A DNA stretch of 36,537 bases from a virus, in the IMG/VR virus record IMGVR_UViG_3300037521_000139, positions 1 through 36,537 of that record. One strand, given 5' to 3'. Below the pieces are notes generated by a model. It was not told where the DNA came from. It worked only from the letters and a program-made list of their open reading frames with translations, and ran no database searches. Of the stretch, positions 1 through 36,537 are shown piece by piece (the stretch's first letter is position 1; the number at the start of each line of letters is the position of its first letter). The position numbers were made by a program, and so were the translations under genes.

Positions 1-127
1 TAAAGAAGGCACTCGAGGGCGTTGATACCGACGAGCTCACAAACGATTCGATCGTTTCTCCGATACTCGAAAACATCCGCGAGTCTAACAAGGCGCATAT
101 TGCGGCAGACGGTGGACACGGCACAGG
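1..127. repeat. Exact terminal direct repeat, left copy
   Basis: These 127 bases are identical to 36411-36537. The scaffold-like gene continues in frame from the right end into the left end, so the molecule closes to a circle of about 36,410 bp. A 127-base exact overlap equals a common assembler k-mer size, so it is more likely a circular-assembly overlap than a biological terminal redundancy. Confidence 0.97.
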
Positions 128-266
128 TCAAACAGCCCACACGGGCGACGCGACCACTGGCGCGACATCTACGAAGTCGAAGGATGCTCTAAACCTGGCT
201 CGCACGAATCCGAAAGAATATCTTAAACAACGCGACGAAATATGGGCAAACGCAGACAAGGAATAA
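1..266 (+). CDS. Capsid scaffold-like protein, C-terminal part (continues from 35999)
   Basis: This is the 3' part of the gene that starts at 35999; base 1 is the second base of a Leu codon and the stop is TAA at 264-266. Joined across the junction it makes 225 residues. The C-terminal part shown here is rich in Lys, Asp, Thr and Ala and ends in a charged helix (NPKEYLKQRDEIWANADKE). Together with the coiled-coil N-terminal half and the position just before the major capsid gene, this fits a phage scaffolding protein (GP20-like). The family is inferred from composition and synteny, not from a conserved catalytic motif. Confidence 0.8.
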   Translation, partial: KKALEGVDTDELTNDSIVSPILENIRESNKAHIAADGGHGTGQTAHTGDATTGATSTKSKDALNLARTNPKEYLKQRDEIWANADKE

Positions 267-270
267 CACA

Positions 271-654
271 ATGAATAAAACAATCCTATCATTGTTAGTT
301 GCTTCTCTCACGTTCGTAGGCGTTGCATTGGCTCAGGATTATACCTCCGTAATAGAAGGTTCCCCCCGAGTAGCCACTGTAACGTCGCTGGACACGGAAG
401 ATGCACTGACAATATCCGGCACGACCGGGTTTATCGAGATTAGCGCTACCACGGTAGCTACTAACACGCTCGTAGCCGCAACGATAAAGGGCCAGACGGC
501 CATTATAATCAATGTAGGCACTAACATAATCACCATTGCAGACGGGACTACCTTTGTTGGCTCCAGCGCTGCGGTTCTCTCCCAGCATGATAACATTACC
601 GTTATCGCTAATGCAGCACTGAATTGGGTCGAGATCAGCCAAACGGACAACTAG
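271..654 (+). CDS. Secreted beta-rich head-region protein of unknown function
   Basis: This 127-residue protein lies 4 bases after the scaffold stop and 12 bases before the capsid gene, the usual place of a head decoration or fibre protein. Residues 1-22 form a textbook Sec signal peptide: MNK, a hydrophobic core, then VALAQ before a predicted cut. The mature part is a Thr/Val/Ile-rich beta protein ending in NWVEISQTDN, which resembles small phage beta-fold decoration proteins. A signal peptide on a capsid-cluster protein is odd; see the separate finding. Function is not known; a decoration or surface role is inferred from position and fold type only. Confidence 0.75.
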   Translation: MNKTILSLLVASLTFVGVALAQDYTSVIEGSPRVATVTSLDTEDALTISGTTGFIEISATTVATNTLVAATIKGQTAIIINVGTNIITIADGTTFVGSSAAVLSQHDNITVIANAALNWVEISQTDN

Positions 655-666
655 GAGTAATTAATC

Positions 667-1515
667 ATGGGAATGGCAAACATAAAATCAGAACTATGGG
701 CAAGCGATATTATCGCGTTGCTCGAGGATTCGCTTATCGGCGCTGCGGTCGGAAACCGTAACATTGTAAAGACGGATCAGGGCGATACCATGCATATCGT
801 TGGCGCCGGTGAAGTCACCACGAGCGACTATGTGCAAGGCGTTGCGATCACGTACAGCGACCCGACCGATACGGATACCTCGTTCACGTACAACATTGAC
901 AAAAACTTCGCTATCATAGCTCACGATAAAGACGTGAAGCAGGCGGCAGTTGCTTGGCAGGGCTTGTACGCTTCGCGTGGTGCTCATAAGTTGAAGGACG
1001 CTATTGACGAGTCGATCTTTGCGGATCATGCGTCGTGGGGCCTCAACAACTTCGAGACGGGCTCGACGGATTGGCAGGTAGGAGCGGACGGCGGACAAAT
1101 GAATCGCCTCTTCGCTTCCGTAGCCGCACAGCTCGACACCGCGAACGCCGCACAGCAAGGGCGATACATGGTTCTGCCATCTATCGGTATCCAAGCGCTT
1201 CGGCTTCACTTGGGCGCCAAGGCTACGGAGCTGGGCGACCAGGTAAGCAATAGCGGTCTGGTAGGCCGGTTCTTAGGCTTCGATGTGTTTCATTCGAACA
1301 ACCTGACAACCGTTAGCACGACCGTACACGGTATGGCTGGCGTAACTGGCGACGGTTTCGCTTATGGTCAACAGATCGACCCTGACGATATCGAAGCTAT
1401 GCGCGACGTGGATCAGTTCGCAACGTACATCCGAGGCCGCGCTCTTGCGGGGCATAAGGTGTATCGCGCCGGCATCCTGGTAGACATCAACCTCAATACA
1501 AACCTGTTAGCGTAA
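667..1515 (+). CDS. Major capsid protein, P22-coat-like HK97 fold
   Basis: This 282-residue protein should build the icosahedral shell. The N-terminal third carries the P22-coat-family pattern: a DQGDTMHI strand, a DYVQG turn, then ITYSDPTDTDTSF followed by an aromatic, Asp-rich FAIIAHDKDVKQA segment. The central part has a helix-rich region (ALRLHLGAK), and the C-terminus contains a typical hydrophobic GHKVYRAGILVDINLN strand. The start at 667 has AGGAG at 653-657, nine bases upstream; a second Met two codons later is possible. It follows the scaffold gene, and a GC-rich hairpin lies just after it. Function is clear from sequence pattern and context. Confidence 0.88.
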   Translation: MGMANIKSELWASDIIALLEDSLIGAAVGNRNIVKTDQGDTMHIVGAGEVTTSDYVQGVAITYSDPTDTDTSFTYNIDKNFAIIAHDKDVKQAAVAWQGLYASRGAHKLKDAIDESIFADHASWGLNNFETGSTDWQVGADGGQMNRLFASVAAQLDTANAAQQGRYMVLPSIGIQALRLHLGAKATELGDQVSNSGLVGRFLGFDVFHSNNLTTVSTTVHGMAGVTGDGFAYGQQIDPDDIEAMRDVDQFATYIRGRALAGHKVYRAGILVDINLNTNLLA

Positions 1516-1530
1516 TATAACGGCTTGCAT

Positions 1531-1570
1531 GGGTGCCCTCGGCTCTCTCCCCTCCCTCTCGGGGGCACCC
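1531..1570 (+). terminator. GC-rich hairpin after the capsid gene
   Basis: GGGTGCCC (1531-1538) pairs perfectly with GGGCACCC (1563-1570) around a pyrimidine-rich loop of 24 bases. It lies in the only noncoding gap (1516-1593) of the head cluster, directly after the major capsid gene. There is no T-tract, so it may be an attenuator or an RNA 3'-end stabiliser rather than a strong intrinsic terminator; this would help capsid mRNA outnumber downstream message. Confidence 0.6.
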
Positions 1571-1593
1571 AACTAGCCAAGAAAGGATAAGTA

Positions 1594-1827
1594 ATGCCAA
1601 TACCAACGCCAACGAAAGAAGAGAAGGCCGCGAAGAAGGCGGCTGATATAGCGGCTCGGAAGAAGTACACCGCCGATACGCTCGAGAAGCAGAACGATAA
1701 AGTCGAGATTGTGAACGGTTTACGTGTTCGGCAATGCGCGAAGAGCGACTTGAAAGCCTTCGAAGCGCTCGGGTTTAAGGCCGTCAAGGCCGAGAAGCCC
1801 GCCAAGGCCAGCACTAAGGACGACTAA
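1594..1827 (+). CDS. Small highly charged protein in head cluster
   Basis: This 77-residue protein is very rich in Lys, Ala and Glu. The first 40 residues look like one amphipathic helix, and the middle has a small NGLRVRQCAKSDLKAFEALGF element followed by a Lys/Ala tail. AGAAAGGA upstream gives a good ribosome site. Its stop overlaps the next start (TAATG at 1825-1829). The compact middle segment and position between capsid and connector genes resemble small phage head proteins of unknown role. I cannot name the family. Confidence 0.75.
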   Translation: MPIPTPTKEEKAAKKAADIAARKKYTADTLEKQNDKVEIVNGLRVRQCAKSDLKAFEALGFKAVKAEKPAKASTKDD

Positions 1828-2231
1828 TGGCGGACTGGTCTCTAGGAACCATTACACGTAGCGGGGCGGATGGGTACTTTGCAGAGGCAAAGCACATCAA
1901 GCACGCTATATGGAGCTCCTACGGGACCAAAGACCGCGACGCTGCTGTGGCCCTCGCAGAAAGGAATATCTGGAGGGCACGCGGCACCAATTTAGACGAC
2001 GTAAGCGCATACACAGCCCTTGACCTAGTGCGGCATGACTACGCCGTATTCGAGCAAGCGCTTTACCTGTTGCAGAACTCAGACGCCGTATCGAACGGCG
2101 AGCAGACTGGTGTTAAGTACCCCGGACTCTTGGAAGGCACCGAGCCGACCAACGATATAGGCAGATTCGGCCCCGAGGCGCAACGCTGGATGGGCTGGAA
2201 CTACGGGCAGATCAAGATACAGAGGGGATAA
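1827..2231 (+). CDS. Putative head-tail connector (adaptor) protein
   Basis: The 134-residue product has a largely helical first half (DAAVALAERNIWRARG, then ALDLVRHDYAVFEQALYLLQNS), as in small connector proteins of the gp6/gp15 or DnaT-like head-completion group. It ends in a Trp/Gly-rich tail (RWMGWNYGQIKIQRG). It starts inside the TAATG overlap with the previous gene and stops 2 bases before the minor capsid gene. Position between capsid and neck genes supports an adaptor that docks on the portal. No diagnostic motif was seen, so the call is mainly by synteny. Confidence 0.6.
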   Translation: MADWSLGTITRSGADGYFAEAKHIKHAIWSSYGTKDRDAAVALAERNIWRARGTNLDDVSAYTALDLVRHDYAVFEQALYLLQNSDAVSNGEQTGVKYPGLLEGTEPTNDIGRFGPEAQRWMGWNYGQIKIQRG

Positions 2232-2233
2232 TC

Positions 2234-3307
2234 ATGGCCGACCAGCCGCTCCCGACGCTTTCCCGGCAGATCAAGTTCGGGCAAGCCGAAATGTCGAAGA
2301 TCCTCCTTGCCGCCCGCGAGTCGATAGAATCCCGCATTACCACGCTTTCCAAATCACGCAAGCTCCTACGCAAGCGCGAACGTGAGAGGATGTACCGCGG
2401 CATAGGCTCTATCTACGAGGAGCTTGACGGCGAGATATCCAGGTGGGCCGATGAATTGGCCGTAAGGACCGGCGACGCCGTAGGCAAAGAGACGTTCAAT
2501 GACATAGGCCAAAGAGCGGGCCTCACGAAGTTCTCACGCGAGCACGCGCAGGAATGGATGTCTATAGTAAACCCGAACAACCCAGCGCTGCTAGGCGCAT
2601 CTCAGACTGCTAGAAAGCCAACTCTGGGCGCATCTCAGACCGCCAGAATGAGCGTAGGCGACGTGTCGCAGCTACGATCTGCCACATTAGACGTGTTTCG
2701 CAAGTCTGCGATATCAGGCATGACGCAAGCGGCTATCTACCGCGAGCTCCGCGACAAGTTCGACAACCTGGCCGGCGGCGGCTTGAACTCCTGGCAATTC
2801 ATCTCTCGAGACGGTAAGAAGTGGAAAAACTCCAACTATTTCAACATGCTTACACGCACAGTATCCACTACAGTAGCCAGGGAGGCCTCTGCGGACGCCA
2901 TAGTCGACACCGGTAACGACTTAGCTACCATTGAGGGCGGCGGCGATCCCTGCCCCGTATGCTCCAACTGGCGAGGCGTAATCGTGTCCGTCACGGGCAA
3001 CGACACGCGGTTTCCCTCCAAGCAGCAAGCTATCGACTCGGGGGTATGGCATCCTAATTGCGTTTGTATGCTCCGCTACGTAGACCCGGACGCCTTCCCC
3101 GAAGAGATAGAGGCGCAGGCCAAGCTCGCCAATCCCGATAAGCCCACGAATAAGGAGTGGAACGCCTACGCGGAACGGATCCAGAACAAGGCCGAGCCTA
3201 GGATTGCCATAACCGAGAAAGGCGGGGCTCTACGTGTCAGCAATCGCAAAGATGCGAAGCTCAAGGACGATAACGTGGGTTCGGGCGAGGTTGAGCCTAC
3301 AAGCTAA
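2234..3307 (+). CDS. Minor capsid protein, SPP1 gp7 / Mu F-like
   Basis: This 357-residue protein has a helical, charged N-terminal half and the family's C-terminal cysteine/histidine cluster: GGGDPCPVCSNWRG (about residues 235-248) and GVWHPNCVCMLRYV (about 270-283), a CxxC...HxxCxC metal-binding pattern typical of Mu F/SPP1 gp7 head-morphogenesis proteins. In relatives such proteins sit inside the head near the portal and may help DNA ejection. Residues 118-136 hold a duplicated LGASQTAR unit (11-residue period; DNA copies at 2594-2607 and 2627-2640). The extreme 3' end overlaps a degenerate late-motif copy. Confidence 0.82.
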   Translation: MADQPLPTLSRQIKFGQAEMSKILLAARESIESRITTLSKSRKLLRKRERERMYRGIGSIYEELDGEISRWADELAVRTGDAVGKETFNDIGQRAGLTKFSREHAQEWMSIVNPNNPALLGASQTARKPTLGASQTARMSVGDVSQLRSATLDVFRKSAISGMTQAAIYRELRDKFDNLAGGGLNSWQFISRDGKKWKNSNYFNMLTRTVSTTVAREASADAIVDTGNDLATIEGGGDPCPVCSNWRGVIVSVTGNDTRFPSKQQAIDSGVWHPNCVCMLRYVDPDAFPEEIEAQAKLANPDKPTNKEWNAYAERIQNKAEPRIAITEKGGALRVSNRKDAKLKDDNVGSGEVEPTS

Positions 3308-3314
3308 GGCCAAA
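3297..3314 (+). promoter_or_regulatory. Degenerate late motif copy (CTACAA-N4-AGGCCAAA)
   Basis: CTACAA at 3297-3302 and AGGCCAAA at 3307-3314 keep the exact spacing of the five better copies but have two mismatches. It lies at the end of the minor capsid gene, upstream of the neck genes. It is weaker evidence than the other copies and may be chance. Confidence 0.4.
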
Positions 3315-3315
3315 T

Positions 3316-3510
3316 ATGAAGCCAATACGCCACATATTGCACAACAAGGGCGACGTGGAGACGTACATCGAGGCCGAGCAGGACGGTAATCGAATCAGTA
3401 TCAAGAGGATTTGCATAGACTATGATTGTAATGGAACTAAGGGGTTTGAGGCGGATAGAGATGCTACTCAAAAAGCTCGACGCGGATCTACGCGGAGAAG
3501 TGGCTCTTAG
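3316..3510 (+). CDS. Possible small overlapping protein
   Basis: This 64-residue frame starts just after the degenerate late motif and fills an otherwise empty 114-base gap after the minor capsid gene. Its first 45 residues look like a normal soluble protein (GDVETYIEAEQDGNRISIKRICIDYDC), but the last 30 overlap the next gene in another frame. No strong ribosome site is visible. It could be a genuine small gene or an untranslated leader of the neck gene; no function can be given. Confidence 0.4.
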   Translation: MKPIRHILHNKGDVETYIEAEQDGNRISIKRICIDYDCNGTKGFEADRDATQKARRGSTRRSGS

Positions 3511-3880
3511 GGCAAACAACCGCGTAGGCAAGACCGTGGCCGACTTGGCTGCTACATACTCGCCTATCTCACCGAAGAAGTCACAGGGCGGGGGCGAAGA
3601 GGCCGCGCCGGGAGGCTTGCAGAACTCCATACGCCACAAGGCCACCCCGGCCTACGTCGACATACACGTCCCGATCAACTCGCAGGCCGGGACGTATGCC
3701 GTCAAGATGCACGACAAGAAGCGCAAGGAGTGGTTTCGCAGGGGCAGGGGCACGGTCGCCAAGGGCCCGCAGGCGGACGACAAGTTCATAGAGAGGGCGA
3801 TTGGGGACTCATGGAAGGCGGGAATTATACGCAATATATGGTTCGGTGAAATACGCAAAGCAACGAGGAAGTTTAGATAA
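3422..3880 (+). CDS. HK97 gp10-like head-tail joining protein
   Basis: The 152-residue product begins with the hallmark layout of this family: a short strand then a long helix (LRRIEMLLKKLDADLRGEVALRANNRVGKTVADLAATYSPIS), followed by a basic linker and a beta part containing KMHDKKRKEWFRRGRG. The family forms a ring at the tail end of the connector. The chosen start is ATG 3422; ATG 3431 is equally possible. Its stop shares a base with the next start (TAATG). The identity rests on fold pattern and order between minor capsid and tail genes. Confidence 0.7.
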   Translation: MIVMELRGLRRIEMLLKKLDADLRGEVALRANNRVGKTVADLAATYSPISPKKSQGGGEEAAPGGLQNSIRHKATPAYVDIHVPINSQAGTYAVKMHDKKRKEWFRRGRGTVAKGPQADDKFIERAIGDSWKAGIIRNIWFGEIRKATRKFR

Positions 3881-4323
3881 TGCCAACGAGTACCAAAGAA
3901 TCATGGACCCTGGCCGAAACCTACATCTACAGGGAGCTATTGGAGGCCACGGGGCATAAGGACGCGCAAAACGCCTTCCTCGGGTTTCTACCCGACGGGC
4001 TACCGAATGTATTCTCGTTCAAGATGGACGGCGAAACCGCCGATCTTGCCATGATACGCAACGGCAAGACATGCACGCTAATCTTTGGCGCCCGGGTAGA
4101 GGGTTTCTTCACCGAACGGGCCATGGCTCAACAATTTTCTATGGCTATCATGGACATTCTACCCATCCGCAATGAATCAAATGTGCAATGGTTCAGGCCG
4201 TCGGCGGGGAGCGGGCCAAGGCTTCTACGCGATGGCCTCGAGCTAAAGGGCGGGCAGGTCGCCCCCGGCTTCCGCCTTTCTTGGGACTTCGAAGTGATCT
4301 TCAATACCTCGAAGGTATACTAA
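3880..4323 (+). CDS. Putative tail terminator / tail completion protein
   Basis: This 147-residue alpha/beta protein starts in the overlap with the gp10-like gene and precedes the major tail protein, the normal slot for a tail terminator that caps the tail tube. Visible features are an N-terminal helix (TLAETYIYRELLEA), alternating strands (LPNVFSFKMDG, TCTLIFGARVEGFF) and a closing strand (FRLSWDFEVIFNTS) that resembles the final strand of tail terminators. No catalytic motif is expected. The call is by synteny and secondary-structure impression. Confidence 0.5.
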   Translation: MPTSTKESWTLAETYIYRELLEATGHKDAQNAFLGFLPDGLPNVFSFKMDGETADLAMIRNGKTCTLIFGARVEGFFTERAMAQQFSMAIMDILPIRNESNVQWFRPSAGSGPRLLRDGLELKGGQVAPGFRLSWDFEVIFNTSKVY

Positions 4324-4324
4324 C

Positions 4325-4342
4325 CTTCAAGCATAGGCCAAT
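4325..4342 (+). promoter_or_regulatory. Putative late promoter motif before major tail gene
   Basis: CTTCAA (4325-4330), four bases, AGGCCAAT (4335-4342), then AGAAA. It lies directly after the tail-terminator stop and 27 bases before the major tail protein start. The motif matches the copies at 9696, 30145, 33085 and 35905 with identical spacing. I infer a promoter for the phage sigma factor; a repressor or RNA element is possible. Confidence 0.65.
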
Positions 4343-4369
4343 AGAAAGCCAATAATGGGAGTTTAACTC

Positions 4370-5062
4370 ATGGCAGACGTAGTAGTAGCTTCGGCGGCAA
4401 GCGACCTTTTTAGTCTACACGCCAATTTCGTAGAGCAGGGTAGTAGCGATTCGGACCTTGACGATTACGCGCAAACACCCGACGCCAACGGTGATGTTAA
4501 TGCCGGATGCGAGTCTGCGGCCTTCAATGCGCGCAACGAATACACCAATGAATTCAAGTTTTGCGGCACAGACATCGTATCTGACTTCGGTGTGGTTCTA
4601 TCTACCTTCGGGGTAATTGCGAACCTAAAGCAGATCACCGAAATCACGGTGCAATTCTCCAACACCGATTTTCCGATCATCAACGTAACGGGGCACAATC
4701 ACGACGCCCAGGCACACGGAGCGACCCCGGCCCTACCTACTTTCGACTTTTCCGCGGCGATTCCAGCCGTCACAGGTGGCGTGGGGGTACCCGACATCTG
4801 GAGCAATTCCGCCTCCGCTACATCAACGCCAACGAGCGTGACAGTCACCTTTGCTATCGACCACATAGACGCACTCGACGCGAACGGCGCGCACTTTGTA
4901 GGTACCAACAAGAATGGACGAGTGGACGTTACCGCGGATTACATCAACACGCCTACGCTCACGACTACAAACTGGAAGATAGATTCGCAAGTGCTCAACG
5001 ATTCCAACACCGATTTTGACACGTTCAACATTAGCGCGCATCGCTACTACACGAGAAACTAA
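4370..5062 (+). CDS. Putative major tail (tube) protein
   Basis: The 230-residue product is beta-rich and acidic, with a central segment NVTGHNHDAQAHGATPALPTF. It has its own late motif and a GGGAG ribosome site, consistent with a protein needed in high copy. It sits between the tail terminator and the tail chaperone/tape-measure genes, the standard place of the tail tube subunit. The stop overlaps a small downstream ORF (TAATG at 5060-5064). I recognise the role from position and composition; the sequence family is not one I can name. Confidence 0.65.
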   Translation: MADVVVASAASDLFSLHANFVEQGSSDSDLDDYAQTPDANGDVNAGCESAAFNARNEYTNEFKFCGTDIVSDFGVVLSTFGVIANLKQITEITVQFSNTDFPIINVTGHNHDAQAHGATPALPTFDFSAAIPAVTGGVGVPDIWSNSASATSTPTSVTVTFAIDHIDALDANGAHFVGTNKNGRVDVTADYINTPTLTTTNWKIDSQVLNDSNTDFDTFNISAHRYYTRN

Positions 5063-5208
5063 TGGCGAAGCAAGAAAAAGATCAATCAGAAGCAACTACA
5101 CCTAAACGGGTAACGCATGGCACGACCTCGTGCGGCCCCAATCGCGGAAAGAAAAATGCCCCAACTAAGCCCACTAGCCAAGAAAGCGCTACAAAGGGCG
5201 AAGTCTGA
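5062..5208 (+). CDS. Small basic ORF between tail genes
   Basis: This 48-codon frame starts in a TAATG overlap with the major tail gene, the junction type used throughout this genome. The product is Lys/Thr-rich and low in hydrophobic residues, so likely disordered. It overlaps the start of the next gene by about 50 bases in another frame. It could be a short tail-chaperone-like gene (the usual slot of a G/GT pair) or just a coupling reading frame. No slippery sequence is obvious at its end. Confidence 0.45.
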   Translation: MAKQEKDQSEATTPKRVTHGTTSCGPNRGKKNAPTKPTSQESATKGEV

Positions 5209-5875
5209 CCACGGCATTGCCTTCGACCCCGTAGACGATTTCGAGGACATACTTGAACTCCACACGCTCGCGGAGGCCGTCACCAATCCCACGCTGACGG
5301 AGGACGAGTTATCCATAATCACGCCCCACGCATACGCGGGCAGCCTAAAGATATGCAAGCCCACGATTGGTGCAATACATTGGTACAATACCTACGCCGC
5401 CAAGTGGTTTGCTGACGACGTTGAGGCGTCTACCCTATCCCTAGCTTATGCAATAGCGCTCGGGAGACACCCGGACAAGATGATGGAACTAGGCGATAAG
5501 GGGAAGGCGCGTAAGGCGGTATTCGCCTGGTCTGCTGGCCTAGATTGCACATACGACGAGCTCGCCGCGGCCCTTGCGACTCTTTCTTCCGAAAGCCCGG
5601 AGGAAAGAGAGGATGACGACGCCCGATCCTACGGGCCAATAATTTCCCTGCTAGTGAGTGAGTACGGCCAAACGCCAGACTATTGGCTGTGGGAAACGTC
5701 TTACGACGTATGCGAGGCTCTGATAAAGGACTACAAGGTCAGGAAGGATGCGGAAGCGCAAGCCGCCGGGGGCGCTTCTGGATCAGGCCACGCAATGGAC
5801 CCCCACCTCGAGTCTGTTAGAGCCAATGGGCTACTCATGAAGGCCATCACTAGGATGATAGAGGCCAGGAAATGA
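5156..5875 (+). CDS. Tail assembly protein upstream of tape measure
   Basis: The product is 239 residues from ATG 5156, chosen because GGAAAG lies just upstream; an in-frame ATG at 5117 would add 13 Arg/Ala-rich residues. The sequence is helical and acidic (FDPVDDFEDILELHTLAEAV; LATLSSESPEEREDDDARSYG) and ends in a long helix. The stop overlaps the tape-measure start by four bases. Position and helical, acidic nature suggest a tail assembly chaperone, though it is longer than most. Family not recognised. Confidence 0.6.
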   Translation: MPQLSPLAKKALQRAKSDHGIAFDPVDDFEDILELHTLAEAVTNPTLTEDELSIITPHAYAGSLKICKPTIGAIHWYNTYAAKWFADDVEASTLSLAYAIALGRHPDKMMELGDKGKARKAVFAWSAGLDCTYDELAAALATLSSESPEEREDDDARSYGPIISLLVSEYGQTPDYWLWETSYDVCEALIKDYKVRKDAEAQAAGGASGSGHAMDPHLESVRANGLLMKAITRMIEARK

Positions 5876-7158
5876 CGGAAGAGCTTAGTCTTAGGATAAA
5901 GGCAGTAAACGCCACCAAGGCGGCCATCGACGCATCCGTGAGGGGCATTAGGAGGCTTGGGCGCGTAAGCAAGAGGGTAGCCGCTGGAATGAGGCGATCA
6001 TTCTCCGTAGCGTCTGCGGGCATCAAGCGCACTATGGGCGCGGCCTTTGCGGGCGTCGCTTTAGCGGCTGCCGGCTTGGGGGCAACTCTCAAAAAGAGTT
6101 TCGAGTTTGAAACGCTCACCACTCAATTTGAGGTGCTTTTCGGGGATTTAAAGAAGGCGCAGGATCACATGAAGGCGCTGAAAGAGTTTAGCGCCAAAAC
6201 GCCATTCGAGATTTCGGATATAGCCGTTGCATCAAGGCAGTTAAATGTATTCTCGGGGGGATTGCTCGGCGCCACGGACAGCCTGACGCTGGTAGGAGAT
6301 GCAGCGAGCGCGACGGGTCAGGAGATGAAGGATGTCGCCTTCTGGTTTGGCAGGGCTTTCTCGGCAGTAAAGGCGGGGCAGCCATTCGGGGAGGCCGCGC
6401 TTCGCCTACAGGAGATGGGCATCCTGTCAGCCGAGGCACGTCTTAAAATGGACAAGCTCTCCGAGGCGGGTAAGGGGTCGCAGGAAATATTTGCAGTTCT
6501 AACAGGGGAGTTTGGGAAGTTCGCCGGGGGAATGGATAAGGCGAGCAAGACGGGCGACGGCCTTGTATCTACCCTAAAGGACAATTTAAATCAGACGCTA
6601 GCCCAGATAGGCGATACATTTCAGGACGTAGGAAAGAACAAAATTGCCTCCATGATTGAATGGATGGTCAAGCTCAGGGACGGCGGGGAGATAGAGGACT
6701 GGGCGGATAATGTTTTCGCCGCACTGGAAAAGGCCAAGGGCGCATTTGGCAAGTTCAAAGCGGATCTACAGAAAACAGCCGCCTTCCTAGGGGCCCTTTC
6801 CGGGGGGGCGTCTATCAACGAGGCTGTCAATATAGCCAATTCACAGGCCGTAGCGAATAAGCTAGCCGCAGGCAAGGCCGATGCAGTAGGCACACACTTC
6901 CCATCAGTGCCTAATGAATTTGGAATAAAGAGCGCTACAACATCGGTAAGCTCGGAAAGTGCAGTCAACGATATAGTGAAAAAGGTTCTCTCTAGTAGCG
7001 GAGTAAGGTCAGCAACCGGTAAGGGGCTGCCGTCCGTTGGCCTTGGGCAAGTCTTCTCTACTGCGAGGGGTAATTCTGGCAAGCCAGAGCTGGGAACGAT
7101 CAGCAATCCTACGCACGTGGTAGTGGTCAAAGACACTTCGGCCCCGGGGGCGATATAA
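5872..7158 (+). CDS. Tape measure protein (short)
   Basis: This 428-residue protein has the tape-measure hallmarks: a basic N-terminal helix, an Ala/Gly-rich hydrophobic stretch near residues 50-70 (GAAFAGVALAAAGLGATL), and the conserved block with FETLTTQFEVLFGDLKKAQDHM, a KTPFEISDIAVASRQL motif and a GDGLVSTLKDN segment, all typical of the TP901-type core. It sets tail length during assembly and may enter the host membrane at injection. At roughly 0.15 nm per residue the tail would be only about 60-65 nm, short for a siphovirus; that number is a rule-of-thumb inference. Confidence 0.85.
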   Translation: MTEELSLRIKAVNATKAAIDASVRGIRRLGRVSKRVAAGMRRSFSVASAGIKRTMGAAFAGVALAAAGLGATLKKSFEFETLTTQFEVLFGDLKKAQDHMKALKEFSAKTPFEISDIAVASRQLNVFSGGLLGATDSLTLVGDAASATGQEMKDVAFWFGRAFSAVKAGQPFGEAALRLQEMGILSAEARLKMDKLSEAGKGSQEIFAVLTGEFGKFAGGMDKASKTGDGLVSTLKDNLNQTLAQIGDTFQDVGKNKIASMIEWMVKLRDGGEIEDWADNVFAALEKAKGAFGKFKADLQKTAAFLGALSGGASINEAVNIANSQAVANKLAAGKADAVGTHFPSVPNEFGIKSATTSVSSESAVNDIVKKVLSSSGVRSATGKGLPSVGLGQVFSTARGNSGKPELGTISNPTHVVVVKDTSAPGAI

Positions 7159-7517
7159 TGGCAATCACAGCGGACAAACAAGCGGGCTGGCAGTTGATAC
7201 GATGGACCCCACAAAGCGAGTACAGGGAGAACGGCCCCGACCTCGAGCGCAGAAAGCACTATGTTATAGAACGATTCAACGACTACGGAAACGTGACGTC
7301 GTTCACGGACGTAACCGGGGAAACGACACCAGGCGACACCATCCCCTTTAGCGTGGGCGAGGACAACATCCTTGCCGGCGGACCCAGTGAGATTTACGAG
7401 TGCAGCCTTGACTCCATACACCCCGAGCCACGTTACGCCAACGTACTACGCCGCACGCAGGTATGGGAGCACTACACGGAGTGGGAGACGGTTGACTATG
7501 CCGACTTCTTGCCCTAG
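7158..7517 (+). CDS. Tail-tip region protein, unknown
   Basis: This 119-residue acidic protein shares its first base with the tape-measure stop (TAATG). It is rich in Trp, Tyr and Glu/Asp, with strands such as LIRWTPQSEYRE and HYVIERFNDYGNVTSF and an aromatic C-terminus (VWEHYTEWETVDYADFLP). No cysteine or catalytic motif stands out. Its place after the tape measure suggests a distal tail or baseplate part. I do not recognise the family. Confidence 0.6.
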   Translation: MAITADKQAGWQLIRWTPQSEYRENGPDLERRKHYVIERFNDYGNVTSFTDVTGETTPGDTIPFSVGEDNILAGGPSEIYECSLDSIHPEPRYANVLRRTQVWEHYTEWETVDYADFLP

Positions 7518-7519
7518 TA

Positions 7520-8044
7520 ATGGCACGCAATGACCATAGACTCCTAAACGACCAATGGCCTGCCGATAAGAAGTGGGACCGGCGGAAGCTATCCACGTTC
7601 TTCGAGACCATCGCGCACCTGTTCAACAACATGAACATCATCGGTGGCACGATCCGCAAGAACAACAGCGGTATGTGGATACAGGTTGACCAGGCTATAA
7701 GCTACCCGGCATCTTTCGACGTTCTTAGCTTCGACCACGCAAGCGGAACGATTACTATTGCCGCGGGGTACTGGTCTGTGGGCCTCACGGCTATCAATGT
7801 TGCAGAAGTGGAAGTGACCGTCAATGGGGGGGCCGTGGATACGCCTCATTTCGTATACATGGAACACACCATAGGCAGCGGAACGGCTACTATTAACTCC
7901 GACTCTACAGCCACATATCCGGCATCGACGCAGAGCGTGGCTAGAAAAGTGCTATGGGCCGTCTACAAGGTGGCCGACCCTGACAGGGTGAGGGTATCAC
8001 TAGATCACCGGCACGACCCCTTAACGGCGTGGGTGAAGATCTAG
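7520..8044 (+). CDS. Tail-tip / fibre-base protein, unknown
   Basis: This 174-residue protein begins two bases after its neighbour. A helical start (DRRKLSTFFETIAHLFNNMN) is followed by a region of short beta strands with repeated Gly, Thr and Ser turns (GTITIAAGYWSVG, GSGTATINSDSTATYPAS), as in receptor-binding or baseplate beta proteins. It immediately precedes the first secreted tail protein. Function is inferred from position only. Confidence 0.6.
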   Translation: MARNDHRLLNDQWPADKKWDRRKLSTFFETIAHLFNNMNIIGGTIRKNNSGMWIQVDQAISYPASFDVLSFDHASGTITIAAGYWSVGLTAINVAEVEVTVNGGAVDTPHFVYMEHTIGSGTATINSDSTATYPASTQSVARKVLWAVYKVADPDRVRVSLDHRHDPLTAWVKI

Positions 8045-8046
8045 CC

Positions 8047-9693
8047 ATGAAGCGCGTAGCGCTATTCGCCCTCTTCCTCGCTATGGGGCAATCATCCCTC
8101 GCTCAATGGTCCGTAATGCCCATAACAAATAACACACTCGTCATCGAGACGAACACAGTAGCCATATCGAACGCATATACAGAACTGATAGGAGCCCTCG
8201 ACGAAAGGCTCCTCGCCATAGGGCAAAGCGCTTTCGAGTATAAAGACACGATCACTTACCAAACAACCAACATGGGTACCAATTTCACATCTGAAGTTCT
8301 CACAAACGAGTTCACTAATTTTGGAGGCGGGTATCTCCCCCTGGGCATGACGGAGGCCATGCAGGACAAAATAGGAACCATAATATCTAGCTACCTCAAT
8401 CACACCCTGGCCGATACCAACGAACTATACGACGAATGGTTCGAGGATAACACCAACGCTCCGCCGCACGCATGGACGACTACCGGGCTCTTTGTCAATG
8501 CAGGCATCGGCTATGCGTCGACAAATATAGCCGCGTGGCTTCATCTACCGGAGAGGGTGGATAGGAAAATCATTCTCGGGGAACTCTCTTTTATAGGCAC
8601 TAACGGCGGGTATACTAATTTCATATCCCAAAGCGGCAACAGGATAATAACAAGCACGAACGGGTGGCGGTTTGTTGATAGGGACGTATTTCCCCAACCA
8701 TTCACGAACGATGAATCGCAAGTATTGATTTCGTACCATGCAGGGAGCACAAATCCAACACCGCAGAACGGCGGGCAGGATATACAGATAAGGGGTAGGA
8801 TATATCACGGCGGGCAGTGGGGCGAGGGGCATAGCATCTTCACCGTACACGCAGATTATGAAACCAACCACTACCCATCCGCGCCATTTCCGTTTAGGTA
8901 TTACGACGTTTCAAATCTGGTAAGCAGGGATGAGAATGGATACACGGGTGATACGTTTGTTGTTTTCAGAACGAACAACACCACGTACGGGCATCTCGAC
9001 GCCCCGGCGGTAGGCTTTGTATTGGTGGAGCATTTAAACGAAATGTACGAGGCTCTCAACTCGCTTGTATGGACGCTCTCTACCTCGAACTACTGGTCGA
9101 CAAACGGGCTTGCGCTAAACAGAAAAGACGGCGGCAGCATACAGACTATCAACCCAACAACAAACGGAACATGGGCGGACGCTAAATCAGAGGCGGAGTC
9201 AATATGGACAACAAATGTAACAGAGGGCGGGCCCGCGGCGCCGAAGTCATGGTCGCTACAGCGAACAAGGAACCTATCAGAGATACCCTTGACCACCAAT
9301 CTTGTCGCGGTACTTGACTCCCTATCTTCATCGCCATCAGCCGAAAAGCCCCCGCCGGCCAGCAACATTACAGCAGCCGCAGACTTCTATGTCATTGCTG
9401 ATATTTTACCTGTGAACCTGGGCGGTCCTACGCTATTCAATAACGAAAAGGACGGATACGGCGGCGTGCTGAGATCGAACCTATACACGTTCGTTGCAAC
9501 AGCTACCGCAAGCAATCTATCCGCATCAGCATTACCCGTAGGCGACCTCGCGGCCTTTACCCCCTGGCCCGGCACAGACTCCCTTACCTTAGGCTACGAG
9601 GAATCAAGCGGATTTGCCGCATCCGCCACCCCCATTGCCGTATTTAGGTGGGACGCGGACGAGACGAACGGATTCCGGTATGTAGCACCTTAA
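8047..9693 (+). CDS. Large secreted Thr/Asn-rich tail-region protein
   Basis: From ATG 8047 the product has 548 residues; an in-frame GTG at 8029 inside the upstream gene is less likely because the ATG gives a clean signal peptide (MKRVALFALFLAMGQSSLAQ). The mature part is rich in Thr-Asn pairs and beta turns, with a short coiled region near residues 45-60 and 95-125 (GMTEAMQDKIGTIISSYLNH). There are no cysteines in obvious pairs and no enzyme motif. Lying between the tail tip and the fibre gene, it may be a receptor-binding protein or an exported adhesin. Composition resembles secreted proteins of PVC-group bacteria, an impression only. Confidence 0.65.
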   Translation: MKRVALFALFLAMGQSSLAQWSVMPITNNTLVIETNTVAISNAYTELIGALDERLLAIGQSAFEYKDTITYQTTNMGTNFTSEVLTNEFTNFGGGYLPLGMTEAMQDKIGTIISSYLNHTLADTNELYDEWFEDNTNAPPHAWTTTGLFVNAGIGYASTNIAAWLHLPERVDRKIILGELSFIGTNGGYTNFISQSGNRIITSTNGWRFVDRDVFPQPFTNDESQVLISYHAGSTNPTPQNGGQDIQIRGRIYHGGQWGEGHSIFTVHADYETNHYPSAPFPFRYYDVSNLVSRDENGYTGDTFVVFRTNNTTYGHLDAPAVGFVLVEHLNEMYEALNSLVWTLSTSNYWSTNGLALNRKDGGSIQTINPTTNGTWADAKSEAESIWTTNVTEGGPAAPKSWSLQRTRNLSEIPLTTNLVAVLDSLSSSPSAEKPPPASNITAAADFYVIADILPVNLGGPTLFNNEKDGYGGVLRSNLYTFVATATASNLSASALPVGDLAAFTPWPGTDSLTLGYEESSGFAASATPIAVFRWDADETNGFRYVAP

Positions 9694-9695
9694 AC

Positions 9696-9713
9696 CTTCA
9701 ATTTAGGGCCAAT
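9696..9713 (+). promoter_or_regulatory. Putative late promoter motif before fibre gene
   Basis: CTTCAA (9696-9701), four bases, GGGCCAAT (9706-9713), followed by ATAAA. It occupies the only gap (9694-9736) between the two big tail genes, 23 bases before the fibre start. Same spacing as the other late motif copies. Confidence 0.65.
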
Positions 9714-9736
9714 ATAAAGCATCGGAGCGCCATAAT

Positions 9737-12325
9737 ATGCGAAAACTATCGGCCTTTCTCTTGGCCTTCCTTATATCTTTCACAGTATACGCGCAATCAT
9801 TCCGCGTGTTTCTGGACACACAGCACCCCGAATCAGGCTTCGATGTAACGATTTTCAGGGGCGCCACGCCTACCATTCGGGCCGTCATGCTCGACGGGGG
9901 GAGCCCGTTTACCAACCTCAACGGGTGGGGCGGCACGTTCAATATCTACTCGAACGAGTTTGCGGCCAATCCATATACCTTCGCGGAAACGTCGATTGAC
10001 ACGAATAACGGCTATATCGACTTCAAGCTCGCCACGATCGGCATAACGCAGGGGGAATACTCGGCTTCGTTCCTTATCACCAACGCTACGGATGATCTGG
10101 TATGGGGCGGTCAGGGTGATATAAACATACTCCCCTCCGCCATCACGGGTACATCCCTGACGGACAACACCAACTCGAGCCCGTTCAACATGGCGGGGTA
10201 CAACTTCTTCAACAATACACAGTTTGTCGACTCCGTTCTCGTAACCTACGGGACATCTACCAACGCCTCGAGCGTTTCCGGCAATGTGCTTCATATCGAG
10301 TTTGACACCACTGCCGGCGGTGGGTCGGGCGACCTAACGGAGATCCTTGTCGGGGGAATCCTTGCGCTCACCAACGGCACGGGTCCGATCCCGTTGGTGC
10401 ATCTAGGCACCGAGCAACTCACGAACGCCCTAGACGCCTTCTATGACGATATGCTCCCCTTGGCCGGAGGCGTTATGCAGGGCGAGATATTCATGGGTAC
10501 TAATGCGTTTCACTTTACCAACCTTACGAAGTCGGTAACATTTAAACTCGACTCCGACGGAGCTACGTCCAGGCTCCTCATAAACGGCGCCACATTAGGC
10601 GTCGACGACATTGTAGCCGCGAGCACCATTTCGGCGGATAGCGGACCCAATGTGTTTGGCGGTGTAGTAAGGGCGCTTGGAAGCGTCGCTACGAATGATG
10701 TAACTATACGCGACGACATCACCTACGGACTACTTGACACAAACGGAGACGTAGGCACGAACGCCGCGCAGCTATCGATAGGCGACCACGGACATGCGAA
10801 TGAGGCGGCGGGTGCCGCGTACTTGGCGAGCAATCAACACTTTAGCGGGGAAAACTCATGGGCAGAGGTTCAGCATTATAGCAACCGAGCGGCGTTCCAC
10901 ATGGGGGCGACTAATCGTATTCACATAGAAGGAAACACTACCGCACGCACAGCCCCGAGAGCGCTTTTAAAGGTGGATCTTGACGCGAAGGTGGCTGGAA
11001 CAAGAGCCTTTGAAATGCACCTAGACGATGGTGGCTTTGCTGAGTTTGTCGGAGTCGAGCTTGACATAGGATCAAGCATTTCTACGGGCATGATTAGCGT
11101 GGGCAACGCTGTTAATGTTGACTTGTCCGGCGCTACTGGCGGAGAATTTGTCATGTATGAAGCGTCCGCCGTTGGAATACCCGTGGGCGTAAAAGCGGTA
11201 GGGCTAGGCGTGTCCGCCGGCGTCAGTCCCATCGTACAGGCGGTGGGAGTTCCAGCTGCCGCGGGGTACGCAACAAACACAGCGTCGGGTTTATCTACGG
11301 GGCCATTCGCTTCCGCACTGACGAACATAGAGGTATTCAGCGCTAATGGGGACGAAATCCGCATAGAGGATACCGCCCAATTCTCGGAAATAGAAGTAAC
11401 TTTGTCAACCAATGCTAATCAGGATGTTAAATTAGAGTTCTTCTATTCATCTACTGCCGGCCAGACCAATATGACACAGTTTTTCCCTATTGATTTTTCA
11501 GAGGGCTTCCATCAGAACGGCGGTATTTTTTGGGTAATATCCGAATTCCCTACCACCTGGGAGCTCAACGAGTCGTCAAGGTTCGCTATCAAGATGGTTC
11601 GCACAAAGGCGGGGCTAGGAACTAAGCCCACCGAATTGCAATTACTCATTGACGTCACAGTTCCGCGAGGATGGGATCAGTTCGCCAACATCAACGCGGC
11701 CTCCGCAACGCTAGGCGTATTCAACGTAGGTGCAGGCCAGCAATGGACGAACAGCGTTTCGTTGGGCGCAGACAGCAACCTTGAATCAGCCGTCAATAGC
11801 GCATGGGTCATGCAGCAGATAGCCGACAACAGTGGCGGCAGCGGCGGCGACTCCTCCCCCGTAACGAATCAATACATGTTCGTTTACACGCACACGAACG
11901 ACCTCGTTCTCTCAGCGGGCACATATACCGTCATGCCGTTTCATCATGTGATTGCTGATTACTCTGAGGGTAATTACAATACGAACGGTTCGATCTTCAC
12001 GCCCCCTGTAGATGGCGTTTATGGCTTTGCTCTTCTAGCGAACGTAGGAAGCGTAAACAGTGGAGATGCCGTAAATTACTTTCTCACTTTAAATGGAGGG
12101 TCTCCGTCTACGCAGGACTTAATCACCGTTGATTTAGGTAGAGGGTCTGTAGGAGGAGACACTATTTATTCATCGGCTTATGTAGAAATATGGCTCCCTG
12201 CTGGCAGAACCGTCGTGCCGTGGACTTGGGCTACGGGTGGGGATACTCTCTTAGGAGGCAATACAATCACAAAACCGCGAGGGCGGCTATATGCAGGTAA
12301 ACTTGTAAGAGAGGGGCCGCAATGA
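9737..12325 (+). CDS. Tail fibre / receptor-binding protein with signal peptide and C1q-like C-terminus
   Basis: The 862-residue product starts with a Sec signal peptide (MRKLSAFLLAFLISFTVYAQ). Residues about 30-140 look like a baseplate-upper-protein-type beta domain (TIFRGATPTIRAVMLDGG ... EYSASFLITN). Around residues 235-260 the segment DMLPLAGGVMQGEIFMGTN matches the common phage-fibre pattern PLxGGxMxGxIxMG. A Gly/Ser linker near residue 710 leads to a C-terminal jelly roll with the C1q signature GSIFTPPVDGVYGFALLANV. Thus it reads as a trimeric fibre with a binding head. It has its own late motif and overlaps the next gene by four bases. The signal peptide is the oddity. Confidence 0.8.
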   Translation: MRKLSAFLLAFLISFTVYAQSFRVFLDTQHPESGFDVTIFRGATPTIRAVMLDGGSPFTNLNGWGGTFNIYSNEFAANPYTFAETSIDTNNGYIDFKLATIGITQGEYSASFLITNATDDLVWGGQGDINILPSAITGTSLTDNTNSSPFNMAGYNFFNNTQFVDSVLVTYGTSTNASSVSGNVLHIEFDTTAGGGSGDLTEILVGGILALTNGTGPIPLVHLGTEQLTNALDAFYDDMLPLAGGVMQGEIFMGTNAFHFTNLTKSVTFKLDSDGATSRLLINGATLGVDDIVAASTISADSGPNVFGGVVRALGSVATNDVTIRDDITYGLLDTNGDVGTNAAQLSIGDHGHANEAAGAAYLASNQHFSGENSWAEVQHYSNRAAFHMGATNRIHIEGNTTARTAPRALLKVDLDAKVAGTRAFEMHLDDGGFAEFVGVELDIGSSISTGMISVGNAVNVDLSGATGGEFVMYEASAVGIPVGVKAVGLGVSAGVSPIVQAVGVPAAAGYATNTASGLSTGPFASALTNIEVFSANGDEIRIEDTAQFSEIEVTLSTNANQDVKLEFFYSSTAGQTNMTQFFPIDFSEGFHQNGGIFWVISEFPTTWELNESSRFAIKMVRTKAGLGTKPTELQLLIDVTVPRGWDQFANINAASATLGVFNVGAGQQWTNSVSLGADSNLESAVNSAWVMQQIADNSGGSGGDSSPVTNQYMFVYTHTNDLVLSAGTYTVMPFHHVIADYSEGNYNTNGSIFTPPVDGVYGFALLANVGSVNSGDAVNYFLTLNGGSPSTQDLITVDLGRGSVGGDTIYSSAYVEIWLPAGRTVVPWTWATGGDTLLGGNTITKPRGRLYAGKLVREGPQ

Positions 12326-12786
12326 TTCGATTTTACATAGCTCTATTGGCTTCGATTCTCGCATGTACTGCACAGGCCGACATAGTTTCAGAAAAGGATG
12401 ACGTAACGGGCAAGCAAGTTGTTCACTGGCTTGTCACGGTTAAAGTCGAGACTATAGACGACGCCAAAGACACTTCTCCTACGGGTAAGTGGGCTAGGTC
12501 GGGACAGGGCGGCATAGAGTATGTAGATAAATGGGAGTGGCCCTACTTGCCCCCCGACCTTGTAGACCTTACGAGTGTGACGAACGCCATCGCATGGGCG
12601 GAGGATCAGGACACCGAGAAGAAATCTCTGCTTGATAACATGAGCATAGAGAACAAGGCCACAGCGAAGATTCTATTCGATATTCTCAACCTTGTACGCA
12701 CGAACCACGGCGACTCCGCGCTATCCAAAGCGCAGTTTGAAGGCGCAGTTCTGAAGCCTGCTATAGAATGGGCGAAGGATAACTAA
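12322..12786 (+). CDS. Small secreted protein after the fibre
   Basis: This 154-residue protein starts in an ATGA overlap with the fibre gene. Residues 1-20 are a signal peptide (MIRFYIALLASILACTAQAD); the Cys at 15 is within the core rather than a clear lipobox. The mature part has a beta section (KQVVHWLVTVKVETIDD), Trp-rich WEWPYLPPDLVDLTSVTNAI, and a helical C-terminus. Its pattern resembles fibre-associated or chaperone-like small tail proteins, but no family is recognised. It is coupled to a small membrane protein downstream. Confidence 0.65.
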   Translation: MIRFYIALLASILACTAQADIVSEKDDVTGKQVVHWLVTVKVETIDDAKDTSPTGKWARSGQGGIEYVDKWEWPYLPPDLVDLTSVTNAIAWAEDQDTEKKSLLDNMSIENKATAKILFDILNLVRTNHGDSALSKAQFEGAVLKPAIEWAKDN

Positions 12787-13049
12787 TGACCCCCACAGGC
12801 AAAATCATTGCTGCTGTAAATGGGAGGGGCTACAAGATAGCCTTCGTTACATGCCTCGCCGTTTCTGGATTTCTCGGCGGCGGTTGGGCCAACTCCGCAA
12901 CGGACAACATAACGAAGATCTCCACACGTCCTACCCGGATCGAAGCTCGTCAGATGATCGACGACAAGGTAGTACCGCTGCACGACGACATAAAGGAAAT
13001 TAGGGACGATGTGAAGTCCATATACGCCCTGCTACTAAAAAGGAAATAA
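12786..13049 (+). CDS. Single-span membrane protein with C-terminal coiled coil
   Basis: This 87-residue protein begins in a TAATG overlap. A hydrophobic segment covers about residues 16-34 (YKIAFVTCLAVSGFLGGGW), followed by a charged helix (HDDIKEIRDDVKSIYALLLKRK). This layout is shared by phage holin-like and inner-membrane spanin-like proteins, so it is the best lysis candidate here, but it is also common in other phage membrane proteins. It sits among secreted proteins at the end of the late module, where lysis genes usually lie. Confidence 0.6.
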   Translation: MTPTGKIIAAVNGRGYKIAFVTCLAVSGFLGGGWANSATDNITKISTRPTRIEARQMIDDKVVPLHDDIKEIRDDVKSIYALLLKRK

Positions 13050-13050
13050 C

Positions 13051-13623
13051 ATGAAGGCAATACTCGTAGTATTAACCATTGCCGCTCTCTCGACTTCGGC
13101 CCTCGCGGAAGGTGGGCCGTGGAGTGATGATAACTGGTCGTCAAGTCACAACATAGGCGCGCATACCGGCATAGACGGCGCGCTCACCGGGTCGGGCTTC
13201 TCGCTCGTAGCAGCAACGGATGTTCTCACATGGGGCCGCAAGCTCGAGGCCTTCAACGAAGAGCGTGACCGCAAGGGCGCCTACGTCATGGAGTACGTTC
13301 CATTCCATCAAGCCGGCAAGCAATACGCAGCGGATGGAACGGTAGACGCCGCGGGGCAGGTTGAGGAATCTACGGAGCGCCAGGGTTTCTTTGCCGCAGT
13401 AGCGGATCACGGCCAGCGTAATGCGGCCAAGTATACCGTAGGCACCGTGCTAGGTTTGGGATACCTCCTATACGACGCGAACAAGGATTCAGGCGGAGAC
13501 ACGCACAACGGGGATAACTTCTTCGGTAACGATAATGTCAAGGGCGACGGGAATCAGAAGGATTCCGACAACGCCAACGATAAATCTTCAAGCTCCAGCG
13601 AAAACCCCCCGCCGAGTGAGTGA
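13051..13623 (+). CDS. Secreted protein with disordered Asp/Asn/Ser tail
   Basis: The 190-residue product has a clear signal peptide (MKAILVVLTIAALSTSALAEG). The mature part contains a helical middle (LTWGRKLEAFNEERDRKG), a short hydrophobic Gly-rich stretch near residues 130-140 (VGTVLGLGYLLYDANKD) that could cross or insert in a membrane, and a low-complexity tail with Asp/Asn/Ser and final PPPSE. No muralytic motif is seen. Given the position it could act in lysis or at the cell surface. It overlaps the next start. Confidence 0.65.
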   Translation: MKAILVVLTIAALSTSALAEGGPWSDDNWSSSHNIGAHTGIDGALTGSGFSLVAATDVLTWGRKLEAFNEERDRKGAYVMEYVPFHQAGKQYAADGTVDAAGQVEESTERQGFFAAVADHGQRNAAKYTVGTVLGLGYLLYDANKDSGGDTHNGDNFFGNDNVKGDGNQKDSDNANDKSSSSSENPPPSE

Positions 13624-13817
13624 AATCTTGCCACGGATGCAAACATCTCCTAAACCCGACGCTCACGGGAGAGTCGCACTACTACGCCTGCAGCAAGTTC
13701 AATAGGCAGGTAGGGCGCGTACATCGCTTAACGTCCTGCTGCTACGGCCCGGACGCTATCAAGGACGATTGCTACGAGGTCTATATATGTGTAGACGAGG
13801 ACACCCCCGATGTCTAG
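13620..13817 (+). CDS. Small cysteine-rich protein
   Basis: This 65-residue protein starts at GTG 13620 in the overlap with the previous stop. Six of its seven cysteines are arranged as CHGCKH near the N-terminus, YYACSKF and SCCYGP, a probable zinc- or disulfide-bound mini-fold similar to small phage proteins with CxxCxH clusters. It separates the secreted proteins from the DUF1353 gene. No function can be assigned. Confidence 0.6.
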   Translation: MKSCHGCKHLLNPTLTGESHYYACSKFNRQVGRVHRLTSCCYGPDAIKDDCYEVYICVDEDTPDV

Positions 13818-13829
13818 GAATACATAGAC

Positions 13830-14279
13830 ATGGCCTTCTTAACGGGGAACCTGAAAACCGAACAACTCCTCGACCCGCCCTACAACGGCAAGCAGTACAT
13901 GCTCTTGGAGGGCGTCAGGTACAGGCTTAAGGGCCACGACTACCACGCGCCCGCCGGCTTTATATGCGATCTTACCTCCATGCCTCGGCCCGCGAGGGTT
14001 CTTTTCAATAAAGAGGGCCGGCATACCCTGGCCGCCGTCATCCACGATCGCCTATACCAAACGCAGGAAGTCACGAGGGATGTTGCGGACTACATATTCT
14101 ATAGGGCCATGCTGGATTGCTACGTCCCGCCGAAACCTCCAAAGAGCAAGATCCGCAGGCTAATGGTGGCCATTGCCAGGAAATCTTATGAGGCGAAGTG
14201 CTTGACCCTATGGATGGGCGTTAAGGCCGGGGGCTGGATAGCGTGGAATCGGCACAAAAGAAACCTCCGTGATGGATAA
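13830..14279 (+). CDS. DUF1353 family phage protein
   Basis: The 149-residue product carries the DUF1353 signature: HAPAGFICDLTSMPRPARVLFNKEGRHTLAAVIHDRLYQTQ. The ordered Asp, Arg, His-Asp residues (D in ICDLTS, H-D in VIHDRLY) are the family's conserved polar set. Members occur widely in tailed phages next to lysis or tail genes; the biochemical role is not settled. It is the last gene of the late module, followed by a noncoding region with hairpins and the early promoter. Confidence 0.82.
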   Translation: MAFLTGNLKTEQLLDPPYNGKQYMLLEGVRYRLKGHDYHAPAGFICDLTSMPRPARVLFNKEGRHTLAAVIHDRLYQTQEVTRDVADYIFYRAMLDCYVPPKPPKSKIRRLMVAIARKSYEAKCLTLWMGVKAGGWIAWNRHKRNLRDG

Positions 14280-14280
14280 A

Positions 14281-14403
14281 CCATAACGCTATGGCTTATT
14301 CAAAAGTGCTATATTTTAGTACTTCACGACCATATCGCCTCCGTTATGGTCAAATACCCCCATTAAGTGACTAATTAAAATAAGTCAAAGAAATGTGTTA
14401 TAG
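14281..14403 (+). promoter_or_regulatory. Late/early boundary: hairpins and TGTGTTATAG element
   Basis: The start of this noncoding gap (14280-14463) holds several inverted repeats: CCATA/TATGG (14281-14294), AAGTGCTA/TAGTACTT with one mismatch, and a perfect 7-base stem GACCATA/TATGGTC (14328-14334 and 14345-14351, loop 10). An AT-rich tract follows and then TGTGTTATAG (14394-14403), shared with the control region near 35797. The 7-base hairpin may end late transcription; no T-tract follows it. Confidence 0.5.
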
Positions 14404-14407
14404 GGAC

Positions 14408-14441
14408 TTGACGTATATACGGGAGTAGTGTTTACTATAGA
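14408..14441 (+). promoter_or_regulatory. Early promoter with palindromic operator
   Basis: TTGACG at 14408-14413 is a good -35 box; TTTACT (14431-14436) lies 17 bases downstream and TACTAT (14433-14438) 19 bases downstream. The -35 overlaps the perfect palindrome CGTATATACG (14412-14421). Nearly the same promoter appears on the minus strand at 35702-35674, sharing CTTGACGTATATACGGG and TACTATAGATA. It should drive the early module; the palindrome suggests binding of a dimeric regulator. Confidence 0.75.
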
Positions 14442-14463
14442 TAGTCAAACGAAAGGGCTACCA

Positions 14464-14556
14464 ATGAGCAAGGGCTACACAATCACGACGCACAAGGACG
14501 CAGCCGGGAAAACGGTAGTTGTATATCACCTACTCGAAATTAAAAAGGGGAAATGA
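14464..14556 (+). CDS. First early gene: 30-residue peptide
   Basis: ATG 14464 is preceded by GAAAGGG at a good distance, and the stop overlaps the next start (ATGA). The product is 30 residues with basic and beta-prone character (GYTITTHKD then KTVVVYHLLEIKK). Good ribosome site, promoter just upstream and coupling to the next gene support expression. It may be a leader peptide or a small host-takeover protein; nothing in the sequence decides this. Confidence 0.6.
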   Translation: MSKGYTITTHKDAAGKTVVVYHLLEIKKGK

Positions 14557-14753
14557 TGAAATCAATATACATAGGCTACAACATATGGGAACGCCGATTC
14601 CAAGACGAGGACGGCAACACCGTCGAGCGGGGTGAAGTAGCTCAACTCGTTGACTCTGGCAGGCTTGACGCGACGATGATGGCGCAGCGCCTTATAACAC
14701 AGTTCGGCTACGACCACGACGCGCTTTTGAAGTTCTACGGAGAAGGGGCATAA
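14553..14753 (+). CDS. Small early protein, unknown
   Basis: This 66-residue soluble protein is coupled to the peptide gene before it (ATGA). It starts with a short strand (KSIYIGYNIWERRF) that looks like a tyrosine-rich beta hairpin, then helices (RGEVAQLVDSGRLDATMMAQRLITQFGYD). As the second gene after the early promoter it may act soon after infection. Family not recognised. Confidence 0.65.
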   Translation: MMKSIYIGYNIWERRFQDEDGNTVERGEVAQLVDSGRLDATMMAQRLITQFGYDHDALLKFYGEGA

Positions 14754-14755
14754 TC

Positions 14756-15163
14756 ATGCCGGAAATCATCCACAGCTCGATGCAAATGAGCCTGATCATA
14801 GCATTTCTAGGCCCGCTAATAGGCGGCGGCATGGCTTACGCTTTCTGCAAATACCGCGATAGAAAGGGCGTGTTCTTCATTAAGTGCGGTGATAATTGGC
14901 ACACCGTACTCGCGCACTCTAGGGGCGAGGCCGCATCCAATGCCGTCAAGTCGGATATGTTCATCGACCCGATCGACGACGTGCTAAACCTGGACGAGTA
15001 CAAATTCCAGTTTCCGGGGTCGTATCACGCATCCTTCTTTAACCGATGCGACAATAGCAGCAAACGTGTGGAAACGGCCCCCAGCATGAGCGCTATCAAA
15101 CGATCGTCACAGCTAACGTCTAAGGATAAGGGGACCGCGTCTAGGGCCGTATACGGCATCTGA
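14756..15163 (+). CDS. Early membrane-anchored protein
   Basis: The 135-residue product has one N-terminal membrane span at about residues 10-30 (MSLIIAFLGPLIGGGMAYAF), followed by a basic stop-transfer segment (CKYRDRKG), so the bulk probably faces the cytoplasm. The C-terminal half is Ser/Lys-rich and likely flexible. It lies in the first early genes. A host-takeover or superinfection role at the inner membrane is possible but only inferred. Confidence 0.6.
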   Translation: MPEIIHSSMQMSLIIAFLGPLIGGGMAYAFCKYRDRKGVFFIKCGDNWHTVLAHSRGEAASNAVKSDMFIDPIDDVLNLDEYKFQFPGSYHASFFNRCDNSSKRVETAPSMSAIKRSSQLTSKDKGTASRAVYGI

Positions 15164-15221
15164 GGGCGTTTTAGGCGTCGGGTCGTATTATTAGTCAAGT
15201 AAAAGAAGGGAATGGGGCTTA

Positions 15222-15422
15222 ATGAAGATAATGAATGAAGATATAGACCTAATCTACTCGCCCGACGATGGCGGCTGGTATTTCCATCGCTACTCCGATG
15301 ACCACATAAGCAAGACCTACAAGAGCGAAGAAAAAGCTATGCGCGATTGGCGCTATGTAGAGGCGGGATGGCCTAAGAGAATCAAATGGACCCCCTTGGT
15401 CCGCCGGCGGGCCGCGAAATGA
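15222..15422 (+). CDS. Small early protein, unknown
   Basis: The 66-residue product follows a 58-base gap that holds a GAAGGGAATGGGG ribosome-site-like stretch. It has a Trp/Tyr-rich start (IYSPDDGGWYFHRYSDDHISKTYKSEEKAMRDW) and a basic end. The next gene begins in its ATGA. The GGWYF pattern is common in small phage proteins of unknown role. No function assigned. Confidence 0.6.
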   Translation: MKIMNEDIDLIYSPDDGGWYFHRYSDDHISKTYKSEEKAMRDWRYVEAGWPKRIKWTPLVRRRAAK

Positions 15423-15628
15423 GCGAAATAGTCAAAGAACTACGCGAGATAGAGGCATTGACCTGTCTCACGACGCGGCACCGCATGGCGCTTGAGTACA
15501 CCATAGACCATTTGCAACGCCGCTCCCCGGCCTTCCCGGACGAGCACGAGAACGATCTATGGCGCGAGCGGTATGCAGCGGGTGACACGATCGACACGGA
15601 GGCGCTAGCCGATGACCTTCAATCCTGA
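15419..15628 (+). CDS. Small helical early protein
   Basis: The start is ATG 15419 within ATGA of the previous stop; the longer frame from 15386 would run through that gene. The 69-residue product is helical and charged (EIVKELREIEALTCLTTRHRMALEYTIDHLQRR), with an acidic tail. Helical two-part layout suggests a small regulatory or structural peptide. Family not recognised. Confidence 0.6.
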   Translation: MSEIVKELREIEALTCLTTRHRMALEYTIDHLQRRSPAFPDEHENDLWRERYAAGDTIDTEALADDLQS

Positions 15629-15737
15629 CGCGACATGGCACGGCTACATGGTAACGGTGGTTTTCTTTTTCCTGTTGCTCACCGTTGCTGTGGGCGGAAT
15701 CTACTACGATTGGGAAAGGAAGCACTTCGACGGTTGA
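15612..15737 (+). CDS. 41-residue single-span membrane protein
   Basis: ATG 15612 lies inside the end of the previous gene (17-base overlap). Residues about 13-32 are strongly hydrophobic (MVTVVFFFLLLTVAVGGIYY) and are followed by a charged tail (DWERKHFDG). The hydrophobic profile in this frame makes a real membrane peptide likely. Its end overlaps a promoter-like TTGACA. It is one of a series of tiny membrane proteins in the early module. Confidence 0.55.
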   Translation: MTFNPDATWHGYMVTVVFFFLLLTVAVGGIYYDWERKHFDG

Positions 15738-15763
15738 CATTAGGTATATACTTAGAGTACATT
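15734..15763 (+). promoter_or_regulatory. Second early promoter candidate
   Basis: A perfect -35 TTGACA (15734-15739) is followed after 18 bases by TACATT (15758-15763). GTATATAC (15744-15751) lies in the spacer, the same palindromic core as in the promoters at 14412 and 35689. It precedes the recombination genes (ERF, SSB), which would let them be expressed and controlled together with the first early genes. Confidence 0.55.
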
Positions 15764-15788
15764 GTATGGAACAAAACGAGAGGGCGAG

Positions 15789-15959
15789 ATGGCATCAAGA
15801 GAAAACAGAAAGCAGCGTAACTTCAAGGAATCGCAGGCGTGGTGGAATAGGGCTTTCTCCCTTGTCGAATCAGGTTTAGCGGCAAGTGTAAGCGCGATCT
15901 ACCGCAAGGGCGGGCGTAAAGAAATCAAGCGGCTCGAGAGAGCGGAGGGGGCGAAATGA
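15789..15959 (+). CDS. Small basic protein before ERF
   Basis: The start at ATG 15789 has GAGGGCGAG upstream. The 56-residue product is very basic (MASRENRKQRNFKESQAWW ... RKGGRKEIKRLERAEGAK), with a helical middle, suggesting nucleic-acid binding. It overlaps the ERF start by four bases (ATGA), so it may cooperate in replication or recombination. No family known to me. Confidence 0.6.
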   Translation: MASRENRKQRNFKESQAWWNRAFSLVESGLAASVSAIYRKGGRKEIKRLERAEGAK

Positions 15960-16588
15960 GAACGAGCGAATCAATAGTAGAAATATCGACGGCCTTTCTG
16001 GAGGCGCAAAGGAAGATGACGTCACCCAAGATGGACAGTACAAACCCGTTCTTTAATTCAAAGTATGCGGGGCTTCCATCTGTGATACACGCGGTACTCC
16101 CGGTACTCCACGAGGCGGGCATAGCGGTAATACAGGGGGCGTTCTCCACGGACGGGAAGGGCTACGCGACATGCAGGTTCATTCACACGAGCGGCGAATG
16201 GTTCGAATCGTGCATCGAGCTCGCGCCGGGTAAGCAGAACGACCCACAGGCGCTAGGATCGTGCATCACATACGCCAGGCGCTATCTTCTCTGCGCGATG
16301 GCCTGTGTATGCCCCGAAGAGGACGACGACGGCAACGCGGCCACTACACAGGCGAAGCCGGCCAAGAAGAAACCCGCCCGAGTCGACGATAAACCCGCGA
16401 AGAAGAAGCCCCACGAAATCCCATTTGCCGAGCGTATGGCCAATGCAAGGGAAGCCCTGGGCGACAAGAAATTCTTCGAGATTCTAGGCGCTCGAGGATA
16501 CGAGAAGTCTGAGCAGGTAACAAACGAAGCAGAGCGCGAGCTTGTTCTGGTGGATCTGCGAAATGCAGCTAAGAAGGGGAAATCGTAA
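15956..16588 (+). CDS. erf: ERF-family single-strand annealing recombinase
   Basis: This 210-residue protein shows the ERF-family core: NPFFNSKYAGLPSVIHAVLPVLHEAGIAVIQGAF, then a VxTxL-type strand, HTSGEWFES, and the diagnostic DPQALGSCITYARRYLLCAMACV followed by EEDDDGN. The C-terminal part is a Lys/Ala/Pro linker and a short helical domain. ERF proteins anneal complementary single strands and are used for phage recombination and genome circularisation; here it is paired with SSB in a TAATG overlap, the classic arrangement. Confidence 0.9.
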   Translation: MRTSESIVEISTAFLEAQRKMTSPKMDSTNPFFNSKYAGLPSVIHAVLPVLHEAGIAVIQGAFSTDGKGYATCRFIHTSGEWFESCIELAPGKQNDPQALGSCITYARRYLLCAMACVCPEEDDDGNAATTQAKPAKKKPARVDDKPAKKKPHEIPFAERMANAREALGDKKFFEILGARGYEKSEQVTNEAERELVLVDLRNAAKKGKS

Positions 16589-16971
16589 TGTCGAACACGA
16601 ACCATGTAATAGTTACCGGCAATCTTACGAGGGCGCCTGAGCTCCGCACGGTCGGAGCGAATAGCACGCCGGTATGCGACTTCGGCCTCGCCTCGAATGA
16701 GAAGTGGAAAGACGGCGAACACGCCAACTTCTTCGACGTTGAGGTATGGGGCCAGCTGGGCGTAGTCGTGAATGAGTATTGCGACAAGGGCAAGGCCGTT
16801 CTCGTCGAGGGCAGTCTGCGCTACGAGTCATGGGAGGACAAGGAGGGCAAGAAGCGATCGAAGGTTAAAATAAAAGCGCAGCGCGTGGAGTTTATCGGCA
16901 AGGCCGTAAGCGAAACGACGCGCAACCCGAACGATGCCGAGGGCGGGGATGATGACGACCTGCCGTTCTAG
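16588..16971 (+). CDS. ssb: Single-stranded DNA-binding protein
   Basis: The 127-residue product is a compact SSB: N-terminal SNTNHVIVTGNLTRAPELR, the OB-fold core with VCDFGLASNEKW, HANFFDVEVWGQLG, KAVLVEGSLRYESWEDKEGKKRSKVKIKAQRVEFIG, and the acidic tip DDDDLPF that recruits partners. It coats single strands in replication and recombination and works beside ERF. The short linker between OB fold and tail is typical of phage SSBs. Confidence 0.95.
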   Translation: MSNTNHVIVTGNLTRAPELRTVGANSTPVCDFGLASNEKWKDGEHANFFDVEVWGQLGVVVNEYCDKGKAVLVEGSLRYESWEDKEGKKRSKVKIKAQRVEFIGKAVSETTRNPNDAEGGDDDDLPF

Positions 16972-17245
16972 GCTTATACCGCAGATCAGGTATGTGGACG
17001 GCTCCCCGCAAATGCTGTGCTTGCAATGCTCGGAATGGTGTTGCGCGTATGGCTTTGTCGGGAGGCTGTGCATAGCCTGTAGGGGTAAGAAGCTGGACAA
17101 GCCCGTAAAGCCCGACCCGGTAATGGAGTGCGTCGAGTGCGGGCGCGAGATCAACGACCATACAAGGTACTGCGATGGATGCTTCCAGGTGTGGGGAAGC
17201 GCCGGGGCAGAGCGTCTTTACGAAATTAAGAAGGATGGGATATGA
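16949..17245 (+). CDS. Small zinc-finger-like protein
   Basis: Start at ATG 16949 or 16952, inside the SSB gene, is chosen because GGGCGGGG lies just upstream; the frame also opens at 16934. The product (98 residues) has cysteine sets CLQCSEWCC and CIACRGKK, and then CVECGREINDHTRYCDGCF, fitting one or two zinc-binding modules. The overlap with SSB points to coordinated expression. It may bind DNA, but there is no known family match. Confidence 0.55.
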   Translation: MMTTCRSRLIPQIRYVDGSPQMLCLQCSEWCCAYGFVGRLCIACRGKKLDKPVKPDPVMECVECGREINDHTRYCDGCFQVWGSAGAERLYEIKKDGI

Positions 17246-18156
17246 AAGCCATACGACTAGGAACCAAAGACTGGCTGCTAGAGGATCACGCGAGGGCGCT
17301 GGGTTTAAAGTTCTCACCCCACCATAAGATAAAAGGACAAACCTATTACGTTTGGTCTGCACCCAACAAGTGGATTCACCCCTGCACCATGCACCAAGAA
17401 GCCGAACAGATAGACGCAGACACCGACTACCGCGCCGCCGTAATGCTGATGTGCGATTGGGCTTCTGTAGATGAGGATGGGGAGAAGGTTGAATCAGACG
17501 CGACTATCATGGGCAAGGCTCAAGACGCTGTACGAGAAGAAGTGAGACTCAAGCAGGAGCAGCAGGGTATATGCAGCGATTGTGGTAGACAGCTTCCTAG
17601 CAAAATGTGCGGTTGTTGTTGTACCTTCGCAGACCCCTACCAACGCTTCAGGGATGCCGAAGAAGTGATGTGGAGCGATAAATCTGGTAGGTGGTTCCCG
17701 TATGAGAACATACATTACAGTTACGACCCAGACCGCTTCGCCATCATAGGCATAGACCTGCCGCCACTACCCGATGATGATAAGTTGCGTGAGAAGGGGA
17801 AGGAGCTAACGTGGGAATGTCGCCTTCCACAAATAGATGAACATTATTGCGACAAGCACGGCCAAACCATCTTTGAAAAGCACGTTGATAAAGTTCTGGA
17901 CGGCTTCAACGGCAAGCGCTGGATTCTGCGGGAGGTTGAGAAGCCCCCTAGCAACCTATGCGTTCACGGCGAATCACTGGACGGACTATGTAATGCCTGT
18001 GCTGATGAACACGGCCCACATAATCGTGAGAAGCCCAAGGAGCTACCTGAGAAAGTTCAATGGTATTTTGATCGAGCAAAGAAGATGGGCGCGCCACCAT
18101 CTTATGAAGCATTGGAGTACATCTTTAAAGCCTACCACCAAGAGAGGGGGGAGTGA
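17242..18156 (+). CDS. Cysteine-containing early protein, unknown
   Basis: This 304-residue protein starts in an ATGA overlap. A conserved-looking phage N-terminal domain (KDWLLEDHARALGLKFSPHH, then TYYVWSAPNKWIHP) is followed by a CSDCGRQLPSKMCGCCC cluster near residues 111-127, and a C-terminal NLCVHGESLDGLCNACADEH set, so up to two metal sites. It has no recognisable catalytic motif. Because it is the longest protein in this stretch of small genes, it may be a host-modifying or replication accessory factor; this is only inference. Confidence 0.65.
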   Translation: MKAIRLGTKDWLLEDHARALGLKFSPHHKIKGQTYYVWSAPNKWIHPCTMHQEAEQIDADTDYRAAVMLMCDWASVDEDGEKVESDATIMGKAQDAVREEVRLKQEQQGICSDCGRQLPSKMCGCCCTFADPYQRFRDAEEVMWSDKSGRWFPYENIHYSYDPDRFAIIGIDLPPLPDDDKLREKGKELTWECRLPQIDEHYCDKHGQTIFEKHVDKVLDGFNGKRWILREVEKPPSNLCVHGESLDGLCNACADEHGPHNREKPKELPEKVQWYFDRAKKMGAPPSYEALEYIFKAYHQERGE

Positions 18157-18308
18157 TGAAATGGGCAAAGCTAGACATCATTGGCCCCATCCTCATCCTA
18201 GCAATTATAGCTTGGGTCGTTGGGTATATAGCGTGGACGTTCATCACATTTGAACCAAAAGCTCCCGAAGGCACTCGCAGTTACATCCAGTTTCCAGGTA
18301 TGCGATGA
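18156..18308 (+). CDS. 50-residue single-span membrane protein
   Basis: ATG 18156 overlaps the preceding stop (TGATG). After a basic start, residues 8-31 are hydrophobic (IIGPILILAIIAWVVGYIAW), followed by a short polar tail. It is coupled by ATGA to another membrane protein at 18305. Composition and coupling argue for a real gene missed by length filters. Role unknown. Confidence 0.6.
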   Translation: MKWAKLDIIGPILILAIIAWVVGYIAWTFITFEPKAPEGTRSYIQFPGMR

Positions 18309-18496
18309 AGCGACGAACACACATAGGCATAGGTATCACTTGGTACGTTCTAGCGCATGTTCTTGCTGCTTTATTTATCATCAAGCTGTCTGTTCATGAC
18401 GTGGATGTGACTCTCAGTGCGACGGCGTTAATGGTAGCTACCTGTATCAGCTTTGTCGCTGCGTTTACCCACGCGCTAATCGGGGGTGTTAGATGA
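18305..18496 (+). CDS. Two-span small membrane protein
   Basis: The 63-residue product begins with MKRRTH and then has two hydrophobic segments, about residues 9-27 (IGITWYVLAHVLAALFIIKL) and 36-57 (LSATALMVATCISFVAAFTHA), separated by a polar turn (SVHDVDVT). Two spans with short loops resemble small holins, but the early location argues against lysis. It is linked by overlaps to the membrane peptides on both sides. Confidence 0.65.
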   Translation: MKRRTHIGIGITWYVLAHVLAALFIIKLSVHDVDVTLSATALMVATCISFVAAFTHALIGGVR

Positions 18497-18606
18497 ACAA
18501 CTTCATCATAGGCTTTGCAACGTGTCTCTTGGGTATATGGATCATAGCCGTGTCCCTTAAGTGCCTTTGGAATGCAATCGTAAGAACTGATAGGAGGATT
18601 AAATGA
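18493..18606 (+). CDS. 37-residue single-span membrane protein
   Basis: ATG 18493 overlaps the previous stop and its own stop overlaps the next start (ATGA at 18603). Residues 4-22 are hydrophobic (FIIGFATCLLGIWIIAVSLK), with a basic C-terminus (RTDRRIK). It is the third consecutive tiny membrane protein in an operon, suggesting that the three act together at the inner membrane. Confidence 0.55.
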   Translation: MNNFIIGFATCLLGIWIIAVSLKCLWNAIVRTDRRIK

Positions 18607-18857
18607 GTAAGGTAGAAGAGACTGCCCAAAAACTTGAGGACGTAGCAGATGATTGGGGTGGCGAAGGCGACTCTCACGGAGCGCTGGCAGACAACTTTAA
18701 GCCCATCATCACCGCACACACCGCTGAGTTGTTGGAGGGGTATAAGGAGCTTGCTGAGTACAAACATAATAATGAGGCACCAGAGGTTCCGTTTAAGCAA
18801 TGCTCTGTTCCATGCTGCATCATAGCCAACAAACTCATCAAGGAGTACACGCCATGA
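18603..18857 (+). CDS. Small acidic protein, unknown
   Basis: The start has a perfect AGGAGG upstream. This 84-residue protein is acidic and helical (EETAQKLEDVADDWGGEGD; HTAELLEGYKELAEYKHNNEAPEVPF) and ends with a Cys pair (CSVPCCIIANKLI). Strong ribosome site suggests good expression. No family recognised. Confidence 0.65.
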   Translation: MSKVEETAQKLEDVADDWGGEGDSHGALADNFKPIITAHTAELLEGYKELAEYKHNNEAPEVPFKQCSVPCCIIANKLIKEYTP

Positions 18858-19021
18858 GTGATAAGGGTGAATGGAAGGAGAAAAACGATATGCTACACGA
18901 CTCAGTTCGGTCTGCTTTGGGGCGGGGCAAATCGCTACCCAGCGCGATACTCTATGGGATACTGCGAGGCGAGGCAGAGGGCTTTGTTGAGCCTGTAACA
19001 AGGAGCCAAGGCCATGAGTGA
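18854..19021 (+). CDS. Small basic helical protein
   Basis: The true start is taken as ATG 18854 in the ATGA overlap, giving 55 residues. It has a charged start (SDKGEWKEKNDMLHDSVRSALGRGKSLPS) and a short amphipathic helix. Its last 8 bases overlap the Lar-like gene. No function can be assigned. Confidence 0.55.
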   Translation: MSDKGEWKEKNDMLHDSVRSALGRGKSLPSAILYGILRGEAEGFVEPVTRSQGHE

Positions 19022-19304
19022 GCTATTACCGTGTCCGTTCTGTGGATCAACAGAAACAAAGGCTTGGAAAGCTAATACTGATCCGTGGCAACGGCTACAG
19101 TGCGCCAAGTGTAATGCAGTGGGTCCAGTATTCGGATTACCACCACATGATGCAGACGGAGGGGAAGCGTTTTGGAACACCCGCACCCTAGACGTTGATA
19201 AGCTGGCGGGGGAGATATTAGAGGCGCTTGGGTATCCGCCAGTTATGTTCGGTAAAGACGCAATCAAATCCATCCTCACCAAACACCTACAGAAGCAACC
19301 ATGA
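19014..19304 (+). CDS. Lar-like restriction alleviation protein
   Basis: The 96-residue product has the Lar-family zinc ribbon: LLPCPFCGSTET near the N-terminus, then WQRLQCAKCNAVGPVF and the downstream acidic AFWNTRTLD pattern (compare EAIEAWNxR). Lar proteins of lambdoid phages and relatives reduce type I restriction, probably by changing host modification activity. In this genome it goes with a Mom-like protein and a methyltransferase. A helical C-terminal extension follows. Call rests on the CPFCG...CxxC...WN pattern. Confidence 0.75.
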   Translation: MSELLPCPFCGSTETKAWKANTDPWQRLQCAKCNAVGPVFGLPPHDADGGEAFWNTRTLDVDKLAGEILEALGYPPVMFGKDAIKSILTKHLQKQP

Positions 19305-19483
19305 CCGAGCGTGAAGATTTCGAGGCGTGGTTTGTAAAAGAATATGGCCGCGACCCAACAGACAACGATCTATTGAAACACGATCCGATACAGGGAATGC
19401 ACAAGGCCGTCAGATCGTGGGGCGACTTCACGGCATGGATAGGCTGGCAAGCTCGCGGGGTGAACAATGAAACTAACAAGTGA
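19301..19483 (+). CDS. Small early protein, unknown
   Basis: This 60-residue protein starts in the ATGA overlap of the Lar-like gene. The short acidic/aromatic sequence (EDFEAWFVKEYGRDPTDNDLL then RSWGDFTAWIGWQARG) fits a common small phage protein type with a conserved W-x-x-W pattern (EAW...AWIGWQAR). It ends 17 bases inside the next gene. No function known. Confidence 0.6.
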   Translation: MTEREDFEAWFVKEYGRDPTDNDLLKHDPIQGMHKAVRSWGDFTAWIGWQARGVNNETNK

Positions 19484-19985
19484 ATGTTGCAAAGCCGACG
19501 TACACACAGAAGGTCACACCACGATGAATTACGTCTGCGATGAGTGTGGGAAATGCTGCGTGGTTATCTATCCGAGTAAATCTGTTGAGAGGCGTATCAA
19601 GGCGCAGAGGGGGAATAAGGCATACAAAGAAACTTTCGCGGGTCAATGCTCACACGGGCACGTAGCAGATGGAACGTGTCCTGACTGCGAGAAAGAACAC
19701 GACCTGCCCGACGCGCTTAAAACCGCCCTTGATGGCTTGGCTAAAAAGATCAGGGGGCAGGACGAAGCCAAAGACGCTGAGATAGCTGAACTCAAGGCGG
19801 AGGTGGAGAGGTTGAATAAGCTATACGATCTCTACGAGCCGCCTGAACAAGAGTGCGGTGGATGCCATAAAGTAAAAAGCCGTGATGAGTTTGATCTGCC
19901 ACGCAAAAACAAAGAGCTTAAGCCGTTTTGCCGTATGTGCTGGTCAGAGGGTAATCAGAGGGTGATGGGAAATTATGATGAGTGA
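19467..19985 (+). CDS. Multi-zinc-ribbon protein with coiled coil
   Basis: The 172-residue product combines an N-terminal ribbon (SECCKADVHTEGHTTMNYVCDECGK), a second CSHGHVADGTCPDCEKEH set near residue 70, a central coiled coil (AEIAELKAEVERLNKLYDLYE), and a C-terminal CGGCHKVKSRDEFDLP...FCRMC module like those in small HNH-associated zinc ribbons. Multiple metal sites plus a coiled coil suggest a nucleic-acid or protein scaffold. No known family name applies. Confidence 0.65.
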   Translation: MKLTSECCKADVHTEGHTTMNYVCDECGKCCVVIYPSKSVERRIKAQRGNKAYKETFAGQCSHGHVADGTCPDCEKEHDLPDALKTALDGLAKKIRGQDEAKDAEIAELKAEVERLNKLYDLYEPPEQECGGCHKVKSRDEFDLPRKNKELKPFCRMCWSEGNQRVMGNYDE

Positions 19986-20178
19986 ACACGACCAAGAGTT
20001 AATCATCGTTGCGGGGTATCCAGTACGACCTGAAATAGACGCCGTGTACCAGAAAGAAATCACCCGCCTAAAAGAACTGCTCAAGCAGGGCCACACGATG
20101 CTAGGCGGTTGCAGGAATTATGTGAGCATCTACAAAGAAATAGACACCCTACGCGCTCATATTAAAGGGGCGTTATGA
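19975..20178 (+). CDS. Small helical protein
   Basis: ATG 19975 or 19978 both lie within the preceding gene's end. The 67-residue product has a helical, charged middle (IDAVYQKEITRLKELLKQGHTML) and a Cys near residue 46. It overlaps the membrane peptide at 20175. No family recognised; the tight overlaps on both sides argue that it is translated. Confidence 0.55.
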   Translation: MMSEHDQELIIVAGYPVRPEIDAVYQKEITRLKELLKQGHTMLGGCRNYVSIYKEIDTLRAHIKGAL

Positions 20179-20327
20179 GTGAAAAGATAGGCAGGGTTGA
20201 ATGGTGCTTGGCCGTTGCCTGCATAGTAGTTGCCGGCGCCTGTCTTTATACCATCTACTCCCCAGACGTATTTCCCGATGGTTCCGAAATGGCATTAAGA
20301 GGATCACCGTGGGCGTGGCTGTGGTAA
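20175..20327 (+). CDS. 50-residue single-span membrane protein
   Basis: ATG 20175 overlaps the previous stop (ATGA). Residues 10-27 are hydrophobic (WCLAVACIVVAGACLYTIY), followed by a short acidic outside-like segment (SPDVFPDGSEM). It is one of about ten tiny membrane proteins in the early module. Function unknown. Confidence 0.55.
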   Translation: MSEKIGRVEWCLAVACIVVAGACLYTIYSPDVFPDGSEMALRGSPWAWLW

Positions 20328-20524
20328 AGCGACCCCCGGATAGCGCAGGCGGCTCTACCCATCGTAAACGATACATAGCACTAGAAACCAAATACAACGC
20401 GCTACGCGACGCCTCAGGGGCCGTCTTAAGGCTTCTGAGGGACATGGAGTCCGTGGGGGTGAGCGAGGATATCTCAGACAGGATACAGGCCGAGCTCGCG
20501 GCACAGGTGGCCAGGGACGATTAG
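20309..20524 (+). CDS. Small helical protein before replication genes
   Basis: The start is taken as GTG 20309 because AGAGGA lies at 20298-20303; a second GTG at 20321 is possible. The 71-residue product is helical (KRYIALETKYNALRDASGAVLRLLRDMES) with an acidic C-terminus. It is the last gene of the tight run before the replisome-organiser-like gene. No function is known. Confidence 0.5.
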   Translation: MGVAVVKRPPDSAGGSTHRKRYIALETKYNALRDASGAVLRLLRDMESVGVSEDISDRIQAELAAQVARDD

Positions 20525-20574
20525 ATTTTACATTTAACGGCTTGCGGCGTATAGTTACCACAACGGGAGAGATG

Positions 20575-21297
20575 ATGACGAAGCGATTCGGAGCAACTGA
20601 GATTTGGGATAAGCGATGGTATAGGGTAATGCCCCCGATTTACAAGCTAGTTTGCCGATACATTTGGGACCGATGCGACAACGCCGGGGTGTGGAGTGTC
20701 GACCATGACCTTGCCGCCTTCCACATAGGTGAGACTTACGACCCCCAGACGGCTTTAGAGGCTCATGGTGACAAGATCCACGTCTTTGACGACGGGCGTA
20801 AATGGTGGTTAAAGGAGTTTATCCCGTTCCAGCAAGGCGACTTACGCACGGGCAATAAACCCCATGAAGCTATTATAGCCCTCCTAGAAAAGCATAGTCT
20901 TACCATAGTCTATCAAGAGACTTACCAAACCTCCCAAGTAATATCATATAATAGTAATGGTAATAGTAATGGTAAGAGTAAGACCCCCGAAGCCGAACCT
21001 TTGGCATCCGCTCTAATCAAATCAATCCAAAGCTGGAAACCCGACTTGCTAGAGATCCAGAAGGGCAAGATCGACAAGACCCGCGAGAGATGGGCCGAGG
21101 ATATCGACAAGGCCATACGCCTTGATAAGCGCGACGCCAAGGCCATGGAGGCCGTTATCAAGTGGCTCCCCAAGCACGATGGAGGAAACGGCTTCCGCTG
21201 GCGCAATCAAATCCTATGCGGGTCCAAGCTAAGAGAGAAGTTCGACAGGCTCGAGATCGCTATGGGCAAGACGCAGCGAAAAAGGAGTAAATTCTAA
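20575..21297 (+). CDS. Replisome organiser-like replication initiation protein
   Basis: The 240-residue product (start at ATG 20575; ATG 20572 also possible, GGGAG just upstream) has the N-terminal pattern of phage replisome organisers with DnaD-like relatives: KRFGATEIWDKRWYRVMPPIYKLVCRYIWDRCDNAGVWSVD, then a winged-helix-like HVFDDGRKWWLKEFI and NKPHEAIIALLEKHSL. A Ser/Asn/Gly linker (NSNGNSNGKSK) precedes a helical C-terminal domain with basic and Trp residues. It probably binds the origin and loads the host helicase. The AT-rich repeated linker DNA may hold origin iterons, see finding. Confidence 0.7.
   Translation: MTKRFGATEIWDKRWYRVMPPIYKLVCRYIWDRCDNAGVWSVDHDLAAFHIGETYDPQTALEAHGDKIHVFDDGRKWWLKEFIPFQQGDLRTGNKPHEAIIALLEKHSLTIVYQETYQTSQVISYNSNGNSNGKSKTPEAEPLASALIKSIQSWKPDLLEIQKGKIDKTRERWAEDIDKAIRLDKRDAKAMEAVIKWLPKHDGGNGFRWRNQILCGSKLREKFDRLEIAMGKTQRKRSKF
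20950..20973 (+). repeat. Two tandem 12-bp repeats in an AT-rich tract
   Basis: AATAGTAATGGT occurs twice in tandem (20950-20961 and 20962-20973) inside the linker of the initiator-like gene, embedded in an AT-rich stretch (20936-20980). The repeats code for NSNG twice. In lambda-like phages origin iterons lie inside the initiator gene, so this is a candidate origin core, though only two copies exist. Confidence 0.5.
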
Positions 21298-21794
21298 TGA
21301 CCGCAACATGGGATCAAATATGGGAGTCTTGCTTTTACAAGATCCCCGACGACCAGGTTTCCGTATGGGATGAGGAAATAGACCGACGCATCAGAAACGC
21401 TACATCGGGCGATGTAATCGAAGCCGTCAGGGATATAGCGGAACGATCGAGAAAAGGCGACCTACGCCGACCGAGGGGGCTTAACGGCTTCTTTCCCAAC
21501 GTGAACCACATCATAAGCGCGATTATCAAGTCTCGCTGTGCCGATAAATTCGCCAATCAGAACGTGCAGACAGACCAATTCATCGGCCAGCTCAAGAGCG
21601 AAATACGACAAGCGGCGGACCATCTTGCCAGGTGGAACATCATATGCGATCCCAGGTACTATACGCGATGGGCTCAAAGGGACACCACGCACGAAGAGTG
21701 CCGGGAGCTTGAGGATTGGGCTCGCGTGGAGTGGAAAGATTTTGAACGTCCGAAGCTAAGACCCACAATGTCGGAAGTAATAAACAAATGGTAG
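21297..21794 (+). CDS. Replication-module protein, unknown
   Basis: This 165-residue protein starts in a TAATG overlap with the initiator-like gene. It is helical and charged (QVSVWDEEIDRRIRNATSGDVIEAVRDIAERS, then VNHIISAIIKSRCADK and a Trp/Arg-rich DPRYYTRWAQRDTT). The placement next to the initiator suggests a helicase loader or helper, but no Walker motif is present. Family not recognised. Confidence 0.6.
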   Translation: MTATWDQIWESCFYKIPDDQVSVWDEEIDRRIRNATSGDVIEAVRDIAERSRKGDLRRPRGLNGFFPNVNHIISAIIKSRCADKFANQNVQTDQFIGQLKSEIRQAADHLARWNIICDPRYYTRWAQRDTTHEECRELEDWARVEWKDFERPKLRPTMSEVINKW

Positions 21795-21824
21795 CAATCC
21801 TCAATAAGTGAACGGAGGTTCAGC

Positions 21825-22733
21825 ATGGGCAAGACCATATACAACGCAAAGCAGCAAGACGGGTTAGTGAAGAAGGCCAGGGCCGGTGATGAAAATGCGA
21901 CAAGCGCGCTCTACGCACAGTCCTACGACGACCTTTGTTTCTTCGCACGCAAGTATCGGTGCAGTCGTGCCGGCTTCGATGATCTTTTGAGCGAGGCAAA
22001 GATTGGATTTATGCGCGCTCTCATGGGGCGGGGCGAGGGCTACTCGGACTACGACCCGAAGAATAGATGCACGTTTCGAAGCTACGCGCTTATATGGATT
22101 CGCAGGTATACGCAATGGTACTGCATGGTTTCCAGCCGCCTCATCGAAGTACCGAGCAACGCCACGCAACTACTCGCAAAGGCTTGTAGGTATTCAGAAG
22201 AGTGCGCTAAATTGGGGGAGGATCTACCGGACGCCAATAAAATAGCCGCGCATTTCGACGTTAAGGTGAGGGTTGCCGAGGCTATTCTCAGGTCTATGCG
22301 ATGGGTTCAGTCCTTTGACGCGCCCATCGAACTGAGGGAGGGTTCCGGGTCAATACACGAAGTAATTTCCGGTAGCAATGTAGATATCGACTACAAGGAG
22401 GGCCGCGACAAGTCCGTAGAGCGCGACTTCATGGCCGAGGACTTTCTTAGGCAGTGCATTATGCGGCTCAAGCCGGAATACGCCGACATCATAACGAGAT
22501 ACTACGGCCTCGACGCGGACCCGCAAACGCTCATGCAGATTTCCAAGGATCTCGGATGCAGCAGGGATAATATAGGTCAAAAACGTATACGGGCCGTGGC
22601 GGACTTGAAAAACATAGCCAACGGTATCACCTACGCCGATAGAAGTAGGTACTTATCATATATACACGACCGCGACGCTGCCGGCCCGGAAGGGCAATAC
22701 TTAGAAGTGAGTTTAAGCGCGGGGAGGGGATAA
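21825..22733 (+). CDS. Phage-encoded sigma-70 family transcription factor
   Basis: The 302-residue protein has a full sigma layout. Region 2: AGDENATSALYAQSYDDLCFFARKYRCS, then FDDLLSEAKIGFMRALMGRGEGYSDYDPKNRCTFRSYALIWIRRYTQWY, aligned with the DLIQEGNIGLxRAxxxFDxxxxxxFSTYAxWWIRQ core; RLIEVPSN matches the R-P-N that follows. Region 3-like helix lies near residues 120-160. Region 4: ADIITRYYGLDADPQTLMQISKDLGCSRDNIGQKRIRAVADLKN, a clear helix-turn-helix. It should redirect host RNA polymerase to other promoters, very likely the repeated late motif. GGAGG lies upstream. Region 1.1 is missing. Confidence 0.88.
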   Translation: MGKTIYNAKQQDGLVKKARAGDENATSALYAQSYDDLCFFARKYRCSRAGFDDLLSEAKIGFMRALMGRGEGYSDYDPKNRCTFRSYALIWIRRYTQWYCMVSSRLIEVPSNATQLLAKACRYSEECAKLGEDLPDANKIAAHFDVKVRVAEAILRSMRWVQSFDAPIELREGSGSIHEVISGSNVDIDYKEGRDKSVERDFMAEDFLRQCIMRLKPEYADIITRYYGLDADPQTLMQISKDLGCSRDNIGQKRIRAVADLKNIANGITYADRSRYLSYIHDRDAAGPEGQYLEVSLSAGRG

Positions 22734-22734
22734 A

Positions 22735-23004
22735 ATGAACTTCACATTCGACGGCAAAACGTCTCAACGACAACCGCGACTGCTCACGAAATTCATTGAG
22801 TATCTATCTGCCTTGCCATACGGCGAGCTTGAATCGGGCCGAAAGGCGCTTCGATCAATCGGTTACACAAACTCCGGCCTTAAGTCATACACGTCATCTA
22901 GTGACTTGGCCCCTTACAAATTCACGGAATCAAATGGACACGTATGGTGGGGAAGCTCGGAAACCGTGGCCTCGATTAGAAAAGACGCGGCGGAGGTTTC
23001 GTAA
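22735..23004 (+). CDS. Small protein after the sigma factor, unknown
   Basis: The 89-residue product starts two bases after the sigma stop and overlaps the next gene (TAATG). A helical segment KFIEYLSALPYGELESGRKALRSIGYTNSGLKSY could be a DNA-binding helix pair, and the end is HVWWGSSETVASIRKDAAEV. Because it is co-transcribed with the sigma factor it could act as a regulator or anti-sigma protein; that is an inference from position. Confidence 0.6.
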   Translation: MNFTFDGKTSQRQPRLLTKFIEYLSALPYGELESGRKALRSIGYTNSGLKSYTSSSDLAPYKFTESNGHVWWGSSETVASIRKDAAEVS

Positions 23005-24116
23005 TGCCAAAAGAACCGAAGCAGGAGAAAACAACTTCCGACAAGCTCATTGCCACGGAACAGGCGCTCCGCAAGACGGTCCAGCAGTACAGGGACTACA
23101 CGCGCATCGAGCGCAAAGCGTTTCGGGAGTCGGCAAGGATAGAGAACGCGCTCACCGTGCTTAACAACGAGCTTGTCGAGCTTCTACGCACGCACAAGAT
23201 GTCCAAGAAGCCCGTCACGCATCGCATACCCGCCGGCGCCCCCGTTGGTATCATTCACCTATCCGACGCGCATTTTAACGAGCTCGTCGACATCGAGGGC
23301 AACCGCTACGACTTCCCCGTAGCCGCTAAACGCCTGCGACTGCTCGCTCACCGCGCTAAGAAATACTTCGCGCCCCTTGGCGTCAAGAAGGTGCTACTTG
23401 CCAACACGGGCGACATGCTCAACTCCGATCGACGCATTGACGAGATGCTTAACCAGGCCACGAATAGAAGCAAGGCGCTATTTATATCAGTATCGCTTCT
23501 CGAGCAATTCATCCTCGACCTAAACGAGAGCTTCAACATAGCAATTGCCGCCGTGAGCGGAAACGAAAGCCGTATTCGCAAGGATCATGGTTTTTCCGAA
23601 ATCCTACTCTCGGACAACTACGACTTTGCCATACACAACACGCTCAAGTACCTTTTTCGCAAGGTCAATGCGGTAGAGTTTATAGACGGCGATCCGGGAG
23701 AGAAGATAGTCTCCTTCGGCGGCAAGACCGTACTCCTTATGCACGGCGAATGCTTGAAGAAGGAGGCGTCCGGCTCCGTGCAGTGTGTCATAGGCCGTTA
23801 TGCCAACAAGGGTATATTGATTGACTTCGTTCTATTCGGACACTTGCACGCCGCTAGCATTGGTGATTTCTACGCGCGTAGCGGTAGCCTCGTAGGCTCA
23901 AACGCCTACGCGGAGAAGGGCTTAAACCTTATGGGCTCGGCCTCGCAAAACGTCCATGTGTTCTACCAGGACGGCAACATTGACTCGATAAAGGTAGGGC
24001 TACAACACGTAGACGGCATGAAGGGCTACTCAATAGACCGCGACCTGGAGAGCTACAACGCCAAGTCTGCCACGAAGTTGCACAAGGGCCATACCATTCT
24101 GGAGATAAGAGTTTGA
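23004..24116 (+). CDS. Calcineurin-like metallophosphoesterase
   Basis: This 370-residue protein has all metal-binding motifs of the family: LSDAHFNE (D-x-H), NTGDML (GD), VSGNES (GN-E in place of the usual GNHD/E), MHGEC (H) and FGHLHA (GHxH). A helical, charged N-terminal region (about 70 residues) precedes the domain. Relatives in phages may act on DNA ends or nucleotides, like SbcD/Mre11, but the substrate is not known. It follows the sigma operon and is coupled by TAATG. Confidence 0.85.
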   Translation: MPKEPKQEKTTSDKLIATEQALRKTVQQYRDYTRIERKAFRESARIENALTVLNNELVELLRTHKMSKKPVTHRIPAGAPVGIIHLSDAHFNELVDIEGNRYDFPVAAKRLRLLAHRAKKYFAPLGVKKVLLANTGDMLNSDRRIDEMLNQATNRSKALFISVSLLEQFILDLNESFNIAIAAVSGNESRIRKDHGFSEILLSDNYDFAIHNTLKYLFRKVNAVEFIDGDPGEKIVSFGGKTVLLMHGECLKKEASGSVQCVIGRYANKGILIDFVLFGHLHAASIGDFYARSGSLVGSNAYAEKGLNLMGSASQNVHVFYQDGNIDSIKVGLQHVDGMKGYSIDRDLESYNAKSATKLHKGHTILEIRV

Positions 24117-24298
24117 CGCTAAAGAGAGATCTCGAGCGGATACTTAACCCCGTGCATTGCGCGTGTACCGCCTGTGATATGCACACGACACGCCGCTATC
24201 CATACCCGAATGTAGATATGACCTGTTCACTGAAACACATATCAATCAGCAATAAAGGTAGCTGCATAAGCTACCGGAAAGCCCGCCGTGCGCCCTGA
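24113..24298 (+). CDS. Small Cys/His-rich protein (TTG start)
   Basis: The frame starts at TTG 24113, overlapping the previous stop (TTGA). The 61-residue product contains CACTACDMHTTRRYPYPNVDMTC and SCISYRKAR, with a Cys/His spacing that could bind zinc. The TTG start and short length reduce certainty, but the overlap style fits the genome. No function assigned. Confidence 0.5.
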   Translation: MTLKRDLERILNPVHCACTACDMHTTRRYPYPNVDMTCSLKHISISNKGSCISYRKARRAP

Positions 24299-24398
24299 GC
24301 TCGAAATCGTAAAGGCCATCGACCACGCTCAAGAGCACATTTGTTTTTGGCTTATGGTGCTCGCCGCCGCAACCTTCTTCTCCGGGTGTCTATCGTGA
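24288..24398 (+). CDS. 36-residue lipoprotein-like or membrane peptide
   Basis: GTG 24288 starts a short frame whose stop overlaps the HNH gene start (GTGA). After a charged N-terminus it has a hydrophobic stretch ending in a Cys (LVLAAATFFSGCLS-like, residues 23-36), which looks like a lipobox, though almost nothing follows it. It could be a small membrane peptide or a coupling ORF. Confidence 0.4.
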   Translation: MRPELEIVKAIDHAQEHICFWLMVLAAATFFSGCLS

Positions 24399-24811
24399 AG
24401 AAGATCAAAACAAGGCTATGCAAGAAGCCCACACTAGCCGCGCGCAAGGCCGATAAGAACTCGAAGTATTGGCTAGCGAAGGCCGACGCGGCATGGTCCG
24501 CAAGGATACACGAAGCAGGCGCCTGCGCCGTCTGCATGACCGGCCACGAGATACCTGTAAAGCCAGGTAAGTTCGAGGCGCATCATTTAGTGACTTCCCG
24601 CTGCCGATCGCTTAGGCACAAGATAAGCAACGGGATTCTTCTTTGTAGCTCGCACCACAAGTTCCACACAAAGTGTAGTCCCCACACGGCCCCACACGGC
24701 TTTGTGGCATGGCACAAGGCGGCGTACCCGGACCAATACGAGTGGGTTATGGTCAATAAGGGCAAGGTGGGAAAGTTTGACTACCGCCAAGCCTACGAGG
24801 ATTTAACATGA
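24395..24811 (+). CDS. HNH-type endonuclease, NinG/Rap-like
   Basis: Taken from GTG 24395, the product has 138 residues. A basic N-terminal helix is followed by the HNH core: CAVCMTGHEIPVKPGKFEAHHLVTS (metal Cys pair, then His-His), then NGILLCSSHHKFHTKCSPH (Asn and second Cys/His group). This pattern is shared by phage recombination nucleases of the NinG/Rap type and by homing-type HNH enzymes. It lies with replication and recombination genes; it could resolve recombination junctions or nick host DNA. The match is by motif only. Confidence 0.72.
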   Translation: MKKIKTRLCKKPTLAARKADKNSKYWLAKADAAWSARIHEAGACAVCMTGHEIPVKPGKFEAHHLVTSRCRSLRHKISNGILLCSSHHKFHTKCSPHTAPHGFVAWHKAAYPDQYEWVMVNKGKVGKFDYRQAYEDLT

Positions 24812-25005
24812 ACCATTGCCAAGTACCTAGCCGACCGGCGGGGGCGTCTCCGAATCCCCCAAAACCTCCTGCGAGACTCCCCGCCGTATCCTTTTCACGC
24901 GACACGGGCAATAGGGTGCTATGGGTAGTGCTTCTATCTTCCGGCTTGCTTAATACGCTATTGGGTGCAATACTAATCGTACTATATGGAGATCCGGGGG
25001 AGTGA
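24808..25005 (+). CDS. Proline-rich small membrane protein
   Basis: The 65-residue product has a Pro-rich head (SRPAGASPNPPKPPARLPAV), then one hydrophobic span at about residues 37-59 (RVLWVVLLSSGLLNTLLGAILIVLY), and a short acidic end. ATG 24808 overlaps the HNH stop (ATGA). It may be a membrane anchor with a binding Pro segment. Function unknown. Confidence 0.6.
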   Translation: MNHCQVPSRPAGASPNPPKPPARLPAVSFSRDTGNRVLWVVLLSSGLLNTLLGAILIVLYGDPGE

Positions 25006-25006
25006 A

Positions 25007-25075
25007 ATGGACATCATCATAACATGCTTAATGATTGCATCGCTCGCAAGTTGCGTGGCGATAGAGGTTGCCTAA
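25007..25075 (+). CDS. 22-residue hydrophobic peptide
   Basis: ATG 25007 starts directly after the previous stop and its TAA overlaps the next ATG (TAATG). The peptide is almost all hydrophobic (MDIIITCLMIASLASCVA) and could be a tiny membrane peptide or lipoprotein. The overlap architecture is the main evidence; the small size makes it uncertain. Confidence 0.35.
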   Translation: MDIIITCLMIASLASCVAIEVA

Positions 25076-25269
25076 TGACTTGGGATTTCAGAGTAATCAA
25101 GGAAAATGGGCAAGCCTACATAGGCGAGGTCTATTACGAGAACGGCAAACGTGTCGCGCATACCGGCCCGGTCGAACTATACGGAGACGACCTTCTCGAT
25201 TTGATATGGGCATGGTTTCACATGGGCAAGGCGTTTTTCAAGCCCACGCTAACGAAGGATGATTTCTAG
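25075..25269 (+). CDS. Small soluble protein, unknown
   Basis: From ATG 25075 (TAATG overlap) the product is 64 residues with a beta-rich start (TWDFRVIKENGQAYIGEVYYENGKRVAHTGPVEL) and an aromatic helix (DLLDLIWAWFHMGKAFF). The sequence is typical of small accessory phage proteins. No function can be given. The TAG stop also shows TAG is a normal stop here. Confidence 0.65.
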   Translation: MTWDFRVIKENGQAYIGEVYYENGKRVAHTGPVELYGDDLLDLIWAWFHMGKAFFKPTLTKDDF

Positions 25270-25282
25270 TGGGAGCTTTTCT

Positions 25283-25828
25283 ATGCAGTGGCTAGCAGAG
25301 CTATGGGATAAGATAATCAGCCTGTTTCCGCGGCTCGTCATACTAGAGCCGAACCAGGCCGGCGTTGTCCTCCGCTTGGGCAAGCCCATCAAGAAGGATT
25401 GCCGCATGGGCTGGTACATACTAGCGCCCATAATCGACGACATGGACTACATCGAGCTCCCCACGCGCCCGCTCTACACGCGAGAGCAGTCTATTACGAA
25501 CCTCGCCGGCTACTCCATAGGCTTCTCCGGCGTGCTCGAGTGGAAGATAAAGAACGCCTACCTGGCGATGTATAACACGGCGGATGTGGAGGAATCACTC
25601 ACCGGCCTAGCGATGGGCGTATCGGCCAAGCACGTCAAGGACACATCAGAGCGGAACTGGCAGGAAATAGACGCAATACAGGAGCGAGTATTGTCTGAAA
25701 TCAACAAGGGGGCGTACGGATGGGGCGTCGAGATAAAGAGTTACAGGTTTTCGGATTACGTAAAGCACCGCGTTATCCGCATAATGTCATCGCAATCATC
25801 GCAGCAACCATCCTCGGAGGATGCGTGA
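25283..25828 (+). CDS. SPFH/Band-7 (stomatin/prohibitin-like) domain protein
   Basis: The 181-residue product from ATG 25283 (GGGAG upstream) shows the Band-7 pattern: LVILEPNQAGVVLRLGKPIKKDCRMGWYILAPIIDDMDYIELPTRPL (compare PGV-x-R-LGK...G-x-x-PP), a YSIGFSGVLEWKIKNAYLAMYNTADVEESL strand-and-helix region, and a helical C-terminal half with IDAIQERVLSEINKGAYGWGVEIKSYRF as in Band-7 proteins. Such proteins scaffold membrane microdomains and are sometimes found in phages. An amphipathic N-terminal segment (MQWLAELWDKIISLFPR) may anchor it. Role in infection is unknown. Confidence 0.72.
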   Translation: MQWLAELWDKIISLFPRLVILEPNQAGVVLRLGKPIKKDCRMGWYILAPIIDDMDYIELPTRPLYTREQSITNLAGYSIGFSGVLEWKIKNAYLAMYNTADVEESLTGLAMGVSAKHVKDTSERNWQEIDAIQERVLSEINKGAYGWGVEIKSYRFSDYVKHRVIRIMSSQSSQQPSSEDA

Positions 25829-25941
25829 TGGCGCCCAACGACATAAGCTACACGGCGGAATTGAGCGAGGAAGAGTACGGCGGCGACATAGCGAGGGGTA
25901 GAACGCACTATTTCACTTTCTCATGGAGGGTAAGGGAATGA
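25828..25941 (+). CDS. Small protein or lipoprotein overlapping the Band-7 gene
   Basis: Two starts are possible. ATG 25828 (GGAGG at 25816-25820, seven bases upstream) gives a 37-residue acidic protein. An in-frame ATG at 25720, also with AGGGGG nearby, would add a basic, then hydrophobic leader with LGGC (IIAATILGGC), a good lipobox, all inside the Band-7 gene. The ribosome site favours 25828, but the alternative would make a secreted lipoprotein encoded in an overlapping frame. Function unknown. Confidence 0.5.
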   Translation: MAPNDISYTAELSEEEYGGDIARGRTHYFTFSWRVRE

Positions 25942-26096
25942 ATAAGCCGCTACACGTAAGATGGAAGCGCGGGCGAGGCATGGGATCGGTCATCATCAAC
26001 GACAAGGAGCTGGTATGGGATGTGCATATAAGCATGGCCGACTTCGCATGTATGGTATTGCGCGAGATAATCAGGGCGAGCAGGGATAAAATATGA
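25938..26096 (+). CDS. Small protein, unknown
   Basis: ATG 25938 overlaps the preceding stop and has TAAGGGA upstream. The 52-residue product is a mixed strand/helix protein (HVRWKRGRGMGSVIINDKELVWDVHISMADFACMVLREIIRA). It is coupled to the next gene by ATGA. No family recognised. Confidence 0.6.
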   Translation: MNKPLHVRWKRGRGMGSVIINDKELVWDVHISMADFACMVLREIIRASRDKI

Positions 26097-26359
26097 GTGC
26101 AATGAACGTGGTTTTAGAGGCTAGCCTTGGGATGGACAGGCTGAACTTCCCGGAAAGGGGTCGGGTAATTTCCCTTGCGTCAATTCAAACCCTGGAACTT
26201 TCCACCGAAATGATAGAGCATCTAGCCGCTTGCGACCATGCCGGCGGGTATGTTTGGGAGGATGTGAAGCATTGCATTTTAACAAGCAACCTCGTCCTAG
26301 CCAACGAGCTACTAGCCGACCTGCGCGTGTACGGTATCAAGATTGAGGTAGTGCCATGA
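26093..26359 (+). CDS. Small soluble protein, unknown
   Basis: This 88-residue protein is alpha/beta with ERGRVISLASIQTLELSTEMIEHLAACDH and a Cys, His-containing middle (GGYVWEDVKHCILTSN). Both ends overlap neighbours by four bases. No function can be assigned. Confidence 0.62.
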   Translation: MSAMNVVLEASLGMDRLNFPERGRVISLASIQTLELSTEMIEHLAACDHAGGYVWEDVKHCILTSNLVLANELLADLRVYGIKIEVVP

Positions 26360-26793
26360 GGGAGATCAAATATAAGGCGTGGGTGATGCGCGACATTGAT
26401 TATGGGTTGGGCTGGCTTGATGACGGCCTGTTGCGAGTTGGATGGCTGAAGGGCCAATGCCGTTGGTATCAACTCCCCGGACACGGCACGGAGCTAATGT
26501 GGGGCTTCGATGAGTGCGAAGAGCCGCTAGTTGTTGGCGAAGAGCCGCTAGTTGTTGGCAAAGATGTTGAAATAGTCTTCTTCACCGGCCTCCACGATAA
26601 GAACGGCAAGGAGATTTACGAGGGGGATATTTGCGAGTGGTATATTCACAAGGAAATATGGCGCGGTGAGGTATATTTTGATACCGAAGCATCGGCGTTC
26701 TTGTTTTGCAGGGCTTCACAATGGTCAATTATGGAAATACATGCACCCAAAATCATCGGCAACATCCACGAATCACCCGAACTATTGAAATGA
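26356..26793 (+). CDS. YopX-like protein
   Basis: The 145-residue product matches the YopX/DUF pattern: MREIKYKAWVMRD at the N-terminus, then VEIVFFTGLHDKNGKEIYEGDICEW in the middle (the family's QFTGLxDKNGxEIYEGDIV core), and IIGNIHESPELLK at the C-terminus. These proteins are widespread in phages of many hosts; the role is unclear. A 21-bp tandem duplication (26516-26557) adds seven residues (EEPLVVG) just before the core. Confidence 0.85.
   Translation: MREIKYKAWVMRDIDYGLGWLDDGLLRVGWLKGQCRWYQLPGHGTELMWGFDECEEPLVVGEEPLVVGKDVEIVFFTGLHDKNGKEIYEGDICEWYIHKEIWRGEVYFDTEASAFLFCRASQWSIMEIHAPKIIGNIHESPELLK
26516..26557 (+). repeat. Perfect 21-bp tandem duplication in the YopX-like gene
   Basis: Copies at 26516-26536 and 26537-26557 are identical. 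The unit is in frame and adds EEPLVVG twice, so the protein stays intact. Perfect identity suggests a recent slippage event. Confidence 0.9.
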
Positions 26794-27005
26794 ACCCCGA
26801 GTATAGAGTCATAAAGCACGGTGAATTTAGGGAGATCCGCGAAGTGTATTACGGCGCAAACCGCAAGATAATTTACATGGCACGCCTACCCGTAAGGCTC
26901 TACGCGACAAGTCGGAAGCGGCTTATAACGGAGAGTAGATTGATAGAGGAAGCGATACACCGACCCGAATTGAACAGGGACGACATACCGGAGAGGGATA
27001 AATGA
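26790..27005 (+). CDS. Small basic protein, unknown
   Basis: From ATG 26790 (ATGA overlap) the product has 71 residues. It is strongly basic with several Arg/Lys pairs (REIREVYYGANRKIIYMARLPVRLYATSRKRLITESRLIEEA), consistent with nucleic-acid binding. The next gene starts in its last bases. Not a family I recognise. Confidence 0.6.
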   Translation: MNPEYRVIKHGEFREIREVYYGANRKIIYMARLPVRLYATSRKRLITESRLIEEAIHRPELNRDDIPERDK

Positions 27006-27304
27006 TTGACAACATCAAAGCGCTTGAACGTTACGAATTTATCAACCGCGCCCACGGCGTAGAGATCGTCTTAAACAACCTCATAGGCGAGCCGTTCAAG
27101 GTCTACAACGTAGAGCACAAGGCGTACATAGGCAAAATCAACAACATCGAGCAACTCTACTACCGTTTCTGGGGTACAATGTCGAAGGGCGGCAGGGTGA
27201 AGGTGTGGAATTTCCAATGCCTACCGTGGCTCGTAGACAACAAGCGCAAGTTTGCGAAGCACCTAGCGAGGACCGCGGAGAAGCTGAAGGGGGCCTTTGA
27301 GTGA
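27002..27304 (+). CDS. Small alpha/beta protein, unknown
   Basis: The 100-residue product has MIDNIKALERYEFINRAHGVEIVLNNLIGEPFKVYN, then a helical, basic and aromatic part (YYRFWGTMSKGGRVKVWNFQCLPWLVDNKRKF). Start and stop are in four-base overlaps with neighbours. No catalytic motif or known family. Confidence 0.62.
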   Translation: MIDNIKALERYEFINRAHGVEIVLNNLIGEPFKVYNVEHKAYIGKINNIEQLYYRFWGTMSKGGRVKVWNFQCLPWLVDNKRKFAKHLARTAEKLKGAFE

Positions 27305-27630
27305 GCATCTGCACACGATGCCCCTACGGGGCCGCAGACAGCGAAGGCAACATCCTTCCCGAGTACGCCGGCAAGGAGTGGAAGGATGTACCGTGCTCGG
27401 GATGTGAGCTCATACACGGCGCCATCAACGGAAAGGGAAGTAGCATACGATTCGACAACGACCGGCAGAACAGGAGCAAGACGTTTATCAGCCTGGATCA
27501 GCTTAAGCAGGGAGACGGGATGGACTTCGAATGCAACGGGAATAATCATACGCCCAACAGGATACTGAGCAAGTCGGATGAACCCGACCCCAGAATAGTG
27601 TTTATACCAAAGAGAAAGCTAATAAATTGA
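27301..27630 (+). CDS. Small cysteine-motif protein before a sigma-like HTH gene
   Basis: Starts at GTG 27301 (GTGA overlap). The 109-residue product has CTRCPYGAADSEGNILPEYAGKEWKDVPCSGCELIHG: two Cys pairs about 28 residues apart that would form a zinc site, followed by a polar beta part. This Cys arrangement before a DNA-binding partner gene suggests a regulator. Its stop overlaps the TTG start of the next gene. Confidence 0.6.
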   Translation: MSICTRCPYGAADSEGNILPEYAGKEWKDVPCSGCELIHGAINGKGSSIRFDNDRQNRSKTFISLDQLKQGDGMDFECNGNNHTPNRILSKSDEPDPRIVFIPKRKLIN

Positions 27631-27926
27631 CAACAGAAAACAACAGCTACGCCGCGGTTTCCGAGTTTCTAGCCTGGATGATGAAGGAGGAGCCCGAAGT
27701 CAGGGAGCAAGCCGTCAAGGGTTTGTACGCCTTCACGTCGAAGATGATGACCTTCGATGAACGCACACGACACATAGTCTTGAGCAAGCTCTACAACGAC
27801 GCCACGCTCAAGGAGATGGGCCAACGCTTCGGCATAACACCACATGCGGTGTGGCAGAGATGGCGTAAGGCTTGCAAGGATTGGCCGGAACTGGGTAAGG
27901 CGTTTAGCATAAAGGAGGCGGGATGA
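27627..27926 (+). CDS. Sigma-region-4-like helix-turn-helix protein
   Basis: Starts at TTG 27627 (TTGA overlap). The 99-residue product ends in a helix-turn-helix resembling sigma region 4: FDERTRHIVLSKLYNDATLKEMGQRFGITPHAVWQRWRKACKDW. The upstream part is helical (FLAWMMKEEPEVREQAVKGLYAFTSKMM). It lacks region 2, so it would not be a full sigma factor. It could bind DNA as a regulator or partner a transcription complex, giving a second regulator besides the gene at 21825. Confidence 0.65.
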   Translation: MTTENNSYAAVSEFLAWMMKEEPEVREQAVKGLYAFTSKMMTFDERTRHIVLSKLYNDATLKEMGQRFGITPHAVWQRWRKACKDWPELGKAFSIKEAG

Positions 27927-28120
27927 GCGAAACAGCATTTCCAGTAGGCGTTTTGGGGTCTGATGATCGCGGCCTCACCAAGCGCGAATACGCAGCTATC
28001 CATATCTTGGCGGGGATGGCTTCTGAACTTCGCAGGGGTGTCTACGATGCGGAAACGACTTCATCCATTTCGGTAAAGGCAGCAGATGAACTTCTTAAGC
28101 AACTCAAGGAGGAAGAATGA
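27923..28120 (+). CDS. Small phage protein with TKREYAA motif
   Basis: The 65-residue product has GLTKREYAAIHILAGMASEL and a later helix (VKAADELLKQLKEEE), a combination common in small hypothetical proteins of many phages (pattern LTKREYFAA). It overlaps both neighbours by four bases. The role is unknown. Confidence 0.7.
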   Translation: MSETAFPVGVLGSDDRGLTKREYAAIHILAGMASELRRGVYDAETTSSISVKAADELLKQLKEEE

Positions 28121-28209
28121 TGTGGGAAGTGGTCGTTTTAATATCCGTAATTTTTTGGAGAACCTGCGTCACTATCACAGTCGTTCACTACTGGATGACG
28201 CGCCCATGA
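28117..28209 (+). CDS. 30-residue membrane peptide
   Basis: ATG 28117 has GGAGGAAG upstream and overlaps the previous stop (ATGA). The product has a hydrophobic core (WEVVVLISVIFWRTCVTITVV) and ends RP. Its stop overlaps the next gene's start. A strong ribosome site and coupling on both sides make translation likely. Confidence 0.5.
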   Translation: MMWEVVVLISVIFWRTCVTITVVHYWMTRP

Positions 28210-28790
28210 GCGATTTCCAAGTAGGAAAGATTGACCTAGACGATGACCGTGTATGGGGTGCCGGGGTGCCGGCCCGAGAGCCACACTACGACCCCATGAG
28301 GGGTTGGGGGTACTGGGTGGAAAGCGGTACTCTGTGGGTAAACTGCCCCACGGCTCCCGCCCCTACGAGTAAGAGCGGGGATATTTACGAGGGTGATATA
28401 AGCGAAAACGCCACGCCCGCCGAAGGGGTTACGCTTAGAGACACACCGCAGCACGAGTGCGTTGTACTCCCCGAGGGCTCCGAAGAGCGCAAGAAGTGGG
28501 CCATCTACTCGGGCGTGCTGTCACCGTTCCCAAACGCCATAGCCCTAGTCGCCCGCCTGTCCTACGAAGGCAATCTAAAGCACTGCGACCCCGAAGAGGC
28601 CATGCACTGGGAGGTGGATAAGAGCAGCGATCATCACGATTGCCTATTGAGGCACCTGACGGAGTGCTTCCTCATACACGTAGCCTGGCGCGGCCTATCC
28701 ATGCTCGAGGCGTGGGTGCAGAAGAGTGTTGACAGCGGGGTAGATCCTAAGACACTGTACGGTATCGGCACTAAAGACGGGTGCCATTGA
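28206..28790 (+). CDS. dATP/dGTP diphosphohydrolase-like protein
   Basis: Taken from ATG 28206 (ATGA overlap), this 194-residue protein has a C-terminal domain with KKWAIYSGVLSPFPNAIALVARLSYEGNLKHCDPEEAMHWEVDKSSDHHDCLLRHL, matching the pattern of the dATP/dGTP diphosphohydrolase N-terminal family (RKKxPIxSGVLxYFPxAxxxVAxxSxxGNxxHNPGxxLHWxRxKSxDHxDCxxRHL). The conserved His/Asp set is intact, so it may hydrolyse purine dNTPs to shift nucleotide pools. The first 90 residues are a variable region. It is the last gene before the RNA block. Confidence 0.75.
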   Translation: MSDFQVGKIDLDDDRVWGAGVPAREPHYDPMRGWGYWVESGTLWVNCPTAPAPTSKSGDIYEGDISENATPAEGVTLRDTPQHECVVLPEGSEERKKWAIYSGVLSPFPNAIALVARLSYEGNLKHCDPEEAMHWEVDKSSDHHDCLLRHLTECFLIHVAWRGLSMLEAWVQKSVDSGVDPKTLYGIGTKDGCH

Positions 28791-28805
28791 TCTTTGAAAT
28801 GATAT

Positions 28806-28922
28806 AGGCGGGAAGCGTGTAGCACACGTGGATGCTAGTAAGCATATTGTCGGTATTAGATGCGGCTAGGTCACACTATCGTCTACCGACCCTTAGTTGC
28901 AGCCTAGCGACCTGCCCCGCCT
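28806..28922 (+). ncRNA. Structured RNA candidate with closing stem and four inner helices
   Basis: AGGCGGG (28806-28812) pairs perfectly with CCCGCCT (28916-28922). Inside are CGTGT/ACACG (28816-28820, 28824-28828), ATGCT/AGCAT (28832-28836, 28841-28845), GTCGGT/ACCGAC (28849-28854, 28885-28890) and GTTGC/GCGAC (28896-28900, 28907-28911, one G-U). TAGG (28867-28870) can pair with CCTA (28903-28906) in the last loop, a possible pseudoknot. It contains no reading frame I believe and lies just before the tRNAs. No known family comes to mind. Confidence 0.5.
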
Positions 28923-28926
28923 TTAA

Positions 28927-29004
28927 GGCCCCATCGTCTAGCCAGGTCCAGGACATCAGGTTTTCATCCTGAATACACGGGTTCAAATCCCGTTGGGGTC
29001 ACCA
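28927..29004 (+). tRNA. tRNA-Glu (UUC)
   Basis: Acceptor stem GGCCCCA pairs with TGGGGTC, followed by encoded ACCA. The D-arm is GTC...GAC, the anticodon arm is TCAGG-TTTTCAT-CCTGA with anticodon TTC, and the T-arm is CGGGT TCAAATC CCG-type (ACGGG TTCAAAT CCCGT). All parts are canonical, so it is probably functional and decodes GAA/GAG. Confidence 0.9.
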
Positions 29005-29010
29005 CTATGT

Positions 29011-29126
29011 GAGCGATGCGGCCTCACGCGGAGTGATACCCAGATAGATGATTCCGGCTAAGGCATGATCGAAAATCCGGCACTGATGGGTTATTGCCAC
29101 GGTAGGTGCGAATCCTGCCATCGCTC
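29011..29126 (+). ncRNA. tRNA-like element, oversized (116 nt)
   Basis: GAGCGAT(G) at 29011-29018 pairs with (C)ATCGCTC at 29119-29126. A T-arm-like hairpin GGTAGG-TGCGAAT-CCTGCC (29101-29119) adjoins the closing stem, and TCAC-GCGGA-GTGA (29024-29036) looks like a D-arm. GGCA/TGCC (29079-29082, 29095-29098) could be a long variable arm. The anticodon arm is not clear (GATT/AATC at 29050-29053 and 29074-29077 encloses 20 bases) and no CCA follows. It is a degenerate, expanded or intron-bearing tRNA, or a tRNA mimic. Confidence 0.45.
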
Positions 29127-29136
29127 ATTTGATTTG

Positions 29137-29213
29137 CGGCGGGTAGCTCAGTTGGATAGAGCGGCTGAGTTCTAATCAGCAAGTCAGGGGTTCGATTCCT
29201 CTCACGCCGACCA
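29137..29213 (+). tRNA. tRNA-Arg (UCU)
   Basis: Acceptor stem CGGCGGG pairs with CACGCCG (one G-A mismatch), followed by ACCA. The D-arm is GCTC-AGTTGGATA-GAGC, the anticodon arm GCTGA-GTTCTAA-TCAGC with anticodon TCT, and the T-arm AGGGG-TTCGATT-CCTCT. It reads AGA, a codon often rare in hosts, so it may help phage translation. Confidence 0.88.
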
Positions 29214-29245
29214 ATATGAAATGCCCAATATGCGACTGATTAATC

Positions 29246-29327
29246 GGTTCGTGGTGTAATGGAACACGCCCTGTGGAAGGTACCATGAAGCAAGGAACTC
29301 TAGGTTCGATGCCTAGCGAGCCTACCA
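29246..29327 (+). tRNA. Probable tRNA, anticodon unclear
   Basis: Acceptor GGTTCGT pairs with GCGAGCC (29316-29322, two G-U), a D-arm like GTGT-AATGGA-ACAC and a T-arm CTAGG-TTCGATG-CCTAG are present. The central region (about 29268-29297) is longer than normal: it could hold an anticodon loop CTGTGGA and a variable arm CCATG-AAG-CAAGG, or a 10-base insertion in the anticodon loop. The discriminator and CCA are shifted by one base. It may be degenerate, or a class II tRNA. Confidence 0.5.
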
Positions 29328-29394
29328 ATTTAACAAAGCCCATAGAAGGAGATGAGAGGATGATAAAACTTACTAAGCGCGTTAGAGGGCGGAA

Positions 29395-29556
29395 ATGAAA
29401 GAAGATACATGCAAGCACGATCCCGCGAACATCACCCGCACCCCCCACGTGTTTGCCGACTTGGCTATATGCAGCAAGTGCGGGGCAGATCTCGTGTGTT
29501 ACGATGTCGACAAGAACACCAAAGAGTACAAGGAATGGAGGGCGATAGAGTCATAG
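29395..29556 (+). CDS. Small zinc-finger protein overlapping mom-like gene (Com-like)
   Basis: The 53-residue product has CKH near the N-terminus and ICSKCGADLVCY later, a four-ligand zinc pattern. GGCGG lies before the start, and a 12-codon mini-ORF at 29360 is coupled to it. Its 3' end overlaps the mom-like gene by 22 bases. In phage Mu, Com is a small zinc-finger protein encoded just before and overlapping mom that activates mom translation, so this is a good candidate for an equivalent role. Sequence similarity to Mu Com itself was not seen; the inference is architectural. Confidence 0.65.
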   Translation: MKEDTCKHDPANITRTPHVFADLAICSKCGADLVCYDVDKNTKEYKEWRAIES

Positions 29557-30155
29557 ATTGCAACGTAGCTATAGGGGGCTTGAGGGATGAGGTGAGGGAT
29601 AGCATTATCCTGAATCATTACGCCCATTCTGTGCCGAGCGGTAAATCACATTACCTATTACACGGGGATGTCGTTGCCGTCTTCTCAATACCTGGAAACA
29701 GGAATATAGCAGGCTTCCTCCTTGGCCAAGATGCCCCGCCTGTGTGGGAATTGTCTAGGCTATGGGCTCCAGACGATCACGCCCCAAACGCTCTAACTAT
29801 GGCCATATCTGCGGCGGTGAGGACGTTTAAAGCGCTTGAACCCGCCGTAGCGGCCCTGGTGTCCTATGCAGACCCCAACGTCGGACATATTGGGGGCATC
29901 TATCGTGCGGCATCTTGGGCGTACTGCGGGCAATGCGAAGAGGGGCGATACTACGAAGACGGAAAGGGGCAGGTGGTAGCGCGTAGGAAGTTCCATAGCG
30001 GCAAGAGGGGTATGCGAAAGGCCGAAATAGAGGCAATGGGCTACACGGAAACGAAGAAACCCGGAAAGCATCGTTATGCTAGAGGGCTCACACGATGGGC
30101 GAGGGCGAGATTGCGAAAGAAGTTCCCAGAATTGGCGTTGCCATCTTCAATATAA
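29535..30155 (+). CDS. Mom-like DNA adenine modification protein
   Basis: From ATG 29535 the product has 206 residues; upstream in-frame residues overlap the zinc-finger gene and look non-coding. The core shows the Mom-family pattern: VVAVFSIPGNRNIAGFLLG, VWELSRLWAPDDHAPNALTMAISAAVRTF, then LVSYADPNVGHIGGIYRAASWAYCG, with the GH-x-GxIYxAxxW signature, and a basic C-terminus with GKHRYARGL. Mom of Mu converts adenines to a carbamoylmethyl form that blocks many restriction enzymes, and uses a GNAT-like fold. A late motif follows immediately downstream. Confidence 0.8.
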   Translation: MEGDRVIDCNVAIGGLRDEVRDSIILNHYAHSVPSGKSHYLLHGDVVAVFSIPGNRNIAGFLLGQDAPPVWELSRLWAPDDHAPNALTMAISAAVRTFKALEPAVAALVSYADPNVGHIGGIYRAASWAYCGQCEEGRYYEDGKGQVVARRKFHSGKRGMRKAEIEAMGYTETKKPGKHRYARGLTRWARARLRKKFPELALPSSI

Positions 30156-30162
30156 GGCCAAT
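30145..30162 (+). promoter_or_regulatory. Putative late promoter motif before methyltransferase/terminase genes
   Basis: CTTCAA (30145-30150), four bases, AGGCCAAT (30155-30162), then TTAGA. It overlaps the end of the mom-like gene and ends only 5 bases before ATG 30168, so a typical start site would give a nearly leaderless mRNA. The same motif with the same spacing occurs before other late genes. Confidence 0.65.
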
Positions 30163-30167
30163 TTAGA

Positions 30168-31343
30168 ATGAATATAGAACAAATACCAATAAAAGACCTT
30201 ATATTCGCTGAGTACAACCCACGCCAGCTCACCACAGATCAATACGAGCACCTGAAAGCGTCCCTATCGCGCTTCGGATTCGTCGATCCGGTCATAGCCA
30301 ACGCCCACAAGACCCGCCAGAACATCATTATAGGCGGGCATCAACGGGTAAAGGTGTGGAAGGACTTGGGGCATGCAGAGGTGCCGGTTCACTTCCTCGA
30401 CCTACCCCTCGAGAAGGAGCGCGAGCTTAACATCAGGCTCAACAAAAACTCGGGCGAATGGGATTGGGACGTATTGGGCAACAACTTCGAACCCGACGAG
30501 CTCAAGGAATGGGGCTTTACCGACGAGGATCTGGGCGGCCTGGACATCGATGTCGAGGAACCCGAGGCGCCTGAACCCAAGACGAACATTGCAGATGAGC
30601 TCCAAGAGAAGTGGAAAGTTGAGCGTGGGCAGGTATGGGAGATAGGCAAGCATCGGCTTATGTGCGGGGATTGTACGGAGCAAGGGGCCGTGGATTCGCT
30701 TCTGGAAGGCAATAAACCCGCGCTCATGGTGACAGACCCTCCTTACGGCGTTGCGTATTCTGGGGGAGAAGTGAACGCATCCAAGCGCGACTCCATAGCG
30801 GGCGACCAGGACACGGCAATTTTCTCGGCTTTCGCCAGCGTAGCCGCCAAGGTAATGCCTTCTGGCGCGTGGTATATCTGGTTTGCAGACACAAAGGCAG
30901 AGCCAGTATACGAGGCCATTCGGCTGAATGGATACAGCGTCCGGGCTTTGATAGTATGGCATAAATTAAAGGCTCACTACGGCGCGCCAAGCGCACACTA
31001 CCTACAGAAGCACGAACCATGCCTATACTCCGTCAGGGGGTCGGCAGACTTCGACGGACCGTCAACAGAGGTGACTGTATGGGAGTATGACCAGCCCAGT
31101 CGAAACGAGTATCACCCGACGCAAAAGCCTATCGAGTGCATGAAGCGCCCCATTTCAAACCACAAGGGCGATGTATACGACCCATTCCTCGGCTCCGGTA
31201 CAACGATGGTCGCCGCGGAACAGCTTGGCCGAACGTGCTACGGCATGGAGATAGAGCCTAAATACTGCGCCGTAATTCTCGAACGCATGACGGATATGGG
31301 ACTTTCGCCCATCCTGCAAAAACAGGAGTTAGCTAATGCCTAG
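30168..31343 (+). CDS. ParB-domain / DNA methyltransferase fusion
   Basis: The 391-residue protein has an N-terminal ParB/Srx-like domain (IPIKDLIFAEYNPRQL, IIGGHQRVKVWKDLGH) and a C-terminal methyltransferase with VTDPPYGVAYSGG (catalytic DPPY) near residue 195 and DPFLGSGTTMVAAEQLGR (AdoMet-binding FxGxGxT) near residue 340. The DPPY-before-FxGxG order is that of beta-class amino-methyltransferases, so it should make N6-methyladenine or N4-methylcytosine. Phages use such enzymes to protect DNA. It is followed by the terminases in an 8-base overlap. Confidence 0.88.
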   Translation: MNIEQIPIKDLIFAEYNPRQLTTDQYEHLKASLSRFGFVDPVIANAHKTRQNIIIGGHQRVKVWKDLGHAEVPVHFLDLPLEKERELNIRLNKNSGEWDWDVLGNNFEPDELKEWGFTDEDLGGLDIDVEEPEAPEPKTNIADELQEKWKVERGQVWEIGKHRLMCGDCTEQGAVDSLLEGNKPALMVTDPPYGVAYSGGEVNASKRDSIAGDQDTAIFSAFASVAAKVMPSGAWYIWFADTKAEPVYEAIRLNGYSVRALIVWHKLKAHYGAPSAHYLQKHEPCLYSVRGSADFDGPSTEVTVWEYDQPSRNEYHPTQKPIECMKRPISNHKGDVYDPFLGSGTTMVAAEQLGRTCYGMEIEPKYCAVILERMTDMGLSPILQKQELANA

Positions 31344-31728
31344 GAAACCCGGCACATTCGAGAAAAACGACCCCCGCATCAACAGAAAGGGCCGGCTACC
31401 AGGTAAGATAAGCATCCCCGACCTGCTCAAGCGCATCGGCGCCGAGAACATCAAGACGGGTGACGGCGAGATGCAGAAGCTCGAGGTGGTCATGCGTAAG
31501 GTTTTCAAATACGCGGTCGAGGGTAAGTCCTGGGCCGTTCAATTCATAGCCGACAGAATGGAAGGCAAGCCCGCGCAATCGTTGGAGCTATCCGGGGGGC
31601 TAGACCTCGAGAACGCTACGGCGAGCCAATTAACAGATGACCTACTTGCAACCATCATCACCGGATCAGATACGGGAAGCGGCGAGGGAGCTACTGCGCC
31701 GAAGAAAAGCGCGAAAAAGCCTTCTTGA
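31336..31728 (+). CDS. terS: Terminase small subunit-like protein
   Basis: The 130-residue product starts with KPGTFEKNDPRINRKGRLPGKISIPDLLKRIG, a pattern typical of a group of small terminase or DUF5681-like proteins, followed by a helical segment (VMRKVFKYAVEGKSWAVQFIADRMEGKPAQ) and a Ser/Thr/Lys tail. It precedes the large subunit and overlaps it by 92 bases in another frame, an unusually long overlap. It should recognise phage DNA for packaging. Confidence 0.75.
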   Translation: MPRKPGTFEKNDPRINRKGRLPGKISIPDLLKRIGAENIKTGDGEMQKLEVVMRKVFKYAVEGKSWAVQFIADRMEGKPAQSLELSGGLDLENATASQLTDDLLATIITGSDTGSGEGATAPKKSAKKPS

Positions 31729-33082
31729 TTTCCTAGCCTACGTGTGGTGGTACCCCGACCCCCTCCACATAGGCAAGCACACCAAGGCTATCTGCGACGA
31801 GCTCACCGAGGCCGTTGAGAACTACCGCAAGGGCATATCGACGTACCTGCTCATTCAGGTACCCTATCGTCACGGTAAGAGCGACATCCTTTCCAGGGCC
31901 TTCCCGGCGTACTTCCTCTCAAGCTGTGCCGATAAAGACCCATCGCTTATACAAGCGGCGTATGGCGGCGGTTTGGCCGAGGGCTTCTCGAAGGATTGCA
32001 AGCGTATCATCAATTCCGACCCGTTCAAAGCGCTGCACCCCGGCATATCCATAGAGCATGGTAGCGACACCATAGCCGAATGGGCGATCGAAGGCAGCAC
32101 CGGTAGGGCGAACTTTGTCGGGTTTGGCGGATCCGCGGTCGGTAAAGGCGCGCATTTCCTAGGTATAGACGACTATTGCAAGTCACGCGCCGAGGCTAGA
32201 AGCCTTACGCTTCGCAACTCCGTATGGGATGCGTTTAGAATCGACCTCATGAGCCGCTTGGCGCCAGTGCATATAGTCGCCATCACCGCGACTCCGTGGC
32301 ACGTAGACGACGTCTCAGGCCGCTTAATCAAGCTCATGGCGGAAGATCCCGACTTCCCTAGATTCAAGATTCTACGCTTTCCGGCTACAAACAAGGACGG
32401 AAGCTACCTTTTCCCGCAGCTATACGGTGACGAGTGGTACAAGGCGCAGTACGCGCTACAGGGCTCGCTATCATCGGCCAACCTGGATTGCAACCCGCTC
32501 GAGGAGGGCGGCAACCGCTTCGATATGACTAAGATCCAGTACCACGACACGCTCGACGACTTCCCCAAGACCAAGTACGTGCGCGCTTGGGACTTGGCTA
32601 GCTCGAAGAAGGAGCGCGGCTCGAGCGATCCCGACTACACCGTGGGCATCCGCGGAACTGTCACAAAAGTAGACAGTATTGAGCATCTATGGATAGCCGA
32701 TGCCAAGGATTGCCGGGAAGAAGCGCCCAAACGTGACAAGCTCATCCTGGCGACAACGGACGCCGACGATCCAGCCGTAAGCGTCATAGTAGAGCGATTC
32801 GGCGCGTACAAAGACGCCTATACGTCCCTAAAGGCCACGCTACATGGTAAACGCATGGTCAAGGGGTCTATGCTACCCGGCGATAAGGAAGTGAAGGCAG
32901 CGCCTATGGAGCAGATATTCTATGCCGGCAACGTGCATTTACTCAAAGCGCCGTGGAATAAACGCTTTATCGAGCATTTCACATCGTTCCCCGACGGCAC
33001 ACACGACGACTACGTGGACGCAACCGCCGTGCTCTACCACGAATTCGACAAGCCCACGTCTCGCCTCATTATGACACGCTAA
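31637..33082 (+). CDS. terL: Terminase large subunit
   Basis: The 481-residue motor has the ATPase parts: a variant Walker A (IQVPYRHGKSDIL, residues about 73-85), Walker B (HFLGIDDYCKSRAEA, near residue 175) and a coupling motif ITATPWH. The nuclease domain follows with RAWDLASSKKERGSSDPDYT (first Asp of the RNase H-like site), a VERFGAYKD segment and FPDGTHDDYVDATAV (final Asp pair). It packages DNA and cuts it at the end. The start is assigned inside the small-subunit gene; a later start is possible. Confidence 0.9.
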   Translation: MTYLQPSSPDQIREAARELLRRRKARKSLLDFLAYVWWYPDPLHIGKHTKAICDELTEAVENYRKGISTYLLIQVPYRHGKSDILSRAFPAYFLSSCADKDPSLIQAAYGGGLAEGFSKDCKRIINSDPFKALHPGISIEHGSDTIAEWAIEGSTGRANFVGFGGSAVGKGAHFLGIDDYCKSRAEARSLTLRNSVWDAFRIDLMSRLAPVHIVAITATPWHVDDVSGRLIKLMAEDPDFPRFKILRFPATNKDGSYLFPQLYGDEWYKAQYALQGSLSSANLDCNPLEEGGNRFDMTKIQYHDTLDDFPKTKYVRAWDLASSKKERGSSDPDYTVGIRGTVTKVDSIEHLWIADAKDCREEAPKRDKLILATTDADDPAVSVIVERFGAYKDAYTSLKATLHGKRMVKGSMLPGDKEVKAAPMEQIFYAGNVHLLKAPWNKRFIEHFTSFPDGTHDDYVDATAVLYHEFDKPTSRLIMTR

Positions 33083-33084
33083 AC

Positions 33085-33102
33085 CTTCAAGTTAAGGCCA
33101 AT
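33085..33102 (+). promoter_or_regulatory. Putative late promoter motif before portal gene
   Basis: CTTCAA (33085-33090), four bases, AGGCCAAT (33095-33102), then ATAAA. It fills the gap between terminase and portal, starting two bases after the terminase stop and 25 bases before ATG 33128. This copy is the closest to the consensus. Confidence 0.7.
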
Positions 33103-33127
33103 ATAAAACCGCATTAGGGGCTTTTCT

Positions 33128-34648
33128 ATGGAAAACCGCACACCGGAAGAGCTAATCGCGCAACGGCAGCACCGAATCATGGCCGAGCGTGGTGAGCAAC
33201 TACACATCAACATGCTAGCGCTAGCCGGCGGCAGGCCGTACATAGACGCACGCCTTTCACGGTTTCCGGGGGAATCAACCATAGATTGGAGTGGTGAGCA
33301 GGGCTTCCGCATCCAGAACAAGGACCACTTTGACGACAACAAGCGTACTCACATGCTCAACGTACAGGGCCGCAAGCACCGCGCTTTCCTCGTAAACCAT
33401 TGCAACCGCATAGCGCAGAAGTACAATCAATACGTTTTCTCCACACCCCCGAAGCGCGACGGTATAGACGATGATTTCGCTCTAGACGTAACCCGTACCG
33501 GTATGTCAGTCAACGACTACTGGAAGCTCGTTTCGTCCTACATCACGGCAACCAAATGGTGTTGGGTAGGCGTAGACCGTAAGGCTCCGCTCAAGGACTC
33601 GCAGGGCAACGTCATGCAGCAGTCCCAGGCCGAGAAGGAGGCTAGGGACGATCGGGTATATTGGAGCATCTACACGGCGGAGGAGATAGTCGATTGGAAT
33701 TACGATTCAAACGGGGAGCTTCTATGGGCGTTGGGTAAGTTCACCGAATACGACAACCACGACCCCATGAAAGAGCCTACAGAGACCAAAGTGCGGGTAT
33801 TGTGGGAGCGCGGTTCGGTCAAGAAGTACGTGATTGACGAAAATGGCGTGGCCCAACTCAAGGAAACCTTTACCACGTCGACGGACAAGATCAACCTCTT
33901 TTGCGTTGGCATGGCCTCCGATGTACCGCATTGGTTTGATAATTGCGAGAGCATACAGCGCCAGGTAATGAATTTACACTCCGTATATGGTGAAGCGCTC
34001 GGCAAGGACGTGTACCCGCAGCGGGTACTGCCTATGGAGGCCGTATACAAGATGATCGAAGAGCGGGGGGGCATAGGCTTTGACGAGGCCGCGGACCTCG
34101 TGCTAGGTGGCGCCTACGCTATCCTCGAGACCCCGGAGGAGAGGGGCATAGCTCGGTACATCACGCCGAACGGTCAGGATCTAGCTATCGCACGGTCCGA
34201 AATCAACGAGATGAAGAAGGAGCTATACGAGGTTGTAGGGCTTGTCTTGCAGAAGGATACTAAGGCCGCGGAGAGCGCTGAAAGCAAGGCGTGGAGCAAC
34301 CTAGACCCCGAATCCGTGCTATCTGAGAGGGCGTGGGCATTGCAAGAGGCCGAGACTACGCTTGTCCAAATGTCGAAGGCCATCGACTCGAGCTTTCACG
34401 ACTACGAGCCCGTGTACTCCAAGGACTTTGATATATCTGACATCCTCTCGGACTTCCAATCCTTCCAGATCGCTAGCACGCTCGGTATGCCCCCCCTGGC
34501 CGAGAAAGCCTTACTCATGGGCGCCGTCGCCAAGCTGGCCAAGATAACCGATATTGACGAAGATACGCGCAAGCTTATTGAAGCAGAGATAGCCGAAATG
34601 GATCTAGGAGTATCACAGATCGCTAATGTCGGAGACGCCACAGAATGA
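33128..34648 (+). CDS. Portal protein
   Basis: This 506-residue protein follows the large terminase and precedes the scaffold/capsid region. It has the portal-type layout: an N-terminal wing with HRAFLVNHCNRIAQKYNQYVFSTPP, a beta-rich part (VYWSIYTAEEIVDWNYDSNG, LGKFTEYDNHDP), and a helical clip/stem region with ITPNGQDLAIARSEINEMKKELYEVVGLVLQKDTKAAESAESKAW, typical of SPP1 gp6-type portals. It forms the dodecameric ring through which DNA passes. The C-terminal helix ends with QIANVGDATE. Confidence 0.85.
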   Translation: MENRTPEELIAQRQHRIMAERGEQLHINMLALAGGRPYIDARLSRFPGESTIDWSGEQGFRIQNKDHFDDNKRTHMLNVQGRKHRAFLVNHCNRIAQKYNQYVFSTPPKRDGIDDDFALDVTRTGMSVNDYWKLVSSYITATKWCWVGVDRKAPLKDSQGNVMQQSQAEKEARDDRVYWSIYTAEEIVDWNYDSNGELLWALGKFTEYDNHDPMKEPTETKVRVLWERGSVKKYVIDENGVAQLKETFTTSTDKINLFCVGMASDVPHWFDNCESIQRQVMNLHSVYGEALGKDVYPQRVLPMEAVYKMIEERGGIGFDEAADLVLGGAYAILETPEERGIARYITPNGQDLAIARSEINEMKKELYEVVGLVLQKDTKAAESAESKAWSNLDPESVLSERAWALQEAETTLVQMSKAIDSSFHDYEPVYSKDFDISDILSDFQSFQIASTLGMPPLAEKALLMGAVAKLAKITDIDEDTRKLIEAEIAEMDLGVSQIANVGDATE

Positions 34649-34820
34649 AGTAGTCGGAGAATGGCTAGGATATACCTGTAGCTTTTGCAGCAACACGTTC
34701 TTTGTAGCCGACGTACCGGAGGGCGAGGCATGTTATTGCTGCTTTTGCGGATGTAAATTTGAATCACTGGAGATCAAAGAAGATGAAGAAGATCCTAATA
34801 CTAGCAGCGCTAATGATTAG
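34626..34820 (+). CDS. Small zinc-ribbon protein overlapping portal
   Basis: ATG 34626 lies 23 bases inside the portal gene. The 64-residue product has YTCSFCSNTFFVADVPEGEACYCCFCGCKFE, two CxxC pairs that form a standard zinc ribbon, and an acidic tail. Its function is unknown; similar small ribbons are often found in phage structural clusters. It overlaps the next gene start. Confidence 0.7.
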   Translation: MSETPQNEVVGEWLGYTCSFCSNTFFVADVPEGEACYCCFCGCKFESLEIKEDEEDPNTSSAND

Positions 34821-35208
34821 TGTTTTAACCACGGCACACGCGGCCAATGAAGGCACGCTTACGGTCAAGATGGTAGCCAACAAGAACGGCGCCAAGTCGA
34901 CGTTTCAACCCGCCACGATGGCCTTCGACATAACGGGCGATATCTTTTCCGACATCATCGTCACGATCGGCGTAGCGGAGGAAACTATCGACATAGGCGA
35001 TATCGGTACGCTAGGGTATGTCGGAGTACACAATCTAGGCACCAACGCCGTCACGATCGGTCCCAACGCCCCGGGCGGTACCAATGTGGTTGGCTTAATC
35101 AAGCTCGAAGGCGGGGACTACGGGGTGTTTAGGGCGTCTACCAACGTACTGCGGGCCATTGCGACCCCGGACGTATCCAACGTGCGGTTTCTACTTATCG
35201 AAGATTAG
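34783..35208 (+). CDS. Secreted beta-structured protein, decoration-like
   Basis: From ATG 34783 the product has 141 residues, with a signal peptide (MKKILILAALMISVLTTAHAAN). The rest resembles a widespread phage beta protein: DIFSDIIVTIGVAEETIDIGDIGTLGYVGVHNLGTNAVTIGPNAPGGTNVVGLIKLEGGDYGVFRAST, i.e. pattern GYxxxxNLxxxNxVxIGPxxxGxxxxxIxLxxGxxAxFR. Such proteins sit near structural genes and may be decoration proteins. The 3' end overlaps a convergent gene on the other strand by 14 bases. Confidence 0.75.
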   Translation: MKKILILAALMISVLTTAHAANEGTLTVKMVANKNGAKSTFQPATMAFDITGDIFSDIIVTIGVAEETIDIGDIGTLGYVGVHNLGTNAVTIGPNAPGGTNVVGLIKLEGGDYGVFRASTNVLRAIATPDVSNVRFLLIED

Positions 35209-35407
35209 GTTTGTGTTGGCCTTCATACGCACCAGTTTCAATGTCATAGTCATGCCTGATTATATACTCTTCCGGTACCTGTACGATGTGATTGAATTGG
35301 AAGCCATGCACTGGACAGAATCCAAAGCTATCACCATTACAGATGGCGCCTAAATCAATCGTGCGTCCATCACACGGACCACCCACAAGCGTAAGCTCGC
35401 GCCCCAT
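35195..35407 (-). CDS. Small minus-strand protein with GGPCDGR motif
   Basis: The 70-residue product (start in the TAATG overlap with the upstream gene) has LTLVGGPCDGRTIDLGAIC and a later EEYIIRHDYD. The GGPxDG pattern is common in small phage and actinophage proteins. It is the second gene of the only minus-strand operon. Role unknown. Confidence 0.65.
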   Translation of the reverse strand: MGRELTLVGGPCDGRTIDLGAICNGDSFGFCPVHGFQFNHIVQVPEEYIIRHDYDIETGAYEGQHKPNLR

Positions 35408-35631
35408 TACGCAATCACCGTTACGATATTGCGCTCCGCGTCGGAGTATTTGCGGTACCCGCCGAAGTAAGAATAAAAGCCCTTTAGGTAGACGTTTCCG
35501 TCCTCGTGGCACTCGACCCTTACTTCCCAACCGTAACCCCTTGCAAACTCAATTGCGTCGACCTCTGAAATGAACTGCTCTTGCGCGTAGTCCATGAAGT
35601 TCACTCGGTATAGCCTAAAAGGTAGTTCCAT
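35407..35631 (-). CDS. Small minus-strand protein, first gene of reverse operon
   Basis: From the ATG at 35631 (GGGAGAAGAAA just upstream), the product is 74 residues: FRLYRVNFMDYAQEQFISEVDAIEFARGYGWEVRVECHEDGNVYLKGFYSYFGG, a compact alpha/beta protein with many aromatic residues. It is driven by the minus-strand early-type promoter. No family known. Confidence 0.68.
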   Translation of the reverse strand: MELPFRLYRVNFMDYAQEQFISEVDAIEFARGYGWEVRVECHEDGNVYLKGFYSYFGGYRKYSDAERNIVTVIA

Positions 35632-35673
35632 TTTCTTCTCCCAGTTGGTTGTTGGTTCCCTTTGCATATCTAT

Positions 35674-35702
35674 AGTAGACACCATCCCCGTATATACGTC
35701 AA
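35674..35702 (-). promoter_or_regulatory. Minus-strand early promoter with palindrome
   Basis: Read on the minus strand, TTGACG (35702-35697) is followed after 17 bases by TCTACT (35679-35674), with CGTATATACG (35698-35689) overlapping the -35. It is nearly identical over about 34 bases to the promoter at 14408. It points to the minus-strand operon at 35631-35195, so the two early units are probably controlled by the same regulator. Confidence 0.75.
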
Positions 35703-35717
35703 GCACCTTTCCGTCGA

Positions 35718-35808
35718 CTGTGTTATTGTGCTAACCGATAGCTGTGTTTTAGTGCTCATAAACGCCTATACATCAACGATATAGGCGAATAACGACTGTG
35801 TTATAGTG
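35718..35808 (+). promoter_or_regulatory. Three direct repeats CTGTGTTWTWGTG in control region
   Basis: CTGTGTTATTGTG (35718-35730), CTGTGTTTTAGTG (35742-35754) and CTGTGTTATAGTG (35796-35808) occur in one orientation, and a partial fourth (TGTGTTATAG) sits at 14394-14403 before the other early promoter. Each resembles an extended -10 (TGTTATAGT). They may be regulator-binding sites, tandem promoters or origin iterons. Confidence 0.6.
35763..35787 (+). promoter_or_regulatory. Inverted repeat CGCCTATA/TATAGGCG
   Basis: CGCCTATA (35763-35770) is repeated inverted as TATAGGCG (35780-35787), with a 9-base spacer, between the second and third direct repeats. It could be an operator for a dimeric protein or an RNA hairpin. 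Confidence 0.6.
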
Positions 35809-35837
35809 TAAGAAAAACACATACTCTTTTCTTACAC
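35806..35837 (+). promoter_or_regulatory. Perfect 11-bp inverted repeat GTGTAAGAAAA
   Basis: GTGTAAGAAAA (35806-35816) is exactly inverted at 35827-35837 (TTTTCTTACAC), with a 10-base loop. It overlaps the end of the third direct repeat. It could be a large operator or, because T-rich and A-rich sides face both directions, a weak bidirectional terminator separating the divergent minus-strand operon and the capsid genes. Confidence 0.65.
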
Positions 35838-35904
35838 GGGGCTTTGAGATAATCACCCACAAATCTCAATGGCCCAAAGAGCGTTAAGATTCTACCGCCT
35901 ATTT

Positions 35905-35922
35905 CTTCAATGCAAGGCCAAT
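35905..35922 (+). promoter_or_regulatory. Putative late promoter motif before scaffold/capsid genes
   Basis: CTTCAA (35905-35910), four bases, AGGCCAAT (35915-35922), then TATAC. It is 76 bases before the scaffold start, leaving a leader with a possible hairpin (CCGCACTTTGCGCGG near 35970-35984). The remaining noncoding DNA from 35838 to 35998 holds nothing else I can name. Confidence 0.65.
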
Positions 35923-35998
35923 TATACACCGAACCCCCACGGTGAAACGACTTTATGGGGTGCATTACTCCGCACTTTGCGCGGTGGAAAGGGAAGCA

Positions 35999-36537
35999 AT
36001 GAGTATCAAAGATGTTCTTTCTAAGATTAAGAAGGATGGTTACGAGAAGCTATCAGACGAAGAAAAGGCGCTTGTAGATGGGTTTGACCCCGATACCGAA
36101 GCGAATTCCAGGGCCAGCAAGGCGAGGAAGGAAGCAGAGGGCAAGGCGAAAACAGCCACAGACGCATTGACCGTAGAACTCGAAGAGCTCAAGGAGAAAT
36201 ATGACGCTATCGAGGCGGGCAAGGGCAACGAGACGGAACAGATGCAGCGCAAGATCGACAAGGGCAACGAGCGGCTAGAGGCATCGCAGGCCGAAGTCGC
36301 AAAGCTGAAAGAAACTTCGGCAACGTCATCCCGGCAGATAGCGATTGACGAGATTGGCGCGAGAATCAACTGGAAGCAGGAAACGGGTAACGACTACCGA
36401 AAGTTCGCCTTAAAGAAGGCACTCGAGGGCGTTGATACCGACGAGCTCACAAACGATTCGATCGTTTCTCCGATACTCGAAAACATCCGCGAGTCTAACA
36501 AGGCGCATATTGCGGCAGACGGTGGACACGGCACAGG
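35999..36537 (+). CDS. Capsid scaffold-like protein, N-terminal part (continues at 1)
   Basis: ATG 35999 has AAAGGGAAG just upstream. The gene runs off the window end and continues in frame at base 1 to the stop at 266, total 225 residues. The first 115 residues are charged and helical (SIKDVLSKIKKDGYEKLSDEEKALVDGF; EELKEKYDAIEAGKGNETEQMQRKIDKGNERLEASQAEVAKLKE), a long coiled coil as in GP20-type phage scaffolds. Scaffolds guide capsid assembly and then leave. It stands before the decoration-like and major capsid genes. Confidence 0.8.
   Translation, partial: MSIKDVLSKIKKDGYEKLSDEEKALVDGFDPDTEANSRASKARKEAEGKAKTATDALTVELEELKEKYDAIEAGKGNETEQMQRKIDKGNERLEASQAEVAKLKETSATSSRQIAIDEIGARINWKQETGNDYRKFALKKALEGVDTDELTNDSIVSPILENIRESNKAHIAADGGHGT
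36411..36537. repeat. Exact terminal direct repeat, right copy
   Basis: Identical to bases 1-127. See the left copy. It lies inside the scaffold gene, so counting both copies as separate sequence would double a part of that gene. Confidence 0.97.

Follow-up and report, generated by a model that had tools for sequence, protein, structure and literature searches.

A compact two-part element, CTTCAA-N4-RGGCCAAT, recurs at the late-gene boundaries of a 36,537-base virus record, which was analysed at its full length and is called the window below. The initial annotation proposed that these sites form a set of late promoters, and their position and strand, the synteny in relatives and the placement of start codons and purines lend this good support. 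It is probable that this compact late promoter is read by host core polymerase together with the sigma factor that the phage encodes, and the part assigned to the sigma is moderately supported. Promoter function, reading by the sigma and late timing are what we infer from the element, its strand and positions, its layout in two relatives, the start-codon and purine placement and the sigma homology, all of which were read from the sequence.

Motif copies and genome layout

The window carries a 127-bp terminal repeat and was therefore taken as a closed genome of 36,410 bp, with nearly all genes on the + strand. The late region, which starts at ~29.4 kb, passes through the junction and ends at 14.3 kb, contains Mom-like, ParB-methyltransferase, terminase, portal, scaffold, capsid, head-tail, tape measure and fibre genes. 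The early module (14.5-28.8 kb) encodes Erf, SSB, a DnaD-like protein, the sigma factor and an exonuclease. CTTCAA-N4-RGGCCAAT had five exact matches, every one on the + strand and at a late-gene boundary, which together with a degenerate copy reproduced the sites listed in the initial annotation (predicted starts are discussed below):

4325-4342, + strand: exact motif copy, 5' of the major tail gene (4370); predicted start ~4346
9696-9713, + strand: exact motif copy, 5' of an 862-aa fibre-like gene (9737); predicted start ~9717
30145-30162, + strand: exact motif copy, 5' of the ParB-methyltransferase gene (30168) and terminase; predicted start ~30166
33085-33102, + strand: exact motif copy, 5' of the portal gene (33128); predicted start ~33106
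35905-35922, + strand: exact motif copy, 5' of the scaffold (~35999) and capsid genes; predicted start ~35926
3297-3314, + strand: degenerate motif copy with two mismatches, at a head-tail gene boundary

To guard against post-hoc bias, every 6-gap-6 word pair was counted on both strands of the whole genome, and nothing but this motif, counted together with its shifted and reverse-complement forms, occurred four or more times. A matrix built from the five exact sites scored them at 28.9-35.9 bits and the 3297 copy at 20.2 bits. The best score in 40 second-order Markov shuffles was 16.65 bits, and the observed scores were never reached. The earlier statement that the early module lacks the motif also held, with zero copies from 14.3 to 29.4 kb. 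Three of the five sites start 1-2 nt past the upstream stop codon. The A/T-rich run described 3' of the motif was found as A/T richness, but ATAAA itself is present at only two of the five sites. The scaffold start at ~35999 corresponds to the methionine at residue 20 of the 35942 ORF and agrees with the MKIKDIL of an ortholog in a relative (G2, see below).

Several other matches and readings were rejected. The copies at 3297 and 4325 have a third GCCAATA unit, which suggested an 11-bp direct repeat, but the other sites do not conserve it. Single-copy matches to CTTCAA-N4-AGGCCAAT in at least 118 viral contig stretches, one each among the matches listed, were attributed to chance, as was a match in L008, which is in-frame and coding.

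Other features of the window were recorded as well. Genes for tRNA-Glu and tRNA-Arg (28927-29213) separate the early module from the late region, and a third tRNA-like stretch at ~29.3 kb was seen by eye, with no ARAGORN call. A strong hairpin directly 3' of the capsid gene (1516-1593) may be an attenuator or an RNA-stabilising structure. A near-identical 36-bp pair of TTGACGTATATACGGGRNTRGTGTYTACTATAGATA (14408-14443, + strand; 35667-35702, - strand) probably represents host-type early promoters or operators, and the second copy would probably serve a small operon on the minus strand to the left of 35.7 kb. Repeats close to CTGTGTTATAGTG flank both of these early promoter regions (35718, 35742, 35796 and 14393 on the + strand, 14690 on the - strand); they are possible operator or extended -10 sites, and their overall count is weakly above chance. 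Proteins of note are a Lar-like restriction-alleviation protein (19014-19304, below the Pfam cut-off), an SPFH/Band 7 protein (25259-25828) and the Mom-like DNA-modification protein (29409-30155).

Diverged copies in relatives and the predicted transcription start

Relatives of the window phage were recovered by TerL and portal searches, and scanning them for the motif gave a divided answer: diverged copies were present in two fragments, G4 (16.1 kb) and G5 (22.8 kb), but none was found in G2, in G6 or on a contig from a metagenome-assembled genome (MAG). The portal proteins of G4 and G5 are 39-41% identical to that of the window, and the G5 capsid is 55% identical. Their repeated elements follow the pattern TTSAW-N5-GGCYWW on the + strand, and the G4 site TTGAATTCGTGGCCAAT bridges the window form and the diverged form. 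This pattern, which was tuned on the very sites it describes, matched 6 times in the window, 6 in G5 and 3 in G4 on the + strand, and 1, 0 and 0 times, respectively, on the - strand; the shuffle means per strand were 0.37, 0.23 and 0.17. One of the + strand matches in the window (19729) lies within an early gene and was taken as chance, and the other five are the motif sites. The stricter form TTGAWT-N4-GGCYNT occurred in G5 seven times on the + strand and never on the - strand, with a null mean of 0.05.

The sites in the relatives precede corresponding genes. Sites at the terminase small subunit were found in G4 (469) and G5 (8547), and the window copy at 30145 precedes the methyltransferase-terminase block. 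The portal gene has a site in the window (33085), G5 (10308) and, with one mismatch, G4 (2668); scaffold and capsid have sites in the window (35905) and G5 (11960 and 13602); and the major tail gene has sites in the window (4325), G5 (21005) and G4 (10954, assigned by position only).

The relatives that lack the element provide a further comparison. G2 (34,404 bp; TerL 57% and portal ~40% identical) also has a 127-bp terminal repeat and was therefore taken as complete. It contained neither a sigma region 2 nor the motif, and TTSAW-N5-GGCYWW was absent from its + strand, as it was from G6. The third relative, found through its portal, is a near-complete contig of 37.9 kb that was binned in a Verrucomicrobia MAG (TerL 52%). 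No motif was found within the 17.5 kb that were read, and the sole sigma region 2 found in this MAG sits on another contig, not on the phage one. The element and a detectable sigma are both missing in three other relatives, of which the whole and the near-whole one are informative. The intergenic gaps are longer in the window than in the motif-less G2, at 45 vs 13 nt before the portal gene, 46 vs 10 before the major tail gene and 43 vs 10 before the fibre gene, as the gain or loss of short promoter cassettes would predict. A separate feature of G2 (L007) is a tandem pair of diverged major capsid genes (14051-14887 and 14979-15815).

The distance from the element to the start codon points to the probable transcription start. 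At 5 of 17 sites the start codon lies exactly 20 bp past the first T; four of these are in G5 (terminase small subunit, portal, an 81-aa protein and a tail-completion-like protein) and one in G4 (portal). In the window, the ATG associated with the 30145 copy is 22 bp past the first T. The +20 position was picked from the five sites and tried on the remaining 12, all of which have a purine there, although this test is small; neighbouring positions behave otherwise. The base 20 bp past the first conserved T is therefore the probable transcription start. No Shine-Dalgarno sequence fits between the element and the +20 start codons, which implies leaderless transcripts or coupled translation at these sites. 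The predicted starts of the major tail, fibre and portal genes lie just 5' of their Shine-Dalgarno sites.

With transcription starting at that base, the element would span ~-21 to -4 and CTTCAA ~-21 to -16, so the initial interpretation of the motif as a compressed -35/-10 pair was abandoned. If CTTCAA were a -35 box, starts would fall inside or after the Shine-Dalgarno sites of three genes and cut them off. A classical sigma-70 pair was not apparent either, as no -10 element was found at 16-18 bp spacing 3' of CTTCAA. The GGCYWW block does not resemble known -10 elements and is close to the predicted start.

Candidate readers of the element

Two early genes of the window encode proteins with similarity to sigma factors:

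21825-22733, + strand: sigma-70-family protein of 302 aa with regions 2 to 4, identified by profile matches; candidate reader of the motif
27627-27926, + strand: 99-aa protein like sigma-70 region 4 (HTH); Pfam Sigma70_r4 1.8e-4 and NCBIfam sigma70-ECF 1.4e-4, both below cut-off

The full sigma-70-like protein named in the initial annotation was recovered with the NCBIfam RpoS model (E=6e-20, residues ~7-265), PHROG 351 (E=1e-27) and Pfam, where region 2 was above and region 4 below the cut-off; by its homology, the product of 21825-22733 is a genuine, divergent sigma-70-family protein. In sigma-70, residues Q437, T440 and W433 read the -12 base and R588 reads the -35 box. Their counterparts in the RpoS alignment are R, Q, I and G, and altered specificity is therefore predicted for the phage sigma. 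Single-sequence structure prediction gave no usable model (pLDDT 34), and no relatives of the sigma were found by peptide patterns in viral and genome collections. The small cyanosiphophages S-CBS3, S-LBS1 and KBS-S-2A likewise have small siphovirus-type genomes with one full-length sigma (~24% identity). The same word-pair search gave no repeated spaced motif at late boundaries in S-CBS3 and KBS-S-2A; in S-LBS1 it yielded no more than a repeat clustered near one end and a single pair with an 18-bp gap. A cyanobacterial host, suggested by weak sigma similarity alone, was rejected. Another phage with a sigma-like protein, Arthrobacter phage BaileyBlu (L024), has eight exact copies of CTGGCCGTCTCT, which are on one strand and mostly intergenic (19110, 20616, 22919, 26050, 28498, 35930, 37080 and 39373).

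In the proposed mechanism, TTSAW-N5-GGCYWW, with CTTCAA-N4-RGGCCAAT as its window form, would be the core late promoter, with transcription beginning at the purine 20 bp past the first conserved T. Once the early genes were made, the early-encoded sigma (21825-22733) would bind host core RNA polymerase and steer it to the element. Within the late region, whose genes share one orientation, this would add initiation events at the boundaries of terminase, portal, scaffold/capsid, major tail and fibre. Among the possible readers the sigma ranks first: it is the sole full promoter-specificity factor recognised, it is early-encoded, and both it and the motif are missing from G2 and from the MAG contig. 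The earlier suggestion that it directs polymerase to the motif is plausible and is backed indirectly by joint presence in the window and joint absence in one complete and one near-complete relative, but no sigma was found in the motif-sharing G4 and G5, both of which are incomplete fragments.

Alternatively, the 27627-27926 HTH protein could be what reads the element, as a late promoter or an activator site. It would act either alone with host holoenzyme, as for RinA or ArpU, or jointly with the phage sigma in a two-part factor, as for T4 gp55/gp33 and SPO1 gp33/gp34. This protein resembles sigma region 4, and its gene closes the early module and, like the sigma gene, is missing from G2; joint absence therefore cannot tell the two proteins apart. 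However, the match is weak, no close relatives were found, and a pure activator site needs a -10 element further downstream, of which no consistent example was seen and whose starts would cut off Shine-Dalgarno sites. We consider this reading unlikely but regard the protein as a genuine rival or partner of the sigma. Still less probable is reading by an unrecognised phage polymerase or a host alternative sigma in place of the encoded one, which the presence of the element in the apparently sigma-less fragments G4 and G5 would favour. The compact layout recalls the promoters of single-subunit polymerases, but no such polymerase was recognised among the scanned proteins of the closed 36.4-kb genome, all large ORFs included, and the window does encode a sigma.

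It is least likely that the element is no promoter and acts as an RNA-level element (a processing site or a translation signal) or as an oriented repressor site like the stoperators of mycobacteriophages. Its strand specificity, its intergenic position within what looks like one continuous operon, with no terminators where the copies lie, and its fixed distance from some start codons would suit such roles. A translation signal, however, does not fit an element that has start codons at +20 at some sites and far downstream, with Shine-Dalgarno sequences of their own, at others, and the window copies are confined to the late region.

Comparison with known phage sigma systems

Phage sigmas that redirect host polymerase are described in a few model phages, mostly large ones. 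If the proposed reading is true, the window phage would add a case in which a full sigma and six candidate promoters occur in a small genome, and its relatives, with their diverged versions of the promoter, would make sigma-promoter co-evolution testable. A two-part element lying wholly within ~20 bp of the start would call into question the idea that any sigma possessing regions 2 and 4 depends on a -10 element, with the -35 as an option. Tentatively, the element may represent an undescribed promoter class in a family of uncultured siphovirus-like phages: two-part, starting transcription 20 bp from its first base, frequently without a leader, and read by a divergent phage sigma, perhaps split with a separate sigma-4-like protein, with letters that drift and a geometry that is kept. 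In the literature searched, which is part of the whole, neither this two-part geometry nor its retention across a phage family under drifting letters was found.

Gp55 of T4 lacks a full region 4. A split or assisted late sigma is possible, as SPO1 shows (gp33 with gp34). T4 shows the same with gp55 and gp33 (PMC1524935). Late promoters dependent on a phage sigma are a known kind, with TATAAATA in T4 and TAATGTATA in phiEco32 and 7-11 (PMC1524935, PMC4331800), and the window resembles this kind in encoding a sigma-70-family protein and in having a repeated motif before late genes that is absent from early ones. The promoters dependent on phiEco32 gp36 and the phage 7-11 sigma, with the consensus TAATGTATA (PMC4331800), share with the present element a divergent phage sigma, a short repeated motif before structural genes and no need for a -35 element. 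They differ in having a single -10-like block, whereas the window has two blocks over ~18 bp with other letters, and their sigmas are not closely related to that of the window. The late promoters of T4, served by gp55 and gp33, carry TATAAATA at -13 to -6 (PMC1524935); there the element is one A/T-rich block, and the sliding clamp and gp33 are required. In the reading preferred here, T4 and the window phage would be alike in having a compact late promoter without a -35 element and a phage sigma as its reader.
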